This document shows, piece after piece, positions 1 through 64,000 of a DNA stretch of 64,000 nt. Position 1 is the stretch's first letter. Every line of letters starts with the position of its first letter. A model generated the notes under the pieces. That model was not told where the DNA came from. It saw nothing but the letters and a program-made list of their open reading frames with translations, and searched no databases. The stretch is from Pusillimonas sp. TS35 (GTDB taxonomy: Bacteria > Pseudomonadota > Gammaproteobacteria > Burkholderiales > Burkholderiaceae_B): assembly GCF_009857885.1 (NCBI RefSeq), contig NZ_WWER01000005.1, forward strand, positions 248,001 through 312,000. Reading direction: 5' to 3'. The position numbers and the translations under genes are program-made.

Positions 1-1
1 C

Positions 2-238
2 TATCGCTTCACCAACTGGTTCGGGGTTTATGTGCCGCACGGTACGCCCAGGCCCGTGATCGACAAGCTGGCGGATGCCTTTCACGCGGCGCTGAGCACA
101 CCCGAACTGCGCAAGAAGCTGGAAGAGCAAGGGATTGAACCCATCGGGAACTCGACTGTGCAATTCCGGCAGTTTCTGGCCGCCGAGAAAGCACGCTATA
201 CGAAGGTTCAGAAAGAGAGTGGGATAACGGTCAACTAG
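2..238 (+). CDS. Bug/TctC-family solute-binding protein, C-terminal part (gene starts before the window)
   Basis: The open frame runs in from the left edge (first visible residues YRFTNWFGVYVPHG) and ends at TAG. The visible 78 residues match the typical end of tripartite tricarboxylate transporter (Bug) periplasmic binding proteins: a VPxGTPxPVIDKL segment, a helix of the AxxxALxxPELRKKLEEQGIEP type, and a final lysine-rich helix. These proteins capture carboxylates or related small molecules in the periplasm, and many in Alcaligenaceae are orphans without TctA/TctB partners. The substrate cannot be read from this fragment. The gene converges on the sulfatase gene, so the two are separately transcribed. 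Confidence 0.85.
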   Translation, partial: YRFTNWFGVYVPHGTPRPVIDKLADAFHAALSTPELRKKLEEQGIEPIGNSTVQFRQFLAAEKARYTKVQKESGITVN

Positions 239-424
239 ATCTGCGCCGTACGCATTGCGGCGCCGCGGATGCCAGCTTGGCGTTCGCGGCACTGGTGCTT
301 GGCGTTCGCATCGGTAGTCGCTGCAGGGCTCGTTAGCCGTCATCATATCTGACAGCACCATCGGCGACGGCGACCGCCAAGGCACCCGGGTGCGGTGCCC
401 TGCCTATTCGCTGAAATATATTGA

Positions 425-452
425 CCGCACCGGGCGCATGCGCCCGGTGCGG
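425..452. terminator. Perfect 28-bp palindrome between convergent genes, probable bidirectional terminator
   Basis: Positions 425-438 and 439-452 are exact reverse complements, giving a GC-rich stem of about 12 bp with a tight loop. The structure sits 12 bp beyond the sulfatase stop codon and between two convergent genes. There is no long U-tract (only an AT-rich flank at 415-424), so termination is inferred from position and stem strength. The spacer to its left also holds a 13-bp direct repeat (275-287 and 297-309). Confidence 0.55.
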
Positions 453-464
453 GTTCACGGCACG

Positions 465-1916
465 TCAGTCGAAGACGATGGCGGCCCCGGGAGCGGGGCT
501 GAAGCCAAGGTCGCCGCGTTCAATCACCGCTTCACGGCCGCCGTTCTGGGCGAGCAGTTCGGTCTGGCGTTCACGAATGCGTTGGTTGACCTCGTCCGGA
601 TCGCAGATCGCCAGCAGGCATTGATGGCATTCATGGAGAGTGCTCAGGTGGGCGGGATCCAGCGCTAGATCGTGGATCTCTTCGGGGTCGGCCTCCAAAT
701 CGAACAGCTGGGCTGGATAGTCGACGTAGTAAATATACTTGTAGCGGCCATGGCGAATCATGAATGCGCCTGTGGCCGAGCCCATGCCATGATACTCAGC
801 GACGACGTTGCGGTCGGGCAGGGCGCCGTTGGCGATGTCGAACAGAGACACGCCCGGGTAGCCGCGCGTCAGCGCGGGATCGCGCACGCCAGTGGTCTGC
901 AGAATGAACGGGAAAGCGTCGACGTGGCTGACGGGGGTATCGACCACCACGCCTTTGGGTATATCAGGCCCGGCGATGATCAGGGGTACGCCGGCCGCCT
1001 CTTCGAACAGCGTGGATTTGCCCCACATTCCGCGCGTCCCGAGGTTGTCGCCATGATCGCTGGTGTACATGATGTCGGTGTTGGCATCAAGCCCCGTTTC
1101 GCGCAGGGCATTCATTACCAGGCCGATATTGTGATCCAGGAATGAGCAAAGGCCGTAGTAGCCCGCCAGAGCCCGTTTGAGCTTTTCTTCGTCGAAATAA
1201 TCGTCGTAATTGAAACTGCCCCGGTAATCGCGCTGATAGGGATGTTGCGGGCGCTCTTCCTTTCTATACAGCTTGGGCAGTGGTACTTTGCCGTAATACT
1301 GATAGTAGAACTCGGGCGGCGCAGTGAGCGGGAAGTGCGGGGCGACGAACGATACGAATAGTACCCACGGCTTGTCGCTGTGCTTGTGCGCTTCTTCGTG
1401 CAGCCAGACTTGGGCGCGCGCCGCGATCTCACGATCATAGAAGGTGTACTGGCTTTCGCCCGGGCCGGCCAGATTGGCCATTTTGTAGGCACCCTTGCGC
1501 ACGGGCAGATCGGAGCGTACCAAGCCCATCAGATCGCCCTTGCCTTCGATGATATGCATGGGGATGATTTCTTCGGAAAAACCGTGGTCCACGCCCATGC
1601 CGACGAAGTGCAGCTTGCCGATAGAGACCACGCGGTGCCCACGCTCGCGTAGGATGTGGTGCCAGCTCGGCACCTTGCCGTCATAGGCGTCGGCGTTGTC
1701 GGCATAGCCAACCTGGTGGATGTACTTACCCGTCGCGAACGATGCGCGGGCGGGAATGCAGACCGGGCTGGTGCAATATGCAGCGCTGAAACGTGTTCCC
1801 GAAGCGGCCAGGGCGTCCAGATTGGGCGTTTTGACCAGGGTGTTGCCGTAGCTGCCCAGGACTTTGGGATTGTGCTCATCCGACATGAACACGATGAGAT
1901 TTTTGCCTTGTTTCAC
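465..1916 (-). CDS. Type I sulfatase (arylsulfatase/choline-sulfatase-like)
   Basis: A 483-residue alkaline-phosphatase-superfamily hydrolase. The N-terminus NLIVFMSDEHN supplies the first metal-binding acidic residues. CIPARASFATG at residues 53-63 is the C-x-P-x-R...TG sulfatase signature, in which Cys53 would be converted to formylglycine. Further on, YTSDHGDNLG supplies the second metal-site Asp-His pair, followed by a GxWGKxTLFEEA stretch typical of the choline-sulfatase/phosphonate monoester hydrolase branch. It would cleave sulfate (or possibly phosphonate) monoesters. No signal peptide is visible, so a cytoplasmic location is likely. No anaerobic maturase or formylglycine-generating enzyme is nearby. 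The exact substrate is not deducible. Confidence 0.85.
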   Translation of the reverse strand: MKQGKNLIVFMSDEHNPKVLGSYGNTLVKTPNLDALAASGTRFSAAYCTSPVCIPARASFATGKYIHQVGYADNADAYDGKVPSWHHILRERGHRVVSIGKLHFVGMGVDHGFSEEIIPMHIIEGKGDLMGLVRSDLPVRKGAYKMANLAGPGESQYTFYDREIAARAQVWLHEEAHKHSDKPWVLFVSFVAPHFPLTAPPEFYYQYYGKVPLPKLYRKEERPQHPYQRDYRGSFNYDDYFDEEKLKRALAGYYGLCSFLDHNIGLVMNALRETGLDANTDIMYTSDHGDNLGTRGMWGKSTLFEEAAGVPLIIAGPDIPKGVVVDTPVSHVDAFPFILQTTGVRDPALTRGYPGVSLFDIANGALPDRNVVAEYHGMGSATGAFMIRHGRYKYIYYVDYPAQLFDLEADPEEIHDLALDPAHLSTLHECHQCLLAICDPDEVNQRIRERQTELLAQNGGREAVIERGDLGFSPAPGAAIVFD

Positions 1917-1954
1917 GATGTCGTCCTCTTTCCGTGCAGGTGTATTTTCATTTA

Positions 1955-1980
1955 TGAACTATATAGTACTATAGTACATA
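1955..1980. promoter_or_regulatory. Interlocking ACTATA/TATAGT palindromes upstream of the sulfatase gene
   Basis: TATAGTACTATA at 1962-1973 is a perfect palindrome, embedded in overlapping ACTATA and TATAGT half-sites (1958-1975). It lies about 45 bp upstream of the sulfatase start, in an AT-rich stretch within an otherwise GC-rich region. Its position and dyad symmetry suit a repressor or activator operator overlapping the promoter. No regulator gene is adjacent in the window, so the binding protein is unknown. Confidence 0.45.
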
Positions 1981-2105
1981 AGCGTTTCCGATTTTTCCAG
2001 AGGAATTTTCAGACTGCCTCCACGATTGTTGTGGATTTGTCGTTATCGGGAGCGAAAGGGGAGGGGTACGCAAGAGGGGCAACCAGTGCAACGGACCCGA
2101 CGAAC

Positions 2106-2144
2106 AAAAAAACCGGGCGCGGGGGATAACCCCCGCGCCCGGTT
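2106..2144 (-). terminator. Rho-independent terminator of the prp operon
   Basis: Positions 2111-2125 pair perfectly with 2130-2144 (15 bp, loop ATAA at 2126-2129). The A-run at 2106-2112 becomes a U-tract on the minus-strand transcript. It lies about 40 bp past the prpD stop. Confidence 0.9.
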
Positions 2145-2181
2145 GGCGTGCTCGCGCCGATCCCGGCGTGGTGCGACGATA

Positions 2182-3633
2182 TCAGATGACGAACATGTCT
2201 ACATATTCGTGCACAGGCATTGCTTCGAGTTTCTTCTGATCCAGCGACACATCGAGAATGCGCTGCTGCTGCTTGGTCGGAAAATGACGCGCCAGGTTCG
2301 TACGGAATTTTTCCTCAAGCAGCGGGATGCCTTCGGCGCGGCGGCGCTTGTGGCCGATCGGGTATTCACGCACCAACTCGTCGAGCTTGCTGCCATCGTT
2401 GAACTCGACCGTCAGTGCGTTGGCGATGGAGCGTTTTTCGGGGTCGTGGTAGTCCGCGGTAAAGGCTGGGTCTTCCACGCATTCCATCTTGGCGCGCAGC
2501 GCGTCGATGCGCGGATCGGCAGCCACGGCGTCTTCGTAGTCGGACGCAGTCAGGCGCCCGAAAATAATGGGCACCGCCACCATGTACTGTACGCAGTGGT
2601 CGCGGTCGGCGGGGTTGTTGAGCGGGCCCTTTTTGTCGATGATGCGGATGCAGGCTTCGTGGGTGCGGATGGTGATCTTGCGGATGTCGGCGTCGGTCTT
2701 GCCCGATGCCTTGAGCGTTTCATGGATCTGCATGGCCAACTCCACCGCCGTTTGCGAGTGAAATTCGGCCGGGTAAGAGATCTTGAACAGCACATTCTCC
2801 ATCACGTAGCTGCCGTAGGGGCGCTGGAATTTGAAGGACTGGCCGCGGAACAGGGCGTCATAGAAGCCCCAGGTCTTGGCGGTGAGCACGGATGGATAAC
2901 CCATTTCGCCGGTACGCGCGATCAGGGCCAGGCGCACGGCGCGGCTGGTGGCGTCGCCCGCCGCCCAGCTCTTGCGGCTGCCGGTGTTGGGGGCGTGGCG
3001 GTAGGTGCGCAGGCTTTGGCCGTCCACCCATGCCAGCGACACGGCGTTGATAATTTCCTCGCGGTTCAGGCCGAGCATCTGCGACACGACTGCGGTGGAC
3101 GCCACCTTGACCAAGACGACGTGATCCAGCCCCACTTTGTTGAACGCGTTCTCCAGCGCAATGCAGCCCTGGATTTCGTGCGCCTTGATCATGCCGGTGA
3201 GCACGTCGCGCATGGTGAGCGGCGCCTTGCCGGCCGCGACAGCTGTGCGCGACAGCCAATCGGCCATGGCCAGGATGCCGCCCAGATTATCCGAGGGATG
3301 ACCCCATTCGGCGGCCAGCCAGGTGTCATTGAAATCGAGCCAGCGGATCATAACGCCGATATTGAACGCTGCCTGCACCGGGTCGAGCTGGAACTGCGTA
3401 CCGGGCACCTTGGCGCCGTTGGGGACAATGGTGCCGGGCACGATGGGGCCGAGCAGCTTGGTGCAGGCAGGGTACGCCATGCCTTCGAAACCGCAGCCCA
3501 ATGCGTCGATCATGGAGTGGCGGGCAGTTTCGTAGGCCAGGGTGCTGGTGATCTGGTAATCGAGCACGTAGTCGACGATATCGACCAGAACCTGATCGGG
3601 AGCGGGGCGGACGTTGGAAATAGGCGCAGACAT
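2182..3633 (-). CDS. prpD: 2-methylcitrate dehydratase PrpD (MmgE/PrpD family)
   Basis: A 483-residue protein, the usual PrpD length. It dehydrates 2-methylcitrate to cis-2-methylaconitate without an Fe-S cluster. Recognisable segments are the N-terminal helical region with [35 protein letters not shown], and a conserved C-terminal [18 protein letters not shown] region. The start at 3633 was chosen because AGGA lies 7 nt upstream of MSAPIS and the alternative upstream start lacks a ribosome site. It is the last gene of the leftward prp operon, separated from prpF by a strong hairpin. It duplicates the dehydration step also provided by AcnD plus PrpF. Confidence 0.92.
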
Positions 3634-3668
3634 AATAATTCCTGTGTTGCTGGATAGATAAAGACGAG

Positions 3669-3702
3669 GCATCGCCGCAGGCGTCTATGTCTGCGGCGAT
3701 GC
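3669..3702 (-). other. Intra-operon hairpin between prpF and prpD
   Basis: A perfect 12-bp inverted repeat (3669-3680 with 3691-3702, 10-nt loop) occupies the 164-bp gap between prpF and prpD. There is no U-tract on either side, so it is more likely an mRNA-processing or 3'-end-protecting structure than a terminator. It could give prpD a different transcript level from the genes upstream. Confidence 0.6.
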
Positions 3703-3797
3703 GAATATGGACATACTGCGAGCACTACAAATGCGCGGATACTGCGATTACTTCGGATGATTCAGGTAGTGCGCACCAGACGCAAGGCTTTGCTGTC

Positions 3798-4988
3798 CTA
3801 GAACGTGTCGCCGGGAACGCGGACCCAGCCTTCCATCAATATGCGCGCGCTGCGACTCATGATTGCTTTGCGCACCACCCACTGGCCATTTTCTTTTGCT
3901 GCCTGAGCGCCAACGCGCAAGGTGCCGGATGGATGACCGAAGCGCACCGCTTCGCGATCGCCGCCGCCGGCAGCCAGATTGACCAGCGTCCCGGGAACAG
4001 CTGCGGCGGTGCCGATGGCAACGGCGGCGGTGCCCATCATGGCGTGGTGCAGTTTGCCCATGGACAGTGCCCGCACCAATAAATCGATGTCGCCGGCGGC
4101 GATCTGTTTACCGCTGGAAGCGACATAATCAGCCGGTGGTGCGACAAATGCAACTTTGGGCGTGTGCTGGCGCTGCGCCGCCTCATCCAGGTGCTTGATC
4201 AGCCCCATGCGCAACGCGCCGTAGGCTCGCAGGGTTTCGAACCTGGCCAATGCGCCGGGATCGCCATTGATAGCCTCCTGCAGCTCCGTGCCGGTATAGC
4301 CGATGTCCGTCGCGTTCACAAATACAGTCGGAATGCCGGCGTTGATCAGCGTAGCCTTGATCTTGCCGATCCCGGGTACGTCGAGTTCATCCACGAGATT
4401 ACCCGTGGGAAACATGGCACCGCCCCCGTCGCCATCATCGGCGGCAGGATCCATGAATTCAAGCTGAACTTCGGCTGCCGGGAACGTCACACCATCGAGT
4501 TCGAAATCACCTGTCTCCTGCACCTGTCCGTCTACAACGGGCACGTGCGCGACAATCGTCTTGCCGATGTTGGCCTGCCAGATGCGTACGGTAACCATAC
4601 CGTCGCGCGGAATGCGTGCAGACTCGATGAAGCCATTGCTGATGGCATAAGGGCCCACCGCCGACGACAGGTTGCCACAGTTGCCGCTCCAGTCCACGAA
4701 TGGTTTGTCGATGGATACCTGGCCGAAGAGATAGTCGACGTCGTGATCGGGCCGGCTGCTCTTGGCAATGATGACTGCCTTGCTGGTACTGGAGGTGGCC
4801 CCGCCCATGCCGTCGGTCTGCTTGCCGTAGGGATCAGGACTACCAATGACGCGCAGCAGCAGGGCGTCGCGCGCCTGGCCGGGTTTTTGCGCGGCCTCGG
4901 GCAGATCCTGCAGGCGGAAGAACACGCCTTTGCTGGTACCGCCGCGCAGATAGGTGGCGGGTATTTTGATTTGCGGTGGGTGTGCCAT
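3798..4988 (-). CDS. prpF: 2-methylaconitate cis-trans isomerase PrpF
   Basis: A 396-residue protein with the PrpF signature start (PATYLRGGTSKGVFF), GSPDPYGKQTDGMGGATSSTSK and VDWSGNCGNLSSAVGPYAI, which belong to the diaminopimelate-epimerase-like fold. In the AcnD route it converts trans-2-methylaconitate to the cis isomer so that an aconitase-type enzyme can rehydrate it. It sits 17 bp downstream of acnD and is probably co-transcribed, as is usual for the acnD-prpF pair. Confidence 0.93.
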   Translation of the reverse strand: MAHPPQIKIPATYLRGGTSKGVFFRLQDLPEAAQKPGQARDALLLRVIGSPDPYGKQTDGMGGATSSTSKAVIIAKSSRPDHDVDYLFGQVSIDKPFVDWSGNCGNLSSAVGPYAISNGFIESARIPRDGMVTVRIWQANIGKTIVAHVPVVDGQVQETGDFELDGVTFPAAEVQLEFMDPAADDGDGGGAMFPTGNLVDELDVPGIGKIKATLINAGIPTVFVNATDIGYTGTELQEAINGDPGALARFETLRAYGALRMGLIKHLDEAAQRQHTPKVAFVAPPADYVASSGKQIAAGDIDLLVRALSMGKLHHAMMGTAAVAIGTAAAVPGTLVNLAAGGGDREAVRFGHPSGTLRVGAQAAKENGQWVVRKAIMSRSARILMEGWVRVPGDTF

Positions 4989-5005
4989 GGTTGCAGTGAT
5001 GCCAA

Positions 5006-7624
5006 TTAGCGTTGGGCGGCGGCCGATTTGCCGGCAGCCGCCGAGGATTCGAGAAAGTCTCGCGCAAAGCGCTGCAGCACGCCGCCGGCCTCGTAGATGG
5101 ACACTTCCTCGGCCGTATCAAGGCGACAGGTGACGGGCACATCAATGCGCTCGCCGTTGCGGCGGTGGATGACCAGCGTCAGCTTGGCCCGTGGTGCGGG
5201 CGTGCCCTCGACATCATAGGTTTCTGTGCCGTCAATGCCCAGGGTCTTGCGGTTGGTGCCAGGCAGGAATTCCAGCGGCAGCACGCCCATGCCGACCAGA
5301 TTGGTGCGGTGGATGCGTTCGAAACCCTCCGCGGCGATGGCTTCCACGCCAGCCAGGCGCACGCCCTTGGCGGCCCAGTCGCGCGAAGAGCCCTGGCCGT
5401 AGTCGGCCCCGGCCACAATGATCAGCGGCTGTTTGCGCTCCATATAAGTTTCGATGGCTTCCCACATGCGGGTCACCTTGCCCTCGGGCTCGACGCGGGC
5501 CAGCGAACCCTGCTTCACCTCGCCGTTCTCGCGCACCATCTCATTGAGCAGCTTGGGGTTCGCAAAGGTGGCGCGCTGCGCGGTGAGGTGGTCGCCCCGG
5601 TGTGTGGCGTAGGAGTTGAAGTCTTCCTCGGGCAGGCCCATCTTCGCCAGGTACTCGCCCGCCGCGCTGTTGGCGAGGATGGCATTGGACGGAGACAGGT
5701 GATCGGTGGTGATGTTGTCGCCCAGCACAGCCAGCGGCCGCATGCCTTTGAGCGTGCGCTCGCCCGCCAGTGCGCCTTCCCAGTAGGGCGGGCGGCGGAT
5801 GTAGGTGCTCATCGGCCGCCATTCATAGAGCGGGCTGATTTGTTCATTGCTGCGCACGCCGGCGCCGAACATGGGTTCGTACACCTTGCGGAAGTAGTCG
5901 GGTTTGACGCTGGCCGCGACGATGGCGTCGATTTCGGCGTCGGTGGGCCAGATATCTTTGAGCCTGACCGGCTTTCCTTCGCGGTCTGTGCCGAGCACGT
6001 CTTTCTCGATATCGAAGCGTATCGTGCCTGCGATGGCGTAAGCGACGACCAGCGGCGGCGAGGCCAGGAAGGCCTGCTTGGCATAGGGGTGAATGCGGCC
6101 ATCGAAGTTGCGGTTGCCTGACAGAACCGCCGTGGCGTACAGGTCGCGCTCAATGACTTCTTTCTGGATCGCCGGATCGAGCGCGCCGCTCATGCCGTTG
6201 CACGTCGTACAGGCAAAGCCGACAATGCCAAAGCCCAATTGCTCCAGCTCGGGCAGCAAGCCCGCGTCTTCCAGATAAAGCTGTACCGCCTTGGAGCCGG
6301 GCGCGAGCGAGGTTTTCACCCAGGGCTTGCGTGTCAGGCCGCGTGCGTTGGCGTTGCGCGCCAGGAGCCCGGCGGCAATCACATTGCGAGGGTTGCTGGT
6401 GTTGGTGCAACTGGTGATGGCGGCAATGATCACCGCGCCGTCGGGCATCAGCCCTGGCTCGTTCTCGACCTTGCCGGCGATGCCACGCGCGGCCAGTTCA
6501 GAGGTTGGCACCCGGCGATGCGGGTTGGACGGGCCGGCAATGTTGCGCACAACGGTGGACAGGTCGAACTTCAGCACGCGCTCGTATTCGGCGCTGCGCA
6601 GGCTGTCGGCCCACAGGCCGGCCTGCTTGGCGTAGGTTTCCACCAGCCTGATCTGTTCATCGTCGCGGCCCGTCAGGCGCAGGTAGTCGATGGTCTGTTT
6701 GTCGATGTAGAACATCGCCGCCGTGGCGCCGTATTCGGGCGTCATGTTGGAAATGGTGGCGCGGTCGCCCAGCGTCAGGCTGGCGGCGCCCTCGCCGTAG
6801 AACTCCAGATAGGATGACACCACCTTTTGCTGCCGCAGGAATTCGGTCAGTGCCAGAACCAGGTCGGTGGCGGTGGTGCCCGCCGCCAGCCGGCCCGTCA
6901 GTTCGACCCCGATGATATCGGGCAGGCGCATCCACGACGCGCGGCCGAGCATCACGCTTTCCGCTTCCAGGCCGCCCACGCCGATGGCAATCACGCCCAG
7001 CGCATCCACATGCGGCGTGTGGCTGTCTGTGCCCACCAGCGTGTCAGGAAAGGCCACGCCGTCGCGGGCCTGGATGACCGGCGACATACGCTCCAGATTG
7101 ATCTGGTGCATGATGCCATTGCCCGGCGGGATGACGTCGACGTTCTTGAACGCCTTTTTCGTCCAGTTGATGAAGTGGAAGCGGTCGTCGTTGCGGCGGT
7201 CTTCGATGGCGCGGTTCTTGGCAAAGGCATCTTTGTCGTAGCCCCCGTATTCCACTGCCAGCGAGTGGTCAACAATCAGTTGGGTGGGTACGACGGGGTT
7301 TACTTGCGAAGGGTCGCCGCCTTTGTCGGCAATTGCATCGCGCAAGCCAGCCAGGTCTACCAATGCTGTCTGGCCAAGAATGTCGTGGCACACCACGCGC
7401 GCCGGATACCACGGGAAATCCAGCTCTCGCTTGCGGTCGATAATCTGGCGCAGCGCATCCGTCAGTATGGCCGGATCGCAGCGGCGCACCAGGTTCTCGG
7501 CCAGCACGCGCGAGGTATAGGGCAGGGTGGCATAAGCGCCCGGCCGGATGGCATCGACCGCCTCGCGCGTGTCGAAGTAATCCAGCCCGGAGCCTGGCAG
7601 GGGTTTGCGGTATGCAGTGTTCAT
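5006..7624 (-). CDS. acnD: Fe/S-dependent 2-methylisocitrate dehydratase AcnD
   Basis: An aconitase-superfamily protein of 872 residues. The start NTAYRKPLPGSGLDYFDTR is diagnostic of AcnD rather than AcnA. The [4Fe-4S] ligands are visible as TSCTNTSNP (Cys406) and ACTTCNGMSG (Cys472 and Cys475). The C-terminal swivel domain contains GADYGQGSSRDWAAKG. It dehydrates 2-methylcitrate in the methylcitrate cycle and depends on PrpF. The start at 7624 begins this conserved motif; a longer frame to 7705 adds only unconserved residues. A 9-bp hairpin (7658-7666 with 7678-7686) lies in the gap to prpC. Confidence 0.93.
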   Translation of the reverse strand: MNTAYRKPLPGSGLDYFDTREAVDAIRPGAYATLPYTSRVLAENLVRRCDPAILTDALRQIIDRKRELDFPWYPARVVCHDILGQTALVDLAGLRDAIADKGGDPSQVNPVVPTQLIVDHSLAVEYGGYDKDAFAKNRAIEDRRNDDRFHFINWTKKAFKNVDVIPPGNGIMHQINLERMSPVIQARDGVAFPDTLVGTDSHTPHVDALGVIAIGVGGLEAESVMLGRASWMRLPDIIGVELTGRLAAGTTATDLVLALTEFLRQQKVVSSYLEFYGEGAASLTLGDRATISNMTPEYGATAAMFYIDKQTIDYLRLTGRDDEQIRLVETYAKQAGLWADSLRSAEYERVLKFDLSTVVRNIAGPSNPHRRVPTSELAARGIAGKVENEPGLMPDGAVIIAAITSCTNTSNPRNVIAAGLLARNANARGLTRKPWVKTSLAPGSKAVQLYLEDAGLLPELEQLGFGIVGFACTTCNGMSGALDPAIQKEVIERDLYATAVLSGNRNFDGRIHPYAKQAFLASPPLVVAYAIAGTIRFDIEKDVLGTDREGKPVRLKDIWPTDAEIDAIVAASVKPDYFRKVYEPMFGAGVRSNEQISPLYEWRPMSTYIRRPPYWEGALAGERTLKGMRPLAVLGDNITTDHLSPSNAILANSAAGEYLAKMGLPEEDFNSYATHRGDHLTAQRATFANPKLLNEMVRENGEVKQGSLARVEPEGKVTRMWEAIETYMERKQPLIIVAGADYGQGSSRDWAAKGVRLAGVEAIAAEGFERIHRTNLVGMGVLPLEFLPGTNRKTLGIDGTETYDVEGTPAPRAKLTLVIHRRNGERIDVPVTCRLDTAEEVSIYEAGGVLQRFARDFLESSAAAGKSAAAQR

Positions 7625-7733
7625 GGTGTGCGAAAAACAGAAATGGTCAGTGCGGGTGGCCGCCGGATGCGCGGGTGCCGGCGGCCTGCGCAAGGCGGCC
7701 GGCACGTGGCGCGCGGTGTGGAGTGCGCAGCGC

Positions 7734-8966
7734 TTATTTGCGCTGGCGCAGCGGCACGAACTTCTTGTCTTCGGGGCCGACGTAGTTTGCGGTGGGCCGG
7801 ATGATTTTGTTGTCGACGCGCTGCTCGATGATATGCGCCGACCAGCCGGCCGTGCGTGCGATCACGAACAGCGGCGTGAACATGGCCGTGGGCACGCCCA
7901 TCATGTGGTACGACACGGCGGAGAACCAGTCCAGGTTGGGGAACATTTTCTTGATGTCCCACATCACGGTTTCAAGGCGTTCCGCGATGTCGAACATCTT
8001 CATGCTGCTTTGTGTCTTGGAGAGCTTGCGGGCCACTTCCTTGATCACTTTGTTGCGCGGGTCGGAAACCGTGTAGACCGGATGGCCAAAGCCAATGACG
8101 ACCTCTTTGTTTTCCACCCGGCGGCGAATGTCGGCCTCGGCTTCGTCGGGGGTTTCGTAGCGTTTCTGGACCTCGAAGGCGACCTCGTTGGCGCCGCCAT
8201 GCTTAGGCCCGCGCAGTGCGCCGATGCCGCCAGCGATGGCGGAGTACATGTCGGAGCCTGTGCCTGCAATGACGCGGCTGGCGAAGGTGGACGCATTGAA
8301 CTCGTGTTCGGCGTAGAGAATCAGCGACGTGTGCATGGCCCGCACCCACTCGTCACTGGGCTTTTCGCCGTGCAGCAGGTGCAGGAAGTGCCCGCCTATG
8401 CTGTCGTCGTCAGTCTGGACGTCAATGTAGCGGCCATTGTGGCTGAAGTGGTACCAGTACAGCAAGGCCGAACCCAGGCTGGCCATCAGGCGGTCGGCGA
8501 TGTCGCGTGCATCGGGCAGGTTGTGATCGTCTTTCTCGGGCAGCACGCAGCCAAGCACGGACACCGCGGTGCGCATGACATCCATCGGGTGGCTGGCGGC
8601 AGGCAGCGCTTCAAGGGCTGACTGAAGCTGTGCCGGCAGGCCGCGCAGCTTGCGCAACTTGGCCTTGTAGGCTGCCAGCTCGCTCTTGGTGGGCAGCTTG
8701 CCGTGCACCAGCAGGTGAGCCACTTCTTCAAACTCGCAGGTGTCGGCGATGTCGAGAATGTCGTAGCCGCGGTAGTGCAGATCGTTGCCGCTGCGGCCTA
8801 CCGTGCACAGCGCGGTATTGCCGGCGACCACGCCCGACAGTGCGACCGACTTCTTGGGCTTGGGCCCGGCCGCCGGAGCGGCGGCCGACTGGCTGGAGAC
8901 TTGCTGTTCCGCGGCGGCCTGGGCCGCTTGCGTCGATTTTGCTGCTCTTGCTGCACGTGTTGCCAT
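7734..8966 (-). CDS. prpC: 2-methylcitrate synthase PrpC
   Basis: A 410-residue citrate-synthase-family protein. From about residue 38 it reads [20 protein letters not shown], the PrpC-type start, and later contains [14 protein letters not shown]. It condenses propionyl-CoA with oxaloacetate. The first ~37 residues are an Ala/Ser/Gln-rich extension not needed for the fold. The start is still credible because AGGAG lies 8 nt upstream and there is no later Met before the conserved part. It is clearly distinct from the gltA product in the same window, whose N-terminal domain differs. Confidence 0.93.
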
Positions 8967-9149
8967 GTCTCAACTCCTGGGTTAACTAAGAATCCTGAAG
9001 CCCGCCCGGACGTCGTCTGGCGGGACGAAAAATGCGCTGGCCAAACATTTGAAGAATAGCCGAATAACGCGTGGGTGGGCGCGTCGGCGCTCCGGCGCGC
9101 GTACCTTGCCGTATCGGTAATGCCGGCGCTCATTCCGGCATGCGCCGAC

Positions 9150-10058
9150 TTATTGGCCGCCCTTGTTCTGCTGGAACAGGGCATCCAGGCGTGATTCGAA
9201 CGCGTGGTAGCCGATACGGTCGTACAGTTCGTCGCGCGTCTGCATCATGTCGAGCACGTTCTTTTGATGACCGTCGCGGCGGATGGCTTCGTATACGGTT
9301 TCGGCCGCCTTGTTCATGGCGCGGAAGGCAGATAACGGATAGAGAACAATATCCACGCCGACGCCCGCCAGTTCGTCGCGGGTAAACAGCGGCGTCTTGC
9401 CGAATTCGGTGATGTTGGCGAGGATGGGGACGTTCAATTCTTTCTTGAAACGCTCATAAGTGGCCAGGTCATACGAGGCTTCCGCAAAAATGCCGTCGGC
9501 GCCGGCTTCTACGCATGCGCGCGCACGGTCGAGTGCCTTGTCCACGCCTTCGACCGCGATGGCGTCTGTGCGGGCGATGATGAAGAAGCTGTCATCGGTG
9601 CGCGCATCGACGGCGGCCTTGATGCGATCCACCATCTCGCCGGCGGAAACGATTTCTTTGCCGGGTCGGTGGCCGCAGCGCTTGGCGCCGACCTGGTCTT
9701 CGATGTGGCAGGCGCCGGCCCCGAACTTGATCAGGCTTTTGATGGTGCGGGCGATGTTGAATGCCGAGGGGCCAAAGCCGGTATCGATGTCTACCATCAG
9801 TGGCAGGTCACAGACATCGGTGATGCGGCGAATGTCGGTAAGTACGTCATCCAGCGTGTTGATGCCAAGATCGGGCAGGCCCAGCGAGCCCGCGGCCACG
9901 CCGCCACCCGACAGGTAAATGGCGCGATAGCCGGCGCGTTTGGCCAGCAGCGCATGGTTGGCGTTGATGGCGCCGATCACCTGCAGGGGCTGTTCTTCAC
10001 GGAGTGCCTGGCGAAATCGCGCGCCGGCTGTAGCGAGTGTCGAAGTGGGTGTGGTCAC
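9150..10058 (-). CDS. prpB: 2-methylisocitrate lyase PrpB
   Basis: A 302-residue member of the isocitrate lyase/PEP mutase family. It contains [32 protein letters not shown] and the catalytic [12 protein letters not shown] loop. It splits 2-methylisocitrate to pyruvate and succinate. The GTG at 10058 is preferred because AAGGA lies about 7 nt upstream and the protein then begins at the family's usual point. The longer ATG frame to 10160 runs through the promoter leader. It is the first gene of the operon driven by the sigma-54 promoter at 10195-10210. A 183-bp gap with minor inverted repeats separates it from prpC. Confidence 0.94.
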
Positions 10059-10194
10059 GGTAAGGTCCTTGTCTTGCGGTGTGTTGTCGTGTGATGAGCG
10101 TCGTGTGTGCATACTGCGGCACTTTGCCCGCTGCGGAAGCCCGGCGCGCATCGCGTTCAATCAGTGGCGCATCAGCTGTTGGTAGCCTCTAGTA

Positions 10195-10210
10195 AGCAAA
10201 GGGCATGCCA
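10195..10210 (-). promoter_or_regulatory. Sigma-54 (-24/-12) promoter for prpB
   Basis: On the minus strand the sequence is TGGCATGCCCTTTGCT, which matches TGGCACG-N4-TTGCW with one mismatch and has the obligatory GG-N10-GC spacing. It points to prpB, about 140 bp upstream of its GTG start. The divergent neighbour prpR is a sigma-54 activator, which makes the assignment strong. Confidence 0.88.
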
Positions 10211-10360
10211 GTTTGAATGACTGGCCGCCCAGCGGGGTGGTGGGGGCGCCGCACCCGGTGTAATGCATTGATTGGAAAGGATATGGTGCTTGCGTGCAAG
10301 CGGAATCGCTGTGCAAGGTGCTGATGGGCGAACGGTAGATGCATGCGGGCAATTTATTGT

Positions 10361-10410
10361 GTTTCATTTATGGAATAATAATGTTTCACTTCCGTTTCAA
10401 GGGCGTTTCA
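10361..10410. promoter_or_regulatory. Helically phased GTTTCA array, probable PrpR upstream activating sequence
   Basis: GTTTCA occurs at 10361, 10383, 10394 and 10405, at intervals of 22, 11 and 11 bp, so all copies face the same side of the helix. The array lies 150-200 bp upstream of the prpB -24 element, the normal distance for a sigma-54 enhancer, and inside the prpR leader, which would also allow autoregulation. Assignment to PrpR is inferred from context. The rest of the 414-bp divergent gap (10059-10472) shows no gene. Confidence 0.65.
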
Positions 10411-10472
10411 AGCTTCGTGGCGCTTCAGGCGCGCTGGTTTCCGTGCATTCAGGCATAAAAGGTAAGTTATAT

Positions 10473-12554
10473 ATGGCTGCTGTTTTCGCTCCCACCCCCG
10501 ATGCGCGGCTACGCCTGGTTGCCGTAGGCATGCACGAAGTGCGGCTATTGTTTGAGGCGCTGGCGCCGCAATACAGTACGGTGGCCGAGATCGCGGTGCT
10601 CGACAAGGCATATGGCGAGGCAGTGGACGGCATCACGGCCATGCGCCAGGCCCGCCGCATCGACGCCATTGTGTCTGCGGGCTCCAACGGCACGTTCCTG
10701 CGCCAGCATCTGGATATCCCCGTGGTGCTAGTCAAGGCGGGCGGGCTCGATATGCTTCGCGGTTTGGCGCAGGCATCCCGGGATGCCCGGCGCATTGCGC
10801 TGGTGTCCTATGGCTCGGTACCCACCGAGCTGCGTCATTTCAACGAGCTATTCTCCCTGGCGCTCGAATTGCGTGCCTACACCACAGAAGACGAAGCCGA
10901 AGCCTGTGTGCGCGAATTGCTGGCGCTGGGGGTGGATGCAGTCGTCGGCCATGGCCTGGTTGTTGACCTCGCGCGCTCCTACGGCATGGAAGGCATTCTG
11001 TTGTATTCGCAGGGCGCCGTGCGTGAGGCGATTGAAGATGCGATTGAGGTGGCACGCATTTCGCGCCTGGAAGCCGCCCGGCGTGACAAGCTCAACAGCA
11101 TCCTGGGCAGGCTGCGCGACGGTGTGATTGCGGTTGACCTGGAAGAGCGGGTTGAAACGGTCAACCCTGCCATGACGGTGCTGATCGGCCAGCCTGCCGA
11201 AGCGGTGGTGGGGCGGCGCCTGAGCAGCGTGAACACCGCCCTGAGCCTGCAAGAGACCCTGCGCACCGGCCAGCCCGATGTGGAGTGCGTGGCGCAGTTG
11301 GGCGGGAAGACAGTGGTGCTCAGCCGCCTGCCCGTGCTGGAGCAGGGCAGGCAAACGGGCGCGGTATTGGTCTGCCAGGACCCGGTGGCCATTCAGCGGC
11401 TAGATCGCAGCTTGCGCTCGCGCAGCCGCCCGCGCACCAATACGGCCCGCTACGGATTGGACCAGATTATTGGCGAGAGCCCGGCTACCGCGCGCGTGCG
11501 CGATCATGCCCGCGTCTGTGCGCGCCATGACGCGACTGTGCTCATCAGTGGCGAAAGTGGCACGGGCAAGGAGCTGCTGGCGCAAGGCATTCACAACGCC
11601 AGCGCGCGGCGTGCGCAGCCTTTTGTGGCGATCAACTGTGCCGCATTTCCGGATGCGCTGCTCGAGAGCGAGTTGTTCGGTTATGTCGACGGCGCTTTCA
11701 CGGGGTCAAGCCGTGGCGGAAAAATTGGCCTTTTCGAGGCGGCGCATACCGGCACCATTTTTCTGGACGAAATCGGCGAAATGCCGCTGTCGCTGCAGAC
11801 GCGTCTGCTGCGGGTGCTGCAGGAGCGCGAGATTCTGCGTATTGGCGCCACCGAACCCACTCCTGTGGATGTGCGGGTCATTGCCGCTACGCACCAGGAC
11901 CTGGGCAGTCTGGCGCGCAATGGCCGCTTTCGCGGCGATCTGTACTACCGCTTGAACATCTTGCGCCTGGAACTGCCGCCCCTGCGGGCGCGCCAGGGCG
12001 ATGTGCCGCTGCTGGCCGCGCATTTGCGCGACAAGATCGCAGCGCGCCTGCGCACGGCCGATCCGTCGCCCGGGACGGCGGCCGCCCGCGATGCCATGGT
12101 GCGCGCCATTGTCGAGGCGTCAAAAAACTATGCCTGGCCGGGCAATATCCGTGAGCTGGAAAACCTGATCGAGCGTGCGATGGTGTTTTACGAGCCGGTG
12201 GGTGGGGGCGGTGGCGATGCGGCCCGCGCTGCACTGCGCAATATCGCGCCTGAACTATTTGTGCCGGCAGGAGCAAGCGAGCAAGCAGCGGCAATGGTTA
12301 TGGGCGACGCGGCCGTGTCCTTCGCGTTTGCCGCTGGTGGTGCGTCACAGCTAAACGCTGGGCGTGTTTTGCGGGATGAGGAGCCAGGCAGCGAGGGTGG
12401 CATGCACGCCGATCTGCGCAGCAGCCGAGACGCGGCAGAAAGGGTGCGCATCCTGGCGGCGCTCGACGCATGCGGCGGCAACCGTGAGCAGGCTGCGGTG
12501 GCGTTAGGCATCAGCCGCACCACACTGTGGCGCAAACTGCGGTCGTATACGTAG
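10473..12554 (+). CDS. prpR: Sigma-54-dependent propionate catabolism activator PrpR
   Basis: A 693-residue enhancer-binding protein. Residues ~1-200 form a PrpR_N sensor domain (DAIVSAGSNGTFLRQ, VVLVKAGGLDMLRGL), which in characterised PrpR proteins senses 2-methylcitrate. A PAS-like segment follows. The AAA+ domain has Walker A GESGTGKE, GAFTGS (Ser for the usual final Ala, as in enterobacterial PrpR) and Walker B FLDEIGEMP. The C-terminus ends in a Fis-type helix-turn-helix (GNREQAAVALGISRTTLWRKL). The ATG at 10473 is chosen because conserved sequence begins there. It is divergent from prpB and should activate the sigma-54 promoter upstream of prpB. Confidence 0.93.
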   Translation: MAAVFAPTPDARLRLVAVGMHEVRLLFEALAPQYSTVAEIAVLDKAYGEAVDGITAMRQARRIDAIVSAGSNGTFLRQHLDIPVVLVKAGGLDMLRGLAQASRDARRIALVSYGSVPTELRHFNELFSLALELRAYTTEDEAEACVRELLALGVDAVVGHGLVVDLARSYGMEGILLYSQGAVREAIEDAIEVARISRLEAARRDKLNSILGRLRDGVIAVDLEERVETVNPAMTVLIGQPAEAVVGRRLSSVNTALSLQETLRTGQPDVECVAQLGGKTVVLSRLPVLEQGRQTGAVLVCQDPVAIQRLDRSLRSRSRPRTNTARYGLDQIIGESPATARVRDHARVCARHDATVLISGESGTGKELLAQGIHNASARRAQPFVAINCAAFPDALLESELFGYVDGAFTGSSRGGKIGLFEAAHTGTIFLDEIGEMPLSLQTRLLRVLQEREILRIGATEPTPVDVRVIAATHQDLGSLARNGRFRGDLYYRLNILRLELPPLRARQGDVPLLAAHLRDKIAARLRTADPSPGTAAARDAMVRAIVEASKNYAWPGNIRELENLIERAMVFYEPVGGGGGDAARAALRNIAPELFVPAGASEQAAAMVMGDAAVSFAFAAGGASQLNAGRVLRDEEPGSEGGMHADLRSSRDAAERVRILAALDACGGNREQAAVALGISRTTLWRKLRSYT

Positions 12555-12637
12555 CGGCAGTAGAGGCGCCCTATGTATGTGACGCCCAGTTCGAGAAGGC
12601 TGGAAAATCGCGGGCCACCGAGACAGCGCCGCGGCAT

Positions 12638-12673
12638 AAAAAAACGGGCAATGAGGGATGCCTCATTGCCCGT
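12638..12673 (-). terminator. Rho-independent terminator of mdh
   Basis: A perfect 13-bp stem (12644-12656 with 12661-12673, loop GATG) is preceded on the plus strand by seven A residues (12638-12644), which give a U-tract on the minus-strand mdh transcript. It lies between convergent prpR and mdh and could also slow prpR transcription. Confidence 0.9.
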
Positions 12674-12723
12674 ATCCTGCGCTTCGCACACCGTTTCTGG
12701 TGTGCGGACGCAAACGTGCTGCT

Positions 12724-13713
12724 TTACTTCAGCAGCTCTTGAACGCCTTCGCGTTCTTCAAGCAGCTCGTTCAGCGTGAAGTCCATGCGCTCGCGCGAGA
12801 AAGCGTCGATCTCCAGGCCTTCGACACGCTTGTATTCGCCATTTTCGGTGATGACGGGCACACCGTAGATGATGCCTTCGGGGATGCCGTAGGAGCCGTC
12901 GGAGGGAATGCCCATGGTGACCCATTTGCCGTTCGAGCCCAGCACCCAGTCGCGCACGTGATCAATGGCGGCATTGGCGGCCGATGCGGCCGACGACAAG
13001 CCGCGCGCCTGAATGATGGCCGCGCCGCGCTTGCCCACTGTGGGGATGAAGGTGTCGCGGTTCCATTGATCGTCGTTGATCAGCTTGGCCAGGCTTTGGC
13101 CGCCAACAGTGGCGAAGCGGATGTCGGGGTACATCGTGGGCGAATGGTTGCCCCAGACGATGAGTTTTTCGATGTCGGCCACGGGTTTACCGGACTTGGC
13201 TGCCAGTTGCGACAGGGCACGATTGTGGTCCAGGCGCAGCATGGCGGTGAAGTTCTTGGCGGGCAGGTCGGGCGCGGACTTCATGGCGATGTAGGCATTG
13301 GTGTTGGCGGGGTTGCCGACCACCAGCACCTTGACGTTGCGGCTGGCGACCTCGTTCAGGGCCTTGCCTTGCTCGGTGAAGATCTGTGCGTTGACGTGCA
13401 GGAGATCCTTGCGCTCCATGCCCGGGCCGCGGGGGCGTGCGCCGACCAGCAGGGCGACGTCGACATCCTTGAAGGCTTCGCGCGGATCGCTGTGTGCCGA
13501 CATGCCGGCCAGCAGCGGGAAAGCGCAATCGTCCAGTTCCATCATCACGCCCTTGAGCGCGGCCTGGGCCTTCTCGTTGGGGATTTCGAGCAGCTGGAGG
13601 ATGACAGGCTGGTCTTTGCCGAGCATTTCGCCCGATGCGATACGGAACAGCAGTGCATAGCCGATCTGGCCGGCCGCGCCGGTGACGGCCACGCGCATGG
13701 CGGGTTTGGACAT
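12724..13713 (-). CDS. mdh: Malate dehydrogenase
   Basis: A 329-residue NAD-dependent malate dehydrogenase of the long bacterial type. It shows the [21 protein letters not shown] nucleotide-binding start, [14 protein letters not shown] substrate loop, [17 protein letters not shown] and the catalytic [11 protein letters not shown] histidine. It oxidises malate to oxaloacetate in the TCA cycle. GGGAG lies about 8 nt before the ATG. It is transcribed divergently from the GntR regulator that heads the sdh block, so both could answer to the palindrome at 13864-13884. Confidence 0.97.
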
Positions 13714-13863
13714 TGAGAATCTCCCGATATTGGATGAGGAATCGACGCTACATTTAGCGATGTAAGGACAGCCGCCAGTTTAATTCTTTTGGCGCGAAAC
13801 GTCGGTGCATCGTTATGCGCAAACAGCCAAAAAGAGTAGCGAATAATTGTGCCGTGGTCAAAC

Positions 13864-13884
13864 GTCTTATGTCTTATATAAGAC
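13864..13884. promoter_or_regulatory. GTCTTATATAAGAC palindrome, candidate operator of the adjacent GntR regulator
   Basis: A perfect 14-bp palindrome at 13871-13884 is preceded immediately by a second GTCTTAT half-site (13864-13870). It lies 70-90 bp upstream of the gntR start and about 150 bp upstream of mdh, in the divergent promoter region. Dyads of this size next to a GntR gene are usually autoregulatory operators. The link is inferred. Confidence 0.6.
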
Positions 13885-13952
13885 AGAAGAGTGTTAGACA
13901 GAAATGCGTCAACATGCGAAAATTATAAAGTTTGCTCAGCCTGGATAGAAAC

Positions 13953-14723
13953 ATGTCCGATTCCCCCCAACCAGATCGTAGCCTTGCGCACGATCGCTCT
14001 GCCGGCAGCGCGGCCTTCAGCCCGCTCTACCAGCAGATCAAGGCCTTGCTGCTGCAAAGCCTTGACCGGGGTGAATGGAAGCCCGGCGAAGCCATCCCCA
14101 GCGAACTCGACCTTGCCGCACGCTTCCAGGTCAGCCAGGGCACTGTGCGTAAGGCAATCGACGAACTCGCGGCCGAAAACCTGTTGCTGCGCCGGCAGGG
14201 CAAGGGTACATTCGTGGCCACTCATCACGAGGCCCGTGTACGCTTCCGTTTCCTGCGCCTCACGCCCGACGACGGGCGCCAGAGTGTCTCGGGCAGCCGT
14301 ATCCTCGACTGCCGCCGCATCAAGGCGCCGGCCGACATTGCCGCACTGCTCGACCTGCGCAACGGCGACCCGGTTGTAAATGTACGCCGCGTCTTGTCAT
14401 TCGACGATGCGCCCACCATACTTGACGACATCTGGCTGCCCGGCGCCGTGTTCAAGGGGCTCACAGCCGATTCGCTCGAGCGCTACCGCAGCCCGCTTTA
14501 CGCCTTGTTCGAAAGCGAGTTTGGCGTCAGCATGGTGCGTGCCGAAGAAAAAATCAAGGCCGTTTCCGCCACCGAAGAGCAGGCCGCGCTACTGCAGGTG
14601 GCGCCGGGCACCTCCCTGCTGCGTGTCGAACGCGTCTCCTTCACCTACGGCGACCGGCCCATGGAAGTGCGGCGCGGCCTTTATCTCACCGAACGGTTCC
14701 ACTATCGAAACAGCTTGAATTAA
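13953..14723 (+). CDS. GntR-family (HutC/UTRA-type) transcriptional regulator
   Basis: A 256-residue protein. Residues ~20-95 form the GntR winged helix (PLYQQIKALLLQSL, GEAIPSELDLAARFQVSQGTVRKAIDELA, LLRRQGKGTFV). The rest reads as a UTRA effector domain (VVNVRRVLSFDDAPTIL...RVSFTYGDRPMEVRRGLYLTERFHY). The ATG at 13953 is used; an upstream TTG frame adds seven residues. Its place between mdh and sdhCDAB suggests control of TCA-cycle genes, probably through a small carboxylate or sugar-acid effector that cannot be named from sequence. Confidence 0.88.
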   Translation: MSDSPQPDRSLAHDRSAGSAAFSPLYQQIKALLLQSLDRGEWKPGEAIPSELDLAARFQVSQGTVRKAIDELAAENLLLRRQGKGTFVATHHEARVRFRFLRLTPDDGRQSVSGSRILDCRRIKAPADIAALLDLRNGDPVVNVRRVLSFDDAPTILDDIWLPGAVFKGLTADSLERYRSPLYALFESEFGVSMVRAEEKIKAVSATEEQAALLQVAPGTSLLRVERVSFTYGDRPMEVRRGLYLTERFHYRNSLN

Positions 14724-14734
14724 CTCGGCGCGCC

Positions 14735-14756
14735 GGGTGGTCATTTGATACCACCC
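14735..14756 (+). other. Small hairpin between gntR and sdhC
   Basis: GGGTGGT at 14735-14741 pairs with ACCACCC at 14750-14756 around an 8-nt loop, in the 101-bp gap before sdhC. There is no U-tract, so it may be a weak attenuating or processing structure or a protein-binding dyad for sdh expression. Confidence 0.35.
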
Positions 14757-14824
14757 CGCCAAATCGGTGAAAATACCGGTTGCCATTTGTCGTACCGATT
14801 ACGTTTGTTTAACTCGAGGCCATT

Positions 14825-15238
14825 ATGTCCGACTCTGCCACCAAGCCGCGTCCGCAGTACCGCAATCTAAGCGTGTCGCAGCTCATGTCCTATCGCCTGC
14901 CGCTGGCCGGCAAGTCTTCGATTCTCCACCGCGTCAGCGGCGCGCTGATCTTCCTCTGTATTCCTCTGGTGATCCTGCCGCTGTTGTCGGCCAGCCTCAC
15001 GTCGCCCGAAAGCTTTGCCGGGATCAGCGCCTGGGTGTCCAGCCCGATCTGCAAGATCATCCTGCTGGCCCTGATCTGGGGTTTCCTGCATCACTTCTGC
15101 GCAGGCATTCGCTACCTGGTGCTCGATCTGCACATCGGCAACGACAAGCATACCGCGCAGAAATCCGCAGGTATCGTGTTCGGCGTCAGCCTCGCCCTGA
15201 CGCTGGTTTTCGGTCTTAAACTGTTTGGGGCCTGGTAA
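14825..15238 (+). CDS. sdhC: Succinate dehydrogenase cytochrome b556 subunit
   Basis: A 137-residue inner-membrane protein with three hydrophobic segments. The SdhC signature SSILHRVSGALIF and the haem-ligand region HHFCAGIRYLVLDLH are visible. It anchors the SdhAB catalytic dimer and helps bind haem b and ubiquinone. Its TAA overlaps the sdhD ATG by one base, indicating translational coupling in the sdhCDAB operon. Confidence 0.95.
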   Translation: MSDSATKPRPQYRNLSVSQLMSYRLPLAGKSSILHRVSGALIFLCIPLVILPLLSASLTSPESFAGISAWVSSPICKIILLALIWGFLHHFCAGIRYLVLDLHIGNDKHTAQKSAGIVFGVSLALTLVFGLKLFGAW

Positions 15239-15618
15239 TGGCAAAAGAACTCACTGGCACAAAGCGCCTTGTCGTGGGCGCACACTACGGCACGATCGAT
15301 TTCCTCGTTCAGCGCGTCACCGCCATCATCATGGCGGTGTACACCGTCGTACTTGGGCTGGGCATTCTGTTCACCCCCGAGCTCAACTTCGAAAGCTGGC
15401 GCAAGTTGTTTTCCTTCACCTGGGGCGCATTGCCCGTCGGCCAACTGCTCGCAACGCTCGCCTTCCTGGCAGTGTGCTGGCATGCCTGGATCGGCGTGCG
15501 CGACATCTGGATGGACTACGTCCGCGGCGCAGGTCTGCGCCTGTTCCTGCAGGTGCTCACGGTCCTCTGGCTAGTGGCCTCGATCGTCTTTTTCGCAAAA
15601 ATTATCTGGAGTCTATAA
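15238..15618 (+). CDS. sdhD: Succinate dehydrogenase hydrophobic membrane anchor subunit
   Basis: A 126-residue protein with three transmembrane segments. It begins with a GxKRLVVGAHYGTIDFLVQRVTAI segment characteristic of betaproteobacterial SdhD, and HAWIGVRDIWMDYV carries the conserved His/Asp region near haem and quinone. It forms the membrane anchor with SdhC. It overlaps sdhC by one base and is followed closely by sdhA. Confidence 0.94.
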   Translation: MAKELTGTKRLVVGAHYGTIDFLVQRVTAIIMAVYTVVLGLGILFTPELNFESWRKLFSFTWGALPVGQLLATLAFLAVCWHAWIGVRDIWMDYVRGAGLRLFLQVLTVLWLVASIVFFAKIIWSL

Positions 15619-15621
15619 GCC

Positions 15622-17397
15622 GTGGCTGCTGTCAATACTTCCTTACCACGCCGCCAGTTTGATGTAGTGGTCGTGGGCGCCGGCGGAGCCGGCATGCGTT
15701 GCTCCCTTCAACTCGCGCAGGCAGGCCTGTCCGTGGCCGTGCTGTCCAAGGTGTTCCCTACGCGCTCGCACACGGTGGCCGCGCAGGGCGGCGTCAGTGC
15801 CTCGCTGGGCAACATGAGCGAAGACAACTGGTACTGGCACATGTACGACACCGTCAAGGGGTCTGATTGGCTGGGCGACCAGGACGCCATCGAATTCATG
15901 TGCCGCGAAGCGCCCCATGCCGTCTACGAGCTTGAGCACTTTGGCATGCCCTTCGACCGCAACGCCGACGGCACCATTTACCAGCGTCCCTTCGGCGGCC
16001 ACACCGCCAACTTCGGCGAAAAGCCCGTCCAGCGCGCCTGTGCAGCGGCCGACCGCACCGGTCACGCCATGCTGCACACGCTGTACCAGCGCAACGTTGC
16101 CGCTCGCACCAAGTTCTTCGTTGAATGGATGGCGCTCGACCTGCTGCGCAACGAAGCCGGCGATGTGCTGGGTGTCACCGCCCTCGAAATGGAAACCGGC
16201 GACATCTACGTGCTTGAAGCCAAGCAGACCGTGCTGGCAACCGGCGGCGCCGGCCGTATCTGGGCCGCATCCACCAATGCCTTCATCAATACCGGCGACG
16301 GCCTGGGCATGGCGGCGCGTGCCGGCATCGCGCTCGAAGACATGGAGTTCTGGCAGTTCCACCCGACCGGCGTGGCCGGCGCGGGCGTGCTGATCACCGA
16401 AGGCGTGCGCGGCGAAGGCGGCATCCTGCTCAACAAAGACGGCGAACGCTTCATGGAGCGCTACGCGCCCACCCTGAAAGACCTCGCGCCGCGCGACTTC
16501 GTGTCGCGCTCGATGGACCAGGAAATCAAAGAAGGCCGCGGTTGCGGTGACGGCAGCTACGTCACGCTCAAGCTCGATCACCTGGGCGCCGAGACCATCA
16601 TGAAGCGCCTGCCTTCGATCCGCGAGATCGCCATCAAGTTCGCCAACGTCGATCCGATCAAAGAACCGATTCCGGTCGTGCCCACCATCCACTACCAGAT
16701 GGGCGGCATCCCCACCAATATCTACGGCCAGGTCATGAACTGGGTCAATGGCGAAAGCAAGCCGATCCAGGGCCTGTATGCCATCGGCGAATGCGCCGCC
16801 ACCTCCGTGCACGGCGCCAACCGCCTGGGCACCAATTCGCTGCTTGACCTGATCGTGTTCGGCCGTTCCGCCGGCAATCACATCGTCGGCACGCACCCCG
16901 AGCGCCAGCACTCGCACCAGAGCATCCCCCAGTCGTCCATCGATCAGTCGCTGGCCCGCGTCGACCGCCTCGAAACCCGCACGTCGGGCGAGAACGTCTA
17001 CGAGGTGCACAACGCCATGCGCAACAGCATGCAGGCGCACTGCGGTGTGTTCCGCACGCTCAAGCTGCTCAACGAAGGCGTGTCCGACATGGAAGAAATC
17101 GCCAAGCGCGTCGCGAACGTCTACTTCAAGGACAAGTCCAAGGTGTGGAACACCGCGCGTATGGAAGCGCTCGAGTTGGAAAACATGATCGAAGTGGCGC
17201 GCGCCACCACGAAGTCGGCGGCCAACCGTACTGAAAGCCGCGGCGCACATGCGCTCGACGACCACCCCGAGCGCGACGACGAGAACTGGCTGCGCCACAC
17301 GCTATGGTTCTCCGAGGGCAGCCGCCTTGAATACAAGCCTGTGCAGATGAAGCCGATGACTGTCGAGAGCTTCCCGCCCAAGGCCCGGACCTTCTAA
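15622..17397 (+). CDS. sdhA: Succinate dehydrogenase flavoprotein subunit
   Basis: A 591-residue flavoprotein. The FAD dinucleotide fold is [14 protein letters not shown] and the covalent FAD histidine lies in [10 protein letters not shown] (His50). Active-site segments include [19 protein letters not shown] and MGGIPTN, followed by [20 protein letters not shown]. It oxidises succinate to fumarate. The start codon is GTG. The gene lies 3 bp after sdhD and 13 bp before sdhB. Flavinylation would need SdhE, encoded 0.7 kb downstream. Confidence 0.97.
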
Positions 17398-17410
17398 GCA
17401 GGATAGTGAA

Positions 17411-18127
17411 ATGAGCGAAAAACGTATCGTCAAGTTTGAAATCTACCGCTACGATCCCGATAAGGACGAGCGCCCTTATATGCAGAAGCTCGAGGTCGAG
17501 CTGCAGCCCACCGACAAGATGCTGCTTGATGCGCTGGTGCGCATCAAGAGCGATGTCGACGACAGCCTGGCGCTGCGCCGCTCCTGCCGCGAAGGCGTGT
17601 GCGGCTCCGACGCCATGAACATCAACGGCAAGAACGGCCTGGCCTGCATCACCAACCTGCGCGACCTGAAGCAGCCTATCGTTCTGCGTCCGCTGCCCGG
17701 CCTGCCCGTGGTGCGCGACCTGATCGTCGACATGACGCACTTCTTCAACCAGTATCATTCGATCAAGCCGTTCCTGATCAATGATGCGCCGCCGCCCGAG
17801 CGCGAACGCCTGCAGTCGCCCGAAGCCCGCGAAGAACTCGATGGGCTGTACGAGTGCATTCTGTGCGCATGCTGCTCCACGGCCTGCCCGTCTTTCTGGT
17901 GGAACCCCGACAAGTTCGTGGGCCCCGCGGGCTTGCTGCAGGCTTACCGCTTCATCGTGGACTCGCGCGACGCCGCCACCGGTGAGCGCCTTGACAACCT
18001 CGAGGATCCGTACCGCCTGTTCCGCTGCCACACCATCATGAACTGCACCGATGTCTGTCCCAAGGGTCTGAACCCGTCCGCAGCCATCGGCAAGATCAAG
18101 GAAATGCTGGTCCGTCGCACCATCTAG
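17411..18127 (+). CDS. sdhB: Succinate dehydrogenase iron-sulfur subunit
   Basis: A 238-residue protein with the [2Fe-2S] motif [22 protein letters not shown] in the N-terminal ferredoxin-like domain and two further cysteine clusters, [12 protein letters not shown] and [17 protein letters not shown], for the [4Fe-4S] and [3Fe-4S] centres. It passes electrons from SdhA flavin to quinone at SdhCD. It is co-transcribed with sdhCDA. Confidence 0.97.
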
Positions 18128-18142
18128 CAGGCAGAATCACCC

Positions 18143-18403
18143 ATGAAACAACTGTCCGAACTCGAACGCGCGCGGTTGCGCTGGCGAGCCCGCCGCGGCT
18201 TGCTGGAGAACGATCTGATCATTACGCGGTTTCTCGATCGTTACGAGGCATCGTTGACCGATGAAGACGTTTCCGCGTTGACGCTGCTGTTCGATATGGG
18301 GGACAACGAACTGCTCGACATCCTGCTTGGCCGTTCACAGCTGGAAGGCTGTTATGACATCCCTCCGCTGCACAGGATGATCAAGCAGATGCAAGAGTCG
18401 TAA
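18143..18403 (+). CDS. sdhE: FAD assembly factor SdhE (YgfY/CptB family)
   Basis: An 86-residue protein containing the RGLLEND segment (RGxxE motif) essential for promoting covalent FAD attachment to SdhA. The five-helix layout and length are typical. Its position between sdhB and gltA supports the assignment. The intergenic spacings (15 and 18 bp) suggest one transcript. Confidence 0.93.
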   Translation: MKQLSELERARLRWRARRGLLENDLIITRFLDRYEASLTDEDVSALTLLFDMGDNELLDILLGRSQLEGCYDIPPLHRMIKQMQES

Positions 18404-18421
18404 TTTATAAGGAAGCTACTA

Positions 18422-19726
18422 ATGCAATTGTCAGACAAGAAGGCGACGCTGTCGTTCACCGACGGCAGCCCATCAATCGAGTTTCCGGTCTACCAGGGTA
18501 CGGTAGGGCCAGACGTCATCGACATTCGCAAGCTCTACGGTCAGAGCGGGATGTTCACCTACGATCCCGGTTTTCTCTCGACAGCCTCGTGCGAATCGGG
18601 CATTACCTATATCGACGGCGACAAGGGCCAGCTTCTGTATCGTGGCTATCCGATCGAGCAATTGGCGCAAAAATGCGACTTTCTCGATATCTGCTACCTG
18701 ATCCTGAACGGCGACCTGCCTGATGGCACGCAGAAGCAAGAGTTTGACTCCCTGGTCACGCACCACACCATGGTGCATGAGCAATTGCATTTCTTCCTGC
18801 GCGGGTTCCGCCGCGACGCGCACCCCATGGCCGTGCTCACCGGCCTGGTCGGCGCGCTGTCCGCCTTCTACCACGACTCCACCGACATCACCAATGCGCA
18901 CCATCGTCACGTCTCGGCCATCCGCCTGATCGCCAAGATGCCTACGCTGGTCGCCATGGCGTACAAGTACTCGCAGGGCCAGCCTTTCATCTATCCGCAG
19001 AACGACCTGTCCTACACCGGCAACTTTCTGCGCATGATGTTCGCCACCCCGTGCGAAGAGTACAAGGTGAATGAAGTTGTCGAGCGCGCGCTTGATCGCA
19101 TCTTCATTCTGCATGCCGACCACGAGCAGAACGCATCCACCTCCACAGTGCGTCTGTGCGGCTCCTCGGGCACCAACCCGTTTGCCGCCATTGCGGCTGG
19201 TGTGGCATGCCTGTGGGGCCCCGCCCACGGCGGCGCCAACGAAGCGTGCCTGCAGATGCTCGAAGAACTGCAGGCGAATGGCGGTGTGGCCAAGGTCGGC
19301 GAGTTCATGGAAAAGGTCAAGGACAAGAACTCGGGCGTGCGCCTGATGGGCTTTGGCCACCGCGTCTACAAGAACTACGATCCCCGGGCCAAGCTCATGC
19401 AGGAAACCTGCAAGGAAGTGCTGTCCGCACTGGGCCTGGAAAATGATCCGCTGTTCAAGCTGGCCATGGAGCTCGAACGCATCGCCCTCGAAGACGACTA
19501 CTTTGTCCAGCGCAAGCTGTACCCCAATGTCGACTTCTACTCGGGCATCGTCCAGCGCGCCATCGGCATCCCCACCTCGCTGTTCACGGCCATCTTCGCG
19601 CTGGCCCGCACCGTGGGCTGGATTGCGCAATGGAACGAAATGTTGTCCGACCCCGACTACAAGATCGGCCGTCCGCGCCAGCTGTACGTTGGCGCGCAAG
19701 AGCGCGACATCAAAGGCTCGCGTTAA
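18422..19726 (+). CDS. gltA: Citrate synthase (type II, hexameric)
   Basis: A 434-residue citrate synthase with an N-terminal beta-rich domain ([23 protein letters not shown]) characteristic of the NADH-sensitive hexameric form. Active-site regions are [27 protein letters not shown] and [15 protein letters not shown]. It condenses acetyl-CoA and oxaloacetate. It is the last gene of the sdh operon and is followed by a very strong terminator. Confidence 0.97.
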
Positions 19727-19784
19727 GCCATTGCCGGCCTGCCGGGCGCGAGCCTGGCGGTCTGCGTGGGGTGCATCCGCTCCC

Positions 19785-19824
19785 GCAAAAAACCCGAGCG
19801 CCTGGTGGCGCTCGGGTTTTTTGC
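19785..19824. terminator. Bidirectional rho-independent terminator between gltA and maeB
   Basis: An 18-bp stem (19785-19802 with 19807-19824, loop TGGT) has A6 and T6 runs as the outer part of its arms, so it yields a U-tract in both directions. It separates the convergent gltA and maeB genes. Confidence 0.95.
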
Positions 19825-19901
19825 AGGCTCGATGATGGCTGCGCAGCAGCCTTGGCAGAGGGGGGCTGCCACAGACAGCCGCCACCTCTGCGCTTATACG
19901 C

Positions 19902-22199
19902 TTACAGCGTGACCTGTCCAGCTTCCTGCTGCGCGTCCACGACTGCGAGCGTCGTCATATTGACGATGCGACGCACGGTGGAGGAAGTAGTCAGGATATG
20001 CACGGGACGCGCGGCGCCCAGCAGGATGGGGCCCATGGTGACGCCGTGGCTGCCCGTCATCTTCAACATGTTGTAGGTAATGTTGCCGGCATCCAGGTTT
20101 GGCGCGATCAGCAGATTGGCCGGCCCCTTGAGCGTAGAGTCAGGAAAGGCTTTCAGGCGGATCTGCTCCGATAGCGCGGAGTCGGCATGCATTTCGCCGT
20201 CGACTTCCAGCGTGGGCGCGCGCTCGGCCAGGATCTTGCGCGCTTCGGCCATCTTGCGCGACGATGCGCTTACGCGGCTGCCGAAGTTCGAGTGCGAGAG
20301 CAGGGCGATTTTCGGGACGATGCCGAAGCGCTGCATCTCTGCCGCAGCCTGGATGGTCATGTCGGCGATCTGTTCCGCAGTGGGGTCTTCGTTGACATGC
20401 GTGTCGCAGATGAACAGTGTTTGCGTGGGCAGCATCAGCACGTTCATGGCCGCATAGGTTTTCACACCCGGCTTCAGGCCTATCACCTCGTCCACATACT
20501 TGAGCTGGTTGTCGAAGCGGCTGCTGACCCCGCAGATCATGGCATCAGCATCTCCGCGCTGCAGCAGCATCACCCCGATCAGCGAGTTGTGCTTGCGGAT
20601 CATGGCCTTGGCGATATCGGGTGTGACACCATCGCGGCCCTTGAGCTTATAGTACGCCGACCAGGTTTCATTGAAGCGTGCGTCGTCCTCGGGATCGACA
20701 ATCTCGATATCCCGGCCCACAGCCAGTCTCAGGCCGAACTTCTTGATACGCATGTCAATGACAGTGGGGCGTCCGACCAGAATGGGGCGGGCAATGTTCT
20801 CGTCCACCACGGTCTGGGCCGCGCGCAGGACGCGTTCGTCTTCACCGTCGGCATAGATGACGCGTTTGGGGGCGCTTTTGGCCTGCTGGAACAGCGGGCG
20901 CATGAGTTGGCCCGTGTGATACACCAGCGTCATCAGCTTCTGGCGATAGGCTTCCAGGTCTTCGATGGGGCGGCGGGCGACGCCCGACGCCGCGGCGGCC
21001 TCGGCAATGGCGGGTGCGATCTTGACGATCAGGCGTGAGTCGAAGGGTTTTGGGATGATGTAATCGGGGCCGAAGCTCAAGTCCTGGCCCGCGTAGGCCA
21101 TGGCCACTTCATCGTTTTGTTCGGCCTGGGCCAGCTCGGCGATGGCCTTGACGCAGGCGAGCTTCATCTCCTCATTGATGACGGTTGCACCGCAATCAAG
21201 CGCACCGCGGAAGATGAACGGAAAGCAAAGAACGTTGTTGACTTGATTGGGATAGTCGGAGCGGCCGGTAGCAATGATGCAATCAGGGCGGGCTGCTTTC
21301 GCGACTTCAGGCCGGATTTCGGGCTCTGGGTTGGCCAGCGCGAGAATCAGCGGGCTGGCAGCCATGGTCTTGACCATGTCGGCGGTGAGTACGCCGGGCG
21401 CCGAGCAGCCCAGGAATACGTCGGCGTCCACGCAGACATCGGCCAGGGTGCGCGCATCGGTCTTTTGCGCATAGCGGGCTTTGTTGGGCTCCATGTTTTC
21501 TTCGCGGCCCTCGCGGATCACGCCGCGCGAGTCGACCACGAAGATATTGCTGCGCTTGATGCCCAGCTTGACCATCAGGTCCAGGCAGGCGATGGCGGCC
21601 GCCCCGGCGCCCGAGCATACCAGCTTGACGTCGCCGATCTGCTTGTTGACCACCTTCAGGCCGTTGAGCACTGCGGCGGACGAAATGATGGCCGTGCCAT
21701 GCTGATCGTCGTGGAACACGGGTATTTTCATGCGCTCGCGCAGCTTCTTCTCGATGTAGAAGCATTCGGGCGCCTTGATGTCCTCGAGGTTGACGCCGCC
21801 CAGCGTGGGCTCCAGCGCGGCGATGATGTCAACAAGCTTGTCCGGGTCGTTCTCGGCCAGCTCGATGTCGAAAACATCGATGCCGGCGAACTTCTTGAAC
21901 AGGCAACCCTTGCCTTCCATGACCGGCTTGGCGGCCAGCGGGCCAATGTTGCCCAAGCCCAGCACGGCGGTGCCGTTGGTGATCACCCCCACAAGGTTGG
22001 AGCGGGAGGTGTACATCGAGGCCGCGTCTTCACCTTGGCTGTGTATGGTTGTGCAAGCGTATGCCACGCCGGGAGAATAGGCGAGGGACAGATCGTCCTG
22101 GTTGGCCAGCGGCTTGGTGGGGACGACTGAAACTTTACCGGGGGACGGATAGGCGTGGTAATCCAGCGCCCGCTTCTCCAGATCGGCTTTGGCATCCAT
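19902..22199 (-). CDS. maeB: NADP-dependent malic enzyme with C-terminal phosphotransacetylase-like domain
   Basis: A 765-residue two-domain protein. Residues ~1-430 are the malic enzyme ([53 protein letters not shown]). Residues ~440-765 form a phosphotransacetylase-like region ([43 protein letters not shown]) that in MaeB proteins is regulatory. It decarboxylates malate to pyruvate with NADPH formation and is the natural outlet when propionate or C4 acids flood the TCA cycle. A 7-bp inverted repeat (22255-22261 with 22270-22276) lies 56 bp upstream of the start. Confidence 0.95.
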
Positions 22200-22698
22200 A
22201 TGGGAAAACTCCTCGAGTTGCTAAATGAATGAATATAGTGCTGTTCGGTATTTATTCTGCACCCAAAAATGCAGAAACATAAATATGCATCGAATATGCC
22301 GCATTGCTGCATAAAAAATCGCGGATTCGTGCGCGTATTTTGAGCCGGGAGAGATACTATACAGAAGGAGGCGGCAAGGAAAGCAATAGAAATAGTAATA
22401 CGGCACATGGCGTATGAGCACATGATGCATAATGCATAAAGCCACGCCATGCTCGAGAAAACCGCGCTGTGTTTGATATAGCCAACACACAGTCGGCGCT
22501 TTACCAGAATAATCCTGGATTTCGAACCGCAGGCTTATCCCTTCACCGCTTCAAGGGTATACTAGCCGCACTACGGCTATTCAAGGCGTCGTACACGTTG
22601 CCTTCTGCCCCGCTATCCGCTATCCGGTCTGGCCGTGTCGCGGAAGGTTGTCCTGCATCGTAACGAGCGAGACGCTCGGTTAGGTGAAGCGTATATCT
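22200..22698. promoter_or_regulatory. Divergent maeB/odhA regulatory gap
   Basis: This is 499 bp without a convincing gene. On the maeB side are the inverted repeat TTCTGCA-N8-TGCAGAA (22255-22276) and several TGCATA-type words, including two abutting ATGCAT palindromes (22425-22430 and 22432-22437). On the odhA side TATACT at 22558-22563, with a weak -35 (TTATCC at 22535-22540, 17-bp spacer), is the best promoter candidate. A 6-bp hairpin (22664-22678) sits just before the odhA ribosome site. Confidence 0.4.
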
Positions 22699-25569
22699 AT
22701 GTCATCGGAAAAAGAACTCCTATCCAATTCATACCTGTTCGGCAGCAATGCCCCTTATGTCGAGGAGCTCTACGAAGCCTACCTCGATAATCCAGGTTCT
22801 ATCGCCGAACAATGGCGCACATATTTCGACCAGCTCCAGCATCAGCCTGCCACCGACGGCAATGAGGCCACGCGCGACCAGGCCCATGCGCCGGTTGTCG
22901 AGTCCTTTGCCCAGCGCGCCAAGGCTAATGCCTTCCTGGCCAAGGTCAACAAAAGCGACCTGGCGATTGCCGGTAAGCAACTGTATGTGCAGTCCATTAT
23001 CGCCGCCTACCGTTCGCTGGGCGTACGGTTTGCCGAGCTTGATCCGCTCAAGCGCCGCGACCGCCCGATCATCCCCGAACTCGATCCCGCGTTCTACGGC
23101 CTGACCGAAGCCGATCTTGACCAGGTATACGCTGCCACCAACACGTATTTCACCAAAGCCGATACCATGACCATGCGCGACATGCTCAAGGCTTTGCGTG
23201 ACACCTATTGCCGCTCCATCGGCGCCGAGTTCATGCATATCTCCGATCCGACCGCCAAGCGCTGGATCCAGGAGCGCCTCGAGTCCACGCTGGGCGTGCC
23301 GGCTTTCGACGCCGACCGCAAGCGCCATATCCTGCAGCAGATCACCGAAGCCGAAGGTCTCGAGCGCTTCCTGCACACCAAGTACGTCGGCCAGAAGCGT
23401 TTCTCGCTCGAAGGCGGAGAAAGCTTCATTGCCTCGATGGACGAGGTTGTGCACAATGCCGGCGAAAACGGTATTCAGGAAATCGTGGTTGGCATGGCCC
23501 ACCGCGGCCGCCTGAACATGCTGGTCAACATCATGGGCAAGATGCCCGGCGACTTGTTCGCCGAGTTCGAAGGCAAGCACGCCGAAGGCCTTACCGATGG
23601 CGACGTGAAATACCACAACGGTTTCTCCAGTGATCTGTCCACGCGCGGCGGCCCAGTACACCTGTCGCTGGCCTTCAACCCGTCCCACCTCGAAATCGTC
23701 AATCCCGTGGTCGAGGGCAGCGTGCGTGCCCGCCAAGATCGTCGCAATGACGAGGATGGCTCGCAGGTGCTGCCCGTGCTGGTGCACGGTGACGCAGCTT
23801 TCGCCGGACAGGGTGTGGTCATGGAAACGCTCAACCTGGCCCAGACGCGTGGCTACGGCACGGGCGGCACGCTGCACATCGTCATCAACAACCAGATTGG
23901 TTTCACCACGTCTGATCCGCGCGACACGCGTTCGACGCTGTATTGCACCGATGTGGTCAAGATGATTGAGGCGCCGGTCTTCCACGTCAATGGCGACGAT
24001 CCCGAAGCGGTTGTGTTCGTGACCCAGCTGGCGCTGGAATACCGCATGAAATTCAAGCACGATGTCGTGGTCGATATCGTTTGCTTCCGCAAGCTGGGCC
24101 ACAACGAGCAAGACACCCCCGCACTCACCCAGCCGCTGATGTACAAGAGCATTGGCAAGCATCCCGGTACCCGGAAGGTGTATGCCGACAAGCTCGTCGC
24201 CCAAGGCGTGCTGGCCGAAGACGAGCCCGAGCAGATGGTCAAGGCCTACCGCCAGCTCATGGAGGATGGCCAGCGCACCATTGAGCCCGTGCTTACCGAC
24301 TACAAGAACAAGCACGCTACCGATTGGTCGCCCTTCCTGGGCGCCAAATGGACCGATGTTGCCGACACTGCGGTGCCGTTGGCGGAGCTTACCCGCATCG
24401 GCGAGCGCATCACCATGGTGCCGGAGAACTTCACGCCGCATATGCTGGTCAACAAGCTGCTGGCCGACCGCCGCAAAATGGCCCACGGTGAGATCAATGT
24501 TGACTGGGGCATGGGTGAGCATCTGGCATTCGCAACGCTGGTGTCCAGTGGCTACGCTATCCGCATCACGGGCCAGGACTCGGGCCGCGGCACGTTCACG
24601 CACCGGCACGCCGTGTTGCATGACCAGAAGCGCGAGCGCTGGGACGACGGCACGTATATCCCGCTGCAGAACGTGTCCGACAGCCAGGCCCCATTCACCG
24701 TGATCGATTCGGTGCTGTCCGAAGAGGCAGTGCTGGGTTTCGAGTATGGTTACGCGACGGCCGAACCCAATACGCTAACGATCTGGGAAGCTCAGTTCGG
24801 CGACTTCGTCAACGGCGCCCAGGTGGTGATCGACCAGTTCATTACCTCTGGCGAGGCCAAGTGGGGCCGCCAGTGCGGGCTGACCATGATGCTGCCGCAC
24901 GGCTATGAAGGCCAAGGCCCCGAGCACTCCTCGGCCCGCATCGAGCGCTTCCTGCAACTGTGCGCCGACAACAATATTCAGGTGGTGCAGCCTACCAATG
25001 GTTCGCAGATCTTCCACCTGCTGCGCCGCCAGATGATCCGGCCCTTCCGCAAGCCGCTGGTCATTTTCACGCCCAAGTCGCTCCTGCGCAACAAGGCGGC
25101 CACGTCGCCGTTGTCCGACCTGGCCACCGGTCAGTTCCTGCCCGTCATCGGCGAGCAGGACGCCACGCTGGACGCCGAAGGCGTCAAGCGCGTGCTCGTC
25201 TGCTCTGGCAAGGTGTACTACGACCTGGTCCATGCCCGTGACGAAGCCGGCCGCAAGGACGTTGCCATTATTCGTGTTGAACAGCTGTATCCGTTCGCGC
25301 ACAAGGCGTTCCAGGCCGAGCTGCAGAAGTACTCCAACGCGCGTGAAATCGTCTGGACGCAGGATGAACCCCAGAACCAGGGCCCCTGGTTCTACATCCA
25401 GCATCACCTGTACGAGAATATGGCAGACGGCCAGAAGCTTGGTTATGCGGGCCGCCCCGCGTCCGCGTCGCCCGCGGTCGGTTATCTCGCCAAGCACCAG
25501 GAGCAGCAGCGCAACCTGATCGAGCAGGCGTTTGCGCCCCGCTTCAAGGGCTTCATGCTGACCAAGTAA
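22699..25569 (+). CDS. odhA: 2-oxoglutarate dehydrogenase E1 component
   Basis: A 956-residue thiamine-diphosphate enzyme. The N-terminal E2-binding motif (SYLFGSNAPYVEELYEAYL) is followed by MGMAHRGRLNMLVN, GDAAFAGQGVVMETLN, the TPP region and the transketolase-like C-terminal domain (TFTHRHAVLHDQ, YEGQGPEHSSARIERFLQL). It decarboxylates 2-oxoglutarate and loads succinyl on OdhB lipoate. The ATG at 22699 has AGGTGA about 11 nt upstream; an in-frame GTG at 22684 would add five residues and lacks a ribosome site. It heads odhA-odhB. Confidence 0.96.
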   Translation: MSSEKELLSNSYLFGSNAPYVEELYEAYLDNPGSIAEQWRTYFDQLQHQPATDGNEATRDQAHAPVVESFAQRAKANAFLAKVNKSDLAIAGKQLYVQSIIAAYRSLGVRFAELDPLKRRDRPIIPELDPAFYGLTEADLDQVYAATNTYFTKADTMTMRDMLKALRDTYCRSIGAEFMHISDPTAKRWIQERLESTLGVPAFDADRKRHILQQITEAEGLERFLHTKYVGQKRFSLEGGESFIASMDEVVHNAGENGIQEIVVGMAHRGRLNMLVNIMGKMPGDLFAEFEGKHAEGLTDGDVKYHNGFSSDLSTRGGPVHLSLAFNPSHLEIVNPVVEGSVRARQDRRNDEDGSQVLPVLVHGDAAFAGQGVVMETLNLAQTRGYGTGGTLHIVINNQIGFTTSDPRDTRSTLYCTDVVKMIEAPVFHVNGDDPEAVVFVTQLALEYRMKFKHDVVVDIVCFRKLGHNEQDTPALTQPLMYKSIGKHPGTRKVYADKLVAQGVLAEDEPEQMVKAYRQLMEDGQRTIEPVLTDYKNKHATDWSPFLGAKWTDVADTAVPLAELTRIGERITMVPENFTPHMLVNKLLADRRKMAHGEINVDWGMGEHLAFATLVSSGYAIRITGQDSGRGTFTHRHAVLHDQKRERWDDGTYIPLQNVSDSQAPFTVIDSVLSEEAVLGFEYGYATAEPNTLTIWEAQFGDFVNGAQVVIDQFITSGEAKWGRQCGLTMMLPHGYEGQGPEHSSARIERFLQLCADNNIQVVQPTNGSQIFHLLRRQMIRPFRKPLVIFTPKSLLRNKAATSPLSDLATGQFLPVIGEQDATLDAEGVKRVLVCSGKVYYDLVHARDEAGRKDVAIIRVEQLYPFAHKAFQAELQKYSNAREIVWTQDEPQNQGPWFYIQHHLYENMADGQKLGYAGRPASASPAVGYLAKHQEQQRNLIEQAFAPRFKGFMLTK

Positions 25570-25605
25570 TCACGCATCCAATACTTACACCACGGAATAA
25601 TCATC

Positions 25606-26808
25606 ATGGCAATTACTGACGTTCTCGTTCCCCAGCTTTCCGAGTCTGTCTCCGAGGCAAGCCTGCTCAATTGGAAGAAGCAGCCCGGTGAAGCGGTCGA
25701 AGCCGACGAGATCCTGATTGAAGTCGAAACCGACAAGGTCGTGCTGGAGGTTCCCGCGCCTGCGTCTGGCGTGCTCAAGGAGATCGTGAAGGGCGACGGC
25801 AGCACCGTCACCTCGGGCGATGTGCTTGCACGCATCGATACCGAAGGCAAAGCCACTGCCGCAGCGCCGGCCGCCGAAGCGGCAGCGCCTGCAGCCGCGC
25901 CGGCCGCTGCCGCTGCCGCGCCCGTCGCGTCGGCGATCACTTCGCCTGCCGCTGGCAAGATCCTGGCCGAGAAAGGTATCGATCCCTCGGCGGTCGAAGG
26001 CAGCGGCCGCGGTGGCCGCATCACCAAGGGCGACGCACTGGAAGCGGGTGCCGCTCCCGCCAAGAAAGCTGCTGCGCCCGTTGCGCCGCCCACACTGTCG
26101 CTGGATGGCCGTCCCGAACAGCGCGTGCCGATGAGCCGCCTGCGTGCCCGCGTTGCCGAGCGCCTGCTGCAATCGCAAGCTGAAAACGCCATCCTGACAA
26201 CGTTCAACGAAGTCAACATGCAGGGCATTCTCGACCTGCGCAAGCAATACAAAGACCAGTTCGAAAAAGAGCACGGCGTCAAGCTGGGCTTTACTTCGTT
26301 CTTCGTCAAGGCCGCTGTTGCGGCACTCAAGAAGTATCCTGTCGTGAACGCCTCCGTCGATGGCAAAGACATCATCTACCACGGCTACTTCGATATCGGG
26401 ATCGCTGTCGGCAGCCCACGCGGCCTGGTGGTGCCCATCCTGCGCAACGCCGATCAGCTCTCTATCGCTGACATCGAAAAGCAGATCGCCGACTTCGGCA
26501 ACCGCGCCCGCGACGGCAAGCTTGGCCTTGAAGAGCTCACTGGCGGTACGTTCTCCATTTCCAATGGCGGCGTGTTTGGCTCCATGCTCTCCACGCCCAT
26601 CATCAACCCGCCGCAATCGGCCATCCTGGGCATTCACGCCACCAAGGATCGCCCGGTTGTCGAGAACGGCCAGATCGTCATCCGCCCGATGAACTACCTG
26701 GCGCTGTCATACGACCACCGTATCATCGATGGCCGTGAAGCCGTACTGGCCCTGGTGGCCATGAAGGAAGCGCTCGAAGATCCCCAACGCCTGCTGCTGG
26801 ATATCTGA
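25606..26808 (+). CDS. odhB: Dihydrolipoyl succinyltransferase (E2 of 2-oxoglutarate dehydrogenase)
   Basis: A 400-residue protein with an N-terminal lipoyl domain (lipoylated Lys44 in [11 protein letters not shown]), an Ala/Pro-rich linker, a peripheral-subunit-binding domain ([25 protein letters not shown]) and the catalytic domain ending with the HxxxDG motif in [10 protein letters not shown]. It transfers succinyl to CoA. It begins 36 bp after odhA and is followed by a terminator before lpdA. Confidence 0.96.
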
Positions 26809-26833
26809 GCACATGAGGCCTAGGGCTTGAACG

Positions 26834-26879
26834 GGCCCCGGGGTGCATGCAGTCTTGCGTGCGCCGGCCGGGGCCTTTT
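26834..26879 (+). terminator. Terminator or attenuator between odhB and lpdA
   Basis: GGCCCCGG (26834-26841) pairs with CCGGGGCC (26868-26875), with an inner GCATGC/GCGTGC stem, and is followed directly by TTTT (26876-26879). It would cut or reduce transcription before lpdA, uncoupling E3 from E1/E2. Confidence 0.75.
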
Positions 26880-26988
26880 CGAGTGTACTGTCCGGACGCG
26901 GATGCGCCGGCGCCCCATGCGGGCGTGGGCGGTGCCGCGCCTCGCGGGCGCCACGCGTGCCCGCGCCAACCCATCTATCGAGAATCAC

Positions 26989-28416
26989 ATGGCAAAACAA
27001 TTTGACGTAGTCGTTATCGGTGCCGGCCCCGGCGGTTATATTGCGGCTATCCGTGCCGCCCAGCTTGGCCAGAGCGTGGCATGCATCGATGCCTGGAGCA
27101 CCAGCGACGGCAAGCCAGCCCCCGGCGGCACCTGCACCAATGTGGGATGCATCCCCTCCAAGGCGCTGCTGCAGTCGTCCGAGCATTTCGAGCAGGCCAA
27201 TCACCATTTCGCCGAGCACGGCATCGAGATGAAAGGCGTGAGCCTCAAGCTGGACACGCTGATTGGCCGCAAGGATACCGTCGTCAAGCAGAACAACGAC
27301 GGTATTCTGTACCTGTTCAAGAAGAACAAGGTCACCTTTTTCCACGGCACGGGTTCGTTCGCGGCACAGGTCGACGGCGGCTGGAGCATCAAGGTGTCGG
27401 GCAAGGCCGAAGAAGAACTGGTCGCCAAACATGTTGTCATCGCTACGGGCTCGTCGCCGCGTGCGCTGCCTGGACTGCCGTTCGATGAAAAGCAGATTCT
27501 GTCCAACGATGGCGCGCTGCGCATTCCCGCTGTCCCCAAGAAACTGGGCGTGATCGGGGCGGGTGTGATCGGCCTCGAGCTGGGCAGCGTCTGGCGCCGC
27601 CTGGGTGCCGAAGTCACCGTGCTCGAAGCGATGCCTGAGTTCCTGGCCGTGGTCGATCAGCAGGTTGCCAAGGAAGCCCTCAAGGCATTCACCAAGCAGG
27701 GCTTGAATATCCAGACCGGCGTGAAGATCGGTGAGGTCAAACAGACCGCCAAGACCGTTACCGTCAACTATACCGACGCTGCTGGCGCCGAGCAGAAGCT
27801 GGCCGTGGACAACCTGATCGTTTCGATCGGCCGAGTGCCCAATGTCGAGGGCCTGGGTGTCGATGCCGTAAGCCTGAAGCGCGATGAGCGCGGCTTTATC
27901 GTGGTTGACGACGAGTGCAGGACCAACCTGCCCAACGTCTGGGCGGTGGGTGACGTCGTGCGCGGCCCCATGCTGGCTCACAAGGCTGAAGAAGAAGGCG
28001 TTGCGGTGGCTGAGCGTATTGCGGGGCAACATGGCCACGTCAATTTCGGCACTATCCCTTCCGTGATCTATACCTCCCCCGAGATCGCCTGGGTAGGCAA
28101 GAACGAGCAGCAGCTCAAGAGCGAAGGCCGTGAGTATAAGGCCGGCAACTTCCCCTTCATGGCCAATGGCCGTGCTCGCGCGCTGGGTGACACCACCGGT
28201 TTCGTCAAGGTGATTGCCGATGCCAAGACGGATGAAGTACTGGGCGTGCACGTCATCGGGCCCATGGCTTCCGAATTGATCGCCGAAGCGGTTACCATTA
28301 TGGAATTCCGCGGCGCGGCCGAAGACATCGCGCGCATTTGCCATGCGCACCCCACGCTGTCCGAAGCCATGAAAGAAGCGGCGCTGGCCGTCGACAAGCG
28401 CACGCTCAACTTCTGA
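26989..28416 (+). CDS. lpdA: Dihydrolipoamide dehydrogenase (E3)
   Basis: A 475-residue flavoprotein disulfide reductase. It shows the FAD fold [20 protein letters not shown], redox disulfide [16 protein letters not shown] fold [20 protein letters not shown] and the C-terminal His-Pro pair in [10 protein letters not shown]. It reoxidises the lipoyl groups of OdhB and probably of pyruvate dehydrogenase. The ATG at 26989 is used because conserved sequence begins there; a longer open frame upstream covers the terminator. No LipA-type domain is fused at the N-terminus. Confidence 0.95.
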
Positions 28417-28445
28417 TCTGCGCGGTTCGTGCACAGCACGACCAT

Positions 28446-28479
28446 GTAAAAGGGCGGGCGGTCGGCTCGCCCTTTTTAC
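28446..28479 (+). terminator. Rho-independent terminator after lpdA
   Basis: GTAAAAGGGCG (28446-28456) pairs with CGCCCTTTTTAC (28468-28479) with one extra T, giving a stem with A/T arms that supplies a U-tract. It lies 30 bp after lpdA and just before zapE. Confidence 0.85.
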
Positions 28480-28497
28480 TTTGAAAAGCCCCTTTTT

Positions 28498-29589
28498 ATG
28501 AATGTACGCGAGTATTACCATCAGGCGCTGAACGAGCGCGGCTACCGGCCCGATGCGGCGCAAGAGGCCGCTATTGAGCGCCTGCAGCGCTATTACGATG
28601 ATTGGATCAATTTCAAGAAGGCGCGTTCATCGGCGCTGAAGAAGATTTTCCGCCGCCCGCCGGTACCGCGCGGGGTATATATGTGGGGCGGTGTTGGCCG
28701 GGGCAAGAGCTTCCTGATGGATGCGTTCTATCTCACGGTGCCAGTCAGGCGCAAGACGCGTGTGCATTTTCACGAATTCATGCGCGGCGTGCATCGCGAA
28801 CTGGACGCCGTGCGTGGCCAGCAGGATCCACTGGACGAGGTGGCGCGCCGCATTGCCAAGCGCTACCGGCTGATCTGCTTCGACGAGTTCCATGTGTCGG
28901 ACGTGGCCGACGCCATGATACTGTATCGGCTCTTGCTGTGCCTGTTCAAGCACGGTACGTCGTTCGTGATGACATCCAACTACGAGCCGTCCACGTTGTA
29001 TCCCGATGGCCTGCACCGAGACCGCGTTTTGCCGGCGATCAAGCTCATCCAGCAGCGTATGGATGTGCTCAATGTCGACGTTGGCACCGACTACCGGCGT
29101 CGCGCGCTCGAGCAGGTGCGCATGTACCTGACTCCCATTACCGGTGATACCAACGCCGAACTGCGTGCTATCTTCGATCGGTTGCTGGATACTGCGCCGA
29201 TGGAACCCGACCTGATCGTGGAAAACCGCAAGCTGCGGGCGGTAGCGCTTGGCGGCAGTATTGTATGGTTCGACTTTGCAACCTTGTGTGGTGGCCCGCG
29301 CTCACAGAACGATTACCTGGACCTGGCCAGCCGCTTCCAGACGGTGATACTGTCGGATGTCCCTCGCATGGCGCCGCGCGATGCGTCGCAGGCGCGGCGC
29401 TTCACCTGGCTGATCGACGTATTCTACGATCACAAGGTGAAGTTGGTGATGTCGGCCGAGTGCCCGGCTGAAGCGCTCTACACCAAAGGGCCCATGTCCA
29501 ACGAGTTTCATCGCACTGTGTCGCGCATTCTCGAAATGCAATCGCGCGAATACCTCGAAGAAGCGCGACGCGAGGCCGTTACACTATAA
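28498..29589 (+). CDS. zapE: Cell division protein ZapE (AFG1-like ATPase)
   Basis: A 363-residue ATPase with Walker A WGGVGRGKS (from residue ~64), LICFDEFHVSDVADAMIL as Walker B, and VMTSNYEP as sensor region. This layout is that of the AFG1/ZapE family. In E. coli ZapE associates with the Z-ring under stress or low oxygen. Its location after the odh genes is common in Betaproteobacteria. It is single-gene transcribed or weakly linked to trpS 80 bp downstream. Confidence 0.92.
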   Translation: MNVREYYHQALNERGYRPDAAQEAAIERLQRYYDDWINFKKARSSALKKIFRRPPVPRGVYMWGGVGRGKSFLMDAFYLTVPVRRKTRVHFHEFMRGVHRELDAVRGQQDPLDEVARRIAKRYRLICFDEFHVSDVADAMILYRLLLCLFKHGTSFVMTSNYEPSTLYPDGLHRDRVLPAIKLIQQRMDVLNVDVGTDYRRRALEQVRMYLTPITGDTNAELRAIFDRLLDTAPMEPDLIVENRKLRAVALGGSIVWFDFATLCGGPRSQNDYLDLASRFQTVILSDVPRMAPRDASQARRFTWLIDVFYDHKVKLVMSAECPAEALYTKGPMSNEFHRTVSRILEMQSREYLEEARREAVTL

Positions 29590-29669
29590 GCTCACATGCG
29601 GCTCGCGCCGCTGCGGGCTACGCACGCCGCGCCCGCACCCGCACCCTGCACACCTTACAAGCCTAGCCT

Positions 29670-31007
29670 ATGAATACCCGCGTCCTTACTGGCATCACCA
29701 CTTCCGGCACGCCCCACCTGGGCAATTACGCTGGCGCTATCCGCCCTTCGATCGAGGCCAGCGCCCAACCCGGCGTCGATGCCTTTTATTTCATGGCCGA
29801 CTTCCACGCGCTGATCAAATGCGACGATCCGCAGCGCATTGCACGATCTCGCCTCGAGATCGCCGCCACATGGTTGGCGGCTGGGCTGGATCCGGACAAG
29901 GTCACTTTCTATCGCCAGTCCGACATTCCCGAGATCCCTGAGTTGTGCTGGATGCTCAACTGCGTTACACCCAAGGGGTTGATGAATCGCGCACACGCCT
30001 ACAAAGCGGCGGTTGACCAGAACACGGCGCGCGACATCGACCCCGACGACGGCGTGACTATGGGCCTGTTCTCTTACCCGGTGTTGATGGCCGCCGACAT
30101 CCTGATGTTCAATGCCAACAGGGTGCCAGTGGGTCGCGATCAGATCCAGCACCTGGAAATGGCGCGCGATATCGCGCAGCGCTTCAACCATCTATATGGT
30201 CGGGGCGAGGACTTCTTCGTGCTGCCTGAGGTGCAGGTGGATGAAGAGGTGGCCACGCTGCCGGGGCTGGACGGGCGCAAAATGTCCAAGAGCTACGACA
30301 ACACCATCCCGCTGTTCGAGGGTGGCGCCAAGGCGCTGCGAACGGCCGTCATGCGCATTGTCACGGATTCGCGCGCGCCTGGCGAACCCAAAGACGCCGA
30401 GAACTCTCATCTTTACACCATTTACCGCGCCTTTGCCACGCCAGCGCAGTCCGCGCAGTTCCGCCAACAGCTTGAAGACGGCATGGGTTGGGGCGACGCC
30501 AAGAATGCGCTGCTCGATCATCTGGAAGGCATACTGGCCCCTATGCGCGAACGCTATATGGCGCTCACCGCCCAGCCCGACCGCATCGAAGACATCCTGC
30601 AAGCTGGCGCCGCCAAGGCCCGCAAGCTGTCGCACCCGTTCATGGAGCAATTGCGCGAGGCAGTCGGGCTGCGTGCGGCATCCAAGCCTGCAGTCGCGGC
30701 AGCGCCCACAGTGGGGGCAAAAAAAGGCAAGCTTGCGCGCTTTGTCAGTTTTCGCGACGAAGACGGCAAATTCCGCTTTCGCCTGATAGCAGGCGACGGG
30801 CAGGAGCTGTTGCTGTCCGAAGCTTTCGATGAACCCAAGGCGGCCGGCGTGGCAATGGCCGCGCTCAAGCGCGAGCCGTTCGACGCGCTGGCCGCCGAGG
30901 TGCAGGGGGGTGTGGCAATTACCGTGCAGGGCAATGTTGTTGCCCACGTCGAGGCCACGGCGCTGCCTTTGGTGCGTGAGGCTATCGCGGCGCTGCAGCA
31001 GGATTGA
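29670..31007 (+). CDS. trpS: Tryptophanyl-tRNA synthetase with a C-terminal YegP-like extension
   Basis: A 445-residue class I synthetase, about 110 residues longer than the E. coli enzyme. Catalytic motifs are TPHLGNYAG (HIGH-like, residue ~16) and KMSKS (residue ~204), with the MADFHALI and GRDQIQHLEMARDIAQRFN segments between them. After residue ~350 comes an extension whose GKFRFRLIAGDGQELLLSEAF core resembles the YegP/DUF1508 fold, then a small beta-rich tail. The extension appears intact and in frame. Its function is unknown. Confidence 0.93.
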   Translation: MNTRVLTGITTSGTPHLGNYAGAIRPSIEASAQPGVDAFYFMADFHALIKCDDPQRIARSRLEIAATWLAAGLDPDKVTFYRQSDIPEIPELCWMLNCVTPKGLMNRAHAYKAAVDQNTARDIDPDDGVTMGLFSYPVLMAADILMFNANRVPVGRDQIQHLEMARDIAQRFNHLYGRGEDFFVLPEVQVDEEVATLPGLDGRKMSKSYDNTIPLFEGGAKALRTAVMRIVTDSRAPGEPKDAENSHLYTIYRAFATPAQSAQFRQQLEDGMGWGDAKNALLDHLEGILAPMRERYMALTAQPDRIEDILQAGAAKARKLSHPFMEQLREAVGLRAASKPAVAAAPTVGAKKGKLARFVSFRDEDGKFRFRLIAGDGQELLLSEAFDEPKAAGVAMAALKREPFDALAAEVQGGVAITVQGNVVAHVEATALPLVREAIAALQQD

Positions 31008-31139
31008 ATGTGCGCAAGGCTACCGGTAGGGGTGGCCCGAGCGCCCAGGCCGTCGCCCTCGGACGTGGCAAGCACCTCATCTCATATGCCTTGCGAGAGG
31101 AGCGCCCTGGCGTCAGTGCAGGCTCTGGATGCCTGCGCC

Positions 31140-31670
31140 CTACAGGCAGAGTCCCGCCGCCAGAGACAGCCGGGCGCACAGGTCGAGAATGTCGGCCGCC
31201 TGCTCGCGATAGACCAGGACTACCTGGAAATCGTTGGTGTAGCTTTCACCAAAGCTGATGAGTTGGTAGCGCGGGTGATGCGCCAGTAATTGCGCGTCAA
31301 CCCAGCGATAAAAGTCGGCAACAGTTTCGAAATCGTTGTCTTCGTAGGGGTACTCAGGCAGTTGAGGCTGCTCGAAGGCATCGATGATCTGTTCATAAAG
31401 CTCATCGACCGTATCGGACACGGCGAAATAGTCTTCGAGCTCCAGAAACACGATATAGGCGGTTACGCCCTTTGGGTCGTACTGCGCCACATTGGCGGCG
31501 TTGTTGCCGTAATAGGTGCGCAGCGTGCCGGCTGGGTCGGCGTCCGCTTGCAGGCAGATGTCCACCACCCGCGAAACCTCATGCGGGTCCAGGTCGTCGC
31601 ACGACAGCATGCGCACCAGCGCCTGCAACATCGATTGCCGTGTGGTGTCATCCAACGAGGTTGTGCTCAT
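31140..31670 (-). CDS. Conserved-looking acidic protein of unknown function
   Basis: A 176-residue acidic protein (many Asp/Glu, few basic residues) with no signal peptide or membrane segment. Features are an N-terminal helical part with DDLDPHEVSRVVDICLQADADP, an aromatic-rich middle (LELEDYFAVSDTVDELYEQIIDAF), and a C-terminal part with FYRWVDAQLLAHHPRYQLISFGESYTNDFQVVLV. I do not recognise the family. The start ATG lies 3 bp after the tex stop, with AAGG just upstream, so it is translated from the tex transcript. Codon use resembles the neighbours, which supports a real gene. Confidence 0.75.
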   Translation of the reverse strand: MSTTSLDDTTRQSMLQALVRMLSCDDLDPHEVSRVVDICLQADADPAGTLRTYYGNNAANVAQYDPKGVTAYIVFLELEDYFAVSDTVDELYEQIIDAFEQPQLPEYPYEDNDFETVADFYRWVDAQLLAHHPRYQLISFGESYTNDFQVVLVYREQAADILDLCARLSLAAGLCL

Positions 31671-31673
31671 GCC

Positions 31674-34037
31674 TTACCTTTTGAGTTTGGCAAAGGCGGC
31701 CGCCATGGCACCTGTGCCTGCGCTTTGCTGTGCTTGCCCACCCTGTCGGCCATCGCCGCGCCGGCTTTGGGATGCAGGCCGGTCGCCACCACGGCGCGCG
31801 GGTGGGGCGTCGTCGTCCAGGCGCATGGTCAGGCCGATGCGCTTGCGCGCCGCATCGACCTCTTGAACCTTGACCTTGACCATCTGGCCCACACGCACGA
31901 CATCGCGCGGATCTTTCACATAGGTGTTGGAGAGGGCCGAGATATGCACCAGGCCGTCCTGGTGCACCCCGATGTCGACGAATGCGCCGAAATTGGCAAC
32001 GTTGGTGACCACGCCTTCCAGGATCATGCCTGTGTGCAAGTCCGCCAAAGTGTTGACACCTTCCTTGAACTGGGCCGTCTTGAACTCGGGGCGCGGGTCG
32101 CGGCCGGGTTTCTCGATCTCTTGGAAAATATCGCGCACGGTGGGCAGCCCGAAGCGTTCGTTGGTGAAATCGGCCGGTGACACCCCTTTGAGCGCGCCCT
32201 GGCGGCCCATGACCTGGCGGGCATCGGCCTGGATGCGGGCGAGAATACGCTCGACCACTGGATAGGCTTCGGGGTGGACGGATGAGGCATCGAGCGGATT
32301 GGCGCCATTGGGTATGCGCAGAAACCCCGCTGCCTGCTCGAATGCCTTGTCGCCGAAACGAGGCACGTTGAGCAGCGCTTTACGATCGGGGAAGGCGCCC
32401 TTGTCATCGCGCCACGCGACGATGTTGCGGGCCAGTGTGGCATTCAGCCCCGACACCCGGCTGAGCAGCGGCGCGGACGCCGTGTTGACGTCGACGCCCA
32501 CCGCGTTCACGCAGTCTTCGATCACGGCATCGAGCGAACGCGCCAATTCGCGCTGGTTGACGTCGTGCTGGTACTGGCCTACGCCGATGGCCTTGGGCTC
32601 GATCTTGACGAGCTCTGCCAGCGGATCCTGCAGCCGGCGGGCAATGGATACGGCGCCACGCAGGCTGACGTCGAGGTCGGGGAACTCGGCCGCCGCCAGC
32701 TCGGACGCAGAATACACCGATGCGCCGGCCTCGGACACCATGACCTTGGTGACTTTCAGGTCGGGAAAGCGCTCGAACATGTCAGCAACCAGCTTTTCGG
32801 TTTCGCGTGATGCGGTGCCGTTGCCGATGGCGATCAGCGCGATCTTGTGGCGTAGTGTTAGCGCGGCCAAGGTGTTGATGCTGCCTTCGCGGTCGCGCCG
32901 GGGCTCGAAGGGATAAACAGTGGCGGTGTCGAGCAGCTTGCCGGTTGCGTCGATGGCGGCTACCTTGACGCCTGTGCGTATGCCGGGATCCAGGCCCAGT
33001 ACGGCCTTGGGGCCTGCCGGTGCGGCGAGCAGCAGGTCTTTCAGGTTGGCGGCAAATACCCGTATGGCTTCTTCCTCCGCGTTGTCGCGCAGGCGGCCGA
33101 TGAGCTCGGTTTCAAAAGCGGTAAGCAGCTTGACCCGCCATGTCCAGCGGCAGACCTCACCCAGCCAGCGGCCACGCGGGGCGGCGTCGAGGGCGAAATC
33201 GGCATCGACGCCCAGGAAGCGGGCGACGCGTTCGACGCAAGGGTGGGGCGTGCGCGCCTCGAGTTCGGCATCCAGGCCCAGGCGCAGGTCGAGCACGCCT
33301 TGCTGGCGGCCGCGCAGCAGTGCCAGCATGCGATGCGAGGGCAGCGAACGCAGGCGTTCGTTGAAATCGAACCAGTCGCGGAAGTTATCGCCCTCGGCTT
33401 CTTTGCCTTCCACCACTTTGGCGTACAGCATGCCGGTATTCCAGAGATGCTCGCGCAGATCTGCAAGCAGATCTGCGTTTTCGGCATACCGCTCGGCCAG
33501 GATGTCGCGCGCGCCGTCGAGCGCTGCCTTGGCATCTTTGACGCCAGCCTCTTCGTTGATATAGGCCTGGGCCAGCGCGGCGGGATCGCAGCCTGTATCG
33601 GCCAGAATGGCGTCGGCCAGCGGCTCCAGGCCCGCCTCACGCGCGATTTGCGCACGCGTGCGGCGTTTGGGCTTATAGGGGGCGTAAAGGTCTTCGAGGC
33701 GTTGCTTGGTGTCCGCGCCGAGGAGGTCTTTTTCGAGCTCGGGGGTGAGCTTGCCTTGCTGTGCGATCGACTCGAGGATGGCGCTGCGCCGGCTTTCAAG
33801 CTCGCGTACATAGGCCAGCCGTACTTCGAGGTTGCGCAACACGGTGTCATCAAGCCCGCCAGTCGCCTCTTTGCGATAGCGCGCAATAAAAGGCACGGTG
33901 GCGCCATCGTCGAGCAGTTCGACCGCAGCGGCGATCTGCGCCGCGCGCACGCCCAGTTCGGTAGCCAACATGGCGACGATGCGGGCAGGGTCGCTGGCAT
34001 AGGCGGTGGAAACGGCAGAAGCTAGGGTTTCGGTCAT
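31674..34037 (-). CDS. tex: Transcription accessory/RNA-binding protein Tex
   Basis: A 787-residue protein with Tex architecture: N-terminal helical domain ([17 protein letters not shown]), the long HtH-rich core, a YqgF/RNase H-like domain ([19 protein letters not shown], around residue 345), helix-hairpin-helix repeats ([28 protein letters not shown]) and an S1 RNA-binding domain near residues 670-740 ([21 protein letters not shown]). Tex was first described in Bordetella pertussis as affecting toxin gene expression. The last ~45 residues are Arg/Gly/Gln-rich. It is divergent from the helicase gene at 34174. Confidence 0.95.
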
Positions 34038-34173
34038 GCTTGGTGCTCAAAAACGATCAATCACGCGGCGCATTGTGCCATATCGGCGCACGGGCGAAAA
34101 TCGGCCATGCCCCGATGGCGCGGGTGCGGATACTGTGCGAAAATCCAGTCCTTGCGTCTGTGCGCCATTCACC

Positions 34174-36351
34174 ATGTTATTCCAGGAAATCTCCGAAATC
34201 TTCGCCGCCGACGGGCCCATCGCCCAGGCGGTGCCCGGTTATCGCCCGCGCCAGGCGCAGCAAGAGCTCGCCCGCGCCATCGAAGAAACGCTGCAGGCGC
34301 GCGGTGCTCTGGTGGCCGAGGCAGGCACCGGTACGGGGAAAACCTGGGCCTATCTGGTGCCTGCCTTCATCAGCGGTGGCAAGGCGCTTATCTCAACCGG
34401 CACGCGCACGCTGCAAGACCAGCTCTTTCGCCGCGACATCCCGCGCCTGCGCGATGCGCTGGGCCTGCCGGTTACCGTCGCGTTGCTCAAGGGGCGCGGC
34501 AACTATGTGTGCCACTACCATCTCGGCCGCCTCTCCGGCGACGACCGCGCGCTCAAGTCGCGGGCCGAGGTCGGGCAGTTGCGCCGTATCCAGATGTTCG
34601 CGCTCGAGTCCCGCACGGGCGACCGCGGCGACCTGGCCGACGTCCCTGAAGACGCTGATATCTGGAACCGCGTCACCTCCACGCGCGAAAACTGCCTGGG
34701 GCAGGAATGCCCGCATGTCAAAGACTGCTTTGTCAACAAGGCCCGCCGCCAGGCCCAGGATGCCGACATCGTGGTCGTGAACCACGCGCTGTTCATGGCC
34801 GATCTCGCCCTGCGCGAAGAAGGCATCACCGATCTACTGCCCGAGGTCGATCTGGTCGTCTTCGACGAAGCCCACCAGTTGCCCGATATCGCCACACGCT
34901 TCCTCGGCAGCAGTGTGTCGTCGCATCACCTGCTTGATCTGTCCCGTGCGGTCGAGGCGGCGGGGCTCGCCCATGCACGCGAATCCACCAACTGGAGCGA
35001 AGCGGGCAAAGGCATCGAAAGCGCGGCCCGGGCGCTGCGCCTTGCAGCCGCACCGGTCGAGCGCCTGCCCGGCCACAAGGCCACTTTCGAAGCCATGCCC
35101 AATGCCGCCGAATTCGACCAGGCACTCGAAGACCTCATCGAAAGGCTGGACAAAACCGCACGGCTGCTGGGCGTGGTCGCGGAAAAGCACCCAGATCTTG
35201 CCGCTGTCCTCAACACCTGCCAAGACTTGCGCGCTCGCTTGTTCCGCTGGAGCCAACCCGACAGGCAAGGCCGCAACGCGCTCGCGCCTGACGCTCTGGC
35301 CCCGCAGCAGGCTGCTACAGAGGGCGAGGCGCATGCCGCCGATGAGCCAGGCGGGCATGCGCCCCATGGCGCTTCCGCAGCGCATGGCATGCGCGAAAAC
35401 AAGCGTCGCGATCTCGCCGAGCCCGATGGCGCGCAAGATACAGGCACCACCGATGATCCCCGCTATGCGGATGCCACTGAACCGTCGGTACGGTGGGTAG
35501 AGCAGGGCACGCATTACATGCGCCTGCACAGTGCGCCGCTGTCGGTGGCGCGGCTGTTTTCACGCAGCCGCAAGCGCGGTCAGGCCTGGGTGCTTACCTC
35601 TGCAACGCTGTCCGTGCAGGGCGATTTTGGTCACTTCGTCCGCCAACTGGGGTTGTGGGATGCCGACACCATGCAATGGGAATCCCCCTTCGACTACCCC
35701 AGCCAAGGGGTGCTGTACGTACCCAAGACACTGCCCCTTCCCAACGATCGCCGCTTCAACGAATGCTTTGTCGATACGCTCATGCCGCTGGTGCGCGCTA
35801 CGTCGGGCGGTGTACTGGTGTTGTGCACAACCTTGCGCGCTGTCGATCAGATTGCTGATCTGCTGTCCGAACGCTTCGATGACGAAAGCATCGACCGCCT
35901 GTTGCTGCGGCAGGGAGAAAGCTCCCGCCGTGTGCTGCTCGAGCGTTTTCGCGGCGGCAGCAATGCGGTGCTGGTCGGTAGCGCCAGTTTCTGGGAAGGC
36001 ATCGACGTACCGGGCGACGCACTCACATTGGTGGCCATCGACAAGCTCCCCTTCGCCCCGCCTGATGATCCCGTACTTGAGGCACGCCTGAACCAATGCC
36101 GCATCCGGGGTGGTAACCCTTTCATGGAATATCAGTTGCCCGAAGCCGCCATCGCGCTCAAGCAGGGCGCAGGCCGTCTGATCCGCTCTGAGCGCGATTG
36201 GGGGGTGCTGATGGTGGGCGATACACGTATGGTTGAAAAACCCTACGGGCGCCTTCTGTGGCGCGGTTTGCCGCCGTTTGCCCGCACGCGGGAAGCCGCG
36301 CAGGCGCTGGCGTTTTTGCGTAGCCGTCAGGCCAGCACCGAGCCTGCATAA
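34174..36351 (+). CDS. DinG/YoaA-type ATP-dependent DNA helicase (XPD-like)
   Basis: A 725-residue superfamily 2 helicase. It has Walker A EAGTGTGKTWAYLVP, DEAH box VVFDEAHQLPD and the C-terminal motifs SATL and GSASFWEGIDVPG. Between Walker A and the DEAH box, YVCHYH and NCLGQECPHVKDCF supply four cysteines for an XPD-like [4Fe-4S] cluster. Residues ~365-430 form a hydrophilic, low-complexity insert absent from short homologues. The ATG at 34174 is used; an upstream frame to 34006 overlaps tex. It probably acts in DNA repair or replication restart. YoaA and DinG cannot be separated with certainty. Confidence 0.88.
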   Translation: MLFQEISEIFAADGPIAQAVPGYRPRQAQQELARAIEETLQARGALVAEAGTGTGKTWAYLVPAFISGGKALISTGTRTLQDQLFRRDIPRLRDALGLPVTVALLKGRGNYVCHYHLGRLSGDDRALKSRAEVGQLRRIQMFALESRTGDRGDLADVPEDADIWNRVTSTRENCLGQECPHVKDCFVNKARRQAQDADIVVVNHALFMADLALREEGITDLLPEVDLVVFDEAHQLPDIATRFLGSSVSSHHLLDLSRAVEAAGLAHARESTNWSEAGKGIESAARALRLAAAPVERLPGHKATFEAMPNAAEFDQALEDLIERLDKTARLLGVVAEKHPDLAAVLNTCQDLRARLFRWSQPDRQGRNALAPDALAPQQAATEGEAHAADEPGGHAPHGASAAHGMRENKRRDLAEPDGAQDTGTTDDPRYADATEPSVRWVEQGTHYMRLHSAPLSVARLFSRSRKRGQAWVLTSATLSVQGDFGHFVRQLGLWDADTMQWESPFDYPSQGVLYVPKTLPLPNDRRFNECFVDTLMPLVRATSGGVLVLCTTLRAVDQIADLLSERFDDESIDRLLLRQGESSRRVLLERFRGGSNAVLVGSASFWEGIDVPGDALTLVAIDKLPFAPPDDPVLEARLNQCRIRGGNPFMEYQLPEAAIALKQGAGRLIRSERDWGVLMVGDTRMVEKPYGRLLWRGLPPFARTREAAQALAFLRSRQASTEPA

Positions 36352-36470
36352 CCCGCCCTGCGGTCGCGATGGCAGACTGGGTGCGGCGAAATAAAGCAAT
36401 GGCGGCGCCCGGTTTTGCAGGGCGTGCGCCGCGCGCGCCTTTTCGCTACGCCTTTTGCAGGGCGGCTGCC

Positions 36471-37319
36471 CTATAGCCAGTTAAACGGGTTAAGCATGCT
36501 GCCGCTGGGCTCGTCCAGCCCTTGCTTGTAATACTTGCTGTCTGGGTAATTGGTGTCCAGCACCCGCTTGCTGTCGTCGCGCAAGGCGGTCAGGCCCAGT
36601 TTGTCGTACGACAGCACCATGATGTACAGGGCTTTTTCGGCAATGGGCACGCCCTGGAAGTCGGTGATTACCGTTTTGGCACGATTGACCGCCGCAACAT
36701 AGGCGCCGCGCTCATAGTAATACTGTGCCACGTGCACTTCGTTTTCGGCAATGGTGTTCACCAGCCACGCTACGCGCTTGCGTGCGTCGGCGGCATAACG
36801 GCTGTCGGGGTAGCGTTTGATCAGATCGTTGAAGGCGTCGTACGATTCACGCAGGCCCTTGGGATCGCGCTCGCTCGGGTCTTGCCGGGTAAATTTCGAG
36901 AACGCGGCGCTGGGCGGTGTGAAGGTAATCAGGCCCTTCAGGTACAGCATGTAGTCTGTGCCTGGATGATTGGGGTACTGACGCTCGAACCGATCGATGG
37001 CGGCCAGCGCTTGTTCGGGCTCTTCGTCTTTCCAGTTTACATAGGCCTGATCAATGAGGGCCTGCTGCGCGTAATTGCCGAAAGGGTAGCGGGCTTCAAC
37101 AGCCTCCAGGCGCTTGCGTGCATCGGTCCAGTTGCCGGCCGTCATTTCGGCTTTGGCGTCTTGGTACAACCGGTCGGCGCTCCACCCTGCAGTTTTGTCT
37201 TGCTCAGGCTTGATGCTGCCGCACCCGGCGGCCAGCAGGACGGCCAGCAGCCCGAATACCGCCAGGCCCTGCCGTAGGCGGCCGCGTAAGCCGGCCGTGT
37301 TGAAATCGTTGAGAGTCAC
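36471..37319 (-). CDS. bamD: Outer membrane protein assembly factor BamD (lipoprotein)
   Basis: A 282-residue lipoprotein: a signal peptide with lipobox LLAAGC (Cys33) followed by TPR-type repeats (YQDAKAEMTAGNWTDARKRLEAVEARYPFGNYAQQALIDQAYVNWK region). DYMLYLKGL and the RDPKGLRESYDAFNDLIKRYPDSRYAADA segment are classic BamD. It helps BamA insert beta-barrel proteins. It is divergent from rluD, a conserved pairing. In the 119-bp gap to the helicase gene a 12-bp direct repeat (36413-36424 and 36453-36464) is visible. Confidence 0.95.
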   Translation of the reverse strand: MTLNDFNTAGLRGRLRQGLAVFGLLAVLLAAGCGSIKPEQDKTAGWSADRLYQDAKAEMTAGNWTDARKRLEAVEARYPFGNYAQQALIDQAYVNWKDEEPEQALAAIDRFERQYPNHPGTDYMLYLKGLITFTPPSAAFSKFTRQDPSERDPKGLRESYDAFNDLIKRYPDSRYAADARKRVAWLVNTIAENEVHVAQYYYERGAYVAAVNRAKTVITDFQGVPIAEKALYIMVLSYDKLGLTALRDDSKRVLDTNYPDSKYYKQGLDEPSGSMLNPFNWL

Positions 37320-37369
37320 AAAAACATCCTTGATGTTAGCATTGCACGCTGATTATATGATTTGTCGCC

Positions 37370-38332
37370 ATGCCTGACACGGATATCTCCAAAGACGCCC
37401 TCCCGGCCGGCGAGCCGGTCGAGTTTACATTGGGCGCGGGCGCGCGGCCCGATCGCCTTGACAAGGTGCTGGCGGGCTTGCTGCCCGATCACTCCCGCAG
37501 TCGTCTGCAGCAATGGATAGAAGCGGGCCACGTGCTGGTCAATGGCCGCTCGGCCTCGCGCAAGCAGATGGCGGGCCCCGGCGATGCCATTACCGTCTGG
37601 GCGCAGTCGCCGCCCGAGGCGCTGGCTTTCGTACCCGAAGACATATCCTTCACCGTGGTGGCCGACAGCCCCGACTGGATCGTGGTTGACAAGCCTGCAG
37701 GCTTGGTGACGCATCCGGGCGCCGGCAACTGGCACGGCACGTTGTTGAACGGCCTGCTGTTCCGCTATCCCGAACTTGCCAGCGTGGCGCGTGCCGGTAT
37801 CGTGCATCGCCTCGACAAAGACACGTCAGGGCTGCTGGTTGTGGCGCGTCACGAAAAGGCGCAAACCAGTTTGGTCAGGCAATTGCAGGCCCGTACCGTA
37901 AGCCGTGAATACTTTGCCTTGGTGCACGGTCGCCTGACACAGGCTGGTACGGTTGATGCACCCATCGGGCGCGACCCGCGCGTACCTGTGCGCATGTCGG
38001 CCGAAAGGCCTATTGCGCCCAAGCCCGCCATCACGCATTATGCGCCGCTGCGCAACGGCCTGACACCCGAAGACAAACACGTGGCGCTGGTGCAGTGTGT
38101 ACTCGAAACCGGCCGCACGCATCAGATCCGCGTGCATATGGCCAGCATCGGACATCCGTTGGTGGGTGATGTGCTCTACGGCGGCCGGCCGCTTGCCGGG
38201 GCCGGGCGCCAGATGCTGCACGCGCGCGCCCTGCGTTTCGACGACTACTCCGGCGGTGAGCGAGTGGCCTTCGAGGCGCCGCTGCCCGCCGATTATCAAC
38301 AGGTATTGGATACGATCGCATGGGACAACTGA
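37370..38332 (+). CDS. rluD: 23S rRNA pseudouridine synthase RluD
   Basis: A 320-residue enzyme with an N-terminal S4 RNA-binding domain (RLDKVLAGLLPDHSRSRLQQWIEAGHVLVNG) and the RluA-type catalytic motif HRLDKDTSGLLVVA with catalytic Asp149. ETGRTHQIRVHMASIGHPLVGD is the family's C-terminal motif. Divergence from bamD is the usual RluD context. It overlaps pgeF by 13 bp. Confidence 0.95.
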   Translation: MPDTDISKDALPAGEPVEFTLGAGARPDRLDKVLAGLLPDHSRSRLQQWIEAGHVLVNGRSASRKQMAGPGDAITVWAQSPPEALAFVPEDISFTVVADSPDWIVVDKPAGLVTHPGAGNWHGTLLNGLLFRYPELASVARAGIVHRLDKDTSGLLVVARHEKAQTSLVRQLQARTVSREYFALVHGRLTQAGTVDAPIGRDPRVPVRMSAERPIAPKPAITHYAPLRNGLTPEDKHVALVQCVLETGRTHQIRVHMASIGHPLVGDVLYGGRPLAGAGRQMLHARALRFDDYSGGERVAFEAPLPADYQQVLDTIAWDN

Positions 38333-39111
38333 AACAATCCGGGGCGCCCCAGTTCGTATCGGGCCAGCCATGGCCGGGCGTCGATTATTTCTGCACCACG
38401 CGGCAGGGTGGCGTGAGCCGTGGGCCATGGACGTCCTTCAATCTCGGCCTGCATGCGGGCGACGAGCCGGCTAACGTCCAGGCCAACAGGCAGGTGCTGC
38501 GTGCCGCGCTGCCCGATGAGCCGCTCTGGCTGCGCCAGGTGCACGGTGCGCAGGTGTGCGATGCGGATACTTTCGGCGCAGGCTACCCCGCGCAACCGCC
38601 CGAGGCAGATGCGGCCGTGACGACTCGACCGGGGCGTGTACTGGCCATCATGACAGCCGATTGCTTGCCCGTGGTCATTGCCGATACAGGTGGAAACGCA
38701 CTGGGCGTGGCGCATGCGGGCTGGCGTGGCCTGGCGGAGGGTGTGATCGAGCAGGTGATGGCGGCGCTGCGTGCCCGCGCACCCCATGCGCAGGGTTGGC
38801 GGGCATGGATAGGCCCGGCGATCAGCCAAGCCCGCTTTGAAGTAGGCGCCGAGGTTTACCGTGCCTTTGTTGATGGCGATGCGCAGGCCGCCATGTATTT
38901 TGCCGCGCGGCCGCTGGGGGGCGAGGCCAAGTGGCTGGCCGATCTGCCTGGCCTTGCACGGATGCGCCTGTACCGCGCTGGTGTCAGGGATATTGAGCTC
39001 AGCGGCATATGCGCAGCTGTAACATCGGAACATTACTATTCATATAGGCGTGATGCAACCACAGGGCGCATGGCCACCGTGGCTTGGTTGAGCGGCCCGC
39101 CACATCGCTAG
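38320..39111 (+). CDS. pgeF: Peptidoglycan editing factor PgeF (YfiH, multicopper polyphenol oxidase family)
   Basis: A 263-residue protein with the conserved motifs LRQVHGAQV, TADCLPVVIAD and VAHAGWRGLAEG, which supply the His-Cys-His metal/active site of the YfiH family. In E. coli PgeF removes peptidoglycan precursors carrying L-Ser in place of L-Ala. Its start lies inside rluD (13-bp overlap), so the two are translationally coupled. A phaC promoter candidate lies just after its stop. Confidence 0.92.
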   Translation: MGQLKQSGAPQFVSGQPWPGVDYFCTTRQGGVSRGPWTSFNLGLHAGDEPANVQANRQVLRAALPDEPLWLRQVHGAQVCDADTFGAGYPAQPPEADAAVTTRPGRVLAIMTADCLPVVIADTGGNALGVAHAGWRGLAEGVIEQVMAALRARAPHAQGWRAWIGPAISQARFEVGAEVYRAFVDGDAQAAMYFAARPLGGEAKWLADLPGLARMRLYRAGVRDIELSGICAAVTSEHYYSYRRDATTGRMATVAWLSGPPHR

Positions 39112-39123
39112 CGACTTTACCTA

Positions 39124-39201
39124 TTGACACACCGAGTGTTGCCGGACACCATGAATCCAAGAAGCACGCAACACAAGCATTACAGGCGGCAAAGGCAACA
39201 C
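39124..39201 (+). promoter_or_regulatory. Candidate sigma-70 promoter and GTGTTGC/GCAACAC dyad upstream of phaC
   Basis: TTGACA at 39124-39129 is a perfect -35. A weak -10 (CACCAT, 39147-39152) follows after 17 bp. The word GTGTTGC at 39136-39142 lies in the spacer, and its complement GCAACAC recurs at 39168-39174 and 39195-39201. A similar word lies before phaB, so these may be PhaR-type repressor sites. Confidence 0.45.
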
Positions 39202-39221
39202 GAGCGGAAGGAGGGGCTCAT

Positions 39222-40841
39222 ATGAATAATCCATTGTTTTCTACTTCCTGGATCGCTCAGGCCACGATTCCGCCACAAAAGCTGGCGCAGATACAGCAAG
39301 GTTTCACCGACGCATTGATGCGCGTGGCTGTGCAGGCGCAGCAGGGTGCGCTTGCCGCGCCACAAGACAGACGTTTTCAGGCGCCGGCGTGGTCCGCAAA
39401 CCCGGCGCATGCCTATGTGGCCCATGCTTATCTCATTGCGTCCGAAACCATCGAGCAAATGGTCGAAGCCGCCGAAGTCGACGAGGCTTTGCGCGAGCGT
39501 CTGCGTTTTTCGGCCATGCAGTGGGTGCAGGCCATGTCGCCTGCCAATTTCCTGGCCACCAACCCCGAAGCGCAGCAGGCCCTCATCGATAGCGGCGGCC
39601 AGTCATTGTGCCGAGGCATCGGCAATCTGCTGCACGATATGCGGCAGGGTAGGCTGACGCAATCCGATGAATCGCAATTCGAAGTAGGTGTCAGCCTGGC
39701 CACTACGCCGGGTGATGTCGTGCTAGAAACGCCGTTGTTCCAATTGATTCAGTACGCGCCGCTTACCACCCGCACGTATCGCAGGCCGTTGGTGTTGGTG
39801 CCGCCCTGCATCAACAAGTACTACATCCTTGACCTGCAGCCGCACAATTCGTTCGTGCGTTATGCCGTCGAGCAAGGCCATACCGTGTTTCTGGTGTCGT
39901 GGCGCAACCCCGGAACGGAGGACACAGACGGCGTCGACAGGTCTTCCTGGGGCGATTATCTCGACGCAGTACTGATGGCGCTGGATGCCGCAGGCACCAT
40001 TTGCGCCGAAGAGCAGGTCAATGCATTGGGCTTCTGCGTCGGTGGCACGATTCTCGCCAGCGCGTTGGCGTTGGCCAAGGCCCGCGGCGAAGACCCCGTG
40101 GCCTCGCTTACCCTGCTTACCACGCTGCTCGATTTTACCGACGCGGGCGTGCTGCACGTTTTTGTCGATGAGCAGCATGCTGCGTTGCGCGATCAGCAGC
40201 TTGGCGCCGGCGGGTTGATGTCCGCGCGAGAGCTCGCCACCACATTCTCCTTCCTGCGCCCCGGCGAACTGGTCTGGAATTATGTGCGCGACAACTATCT
40301 GATGGGCGGCACACCGCCCGCTTTTGACCTGCTGTACTGGAACGCGGACGGCACCAATTTGCCTGGGCCGTTCTTCACCTGGTACTTCCGCAATACCTAT
40401 CTTGAGAACAACCTCAAGGTTCCTGGCCGCGTCAAGGTGGGCGAGCAGGCGCTGGATTTGGGCTCACTCGACATGCCTGCCTATGTGTACGGTTCGCGCG
40501 AGGACCACATCGTGCCGTGGCAGTCAGCCTATGCCAGCAGCCATCTGCTGGGCGGTCCGGTGCGTTTCGTGCTTGGCGCGTCTGGGCATATCGCGGGTGT
40601 CATCAACCCGCCAGCCAAGGGGCGGCGTAACTTCTGGGCCAGCGATGCAGCGCCCGAGGGCGAACCGGCGGCTTGGCTGGATGGCGCCACGAATACGCCC
40701 GGCAGTTGGTGGCCGAATTGGGCCGCCTGGCTGGCAGAGCAGGGGGGCGGCGAGCGTCGCGCGCCGACACGCCGCGGCAATGCGCGATACAAGCCTGTCG
40801 AACCCGCGCCCGGGCGCTACGTGCGCACGCGCGCCCTGTAA
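39222..40841 (+). CDS. phaC: Class I polyhydroxyalkanoate synthase
   Basis: A 539-residue protein with the PhaC N-terminal domain (SPANFLATNPEAQQALIDSGGQSL) and the alpha/beta catalytic domain: nucleophile Cys272 in GFCVGG, Asp428 in SREDHIVPW and His456 in GASGHIAGV. The length fits class I (short-chain 3-hydroxyacyl-CoA). The ATG at 39222 has a perfect AAGGAGG 7 nt upstream; the longer frame to 39084 overlaps pgeF. phaB follows after 153 bp. No phaA thiolase is present. Confidence 0.95.
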   Translation: MNNPLFSTSWIAQATIPPQKLAQIQQGFTDALMRVAVQAQQGALAAPQDRRFQAPAWSANPAHAYVAHAYLIASETIEQMVEAAEVDEALRERLRFSAMQWVQAMSPANFLATNPEAQQALIDSGGQSLCRGIGNLLHDMRQGRLTQSDESQFEVGVSLATTPGDVVLETPLFQLIQYAPLTTRTYRRPLVLVPPCINKYYILDLQPHNSFVRYAVEQGHTVFLVSWRNPGTEDTDGVDRSSWGDYLDAVLMALDAAGTICAEEQVNALGFCVGGTILASALALAKARGEDPVASLTLLTTLLDFTDAGVLHVFVDEQHAALRDQQLGAGGLMSARELATTFSFLRPGELVWNYVRDNYLMGGTPPAFDLLYWNADGTNLPGPFFTWYFRNTYLENNLKVPGRVKVGEQALDLGSLDMPAYVYGSREDHIVPWQSAYASSHLLGGPVRFVLGASGHIAGVINPPAKGRRNFWASDAAPEGEPAAWLDGATNTPGSWWPNWAAWLAEQGGGERRAPTRRGNARYKPVEPAPGRYVRTRAL

Positions 40842-40953
40842 CGATAGATGCTATCAGGGGCGGCACCGGCAGCGCCGATGCCGTAGCGGACGGGACGCCC
40901 ACAGCCCGGATTCCAAGACTGAATCGGCGCCTGCCGCGGGTTTACTCGGGGCA

Positions 40954-40970
40954 TTGTTGGTACGCAACAA
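40954..40970. promoter_or_regulatory. TTGTTG-N5-CAACAA inverted repeat upstream of phaB
   Basis: Perfect 6-bp arms (40954-40959 and 40965-40970) lie about 25 bp before the phaB ATG. The repeat contains the GCAACA word also seen around the phaC promoter. It could be a PhaR operator or a leader hairpin close to the ribosome site. Confidence 0.45.
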
Positions 40971-40994
40971 CTACAGGTCTAAGGGAGAGTAAAA

Positions 40995-41732
40995 ATGAAC
41001 GGCAAACTGGCTTATGTAACGGGTGGCATGGGGGGCATAGGCACGTCAATCTGCCAACGCCTGGCGAAAAGTGGGTTCACGGTCATCGCAGGGTGCGGCC
41101 CCAGCCGCAACTACCGGCAATGGCTCGATGAACAGGCCGCGCAGGGCTTTACGTTCCACGCGTCGGTTGGCAACGTGGCGGACTGGGACTCCACCGTACA
41201 AACCTTCAAGGATGTGACGGACCGCCACGGCATGGTGGATGTGTTGGTCAACAACGCCGGCATTACGCGCGACGGCGTATTCCGCAAAATGAGCCTGGAC
41301 GATTGGCGGGCGGTCATCGATACCAACCTGAACAGCCTCTTCAACGTTACCAAGCAGGTGATTGATGGCATGGTCGAGCGCCAATGGGGCCGTATCATCA
41401 ATATCAGTTCGGTAAACGGGCAGAAAGGGCAGTTCGGCCAGACCAACTACTCTACCGCCAAGGCAGGCATCCATGGGTTTACCATGGCGCTGGCGCAAGA
41501 AGTCGCCAGCAAGGGCGTGACGGTCAATACCGTGTCCCCGGGTTATATTGGTACTGACATGGTGCGAGCTATACGCCCCGATGTGCTAGAAAAAATCATT
41601 GGCACGATCCCGGTTCGCCGTCTCGGCACGCCGGAGGAAATCGGTGCCATGGTCGCTTGGCTGGCGTCGGATGACGCGGGTTTCGCCACGGGGGCTGATT
41701 TCTCCCTCAACGGCGGCCTGCACATGAGTTGA
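40995..41732 (+). CDS. phaB: Acetoacetyl-CoA reductase (PHB pathway)
   Basis: A 245-residue short-chain dehydrogenase. It has the nucleotide motif TGGMGGIGTS, NNAG, a catalytic Ser-Tyr-Lys set with Tyr152 and Lys156 in NYSTAKAG, and PhaB-typical SSVNGQKGQFGQTN and a C-terminal DFSLNGGLHM. It reduces acetoacetyl-CoA to (R)-3-hydroxybutyryl-CoA, the PhaC substrate, with NADPH. The ribosome site is GGGAGAG. It is probably linked to phaC. Confidence 0.94.
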   Translation: MNGKLAYVTGGMGGIGTSICQRLAKSGFTVIAGCGPSRNYRQWLDEQAAQGFTFHASVGNVADWDSTVQTFKDVTDRHGMVDVLVNNAGITRDGVFRKMSLDDWRAVIDTNLNSLFNVTKQVIDGMVERQWGRIINISSVNGQKGQFGQTNYSTAKAGIHGFTMALAQEVASKGVTVNTVSPGYIGTDMVRAIRPDVLEKIIGTIPVRRLGTPEEIGAMVAWLASDDAGFATGADFSLNGGLHMS

Positions 41733-41755
41733 CGTGGCTCTGGTAAAAACTAGCT

Positions 41756-41805
41756 GCGGCCGGGCGGTGGCACGCGTATAGTTGCGCGTGAAAGCGCCCG
41801 GCCGC
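41756..41805 (+). other. Large stem-loop between phaB and phaR
   Basis: An 11-bp perfect arm pair (41756-41766 with 41795-41805) encloses a second 6-bp stem (41771-41776 with 41785-41790). There is no U-tract. Its location between the biosynthetic genes and the regulator suggests transcript-end stabilisation or partial termination. Confidence 0.55.
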
Positions 41806-41874
41806 TCACAATGCGGCTATGTCGTCCCGGTAAATTCGCCATTCCATAAAAGACATTACAGCTTGGCAACAGTC

Positions 41875-42438
41875 ATGACGCAAAACGAAGACACCACTAC
41901 CCCGCGCCTCATCAAGAAGTATCCCAACCGACGCTTGTACGATACGCGTACCAGCACCTACATTACGCTGACGGATGTCAAGCAGCTCGTGCTTGATGCC
42001 GAGGCCTTCCAGGTGGTAGATGCCAAGTCGGGTGAAGACCTTACCCGAAGCATCCTCCTGCAAATCATTCTCGAAGAAGAAAGCGGCGGCAAGCCCATGT
42101 TTTCAGCCACGGCGCTGTCGCAGATCATCCGCTTCTACGGCCACGCCATGCAGGGGGTGATGGGGGCCTACCTCGAAAAAAACATCCAGGCCTTCATCGA
42201 TATCCAGGAGCGCATGGCAGAGCAGTCAAAGAGCCTGTACGGCACCCAGTTCGGTCCGGAGGCGTGGACGCAGTTCATGAATGTGCAGGCGCCTATGCTG
42301 CAGAACATGATGAGCAACTACGTCGACCAAAGCAAAAACCTGTTCGTGCAGATGCAGGATCAGATGCAGGATCAGACGCGCAATATATTCTCGGTATTTC
42401 CCTTCGCCCAGCCGCGCAACGATAAAAAGAAAGAATGA
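41875..42438 (+). CDS. phaR: Polyhydroxyalkanoate synthesis regulator PhaR
   Basis: A 187-residue protein with the invariant PhaR N-terminal DNA-binding segment LIKKYPNRRLYDTRTSTYITL and the accumulation-regulator domain (SILLQIILEEESGGKPMFSATALSQIIRFYGHAMQG). The C-terminus is glutamine/methionine-rich. PhaR represses phasin and its own gene until it is titrated onto PHA granules. The ATG at 41875 starts the conserved part. No phasin gene is in the window. Confidence 0.94.
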   Translation: MTQNEDTTTPRLIKKYPNRRLYDTRTSTYITLTDVKQLVLDAEAFQVVDAKSGEDLTRSILLQIILEEESGGKPMFSATALSQIIRFYGHAMQGVMGAYLEKNIQAFIDIQERMAEQSKSLYGTQFGPEAWTQFMNVQAPMLQNMMSNYVDQSKNLFVQMQDQMQDQTRNIFSVFPFAQPRNDKKKE

Positions 42439-42539
42439 TCGCCTGGCGCGGCAATGCCGCGTTCGACATTCGCGCGCGGCCAGGTTAACCCCGGCGTTCT
42501 TAAGGGTTATTCAGACCACTGTAAGTTATCCTGCTTCAT

Positions 42540-42558
42540 AATAATGAGAATCGATCTT
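42540..42558. promoter_or_regulatory. Fur box-like site upstream of ftrA
   Basis: A 19-bp window matches the Fur consensus GATAATGATAATCATTATC at 13 of 19 positions. It sits about 55 bp upstream of ftrA next to an AT-rich -10-like segment (CATAAT, 42537-42542). Iron repression of ftr genes in related bacteria makes this plausible. Confidence 0.6.
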
Positions 42559-42564
42559 GTTATT

Positions 42565-42599
42565 GGGCGCAAGCCACCAATGGGTGGCTGCCCGTTTTT
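42565..42599 (+). terminator. Terminator-like hairpin in the ftrA leader
   Basis: AGCCACC (42572-42578) pairs with GGTGGCT (42583-42589) around AATG. GGGC (42565-42568) extends it with GCCC (42590-42593). TTTTT at 42595-42599 follows. The structure lies after the Fur-like site and only 14 nt before the ftrA ATG, so it may attenuate ftr transcription or, alternatively, end transcription from phaR. Confidence 0.6.
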
Positions 42600-42613
42600 C
42601 GGAGCAGGCATTC

Positions 42614-43150
42614 ATGTACAAAAAGCTGACGATCGCGATAGCCGCGATGGGTTTCGCACTGTCCGCCGCGGCGGCTGAATATCCGATCGGCAAGCCCAGC
42701 GAGCACGCCGGGCTCGAAATCGCGGCAGTCTATCTGCAACCGGTCGAAATGGCGCCAGAGGGCATGATGCGGCCCGCGCGCGAATCCGATATCCACCTCG
42801 AAGCCGATATCCACGCCACGGCCGGCAATATCAACGGCCTACCCGAAGGCGCCTGGGCGCCGTATCTCAACATCCGTTATACGTTGCAAAAAAAAGGCAG
42901 CGACAAAGTCATTTCAGGCGACCTCATGCCCATGGTTGCCAACGACGGCCCGCATTACGGCGACAACGTCAAGTTGGATGGCCCGGGTAAATACACGCTT
43001 ACCTTCACGGTGGCCTCGCCCGAGGCGGCCAAGATGAACCACTTCGGGCGTCACATCGACAAAGAAACCGGGGTTGCGCCGTGGTTCAAGCCGTTTGATG
43101 TCTCGTACGAGTTCGTATTCGCCGGCACAGGCAAGAAAGGGGGGTATTGA
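42614..43150 (+). CDS. ftrA: Periplasmic iron-binding protein FtrA (P19/Tp34 family)
   Basis: A 178-residue secreted protein: signal peptide MYKKLTIAIAAMGFALSAAAA, then EYPIGKPSEHAGLEIAAVYLQPVEM and ESDIHLEADIHA, whose Met, Glu and His residues resemble the copper/iron site of the P19 family. It is thought to deliver Fe(II) to the downstream oxidase and permease parts. The ATG at 42614 is chosen because it gives a proper signal peptide. It is the first gene of ftrABCD, behind a Fur-like site. The stop overlaps the ftrB start. Confidence 0.92.
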   Translation: MYKKLTIAIAAMGFALSAAAAEYPIGKPSEHAGLEIAAVYLQPVEMAPEGMMRPARESDIHLEADIHATAGNINGLPEGAWAPYLNIRYTLQKKGSDKVISGDLMPMVANDGPHYGDNVKLDGPGKYTLTFTVASPEAAKMNHFGRHIDKETGVAPWFKPFDVSYEFVFAGTGKKGGY

Positions 43151-43515
43151 TGCGCCCAGTGCTGCGTATTGCCGGGAGCGGCCTGCGGGCCGCATCGGTC
43201 GCATTGGCAGTATGCCTGGCCGTCGCGCCGGCCATCGCCGACGAACTGCCAACCTTCGAGTTGCGATTCAAGCCCGACGGCACATTCGAGCCAGCCCGGC
43301 TCGAAGTGCCAGCCGGCCGCTTCAAGATCAAGCTCATCAACGAAAGCCAGCAGCCGGTCGAGTTCGAAAGCCTGCCGCTGCGCAAAGAAAAGGTGCTGGG
43401 CCCAGGCGTAAGCTCCTTCGTGGTCCTGACCATCAAGCGCCCTGGCGAGTATCCCTTCTTTGACGATTTTCACCAAGACGTCAAAGGCATACTGGTCGTC
43501 GTGCCCAAGCCCTGA
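43150..43515 (+). CDS. ftrB: Cupredoxin-like periplasmic protein FtrB
   Basis: A 121-residue protein with a signal peptide (cleavage probably near APAIADEL) and a single cupredoxin-like beta domain (FELRFKPDGTFEPARLEVPAGRFKIKLINESQQPVEFES ... YPFFDDFHQDVKGILVVV). In the FtrABCD model it works with FtrA in oxidising Fe(II) before uptake. The start ATG shares one base with the ftrA stop (TGATG). Obvious type 1 copper cysteine ligands are absent. Confidence 0.88.
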   Translation: MRPVLRIAGSGLRAASVALAVCLAVAPAIADELPTFELRFKPDGTFEPARLEVPAGRFKIKLINESQQPVEFESLPLRKEKVLGPGVSSFVVLTIKRPGEYPFFDDFHQDVKGILVVVPKP

Positions 43516-43526
43516 GCAGGCGCATC

Positions 43527-44384
43527 ATGGAACAACAAATTGCATTCATAGTATGGCGTGAAAGCATCGAGGCTATGCTGGTCGTCGGTATCCTGTTCAC
43601 GTGGCTGCGAGCCAGCCCCGAAGGCCGCAAGGGGTTGCCCTGGTTATGGGCCGGGGTGGCGGCAGGCCTGGGGCTGGCTGTTCTGCTTGCGCTCGTGCTG
43701 TTGGGCATCTCGTCGTGGCTATCCGATACCGGTCAGGAGTGGTTCCAGGCCATCATGGCATTGGCGGCCTGCGCACTCATCGTGCAAATGGTCTACTGGA
43801 TGCGGCTGCATGGCCGAACGCTAAAGCGCGAACTTGAGCAGGGCGCCAGCCGTGATCTCGAAGCCGACAACTGGTGGGGGCTGCTGACGCTTGTGGCAAT
43901 CGCGGTGGCGCGCGAAGGCAGCGAAACCGTCGTATTTCTATACGGCAGCATTGCCGCGGGCGCTGCGCAGGGCTCAGCCGTGCGTCTCGCGCTGGCCGGT
44001 GCGCTCGGTTTTGGCGCTGCGCTATTGTCATTCTGGCTGCTGCAGGCCGGCGGGCGCCTGATCACATGGCGGCGTTTCTTCAAGCTTACCGAGATCATGC
44101 TGCTCCTGCTGGCCGGCGCGCTGCTGGTTTCGGGCATGGATCATCTCATTTCGCTCGATGCCCTTCCCACGCTGGTTGATCCAGTCTGGGACACGTCCGC
44201 GCTGCTCGATACACAAGGCGGGCTGGGCAAGGTTCTGGCCGATTTCGCCGGTTATCGCGCCATGCCATCTCTGACGCAAGTGCTGTTATGGGCGTTGTAT
44301 TGGGTGGTGGCCATTGTGGTGCTCAAGCGTGTCGACGTTTCCGCAGGCCGCGCGCGCGTGGCGTCGGGGGGTGCCAGGGCCTGA
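43527..44384 (+). CDS. ftrC: FTR1-family iron permease FtrC
   Basis: A 285-residue inner-membrane protein with about seven hydrophobic segments. Two REXXE-type iron motifs are visible: RESIE at residues 11-15 and REGSE at residues 129-133, the hallmark of Ftr1/EfeU permeases. It moves iron across the inner membrane after oxidation by the periplasmic partners. It lies 11 bp after ftrB and 4 bp before ftrD. Confidence 0.95.
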   Translation: MEQQIAFIVWRESIEAMLVVGILFTWLRASPEGRKGLPWLWAGVAAGLGLAVLLALVLLGISSWLSDTGQEWFQAIMALAACALIVQMVYWMRLHGRTLKRELEQGASRDLEADNWWGLLTLVAIAVAREGSETVVFLYGSIAAGAAQGSAVRLALAGALGFGAALLSFWLLQAGGRLITWRRFFKLTEIMLLLLAGALLVSGMDHLISLDALPTLVDPVWDTSALLDTQGGLGKVLADFAGYRAMPSLTQVLLWALYWVVAIVVLKRVDVSAGRARVASGGARA

Positions 44385-44388
44385 TGCC

Positions 44389-45810
44389 ATGACATCCAGC
44401 GCATTGCGCGCCGGCACGGCGCGGTTCGGCGATTTTCTGCGCGACCACAAAACCTGGCTGCGGCGGCTGCAGTGGCTCATCGTGCTGTTCTACGTCACAC
44501 TGTTGATCGTGCCGGCGGCCATGCCCTTGCCCGGCCGTACCGCGTCAGTCTTCAACAACCTCACTATCTTTGCGCAATTTGCGTTCTGGGGCGTATGGTG
44601 GCCGTTTGTACTGGTCTCGATGCCATTGATGGGGCGGGCCTGGTGCGGATGGTTCTGTCCCGAAGGCATGCTTAGCGAATGGGCAAGCGGGCACGGTCGG
44701 GGGCGCGCCATACCAAAATGGATGCGCTGGGGCGGCTGGCCCTTTGTGGCATTTTCACTTACCACCGTCTATGGCCAGCTTGTCAGCGTGTATCAGTACC
44801 CGCTGGCCGTGCTGGCCGTGCTGGGCGGTTCCACGGTGGCAGCCATGATCGTGGGCTGGCTATATGGCCGCAACAAGCGTGTCTGGTGCAAATATCTCTG
44901 CCCGGTCAACGGGGTGTTCCAATTGCTGGCCAAACTGGCGCCTTGGCACTATCGCGTCGATGAAGAGGCCTGGCGAAACCCACAGCGCCGCACCAAGTCA
45001 GTAAACTGTGCGCCGCTGATGCCTCTGCGCCATATGCAGGGTGCGTCCGACTGCCATATGTGCGGTCGTTGCAGTGATTATCGCGGTGCCATCCAACTGA
45101 CGCCGCGTTCGCCGGCTGCCGAGATCGTTGATATTGCCGCCGGCGACCGCTGGCAGACGATGTTGATCGTATTTGGCCTGATGGGTTTGGCGGTCGGCGC
45201 GTTTCTATGGAGTGCAAGCCCGTGGTTCGTGGCACTCAAGCAAGTACAGGCCGCTTGGCTGGTCGAGCACGATATCTTCTGGCCGCTGGCCGATAACGCC
45301 CCGTGGTTCGTTCTTACCCATTATCCCGAGGTCAACGATAGCTTCAGCTGGTTAGATGGCGAGGTCATCCTGTTGTTCATATTCGGTTCGCTGGTGATTG
45401 TGGGCGGCACGCTCTGTGTCGGCTTATGGCTGGCGGGGTGCACCCTTCGCCGCGGGGGCGCCCAGCAGCGGCCGGCCGTGCGCGATGCGAAAGGCCGTAT
45501 GGTAGCGCGCACAATCGGGGTCGACCGGCTTGCGCAAGCATTCATCCCAGCAGCGGGGGTGGGCGTATTCCTGGGCCTGTCCGCCACCACGATCACGCTG
45601 TTGCAGCACGAAGGGGTGGCAACGTCGTGGGCACTGGCGGTTCGACTGGCCTGTTTGGCTGCAGGCCTCATCTGGAGCCTGTATTTATTCTGGCGCATCA
45701 GTGCCCAGGCCAATGCTGGCCTGTGGCGTCGCCTGCTTGCCCTGACCTGTGCCATGGTGGGGCTGGTGCCATTTTGTACAGCCTGGGTGCTTTTTTTCGT
45801 GGTCTGGTAG
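44389..45810 (+). CDS. ftrD: Membrane polyferredoxin FtrD (NapH/CcoG-like 4Fe-4S protein)
   Basis: A 473-residue membrane protein with several transmembrane helices and cysteine motifs CGWFCPEG (Cys86 and Cys90), CKYLCPVNGVF and CHMCGRC. This resembles NapH/NosR-type membrane ferredoxins. In FtrABCD it is proposed to accept or recycle electrons from iron oxidation. The ATG at 44389, just after ftrC, is used; the longer frame from 44314 overlaps ftrC. It ends the operon, convergent with the GNAT gene. Confidence 0.92.
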   Translation: MTSSALRAGTARFGDFLRDHKTWLRRLQWLIVLFYVTLLIVPAAMPLPGRTASVFNNLTIFAQFAFWGVWWPFVLVSMPLMGRAWCGWFCPEGMLSEWASGHGRGRAIPKWMRWGGWPFVAFSLTTVYGQLVSVYQYPLAVLAVLGGSTVAAMIVGWLYGRNKRVWCKYLCPVNGVFQLLAKLAPWHYRVDEEAWRNPQRRTKSVNCAPLMPLRHMQGASDCHMCGRCSDYRGAIQLTPRSPAAEIVDIAAGDRWQTMLIVFGLMGLAVGAFLWSASPWFVALKQVQAAWLVEHDIFWPLADNAPWFVLTHYPEVNDSFSWLDGEVILLFIFGSLVIVGGTLCVGLWLAGCTLRRGGAQQRPAVRDAKGRMVARTIGVDRLAQAFIPAAGVGVFLGLSATTITLLQHEGVATSWALAVRLACLAAGLIWSLYLFWRISAQANAGLWRRLLALTCAMVGLVPFCTAWVLFFVVW

Positions 45811-45875
45811 CCTGGTGGCCCATTCCCGATGCCTTCGCCCCGGGCAGTTACAAGGGTAAATGCCTTGCTTTGTGG

Positions 45876-47063
45876 TCAGTGTTGGGGGTTTTCGCGTCGG
45901 TAGGGGCTATGCGCGGCCAGTTCGTCCTGCCAGGCATCCACTGCGGCGGTTTCGCGAGCCAGGTATGTTTCGATCGCTGCGGCGAAGCGCGGGTCGCGGA
46001 TCCAATGCGCCGATCGCGTCCTCGCCGGCATCATGCCGCGCGACAGCTTGTGTTCCCCTTGCGCCCCACCCTCAAAGCGTTGCAGGCCGTGTTGGATGCA
46101 AAATTCAATACCCTGCAGATAACAGGTTTCGAAATGCAGCCCCGGTATGTAGTCCACACTGCCCCAATAGCGCCCGTACAAAGTGTTATCGTCGCGTAGA
46201 TTCAGCGCGGTGGCGATGGGTTGCCCCTGGCGTTCGGCCAGAACCATCACCATCGCCTCAGGCATGGTGGCATGCAGGGCGCTGAAGAAGGCATGGTTCA
46301 AGTAAGGCAGGTGCCCATGCTCCAGATAGGTTTGTTGGTAGCACCTGAAGAAAAAAGCGAGCACATCGGTGGTGATGTCGGCCCCCTGCAGCCACCGAAA
46401 ATCAACACCGGCCTGGATGGCTTTTTTTCTGTCTTGGCGCAGCTTCTTGCGTTTGGGCTGGTTTAGGCTGGCCAGAAACTCATCCAGGCTTTCGTAGCCC
46501 CGGTTGATCCAACAGAACTGTATGTCGTCGCGCATCATGAAGCCAGCATCTTCGAGTGCTCGTTGGTCTTCGGTGCTGGGAAACAGCACGTGCAGCGAAG
46601 ATAAGCCGTTGTCGTCGGCGATCTGCGCGGCCGCGCGCGCCAGGGCGACACGGTCTTCATGGCAGGCGGCCAGCAGCCGCGGCCCCGGCACAGGCGTGAA
46701 AGGGACTGCGCACAGTAGCTTGGGGTAGTACTTCAGCCCGTGCGCGTCGAACGCATTGGCCCAAGCATAGTCGAATACATATTCGCCGCGCGAATGTGTT
46801 TTGAGGTACAGCGGCATGGCTCCCGCCAGCGTAGCGCCGCGATGCATCAGCAGAAAGCGCGGCGACCATCCGGTGCGGGCAACCGCGCAGCCATGCTCGT
46901 CCAGCAGGCGCAGAAAGGCGTGGCGCATGAATGGCTGCCCGCCGGCCAGCGCGTCCCATTGTGCGGCATCGATGTCGCACGGCCCATCTACCAGCGTAAA
47001 TGAGACGGGGGTGAGAGAGGTGGGGCTGGTGGCGGGCTGCGGAGGGGTCATGCTGATAGCCAT
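45876..47063 (-). CDS. GNAT-like protein (COG3146/DUF482 type)
   Basis: A 395-residue soluble protein with the layout of the COG3146 family: DAAQWDALAGGQPFMRHAFLRLLDEHGC near the start, YVFDYAWANAFDAHGLKYYPKLLCAVPFTPVPGPRLLA, then LNQPKRKKLRQDRKK and a C-terminal GNAT-like half (ATALNLRDDNTLYGRYWGSVDYIPGLHFETCYLQGIEFCI, FEGGAQGEHKLSRGMMP). Members resemble FemAB/peptidoglycan-type acyltransferases but no substrate is established. No clear ribosome site precedes ATG 47063; an internal Met at residue 5 is possible. It is divergent from the G3E GTPase. Confidence 0.85.
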   Translation of the reverse strand: MAISMTPPQPATSPTSLTPVSFTLVDGPCDIDAAQWDALAGGQPFMRHAFLRLLDEHGCAVARTGWSPRFLLMHRGATLAGAMPLYLKTHSRGEYVFDYAWANAFDAHGLKYYPKLLCAVPFTPVPGPRLLAACHEDRVALARAAAQIADDNGLSSLHVLFPSTEDQRALEDAGFMMRDDIQFCWINRGYESLDEFLASLNQPKRKKLRQDRKKAIQAGVDFRWLQGADITTDVLAFFFRCYQQTYLEHGHLPYLNHAFFSALHATMPEAMVMVLAERQGQPIATALNLRDDNTLYGRYWGSVDYIPGLHFETCYLQGIEFCIQHGLQRFEGGAQGEHKLSRGMMPARTRSAHWIRDPRFAAAIETYLARETAAVDAWQDELAAHSPYRRENPQH

Positions 47064-47153
47064 GCATAAGAGCGGGGTGTCAGGATATTGCAGGGAGGCT
47101 GGTAGGCCCCGAAGTTATGATAGCGTCAATCGGCGCACGCCGCGCCGTCGGCG

Positions 47154-47212
47154 CTTACCCGACCTTTGCCTGACCTTACCCGGCCATTGCCGGGTCTTTA
47201 CCGGACCATTGC
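47154..47212. repeat. Degenerate ~21-bp repeat, three copies
   Basis: Related words such as CTTACCCGGCCATTGC occur at 47154-47169, 47175-47190 and 47197-47212, with a period of 21-22 bp. They lie in the divergent gap next to the 15-bp minisatellite and are not coding on present evidence. Confidence 0.6.
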
Positions 47213-47250
47213 GGGTGACGGGCGCGCGTGACGAGCATGGCAGCGCGTTT

Positions 47251-47355
47251 GGAACGAACGTGTTTGGGACAAGTGTGTTTGGGACAAGCGTGTGTGGAAC
47301 GAGCGTGTGTGGAACGAGTGTGTGTGGAACGAGTGTGTGTGGAACGAGTGTGTGG
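47251..47355. repeat. 15-bp minisatellite, seven copies, upstream of the G3E GTPase gene
   Basis: Seven head-to-tail units begin at 47251, 47266, 47281, 47296, 47311, 47326 and 47341. The consensus is GGAACGAGTGTGTGT. The units at 47311 and 47326 are identical and the outer ones carry a few changes; the flanks are degenerate copies. The array ends 42 bp before the ATG at 47398, within the 334-bp divergent gap, and could alter promoter spacing if the copy number varies. Confidence 0.9.
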
Positions 47356-47397
47356 GATCGTCGTGTGCGGCCGTCGTGTTTGAGCTGAGCGTGTGAG

Positions 47398-48468
47398 ATG
47401 GGTGTGAAGATACCGATTACGGTGATATCCGGTTTTCTAGGCAGTGGCAAAACGACCTTGCTCAACCGGCTCTTGGCGACTGGCTTTGGCGATGCGCCCG
47501 AACGTACGCTGGTGCTTGTCAACGAGGTTGGCGCCGTCGGGTTGGATCACGCGCGTGTAAGGCATTTAGAGCATCGCATCGTGCTGATAGAAGGTGGCTG
47601 CCTGTGCTGCGCCGTGCGCGGCGAACTCGTGGATGCCCTGCGCGACCTCTTTATGGCCGCGCTGCGGCGTACCATCCCGCCTTTTGCGCGTGTCATCATC
47701 GAAACCACCGGCGTGGCCGACCCAGCGCCGGTCATGTACAGCCTGCAGTTCGATGCGTTCTTGCGCGACCGCTATGTCTACGGCGGCTGCGTGACGGTCG
47801 TGGATAGTCAGCAGGGGCTGGCCGGTCTTGCCGCACAGCCCGAGGCCCTGCGGCAAGCGGCGCTGGCCGACGCGCTGGTGCTCAGCAAGGCAGACCTGGT
47901 CTCGACGGATGATGTGCGGGCGCTGAGGGCGGGGCTCACGCAGCAATATCCCGGCACGCACGTCCTTGAAGGGCGCGATCTGGACGGTGTTCGGGCGTTG
48001 CTGAGCGAGCCGCATGCGCTGCGGCGTGCCGGGCGCAGGCCCGATGCACGTCGGCAGCGGGAGGGGCTGTTCGGCGAAGCAGGTGGGGGCGGGCGCCCTG
48101 CGGGGCTGCATGGCCCGGCGGTGCAGGCCTTGGTGGTGCGCTGGCAGGCACCGCTGGACCGCACGGCCTTGCTGCGCGCTATCGTGGCGTTGCAGGAAGA
48201 CGCCGGCGCCAGCCTGTTGCGCATCAAAGGCGAACTATACTTCAAAGACGATGCGCAAGCCTGGGACCTCGACGCCGTACATGGTGTGTGCTATCCACTT
48301 GTCGCGCGCCCCGCAGGCGCAGGGGCGCCGGCGTCGGCACTGGTAATTATTTTTCGACATGCAGAGCGGGGTATCCGAGGCCATGGGCCGGATGCGCGTA
48401 TGGCGGTGGGCGAGGATGCCAGGCTGCGCCAGCGCGTCATGCGCCTGTTGCCGCCGGGGGCGCAATGA
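47398..48468 (+). CDS. G3E-family GTPase (CobW/YjiA-like metal chaperone)
   Basis: A 356-residue protein with Walker A GFLGSGKTT (residues 12-20), the metal-binding CLCC motif (Cys68, Cys70 and Cys71) after GG, the ETTGVADP switch region and SKADL as the base-specificity motif (NKxD-like). The C-terminal CobW domain follows (LVVRWQAPLDRTALLRAI ... RIKGELYF). Such proteins deliver or sense metals, often Zn or Co. There are no metal genes beside it, so the specific metal is unknown. No strong ribosome site precedes the ATG. Confidence 0.88.
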   Translation: MGVKIPITVISGFLGSGKTTLLNRLLATGFGDAPERTLVLVNEVGAVGLDHARVRHLEHRIVLIEGGCLCCAVRGELVDALRDLFMAALRRTIPPFARVIIETTGVADPAPVMYSLQFDAFLRDRYVYGGCVTVVDSQQGLAGLAAQPEALRQAALADALVLSKADLVSTDDVRALRAGLTQQYPGTHVLEGRDLDGVRALLSEPHALRRAGRRPDARRQREGLFGEAGGGGRPAGLHGPAVQALVVRWQAPLDRTALLRAIVALQEDAGASLLRIKGELYFKDDAQAWDLDAVHGVCYPLVARPAGAGAPASALVIIFRHAERGIRGHGPDARMAVGEDARLRQRVMRLLPPGAQ

Positions 48469-49210
48469 TTGTCGCCTCTTCGCAACTCGGCGGTAACACC
48501 TGTTGCAATAGCCGCATCCTGATGGTGTAATAGAACATATACGCCACAGGACGGGCGCACGGCCAGAAGCCTGGCTGCCCACGCCCACATTGTCTTCTTT
48601 ACGCATCCTGGCGCCTGCTGGCTTGGCCCCTCGTATTTCAATTGCGGGCTACTGCAATATAAATTGAACAATTTTTGTGCAAGCGCGCTCCGTTGCGCCG
48701 CCGTTTTCGCATCCGCGTTTCGGCTTGGCGAGCGAGAAATGCGCATGCGAATTTTCTCTTGATTTGGCTTTCAGCCGCCTTTTCGCAGCTAGCCTCGTCT
48801 AGCGCCTGTCATCGGTGGCAGGGCTGGCTGCTGCATACCCGACGGGATTAATGGCACATATTCCGCACATACTCTGTTTGCCGAGAAACACCGTGCAATG
48901 CGCACGTTCGCCGTTATGGCCTGGCCGCGCCTTGCGAACCGGCCAGCGTGCAACAACGGACGTAGGCGGTGTAACGGACGCCCGTGGCAGGCAAGCATGG
49001 GGCGCATGTATAGCCGTGAGTGCGCGCGGGTTTATGGTTGCCGATAAGAACCCCATGGTGAGCGAGCGCCACGTGGCCAATGCCAGCCGTGTGTCGGGTG
49101 CTGCTGTGTCGGGTGCTGCAATTGGCCGTGAAGATCGCCGGGTGTCGTCCGTATCTTGCGGGTCGTTGTGTTTGACCGCATTGGGCGTAGATCGCGCTGC
49201 TGCACAAGGC
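48469..49210. other. Gene-poor spacer between the G3E GTPase and tRNA-fMet terminator
   Basis: No convincing gene is seen in about 740 bp. Long open frames here (for example 48815-49420 plus) run straight through the tRNA gene and have no recognisable protein. A 15-bp direct repeat (49091-49105 and 49106-49120) and an AT-richer stretch (about 48635-48680) are the only structure. Confidence 0.6.
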
Positions 49211-49250
49211 AAAGAAAACGGGCCGGTTTCTTTGCGAAACCGGCCCGTTT
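49211..49250 (-). terminator. Rho-independent terminator of tRNA-fMet
   Basis: A 15-bp stem (49216-49230 with 49236-49250, loop TTTGC) has A-rich sequence (49211-49218) on its left, giving a U-rich end on the minus strand. It begins 7 bp after the tRNA 3' end. Confidence 0.88.
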
Positions 49251-49257
49251 GGGGATG

Positions 49258-49334
49258 TGGTTGCGGGGACAGGATTCGAACCTGTGACCTTCGGGTTATG
49301 AGCCCGACGAGCTGCCAGACTGCTCCACCCCGCG
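49258..49334 (-). tRNA. Initiator tRNA-fMet (CAT anticodon)
   Basis: A complete 77-nt cloverleaf on the minus strand. It starts CGCGGGGTGGAGCAG and ends CCCCGCAACCA with CCA encoded. The first base C opposes A at the end of the acceptor stem, the C1-A72 mismatch typical of bacterial initiators. The anticodon stem GTCGGGCTCATAACCCGAAG has the three G-C pairs typical of initiator tRNA. The T-arm GGTTCGAATCC is intact. It is a single gene, divergent from scpB. Confidence 0.97.
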
Positions 49335-49419
49335 TCTGGAGAAGAAGAATATTAACCCAACTTTTTGGTTTGTGCAAGCCAAGCAAAGAAAACGCTGTAA
49401 ATAAGGCTGAAATTTTTTG

Positions 49420-50286
49420 ATGACGGAAACAGAGATCATCCGAGTGCTGGAAACCGCGCTGTTGTGCGCCGACCAGCCTATGGCGCCAGGCGAGCTGAGT
49501 AAGCTGTTTGCGCTTGAAGACCTTACACACGACGAGCTGCGCGGGCACCTGGAAACGCTGCGGCAACAATGGGATGGCCGGGGGCTTGAGCTTGTCGCCC
49601 TGGCAGGCGGCTGGCGGTTTCAGAGCAGGCCCGAGATGCAACGCTATCTCGGGCGCCTCAGCCCGGAGAAGCCACCCAAGTATTCGCGTGCGGTGCTTGA
49701 AACGCTGGCAATTATCGCCTGGCGCCAGCCTGTCACGCGTGGTGACATCGAAGACATACGCGGCGTGACTGTATCGTCCCAGATCGTGCGTACGCTGGAA
49801 GATCGGGGCTGGATCGAGGTGTTGGGTCACCGAGATGCGCCTGGCCGGCCAGCATTGCTTGGCACGACGCGTCAGTTTCTCGATGATCTTGGCCTTAAGG
49901 CGCTCGACGATCTGCCGGAACTCGCCACGCATGATGCCGTCGAAGCGCTGGCAGGCCTCGCGCTCGAGGAAGTGCCTGAAGACGAGACAGTGCTTCTGGA
50001 GAGCGATGGCGATGGCGGGCCGGGCGAGGGCAATGGTGCCATGCGTGCGGATGCATCGTGCGACGATACCGGCAAGCCGGCTGCACTGGACGCCGGCACA
50101 CTGAACACGGATACGGAAGATTCGGCCGCGCTGGACGCGGGCTCACTGAACACGGATATGGGCGGGGAAAGCTCGTCTGATGCCGGTACGCCACGCGTAT
50201 CAACTGACACAATCAATGATGATACGGGCGCGCTGGCCATGCCCCAAGAAGATATAAATACGGAGTACCTAAAACAAAATGACTGA
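49420..50286 (+). CDS. scpB: Segregation and condensation protein B
   Basis: A 288-residue protein. Residues ~1-180 are two winged-helix domains typical of ScpB ([73 protein letters not shown]). It forms the condensin-like complex with SMC and ScpA. The remaining ~90 residues are an acidic tail with degenerate 15-residue repeats ([30 protein letters not shown]), encoded by a 45-bp DNA repeat near 50086 and 50131. It overlaps rluB by 8 bp. Confidence 0.92.
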
Positions 50287-52810
50287 ATCCAACGAGCAAT
50301 ACGACCTGCCTCTGATTGACCGACCCGCTGAGAGCGGAGTCGATGCGGCCACTGGGTCCCGGCCTGCCGCACGTGGCAGGCGCAAGAAGACGGATGATGT
50401 CGTGACGGCCGCTGCTGTCGCGGAATCGGCGCCTGAGGCCGCAGCACCGCGTCGGCGCGTGAAAAAAGCTGCCGACGCAGATGCGCCGGCGCCGACATCC
50501 CGTGCGCGTCGCGGTGCTGCGACAACGGCCAATGCAAGTCAGGATGGTGTGGCGCTGAAACGCCCGCGCCGTACGGCGGGTGCCTCTGCTGCCGCCGCTG
50601 GCGTAGCAGCCGCAGAAGCTGACGCGTTCACGCCAACCGGTGCTGTCGCGGAAGTTGCGGCTGCGGCAGGCGGGGCTGGCGATGTGGCCCTGGCTGCTGA
50701 CACAGCGGCACCAGCGCGTCGCACCCGGGCCAAAGCTGCCTCTGCGCAGATAGCTGGCGAAGCGCCTGCCGCCGCCAAGCCGCGCGCGCGGCGCAAGACG
50801 GCTGTGGCTGACGCGGTGGCGGAAGCGGCGGTTGTTGGCGATGATGCCGGCCGCGCTACCCCTGTGGTTCCCGCTGCGTCCGTGGCAACCAAGCCTGAGC
50901 GCAAACGCGCGGTGCGTCGCACCGGCAAGGCATCGGCCGAGACACGATCCGAAGATATGGCCGCAGGCGGCGCATCGGTGGCAGCCGAGGCGCTGACGCC
51001 GGCTGCTATGCCAGCCGAGGCCTCATTCTCTTTCGCGGCCGCGGCTGCAAGGCCGGTATCGGAGGTGTCCGCAGTTGTTTCGGATCGAGTATCGGATGCC
51101 GCGCGGGAATCCGGCGCGGCATACGTTGATAGCCGCGTGTCGCGGGGCGCGCCTGAAGACGCCGCGTCGGCTGATGCTGGCGTGGGTGCTTTGGGTGCGG
51201 AGGGCCGCAATGTTGGCGGCGAGCGCCCCGGTGGCCAGCAGGGCCGTACGCGTAAGCTGCGCACGCCGTTCCGCCGCCGTCGCGGCGACGCCGCCGAGGC
51301 GCGCGGCGCCGAGGCGGGTGATGCGGCCAATGCCGCCCAGACGCAAGAAGGCACGCCCAAGCCTAGCCCGCAAGGCCGCGCGGATGCCGCTGCGCGTAGT
51401 GACGCCGGCCCGGCCAAGAACGGCCGTGGGCGCAACCGCAACGGGCGCCGCGGGGAGAGCGCCGAAAATGAAAAAGACGCCGATATGGCATTGTCTTACC
51501 TGGAGCGCACAGCCCGCATGACACAACGACTCGACAAATACCTGCATAGCGACGTGCTGCAGCCCAAACTGCACAAGGTGCTCGCAGAAGCTGGCATTGG
51601 CTCGCGCCGCGAGATGGAAGAGCTCATTATTGCTGGTCGCGTTTCGGTCAATGGCGAGCCGGCGCACATCGGCCAGCGGGTCGGGCCCAATGATCAAGTG
51701 CGCGTCAATGGCCGCCTGATCGTGCGCGCCTCTGGCAAAAAGCCGCCGCGTGTCATTCTGTACCATAAGCCCGCGGGCGAAATCGTCAGCCATGATGATC
51801 CTGAGGGCCGCGCCAATGTGTTTGCACGACTGCCCAAAATGAAGTCGGGCAAGTGGCTGTCGGTGGGGCGGCTTGACCTCAATACCGAGGGGCTGCTTAT
51901 TCTCACGACATCAGGTGATCTGGCCAACCGGCTCATGCATCCGCGGTACGGCGCCGAGCGCGAGTATGCCGTGCGTGTGCTGGGCGAATTGGGCGACGAG
52001 CAGAAAGCCAGTCTTCTCAAAGGGGTACAGCTCGACGATGGTCTGGCCAGTTTCGGTGTGCTGGAGTACATCGGTGGCGAGGGTAGCAACCGCTGGTATC
52101 GCGTCACCCTGAAAGAAGGCCGCAACCGCGAGGTGCGCCGTATGTTCGAGGCGGCGGGTGTCACGGTAAGCCGATTGATCCGAACACGGTTCGGCGATGT
52201 GGTGCTGCCGCGCAATCTCCGACGTGGCCGCTGGGAAGAATTGGACGGCAATCTGGTGAGCGCATTGATGGTGCAACTGGGCCTGATCCGCGACGAGGAC
52301 ACTGAAGGGGTGCGTGGCCAGCGCGAGCGCCAGCCGCTGTCGCATGACAGCGCCTTGCCACCCGGCTTCGGCACGCTCGAGCGCAATGGCATGAATGGTG
52401 CCAAGATCAGTCGGCGGGGCAAGCTTTCCGGCGGCCGCAAGGTTGCGGGCGCGGCCCGTGAGGCTTATCCCTCCGATCCCTACGGTACCGGGCTGATGTT
52501 CAGTGGCGGGCTGCCGAATGGCCACCCCCTGGAAGGTGGGCGTGGCAAAGGCGGGCATAAGGGGCAGGGCGGTCAGGGGGCGGCAGGGGGCGAGCAGCGT
52601 CGTCGCGGCCCGAGCCAGCGCCCGACCGCGGGCAAAGGCCCCAAGAACGAAGGCAAAGGTTACGGCGCCAAGGGCGGCCAGAAGGGCAAAAGCAAAGACG
52701 GCGGCAACAAGGGCGGCCAGCGGAGCCGTACGCAGCGTGGGGACGATTGGCAGCCGCGCAGTGCCTCAGCCCACGAATCCCATCTAGGCAAGCTGGGTCG
52801 CGGACGCTGA
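50279..52810 (+). CDS. rluB: 23S rRNA pseudouridine synthase RluB with very long disordered flanks
   Basis: An 843-residue protein, about three times a minimal RluB. Residues ~1-420 are Ala/Arg/Lys/Pro-rich low complexity. The S4 domain begins near residue 424 ([29 protein letters not shown]), followed by the RsuA/RluB catalytic motif [14 protein letters not shown] and [15 protein letters not shown]. The last ~130 residues are Gly/Lys/Arg-rich. It modifies 23S rRNA, probably near U2605. The frame is continuous with no stop or shift. Pairing with scpB is conserved widely. Confidence 0.92.
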
Positions 52811-52894
52811 TTTGTCTCGCGTGTTTCCCGCGTTGTTGCGGCCGAAGCCGGATATGAAAAGCCGGTGCGCAGTCGCCACCCGCGGGAGCAAAAT

Positions 52895-52921
52895 ACCGGC
52901 TGCCGGGCATCGGCAGCCGGT
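52895..52921 (+). other. Hairpin downstream of rluB
   Basis: An 11-bp perfect stem (52895-52905 with 52911-52921, loop GGCAT) lies 85 bp past the rluB stop. There is no U-tract on the plus strand, so it is a weak terminator candidate. The rest of the 255-bp spacer to the P450 gene shows nothing clear. Confidence 0.45.
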
Positions 52922-53065
52922 GGCGGGTAGCGTTGCCCCCGAGGTTGTCGTGCCTGCATGGGCATGAATGCTTGATCTTTGTCATTGAAATCACCGTGCT
53001 TGCGCGCGGACAATAATGGACTGTGCGCGCTCGACAAGGTATGCGAGGCGTAGGCGCGCGCATGC

Positions 53066-54247
53066 ATGATTCTCAAGGATGAAACATTCTCTATGTATTG
53101 CGACAAGCCCCAGGCAGACTGGGATCCCCGCTCCCCCGATGTGCTCGACGACCAGATTGCGGCCTATGACGACATGCGGCGGCGCTGCCCGATTGCGCAC
53201 AGTGATTACCTGGGCTGGTCGCTGTTCCGGCACGCCGATGTCGTGCGCGTGCTCAACGACCACGATACCTTCAGTAACCAGGTTTCGCGCCACGTGTCAG
53301 TGCCAAACGGCATGGACCCGCCCCTGCATACGGCTTTTCGGGCGCTGATCGAACCCTACCTGAGCGCGGCGCACGTCCAGGCGTTCGAGCCGGCATGCCG
53401 CGCAATTGCCGGCCAGTTGGTTGGCGCTTTGCCGCGCAACGGCGAGGCAGACATCATGGAGGCTCTGGCGCGCCCCTACGCGGTGATTACGCAGGGTACT
53501 TATATGGGGTGGCCCGAAAGCGTGCATCAGCCATTGCTCGATTGGGTGCACCGCCAGCAGGCGGCAACACTGGCGGGTGATCGCGCGGCGCTGGCGGCCT
53601 GTGCTTATGCCTTCGACGACGGTATACGTGCGCTGCTCGAAGCGCGCCGATCTTCTGGCGACGCTGTGCCGGACGATCTCACGACGCAGCTGATGAATGA
53701 AACGGTGGACGGCCGTCCCATCACAGACGAAGAGGTGATCAGCATATTGCGCAATTGGACGGTCGGCGAATTGGGCACGATGGCTGCGTCCGTGGGTATC
53801 GTGGTGCAGTTCCTGGCCGAGCGCCAGGATGTGCAGGACATGCTGCGTGCCGATCCCTCCAGGTTGGTGGCGGCCATCGACGAGATCCTGCGCATTCATG
53901 CGCCGTTGATCGCAAACCGCCGTACGGTTACCCAGCCTGTCGATATCGGCGGCCAGGCCCTGCGGCAGGGCGATCGGCTAACCATTCTATGGGCTTCCGC
54001 CAATCGCGACGAAGCAGTGTTCGGCGATCCGGACGAATTCAGGCTCGATCGCGACCCGGCGCTCAACCTGCTCTACGGCGCCGGCATTCATGTATGCCCA
54101 GGTGCGGCACTGGCCCGCCTCGAGCTGCGTGTGCTCATTGAGGTACTGCTGGCGCGCGAAGCGCGGATTTACCCAGTTGAGGAGGGCGCCCGGCAAGCTT
54201 GTTATCCCGCCAGCGGGTATACGATGCTGCCGGTACGCTTCGGATAG
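53066..54247 (+). CDS. Cytochrome P450, orphan
   Basis: A 393-residue soluble bacterial P450. The ExxR motif is at Glu273-Arg276 (EILR). The haem loop YGAGIHVCPG has ligand Cys344, and residues DPPLHTAFRALI match the C-helix HxxxR region. The I-helix reads NWTVGELGTMAASVG, so the acidic residue usually before the catalytic Thr is Gly. No ferredoxin or ferredoxin reductase gene is adjacent. The substrate is unknown. The start is uncertain: ATG 53066 or ATG 53093, the latter with AAGGA about 13 nt upstream. Confidence 0.9.
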   Translation: MILKDETFSMYCDKPQADWDPRSPDVLDDQIAAYDDMRRRCPIAHSDYLGWSLFRHADVVRVLNDHDTFSNQVSRHVSVPNGMDPPLHTAFRALIEPYLSAAHVQAFEPACRAIAGQLVGALPRNGEADIMEALARPYAVITQGTYMGWPESVHQPLLDWVHRQQAATLAGDRAALAACAYAFDDGIRALLEARRSSGDAVPDDLTTQLMNETVDGRPITDEEVISILRNWTVGELGTMAASVGIVVQFLAERQDVQDMLRADPSRLVAAIDEILRIHAPLIANRRTVTQPVDIGGQALRQGDRLTILWASANRDEAVFGDPDEFRLDRDPALNLLYGAGIHVCPGAALARLELRVLIEVLLAREARIYPVEEGARQACYPASGYTMLPVRFG

Positions 54248-54682
54248 CGTCAGTCAGGCGTATTTCGCCTGGGATGGGGTGGCTTGGTGTTGCGTCAATG
54301 CTGTTGGGTGCGGAGGCACCACGCCGCGCCTGCGCATCGCATTGCGCAGGGCACCGTCCTGCTTCACCTGGCAAGGTGTGGCGCGCCACCGGCGGCCTGC
54401 GGGCCGCCATGCGCATGGCGATTGTTGCTTTTCTCGTGTAAGGCCCGGACTCTACAGGAAAATTTTAATTTTTCTGTTAGAATGTAGGGCTTTACAGCTA
54501 TATTGTTTTCGTCATGCGGTAACCTTGACTTGGCAATACTAGCGGCACATTTTCGAATGCGTCTTTGTGGCGACGGTAAGTCGAGGCTCCGTGCATGGCA
54601 GCATGCGGGGCACGAACGAGCCGTATGCGGCAAAGAGCGACAACAGTGGGCTGGGGCGTACAGCCCATTTTTTTTGGATTTT
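54248..54682 (+). promoter_or_regulatory. Promoter and structured leader of the rimP-nusA-infB operon
   Basis: This 435-bp gap holds no gene. A small hairpin (54255-54271) lies after the P450 stop. The promoter candidate is an extended -10 TGTTAGAAT at 54475-54483 preceded by an A/T-rich spacer. A leader of about 190 nt follows, with a stem around 54585-54622 (GGCTC with GAGCC enclosing CGTGC/GCACG and a GCATG/CATGC tip). It ends in the U-rich hairpin listed separately. Confidence 0.55.
54647..54675 (+). terminator. Attenuator-like intrinsic terminator just before rimP
   Basis: TGGGCTG (54647-54653) pairs with CAGCCCA (54661-54667) around a 7-nt loop, followed by eight T residues (54668-54675). 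The rimP ATG starts only 7 nt later. The short stem with a long U-tract resembles NusA-stimulated terminators, and NusA is encoded in this operon. Confidence 0.75.
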
Positions 54683-55165
54683 ATGGCGGATATCTTTGCT
54701 TTGACACAAGAAGCGCTGGCTGGCACAGACATCGAGCTGGTCGACGTCGAGCGCGCGCCGCTGGGGCTGTTGCGTGTCACCATCGACCGGCCCGACGGCG
54801 TGCGCATTGAAGACTGTGAGTACGTCTCGCGGCAGCTTTCGCGCGTCTTCGAGGTCGAGAACATCGATTACAAGCGACTGGAGGTTGGCTCGCCCGGTAC
54901 CGATCGGCCGCTCAAGCGGCTTGCCGACTTCATCCGGTTCTCCGGTGAGCGCGTCGAGGTGCGGCTGCGCAATCCGATCGATAATCGCAAGGTGTTCGTC
55001 GGCGTTCTGCGCGCGCCCGAAGGCGCGGACGCGGCGGCATCGCCTACGTTCAGCCTCGAGCTCGAAGAGGCCAAGGGCGCACCCGCGTCAATTGCGTTCA
55101 CCTTTGAAGAGGTCGATCGCGCCAAACTGGATCCCATTCTCGATTTCAAGGGTAGAAAGCGATGA
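54683..55165 (+). CDS. rimP: Ribosome maturation factor RimP
   Basis: A 160-residue protein with the RimP N-terminal domain ([46 protein letters not shown]) and the conserved [23 protein letters not shown]. It assists 30S subunit maturation. The ATG at 54683 is used because conserved sequence starts here; the open frame to 54503 runs through the leader. The ribosome site is weak (GGA in a T-rich context). The stop overlaps the nusA start (ATGA). Confidence 0.94.
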
Positions 55166-56646
55166 GTCGCGAAATTCTTTTGCTGGTTGACGCCCTGGCG
55201 CGTGAAAAAAACGTCGAGCGCGAAGTCGTGTTCGGCGCGCTGGAAAGCGCCTTGGCATCCGCCATGAAAAAGCGCTTCAAAGAAGACGCTGACATCCGAG
55301 TCACCATCGATCGCAACACTGGCGAACATGAAGGTTATCGCCGCTGGCTGGTGGTGCCCGACGATGCGGGCCTGCAGGAACCCGACCAGCAGGAGCTGTA
55401 TTCCGAGGCCCAGGAAATCATTCCCGGCATAGAGGTGGGCGAATACATCGAAGAGCCGCTCGAGCCGGAAGAATTCGGCCGCATCGGCGCGCAGGCGGCC
55501 AAGCAGGCCATTCTGCAGAAAATCCGCGATGCTGAGCGCGAACAAGTGCTCAACGACTTCCTCGAGCGTGGCGAAAACATCGTGTCCGGTTCCGTCAAGC
55601 GCATGGATAAAGGCGATGCCATCATCGAAACCGGGAAGATCGAGGCCCGGCTGCCGCGCAGCGAGATGATCCCCAAAGAAAACATCCGGGTGGGTGATCG
55701 CGTGCGCGCCTGGGTGCTCAAGGTGGATCGCGCCGCGCGTGGTCAGCAGGTGATCCTGTCGCGCACCGCGCCCGATTTCATCCGCCAATTGTTCGAGAAC
55801 GAGGTTCCCGAGATCGAGCAAGGCCTGCTCGAGATCAAGGCAGCCGCCCGTGATCCCGGCGTGCGCGCCAAGATCGCCGTGGTGGCCTACGACAAGCGCA
55901 TCGACCCTATCGGCACGTGCGTTGGCATGCGCGGTTCACGCGTCACCGCTGTGCGCAATGAGTTGGGTGGCGAGCAGGTCGATATCGTACTGTGGGCAGA
56001 AGACCCGGCCGAATTCGTCATCGGCGCGCTGGCGCCGGCCAACGTTGAGTCCATCGTGGTTGACGAAGACAGGCACGCCATGGATGTCGTCGTCGATGCC
56101 GAGAACCTGCCCAAGGCCATCGGTGCGCGCGGGCAGAACGTGCGCCTGGCATCCGAACTCACCGGCTGGCAGATCAATATCATGACGCCGGAAGAGAACC
56201 AGAACCGCCAGGAAGAAGAGCGCGCCGAACTGCGCCAGACCTTCATCACGCGGCTGGATGTCGACGAGGAAGTGGCCGATATTCTCATCGATGAGGGCTT
56301 TACCGGCATTGAGGAAATCGCCTACGTGCCGATGCAGGAATTGCTCGAGATCGAGGCCTTCGATGAAGACACGATCAACGAGTTGCGCACCCGCGCCCGC
56401 AACGCGCTGCTCACCGAAGCCATTGCCCAGGAAGAGCGCGCTCAGTCCGTCGCCAAAGACCTGCTCGAGATTGAAGGCATGACGCCCGAGCTGGTATCCA
56501 AGTTGGCCGAAAATGAAGTGCTCACGCTGGATGATCTGGCCGAGCTGGCAACCGATGAACTGGCCGAGATCAGCGGCCTGTCGGAAGAAGAGGCCAGCCA
56601 GATGATCATGCGCGCGCGTGCCCACTGGTTTGACGACGAGGCCTGA
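55162..56646 (+). CDS. nusA: Transcription termination/antitermination factor NusA
   Basis: A 494-residue protein: RNA-polymerase-binding N-terminal domain, S1 domain ([27 protein letters not shown]), two KH domains ([17 protein letters not shown] and [20 protein letters not shown]) and two C-terminal acidic helix-hairpin-helix repeats ([38 protein letters not shown]). It modulates pausing and termination. Translationally coupled to rimP. Confidence 0.97.
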
Positions 56647-56712
56647 CGCATATGCTTATATGAGTCAGGATGTGTTTAACGATAAGTAGCTGAAAAAGCA
56701 AGAGAGAGTCGA

Positions 56713-59700
56713 ATGTCAAGTAACACCGTCGCCCAGTTCGCCGTTGAACTGAAAATGCCTGCGGACGCGCTGCTGGAGCAGCTGCGTGGCGCTGGCGTTG
56801 AACTCAGGTCGGTCGACGACGTCGTCACCGATGCGGACAAGGCGAAACTACTTGATTCGTTGCGCCGCGCGCATGGTGGGAACGAGGGCAAGAAGATCAC
56901 CCTGACCCGCAAACAGACCTCCGAGATCCGGCAGGCCGATGGGTCGGGCCGTTCCCGCACGATCCAGGTCGAGGTGCGCAAGAAGCGTGTGTTCGTGAAG
57001 CGCGATCCGGTCGAACTGGCTGCCGAAGCCAGGGCTCAGGCCGAAGCCCGCGCACAGGCCGAGGCGCCGGCGGCTGCCAGCATGCCTGAGCCTATGCCCG
57101 CATCGCAGGCTGAAGCGCCGGAAACGGTTGCGCCCGAGGCGCCTGTCAAGGCGGCGGAGGCTGCACCCGTGCAAGAGATCCAGGCAGCGGCCGAACCCGC
57201 AGTGACGCAGCCCGAACCCGAGCCTGCCGCGCCTGCACATGCCGAGCCAGCGCCTGTTGCATCCGAGCCGGCTCAGACGCCTCTGGCCGAGACGCTAGCG
57301 CCGTCGGCCAGCGAGGTCGCACAGTCGGCGCAGGCCGCTGAAGCGGCGCCCGCAGCGCCCGAAGCACCGCCGTCTCAAGCTGAAACGACAGCACCTGCCA
57401 TCGGGGCTGAAGCGCCCGCGCAAGCTGCGCCCGCCAAGGCTGAGCCTGAGGTTCCCGTGTCCGCTCAATCTGCTGCCGCACAGCCCGAAGCCGCGTCCGA
57501 AGCCGCTGAACGTCCTGCACCGGGTCGCACAGAAAATCGTGCCGTCAAGGCGCCTGTGCGCAGTGCAACCGCACCGCGCCGCGCGGCGCCCGCAGAAGCG
57601 CCCAAGGCCGCCGACGGTGATCGCGAGCGCGCTCGCCGCGCCGCCGAGGCCGAAGCGGCTGCGCTGCGCGAAATGCTGCAGCGTCCGCGCAAGGTGCTGA
57701 AGGCGCCCGAGCCCGAACAGCAAGGTATTTCGGGCACGCTGCACAAGCCAGCCGGCGCCAAGGGCAAGAAAGAAACCAAGGCCGGCGGTGAGGTCAAGAA
57801 AACCATCAAGGTCGCCGAGGTTTCCTCGTCCTGGTCCGATGACGCTGGCCGCAAGAAGCCGGCGGCGCGTCCCGACGCCGCACCCGCGGCGCCCAGCCGT
57901 GACGGCTGGCGTGCCGGCGGCAAAGCAGGCAAGGGCGCCAAGGGCGCCAAGGGCGGCCGTGGTCGCAATGCCCAGCCCGAGCGCAAAGAGCCGCAACAGG
58001 CCGAGTTCATCTCGCGCGAGGTACACGTGCCCGAAACGATTTCCGTGGCTGATCTGGCTCACAAGATGTCCATCAAGGCATCCGAGGTCATCAAGCATCT
58101 GATGAAGCTCGGCCAGATGGTCACCATCAACCAGGTGCTGGACCAGGAAACCGCCATGATCGTGGTCGAAGAACTGGGTCACGCTGCCATTGCGGCCAAG
58201 CTGGACGATCCCGAAGCGTTCCTCGATACGGTTGAAGGTTCCGAGGCCGAATCCTTGCCGCGCGCGCCGGTCGTCACGGTCATGGGCCACGTCGATCACG
58301 GCAAGACTTCGCTGCTCGACTATATCCGCCGCACCAAGGTTGCCTCCGGCGAAGCAGGCGGCATCACGCAGCATATCGGCGCCTATAACGTCAAGACCGA
58401 CCGCGGCATGGTCACCTTCCTGGATACCCCGGGCCACGAGGCGTTTACCGCTATGCGTGCGCGTGGTACCAAGGCGACCGATATTGTCATTCTCGTGGTG
58501 GCCTCCGATGACGGCGTTATGCCGCAAACCAAGGAAGCCATCCACCACGCCAAGGCAGCCAATGTGCCCCTGGTGGTGGCGATCACCAAGATCGACAAGC
58601 CCGATGGCAACCCCGAACGCGTCAAGCAAGAGTTGGTCGCCGAACAGGTAGTGCCGGAAGAATACGGTGGCGATGTGCCGTTCATTGGTGTGTCTGCCAA
58701 GACCGGCCAGGGTATTGATGATCTGCTCGAGAACGTGCTGCTGCAGGCCGAAATCCTCGAACTGAAGGCGCCTGTCGACGCGCCAGCCAAGGGTATCGTG
58801 ATCGAAGCGCGTCTGGACAAGGGCCGTGGCCCGGTGGCCACCGTGCTGGTGCAAAGCGGTACGCTCAATCGCGGCGATGCGCTGCTCGCAGGCGCCAGCT
58901 ACGGCCGCGTGCGCGCCATGTTGAATGAAAACGGCAAGCCGCTTGCCTCTGCAGGCCCATCGATACCTGTCGAGATCCAAGGCCTTACAGAGGTGCCGGC
59001 GGCGGGCGACGAGGTCATTGCCATGGTCGACGAACGGAAGGCGCGCGAAATCGCCTTGTTCCGCCAAGGCAAGTTCCGCGACGTCAAGCTCGCCAAGCAG
59101 CAGGCCGCCAAGCTTGAGTCCATGTTCGAGAACATCGGCGAAGGCACGCAGACGCTGGCACTTATCATCAAGACTGACGTGCAGGGCTCGCAGGAAGCGC
59201 TGGTGTCTTCGCTGGTCAAGCTGTCCACCGACGAGGTGCGTGTGCAAGTGGTCCACGCCGCCGTAGGTGGCATCTCCGAGAGCGACGTCAACCTGGCGAT
59301 TGCCTCGCATGCGGTGGTGATTGGTTTTAATGTTCGCGCCGAGCAAAGCGCCAAGAAGCTGGCCGAGCACAACGGCATCGACCTGCGGTACTACAATATC
59401 ATTTACGACGCTGTGGATGATGTACGCAATGCCCTGTCCGGCATGCTCGCGCCCGAGAAGCGCGAAGAGGTCATCGGCATGGCCGAGATCCGCGAGGTGT
59501 TCCATGTGTCGCGCATCGGCAATATCGCTGGCTGCATGGTCACGGATGGTTTCGTGCGACGCGATGCCCAGGTTCGCCTGCTGCGCAATCATGTGGTGCA
59601 ATGGACGGGCTCGCTCGAATCCCTTCGCCGTTTCAAGGACGATGTCAAAGAAGTCAAGTCGGGCTTCGACTGCGGTATCACCCTCAAGGGTTATAACGAA

Positions 59701-59760
59701 ATCGAAATCGGCGATCAGCTCGAGTTCTTTGAAATCAAAGAGATTGCCCGCACTCTGTAA
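56713..59760 (+). CDS. infB: Translation initiation factor IF-2
   Basis: A 1015-residue IF-2. N-terminal IF2_N domain ([24 protein letters not shown]), a long Ala/Pro/Glu-rich linker to residue ~390, and a second IF2_N-like segment ([23 protein letters not shown]). The GTPase domain has G1 GHVDHGKT at residue 525, DTPGHEAF, and TKIDKPD. C-terminal domains bind initiator fMet-tRNA. The gene for that tRNA lies 7 kb upstream on the other strand. Gap to nusA is 66 bp. Confidence 0.97.
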
Positions 59761-59773
59761 GCGGTAAGCGATT

Positions 59774-60184
59774 ATGGGCCGACACAAATCCAAACCTAAT
59801 CCGGGGCGCAACACCAGGCTGGCCGACCAGATCCAGAAGGATCTGGCTGGGCTGATCCAGCGCGAGATCGACGTCTCGCGCGCCGGCCTGGTCACGCTCA
59901 CCAGCGTCGACCTGTCGGCGGACTACGCCCATGCCAAGGTGTACTTCACCGTCATCGGCGGTACCCCGGAGGCCGCCACAGCCGCGCTGAACGAAAAAGC
60001 CGGGTGGCTGCATTCGCTGTTGTTCAAGCTGCTTCACATCCACACCGTACCAACTCTGCGTTTCGTCCACGACGATGCTCTCGCACGCGGTATCGAGCTC
60101 TCGCAGCTCATCGACCGCGCCAATCGCCCGGATCCCGGCGTCTTCAAACCCTCGGAACCCGAGGACCCCGACGAACAGCCCTGA
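59774..60184 (+). CDS. rbfA: Ribosome-binding factor A
   Basis: A 136-residue KH-fold protein ([49 protein letters not shown], then [20 protein letters not shown]) typical of RbfA, which supports late 30S maturation and cold growth. It lies 13 bp after infB and 33 bp before truB in the conserved operon order. Confidence 0.94.
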
Positions 60185-60217
60185 AGGGCTGTCGTTTTTA
60201 TCTGGACTTCAAGAACG

Positions 60218-60979
60218 ATGGCTTCCCGACGCGGGCAGATGCTCGACGGTGTCCTGTTGCTGGACAAACCCGAGGGCCTGTCCAGCAACCACGCCCTGCA
60301 GCGCGCCAAGCGCACCCTTGATGCCCGCAAGGCCGGGCACACGGGTACGCTCGACCCCTTCGCAACCGGCCTGCTTATCTGCTGCCTGGGCAAGGCCACC
60401 AAAATTTGCGGCCGCTTGCTCGATGCCGACAAGGGCTACGTGGCCACGCTGCGCTTTGGCGAAGAAACGGATTCTGGCGACTTGACAGGCAATATTGTGG
60501 CGCGCGCCGATGCAAGCTTCAGAGGGGTGGCGCGCGACGCACTCGAGCAGGCGCTGGAAGGCTTTCGCGGCGAGATTTCGCAGATCCCGCCCATGTACTC
60601 GGCGCTCAAGCGCGACGGCAAACCGCTGTATGAGTATGCGCGACAAGGCATCGAGCTCGAACGCCCGGCGCGCCAGATCACCATACACCACTTGGATTTG
60701 CTGAGCCTGAGCGACGACGGACTCGAAGCCGACATCGCCGTGCAATGCAGCAAAGGTACTTATATACGCACCCTGGCGCAGGACATCGGCCGGGCATTGG
60801 GCTGCATGGCGCATCTGCAGCGCCTGCGGCGCACACAGGCCGGCCCTTTCCGCATCGACGATGCGATCGGCCTGGAGGCATTGCAGGGGCTGCCCGATCC
60901 CAAAGTGGCGCTGATCCCACTGAATGCGTTGCCCGCCGGCCTGCTGCCGGAAACTGATCAACAAAAGGATGAACTATGA
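60218..60979 (+). CDS. truB: tRNA pseudouridine(55) synthase TruB
   Basis: A 253-residue enzyme with [24 protein letters not shown], the catalytic [14 protein letters not shown] (Asp46) and [37 protein letters not shown]. It makes pseudouridine 55 in the T-loop of elongator and initiator tRNAs. The stop overlaps the typA start (ATGA). Confidence 0.96.
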
Positions 60980-62799
60980 ATCGCGCTTTGCGCAATGTGG
61001 CGATCATCGCCCACGTCGACCACGGCAAGACTACGTTGGTGGACCAGTTGCTGCGTCAGTCCGGCACGTTCCGCGACAACCAGCAGATTTCCGAACGGGT
61101 CATGGATTCCGGGGATATCGAGAAAGAACGCGGCATCACGATTCTGGCCAAGAACTGTGCCGTTGAATACGAAGGTACGCACATCAACATCATTGACACG
61201 CCGGGGCACGCCGATTTCGGCGGCGAAGTCGAGCGGGTGCTGTCCATGGTGGACGGTGTGGTGCTGCTGGTGGACGCGGTCGAAGGGCCTATGCCTCAGA
61301 CACGTTTCGTCACCAGGAAGGCGCTCGCGCTTGGCTTGAAGCCTATTGTGCTGGTCAATAAAATCGACCGCCACGGCGCTCGCCCCGACTACGTCATCAA
61401 CGCCACTTTCGATTTGTTCGACAAGCTGGGTGCGACGGAAGAGCAACTCGACTTTCCGGTGATCTACGCGTCCGGGCTGGCTGGCTATGCGGGCCTGACC
61501 GATGATGTGCGTTCAGGCGATATGCGTCCGCTGTTCGAGGCCATTCTAAAGCACGTGCCGCAGCGCGAAGACGATCCCAATGGCCCGCTGCAGATGCAGA
61601 TCATCTCGCTGGACTACAGCAGCTATGTGGGCAAGATCGGCGTCGGCCGCATCAACCGCGGCCGACTGCGCGCCGGGCAGGACGTGGTCGTCAAATTTGG
61701 CCCCGAGGGTGCGCCCATCAAGGGCCGTGTCAATCAGGTGCTGCAGTTCCATGGCCTGGATCGCGTACTGGTCGATGAGGCGGAGGCCGGCGACATCGTA
61801 CTCATCAACGGCATCGAAGAAATCGGCATCGGCTGCACGGTCATGGATCCGGCCCAGCCCGAGGCCTTGCCGCTGCTGCGCATCGATGAGCCCACGCTGA
61901 CGATGAACTTCATGGTTAACACCTCGCCGCTGGCCGGCCGCGAAGGCAAGTTCGTCACCAGCCGCCAACTGCGCGACCGCCTTGAGCGCGAACTCAAGTC
62001 CAATGTTGCGCTGCGCGTCAAGGATACCGATGACGATACCGTTTTCGAAGTTAGCGGCCGGGGCGAATTGCACCTGACGATTCTGGTCGAGAACATGCGT
62101 CGCGAAGGCTACGAAATGGCCGTGTCGCGCCCGCGCGTGGTGTTCAAGGAAGAAAACGGCGTGCGGCTGGAGCCCTACGAACTGCTGACGGTGGACGTTG
62201 AAGAATCTCATCAGGGCGGCGTGATGGAAGAGCTGGGCCGCCGCAAGGGTGATCTGCAGGACATGCAGCCTGACGGCCGCGGCCGTGTGCGCCTTGAGTA
62301 CCGCATTCCCGCGCGGGGCTTGATCGGCTTTCAGAGCGAATTCATGACGCTGACGCGCGGCACGGGCTTGATGAGCCACATTTTCGACGATTACGCACCG
62401 ATGCGCGAAGGTGGCGTGGGCGAGCGTCGCAACGGTGTGCTGATCAGCCAGGACGAAGGCGGCGCCGTGGCCTATGCCTTGTGGAAGCTGCAGGATCGCG
62501 GTCGCATGTTCGTGTCGCCGCAGGATGCTCTGTATGAAGGCATGATCATCGGCATTCACAGCCGCGACAACGATCTGGTCGTCAATCCCATCAAAGAAAA
62601 GAAGCTCACCAACGTGCGTGCCTCGGGCAAGGACGAGCACATCGACCTGGTGCCGCCCATCCAACTTACGCTTGAATATGCGGTCGAGTTCATCAACGAT
62701 GATGAACTGGTCGAAGTCACGCCCAAGTCGATCCGCCTGCGCAAGCGCTACCTGCAAGAGCACGAGCGTCGCCGCATGGCGCGCGAAGGCGCGGTCTGA
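60976..62799 (+). CDS. typA: Ribosome-associated GTPase TypA/BipA
   Basis: A 607-residue translational GTPase with G1 [10 protein letters not shown] (residues 12-21), [24 protein letters not shown] and [13 protein letters not shown]. The C-terminal part carries BipA-specific [17 protein letters not shown]. It acts in ribosome assembly at low temperature and stress. AAGGA precedes the overlapping ATG. It is the last gene of the operon, followed by the IS-derived terminator. Confidence 0.96.
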
Positions 62800-62888
62800 G
62801 CGCGCATATGCCGGCCCGCGCCCTGCATTCAAGGCGCCGGGGCATGGCAAGATAAAAAACGGCTCGCCGACTGAACCCGGCTGAAATG

Positions 62889-62931
62889 CACCCCAAAAGT
62901 TGGACACCGATCCAACCTTTGGGGTGTTTTT
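62889..62931 (+). terminator. Terminator within the IS left end, ending the rimP-typA operon
   Basis: CACCCCAAA (62889-62897) pairs with TTTGGGGTG (62918-62926). GTTGGA (62899-62904) pairs with TCCAAC (62911-62916), separated by one mismatch. TTTTT (62927-62931) follows directly. It is 90 bp past typA and appears to be the only good terminator for the operon. Confidence 0.82.
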
Positions 62932-62932
62932 C

Positions 62933-63037
62933 ATGACGAAGTACGATCAACAGTTCAAACTGTCCGTCGTGCGACGCCTCGAATCGAGGAAGCATGGCTA
63001 TCAATCTGCGTCGCCGCCTCGTCCCCGCACACGGTAG
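62933..63037 (+). pseudogene. IS3 orfA fragment (34 codons)
   Basis: Residues 1-20 match the N-terminus of IS3-type OrfA proteins (YDQQFKLSVVRRL). Downstream sequence is unrelated and a TAG ends the frame, leaving no usable DNA-binding domain. The remaining ~150 bp up to the thioesterase gene shows no further recognisable IS sequence. Confidence 0.75.
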
Positions 63038-63189
63038 CACTCGACGATCACAAGACTTGTCTCTTCGCCGCCCAAGAGGCAGTATTGCCGGATTACACTG
63101 GGACGCGCATTGTTTTCCGGCGTGGGGTCTTGCCGTAGACGATGGCAGGCAATGCACGCGATAAATGACAACAATTTGGAGATCGACGC

Positions 63190-63642
63190 ATGGAAACCAC
63201 CTGGCAGCGGATTACCGCCAGCTTTGGCGCACAGGGCTTGATGGAAACGTTCGGCGCGCAGTTAGTGCTGGTGGAGAACGGCGAGGTGCATATTGCCGTG
63301 CCGTTTTCTCGCCATATTGCGCAGCAGCACGGGTTTTTGCACGGTGGCGCAGTGGCGGGGTTGGTGGATACGGCCTGCGGCTACGCGGCCTTGACGCAGG
63401 CGCCGCCGGAGTGCGAGGTGGTGACCGCCGAATTCAAGATCAATATGTTGCGCCCGGCCGTTGGCGAGCGTTTCCTGGCGGTAGGAAAGGTGCACAACGC
63501 GGGCAGGACGCTTGCGGTGTGCACGGGTGAAATCCGCGCGTACGTGGGCGAGGGCGACGCATATAAGGTGGCTGCGCTGATGCAGGCTACGATGGCGTTT
63601 GTACAGCACAAGGCTGTTCAGGTAGAACGCGGCGCCTGCTGA
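63190..63642 (+). CDS. PaaI-type hotdog-fold thioesterase
   Basis: A 150-residue single hotdog domain. HGFLHGGAVAGLVDTACGYAA is the PaaI/4HBT-type active-site helix, with Gly-Gly and Asp60 as expected catalytic features. AEFKINMLRPAVGERFLAVGKV and the closing beta strands follow. It should hydrolyse acyl-CoA thioesters; the acyl group is unknown. GGAG lies about 9 nt upstream. It is transcribed alone, just beyond the IS fragment. Confidence 0.88.
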   Translation: METTWQRITASFGAQGLMETFGAQLVLVENGEVHIAVPFSRHIAQQHGFLHGGAVAGLVDTACGYAALTQAPPECEVVTAEFKINMLRPAVGERFLAVGKVHNAGRTLAVCTGEIRAYVGEGDAYKVAALMQATMAFVQHKAVQVERGAC

Positions 63643-63947
63643 TCGCCAAGGGCGAACATTGTCAGCGCAAGAAGGCAACGAGCGGCCCGGCGACGACTTC
63701 GGCAAGACGTCCGCAGAGGTCGCCGGCACACTCCGCACTTGCTGTCCGATGTTGCCCTGCCGTGCTGCGTCAGGAAGGTACACAGCATCGAAGCACAGAA
63801 GCATCGACGTGCCCGCATGCATACATGTGAGTGTCTACAGCACTACCTTCTATATGTAAAATACAATAATTACTATTAAGATTTTTATTCATATAGCCCA
63901 GCTTGCAGCCGGTGCTCCCAACCCGGCTGTCGGCACACCACTCCCTC
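63643..63947. other. Intergenic region with an AT-rich promoter-like stretch
   Basis: About 300 bp without a convincing gene. Positions roughly 63840-63890 are strikingly AT-rich (TATATGTAAAATACAATAA and following) against a GC-rich background, and contain several -10-like hexamers. They probably hold the promoter of whatever gene begins near the right edge. Confidence 0.45.
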
Positions 63948-64000
63948 ATGTCATTGCTGCTGCGATTGCGCGCCTGGTGCGCGCGGCTTGTTGGTTTGTC
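63948..64000 (+). CDS. Possible start of a gene running off the right edge
   Basis: An ATG at 63948 opens a frame to the window end (MSLLLRLRAWCARLVGL), a basic and hydrophobic N-terminus. It lies about 60 bp past the AT-rich promoter-like stretch. There is no strong ribosome site and too little sequence to identify a family. Confidence 0.3.
   Translation, partial: MSLLLRLRAWCARLVGL

Follow-up and report, generated by a model that had tools for sequence, protein, structure and literature searches.

Organization of the rimP locus

The window analyzed here, a stretch of 64,000 nucleotides from Pusillimonas sp. TS35, contains an operon of the rimP-nusA-infB type with rimP as its first gene, which is also the gene context of the published rimP-leader family; the features are listed in Table 1. 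The operon determines the supply of NusA and IF-2. Pfam assignments of RimP, NusA, IF-2, RbfA, and TruB agree with the operon context given in an earlier note on this DNA. A cytochrome P450 gene (Pfam p450; 53066-54247) lies between a rluB-like gene (50279-52810) and the rimP leader, and in several relatives the end of the rluB-like gene appears, as judged by eye, directly 5' of the leader. ARAGORN placed only two tRNAs in the window, at 27273-27350 and 49258-49334, both on the minus strand.

Table 1. Features of the rimP leader and operon, in window positions.
Feature	Position	Strand	Evidence or remark
Extended -10 promoter TG-T-TAGAAT	54475..54483	+	Sequence; common to closer relatives
P1 helix, 5' arm	54497..54505	+	Pairs with 54534-54543; covariation over 31 leaders
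P1 helix, 3' arm	54534..54543	+	As 5' arm; pair probability 0.93-0.97 in full leader
P2 hairpin (GGCACAUU-UUCG-AAUGCGUC), directly after P1	54544..54563	+	78.3% of cells paired
Variable upstream stem (named in the earlier note)	54585..54622	+	Stable in window; sequence not conserved, structure not clearly so
rimP-leader terminator hairpin (GGGCUG...CAGCCC)	54645..54669	+	-14.9 kcal/mol; in 95/96 leaders
U-tract (T8), in Shine-Dalgarno place	54668..54675	+	7-10 T in 93/95 leaders
rimP	54683..55165	+	Pfam RimP_N 9.4e-14; DUF150_C (RimP C-terminal domain) 1.2e-09
nusA (candidate effector)	55162..56646	+	Pfam NusA_N, KH_5, S1
infB (IF-2)	56713..59760	+	Pfam IF-2, IF2_N
rbfA	59774..60184	+	Pfam RBFA
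truB	60218..60979	+	Pfam TruB_N

The extended -10 promoter proposed earlier was read directly at its position, with the coordinates checked by script, and direct reading also bore out a leader of ~190 nt between this promoter and rimP. Spacing from the -10 element would place the transcription start at about 54487-54490. A sigma-70 scan did not include the rimP promoter in its list, because no good -35 element is present. A -10 element followed by GGCTT was found in 33 of 81 rimP upstream regions and the exact sequence CTGTTAGAAT in 21, in both cases mainly in closer relatives; the promoter, the first transcribed bases, and the P1 helix are common to the close relatives.

A conserved terminator precedes rimP

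The core stem of the hairpin next to rimP, UGGGCUG/CAGCCCA, forms seven pairs (54647-54653 with 54661-54667), and a G-U and an A-U pair extend it to nine (54645-54653 with 54661-54669) around a loop at 54654-54660. The T8 run begins at 54668, and 7 nt separate its end from the rimP ATG at 54683. Direct reading with script-checked coordinates thus reproduced the 7-bp stem and the eight T residues ending 7 nt before the start that had been described earlier. The same description called the stem weak, which holds only in relative terms; in a crude scan of the window for hairpin-plus-T candidates at or below -6 kcal/mol, the rimP hairpin (-13.7 kcal/mol in that scan) ranked 18th to 19th among 54, the best reaching -35.7 kcal/mol. 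In absolute terms the hairpin folds at -14.9 kcal/mol (z -3.41), a value equalled by none of 200 shuffles.

Runs of eight T occur twice in the window, in the rimP leader and at 42895 on the minus strand. A terminator scan found three terminators vs a shuffled mean of 1.9 (sd 1.3), which is by itself no proof, and it is conservation that establishes the rimP terminator. A bidirectional terminator was considered and dropped, as no T-run follows the stem on the minus strand.

To follow the hairpin among relatives, the best 80 of 128 loci from a RimP scan were kept, which together with the window gave 81 upstream regions. Hairpin and T-tract were present in 80 of them; the sole miss (L036) is cut by a contig end, with the 3' half of the hairpin still visible. 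Adding 20 further stretches from other genomes gave 101 rows, and removal of five duplicates left 96 leaders, 95 of which carry the hairpin and U-tract and retain the GGGC/GCCC arms. Relatives thus conserve both the stem and the U-tract, as the earlier proposal required. The T-run measures 7-10 in 93 of the 95 leaders, and the fifth stem pair is U-A in the same proportion (93/95). At the level of the order, RimP was present in 57 of 60 genomes drawn, and GGGC...GCCC with a T-run was found upstream of rimP in 28 of 30 loci fetched; the two loci without the motif, L082 and L103, have other hairpins with T-runs. Anatomy and conservation are what the data show; termination in the cell, at 54645-54675, is predicted.

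The motif GGGC...GCCC with a T-tract is present in 226 of 250 family genomes, frequently more than once per genome, and hence it is not a rimP-only signal. The genome set includes four genomes of the window's genus, which by coordinate matching are probably the records labelled Allopusillimonas and Alcaligenaceae CGII-56. The window's genome contains GGGCTG...CAGCCC 20 times vs 8 for a reversed control pattern. When a T-tract was included, this pattern gave two matches on one strand in genome G000, which we take to be two overlapping matches of the rimP site. T8 within 3-10 nt of ATGG occurs four times in the genome, rimP included, vs two for the control.

No competing antiterminator is visible in the leader

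The stem at 54585-54622 had been suggested earlier as part of a switch. We rejected it as a conserved switch element, since the spacer sequence is not conserved among relatives and spacer structure exceeds shuffles in stability only slightly (mean z -0.83 over 32 leaders, the window at -3.24 being the lowest); nor does any alternative pairing with a terminator arm stand out in the window. To examine this last point in 82 leaders, each terminator arm was scored for its most stable duplex elsewhere in the leader, with 60 shuffles as the reference. Alternative pairing showed no overall excess in the 82 (mean z +0.12, 5' arm; -0.13, 3' arm), and in the window leader no antiterminator is visible by this measure (z +0.51 and -0.37, respectively).

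In 12 of the 82 leaders the most stable alternative duplex equalled or surpassed the hairpin, and z reached -2 or lower on one arm in six only (L031, L057, L067, L069, L076, L077). Two of these, L076 and L077, do carry a perfect 10-pair complement to the terminator 5' arm (-20.9 kcal/mol), an observation that speaks against a model without a competing RNA structure; a true antiterminator may exist in this group. L076 and L077 are related rimP leaders whose records are labelled Achromobacter aestuarii and Schauerella fraxinea. Two further candidates were set aside. Pairing of the 5' GGGCU with the terminator 3' arm was dropped given that the 3'-arm test shows no excess; GGGCU coincides with the start site placed above, and part of it may not be transcribed. 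GGGCUUUACAGC was also considered as a boxA-like sequence and dropped after comparison by eye.

A stable hairpin, eight uninterrupted T residues, and no visible antiterminator are also what would be expected of a constitutive intrinsic terminator that cuts operon output by a fixed fraction, involves no effector, and keeps its GGGC arms for strength. Such a stable stem with a perfect U-tract could allow termination independent of NusA. However, the arms keep one sequence across many genera and in other families, where pairing would suffice, and control of the operon by NusA is described in the accounts of B. subtilis (PMC12288461) and E. coli (PMC6511841) cited here. We consider a constitutive terminator unlikely, although it is the most probable of the alternatives. 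Attenuation decided by a protein is preferred, as the GGGC/GCCC letters are kept even though a terminator requires pairing only.

The U-tract takes the place of a Shine-Dalgarno sequence in the window's family

The distance from the U-tract to the ATG is 5-7 nt in 90 of 95 family leaders (7 nt in L022, by reading). Four of the remaining five have 9, 10, 15, and 50 nt; the fifth, L025, has a script distance of 1 nt to a nearer ATG and of 10 nt to the rimP start. The overlap of the terminator with the ribosome-binding region, noted previously for the window, therefore holds family-wide. Other families of the order differ, with a median of 16 nt over 20 leaders. This set comprises 20 of the 28 order-level leaders with the motif, with starts chosen by hand, and omits eight whose start was unclear or unset (L093, L097, L098, L099, L100, L101, L104, L110).

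Anti-Shine-Dalgarno pairing at positions -20 to -4 of rimP averaged -1.96 kcal/mol over the 95 family leaders, and only one of them reached -3.4 kcal/mol, namely L025 when measured from its nearer ATG. The window value is -3.1 kcal/mol and the nusA starts of the same loci average -4.3 kcal/mol (78 of 80 located by motif), both figures coming from a comparison that still counts all 101 rows, duplicates included. In the other families, 13 of the 20 leaders reached -3.4 kcal/mol, and a Shine-Dalgarno sequence usually lies between the T-tract and the start. In the window's family, then, the terminator runs up to the start codon, lacking the spacer and the Shine-Dalgarno sequence found in other families, and rimP probably starts from a U-rich, S1-type site. 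Outside this family, as in L085, L088, and L090, a shared RTTTGTGG often stands between the U-tract and the start codon.

Such close spacing with almost no Shine-Dalgarno pairing could mean that hairpin and U-tract function chiefly in translation, the hairpin positioning ribosomes at a U-rich, S1-type loading site, and that termination is minor. We regard this as very unlikely, because the other families hold the same hairpin and T-tract at a distance from the start, so that the hairpin is independent of the start codon. A terminator that is conserved in its own right, and that in one family abuts the start codon, remains the preferred reading.

A clade-specific P1-P2 domain occupies the 5' end of the leader

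The 5' end of the leader carries a conserved domain in which the P1 helix encloses a loop of widely differing length among relatives and abuts the P2 hairpin. The alignment included 31 of 32 leaders, L010 being left out for its long loop. P1 is formable in all 31, and it shows the compensatory changes that an alignment of relatives' leaders, recommended in the earlier note, was meant to reveal; pairs 1-5 are formed in 94.2% of cells, and two-sided changes occur at three of these five pairs. The figure for P2, 78.3%, is lowered by one position of the eight, at which most sequences have an A-C mismatch, and by five leaders that lack the usual P2 (L022, L119, L127, L128, L129).

As a whole, the P1-P2 structure pairs in 84.5% of cells, and shifting it by 1-3 columns reduces this to 28-48%. 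None of 500 shuffles, in which relatedness is ignored, reached its covariation score (0.214), and 12 of 500 reached its number of further pair types. Cognate P1 arms summed to -290.4 kcal/mol vs a mean of -218.5 (sd 9.1) for species-swapped arms, and none of 20000 permutations, which likewise ignore relatedness, was as low. On a tree of 22 loci, the pairing changes counted for pairs 1-5 of P1 were two-sided in 2 cases and one-sided in 8, with 4 breaks; for pairs 6-7, read in fixed register, the counts were 1, 1, and 16, respectively, which we attribute to a shift in helix register. In the window, the pair probability of P1 is 0.0 in one 115-nt prefix (Table 1 gives the full-leader value), and that of P2 is 0.93-0.95 when just transcribed and at most 0.08 in the full-length fold, where a longer hairpin beats P2 by 1.9 kcal/mol.

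A covariance model built from the 31 aligned leaders was used in a filtered search of 151 family genomes. It matched 55 genomes at E up to 1 and 38 at E < 1e-3, the latter from 18 of 43 genera, and all 38 matches sit in a rimP leader as judged by coordinates or by reading. Ten of the 38 fall outside the alignment by coordinate matching (G002, G006, G019, G021, G069, G072, G093, G094, G105, G114), some of them being closely related to aligned members. By reading, L133 and L134 retain P1 although its letters differ. One aligned member, L125 (genome G016), was missed by the filtered search, and thus true P1-P2 cases can escape detection. In a sample of 120 genomes of the order, no genome but that of the window scored below 1e-3, with one other at 0.006. 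P1-P2 is clade-restricted and, where found, tied to rimP. No covariance model of Rfam (release 15 copy) matched the rimP leader at its gathering score; four matches at E up to 10 within 54400-54760 were all far below gathering. A literature search across titles and abstract openings, for a small part of the lists, returned no study of P1-P2 or of the rimP leader in Alcaligenaceae. Term searches within PMC8060035, PMC4603805, and PMC5719362 yielded no matching passage.

Most simply, P1-P2 would act as a message stabilizer or as a protein-binding (control) site. A bolder reading, to which we give rather little credence, is that it represents a new cis-acting RNA receptor of one Alcaligenaceae clade that senses NusA, RimP, IF-2, or RNA polymerase and tunes read-through of the rimP terminator, with the fused U-tract acting as both terminator and ribosome-loading site. 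If true, the same eight bases would set both polymerase release and rimP translation. In phages, put RNAs are 5' RNA structures that make RNA polymerase ignore downstream terminators. P1-P2 is reminiscent of this arrangement in being structured and covarying, in lying at the 5' end inferred for the RNA, and in preceding a terminator that has no antiterminator hairpin, but that it lets polymerase pass the rimP terminator in the same manner is the least probable of the readings considered, given that the terminator is far more widespread than this clade-restricted domain and that a plain 5' stabilizer accounts for P1 equally.

Comparison with known nusA operon leaders

The window feature fits the published rimP-leader terminator, and its core is already known. 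Naville and Gautheret (2010; PMC2965389) placed rimP at the top of their predicted attenuation-regulated genes, and their account of the rimP-leader describes a terminator stem with an unusually conserved GGGc...gCCC and a U-stretch located 4 to 130 nt before the gene start. The same account gives no larger conserved element and no visible antiterminator for the general form, and proposes NusA, on indirect grounds, as the best candidate effector. The window shares the GGGc...gCCC hairpin, the U-stretch (here 7 nt before the gene), the position 5' of rimP-nusA-infB, and the lack of a visible antiterminator, to which L076 and L077 are the exceptions among its relatives. Two clade-specific features go beyond the known rimP-leader. 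Spacing at the low end of the 4 to 130 nt described in PMC2965389 is here a family-wide rule, and the leader carries the conserved 5' P1-P2 domain, whereas the description in PMC2965389 has no larger conserved element. The earlier note had missed both the published family and this domain.

Likeness to two other known systems is partial. A review describes NusA-stimulated termination in the 5' leader as the means by which B. subtilis NusA regulates its own expression (PMC12288461); the window shares the nusA operon with an intrinsic terminator in the 5' leader, but the NusA stimulation reported there is only a candidate here. In E. coli, the metY-rimP-nusA-infB operon likewise has terminators 5' of rimP, described as t1 and t2, and transcript levels are higher when NusA termination is reduced (PMC6511841). 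In contrast to that arrangement, with metY upstream and two terminators, the window has one terminator seen next to rimP and no tRNA there. The idea of NusA feedback put forward in the earlier note is thus sound but not new, being present in the rimP-leader, B. subtilis, and E. coli literature as cited. A rimP leader is also named among ProQ-associated RNAs derived from attenuators in PMC5391140.

Proposed model of operon control

We propose that the hairpin and U-tract form the intrinsic terminator of a rimP-leader attenuator, with NusA as the likely effector giving negative feedback and P1-P2 as a second part, and we assign this reading a probability of about 0.6. The promoter at 54475-54483 would produce the leader RNA from a start near 54487-54490, and the polymerase would pause at the U-tract. 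At 54645-54675 the outcome would be either release of a ~187-nt RNA or read-through into rimP-nusA-infB-rbfA-truB. Because no antiterminator is seen to compete with the hairpin, the choice between the two most likely depends on a protein that acts on both the paused polymerase and the sequence-constrained GGGC stem. NusA, encoded by the operon itself, is the best candidate; more NusA would mean more termination and thus negative feedback on nusA and, with it, infB. Comparison with the known systems makes NusA feedback on the window operon likely.

Since the U-tract ends 5-7 nt short of the ATG and occupies the Shine-Dalgarno position, the terminated ~187-nt RNA would have no start codon, and the read-through mRNA would probably initiate rimP at the U-rich, S1-type site beside the hairpin. 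P1-P2 would be the second, clade-specific part of the leader, as a stabilizer or a protein-binding site, with a role in antitermination being possible. The window's family offers a compact natural test of such control, with one terminator on the start codon, no visible competitor, and a 5' helix that is separately removable.

Other RNA matches in the window

On the minus strand, 54632-54675 gave a sub-threshold match to Rfam RF02420 (15.6 bits, gathering 50, E 5.2). RF02420 is a Burkholderia sRNA candidate whose model opens with an A-run and a UGGGCG hairpin, resembling the reverse complement of the rimP-leader terminator, and its model may have been built from the opposite strand. Elsewhere in the window, the Rfam SucA RNA motif at 22610-22691 exceeds its gathering score with 54.4 bits.
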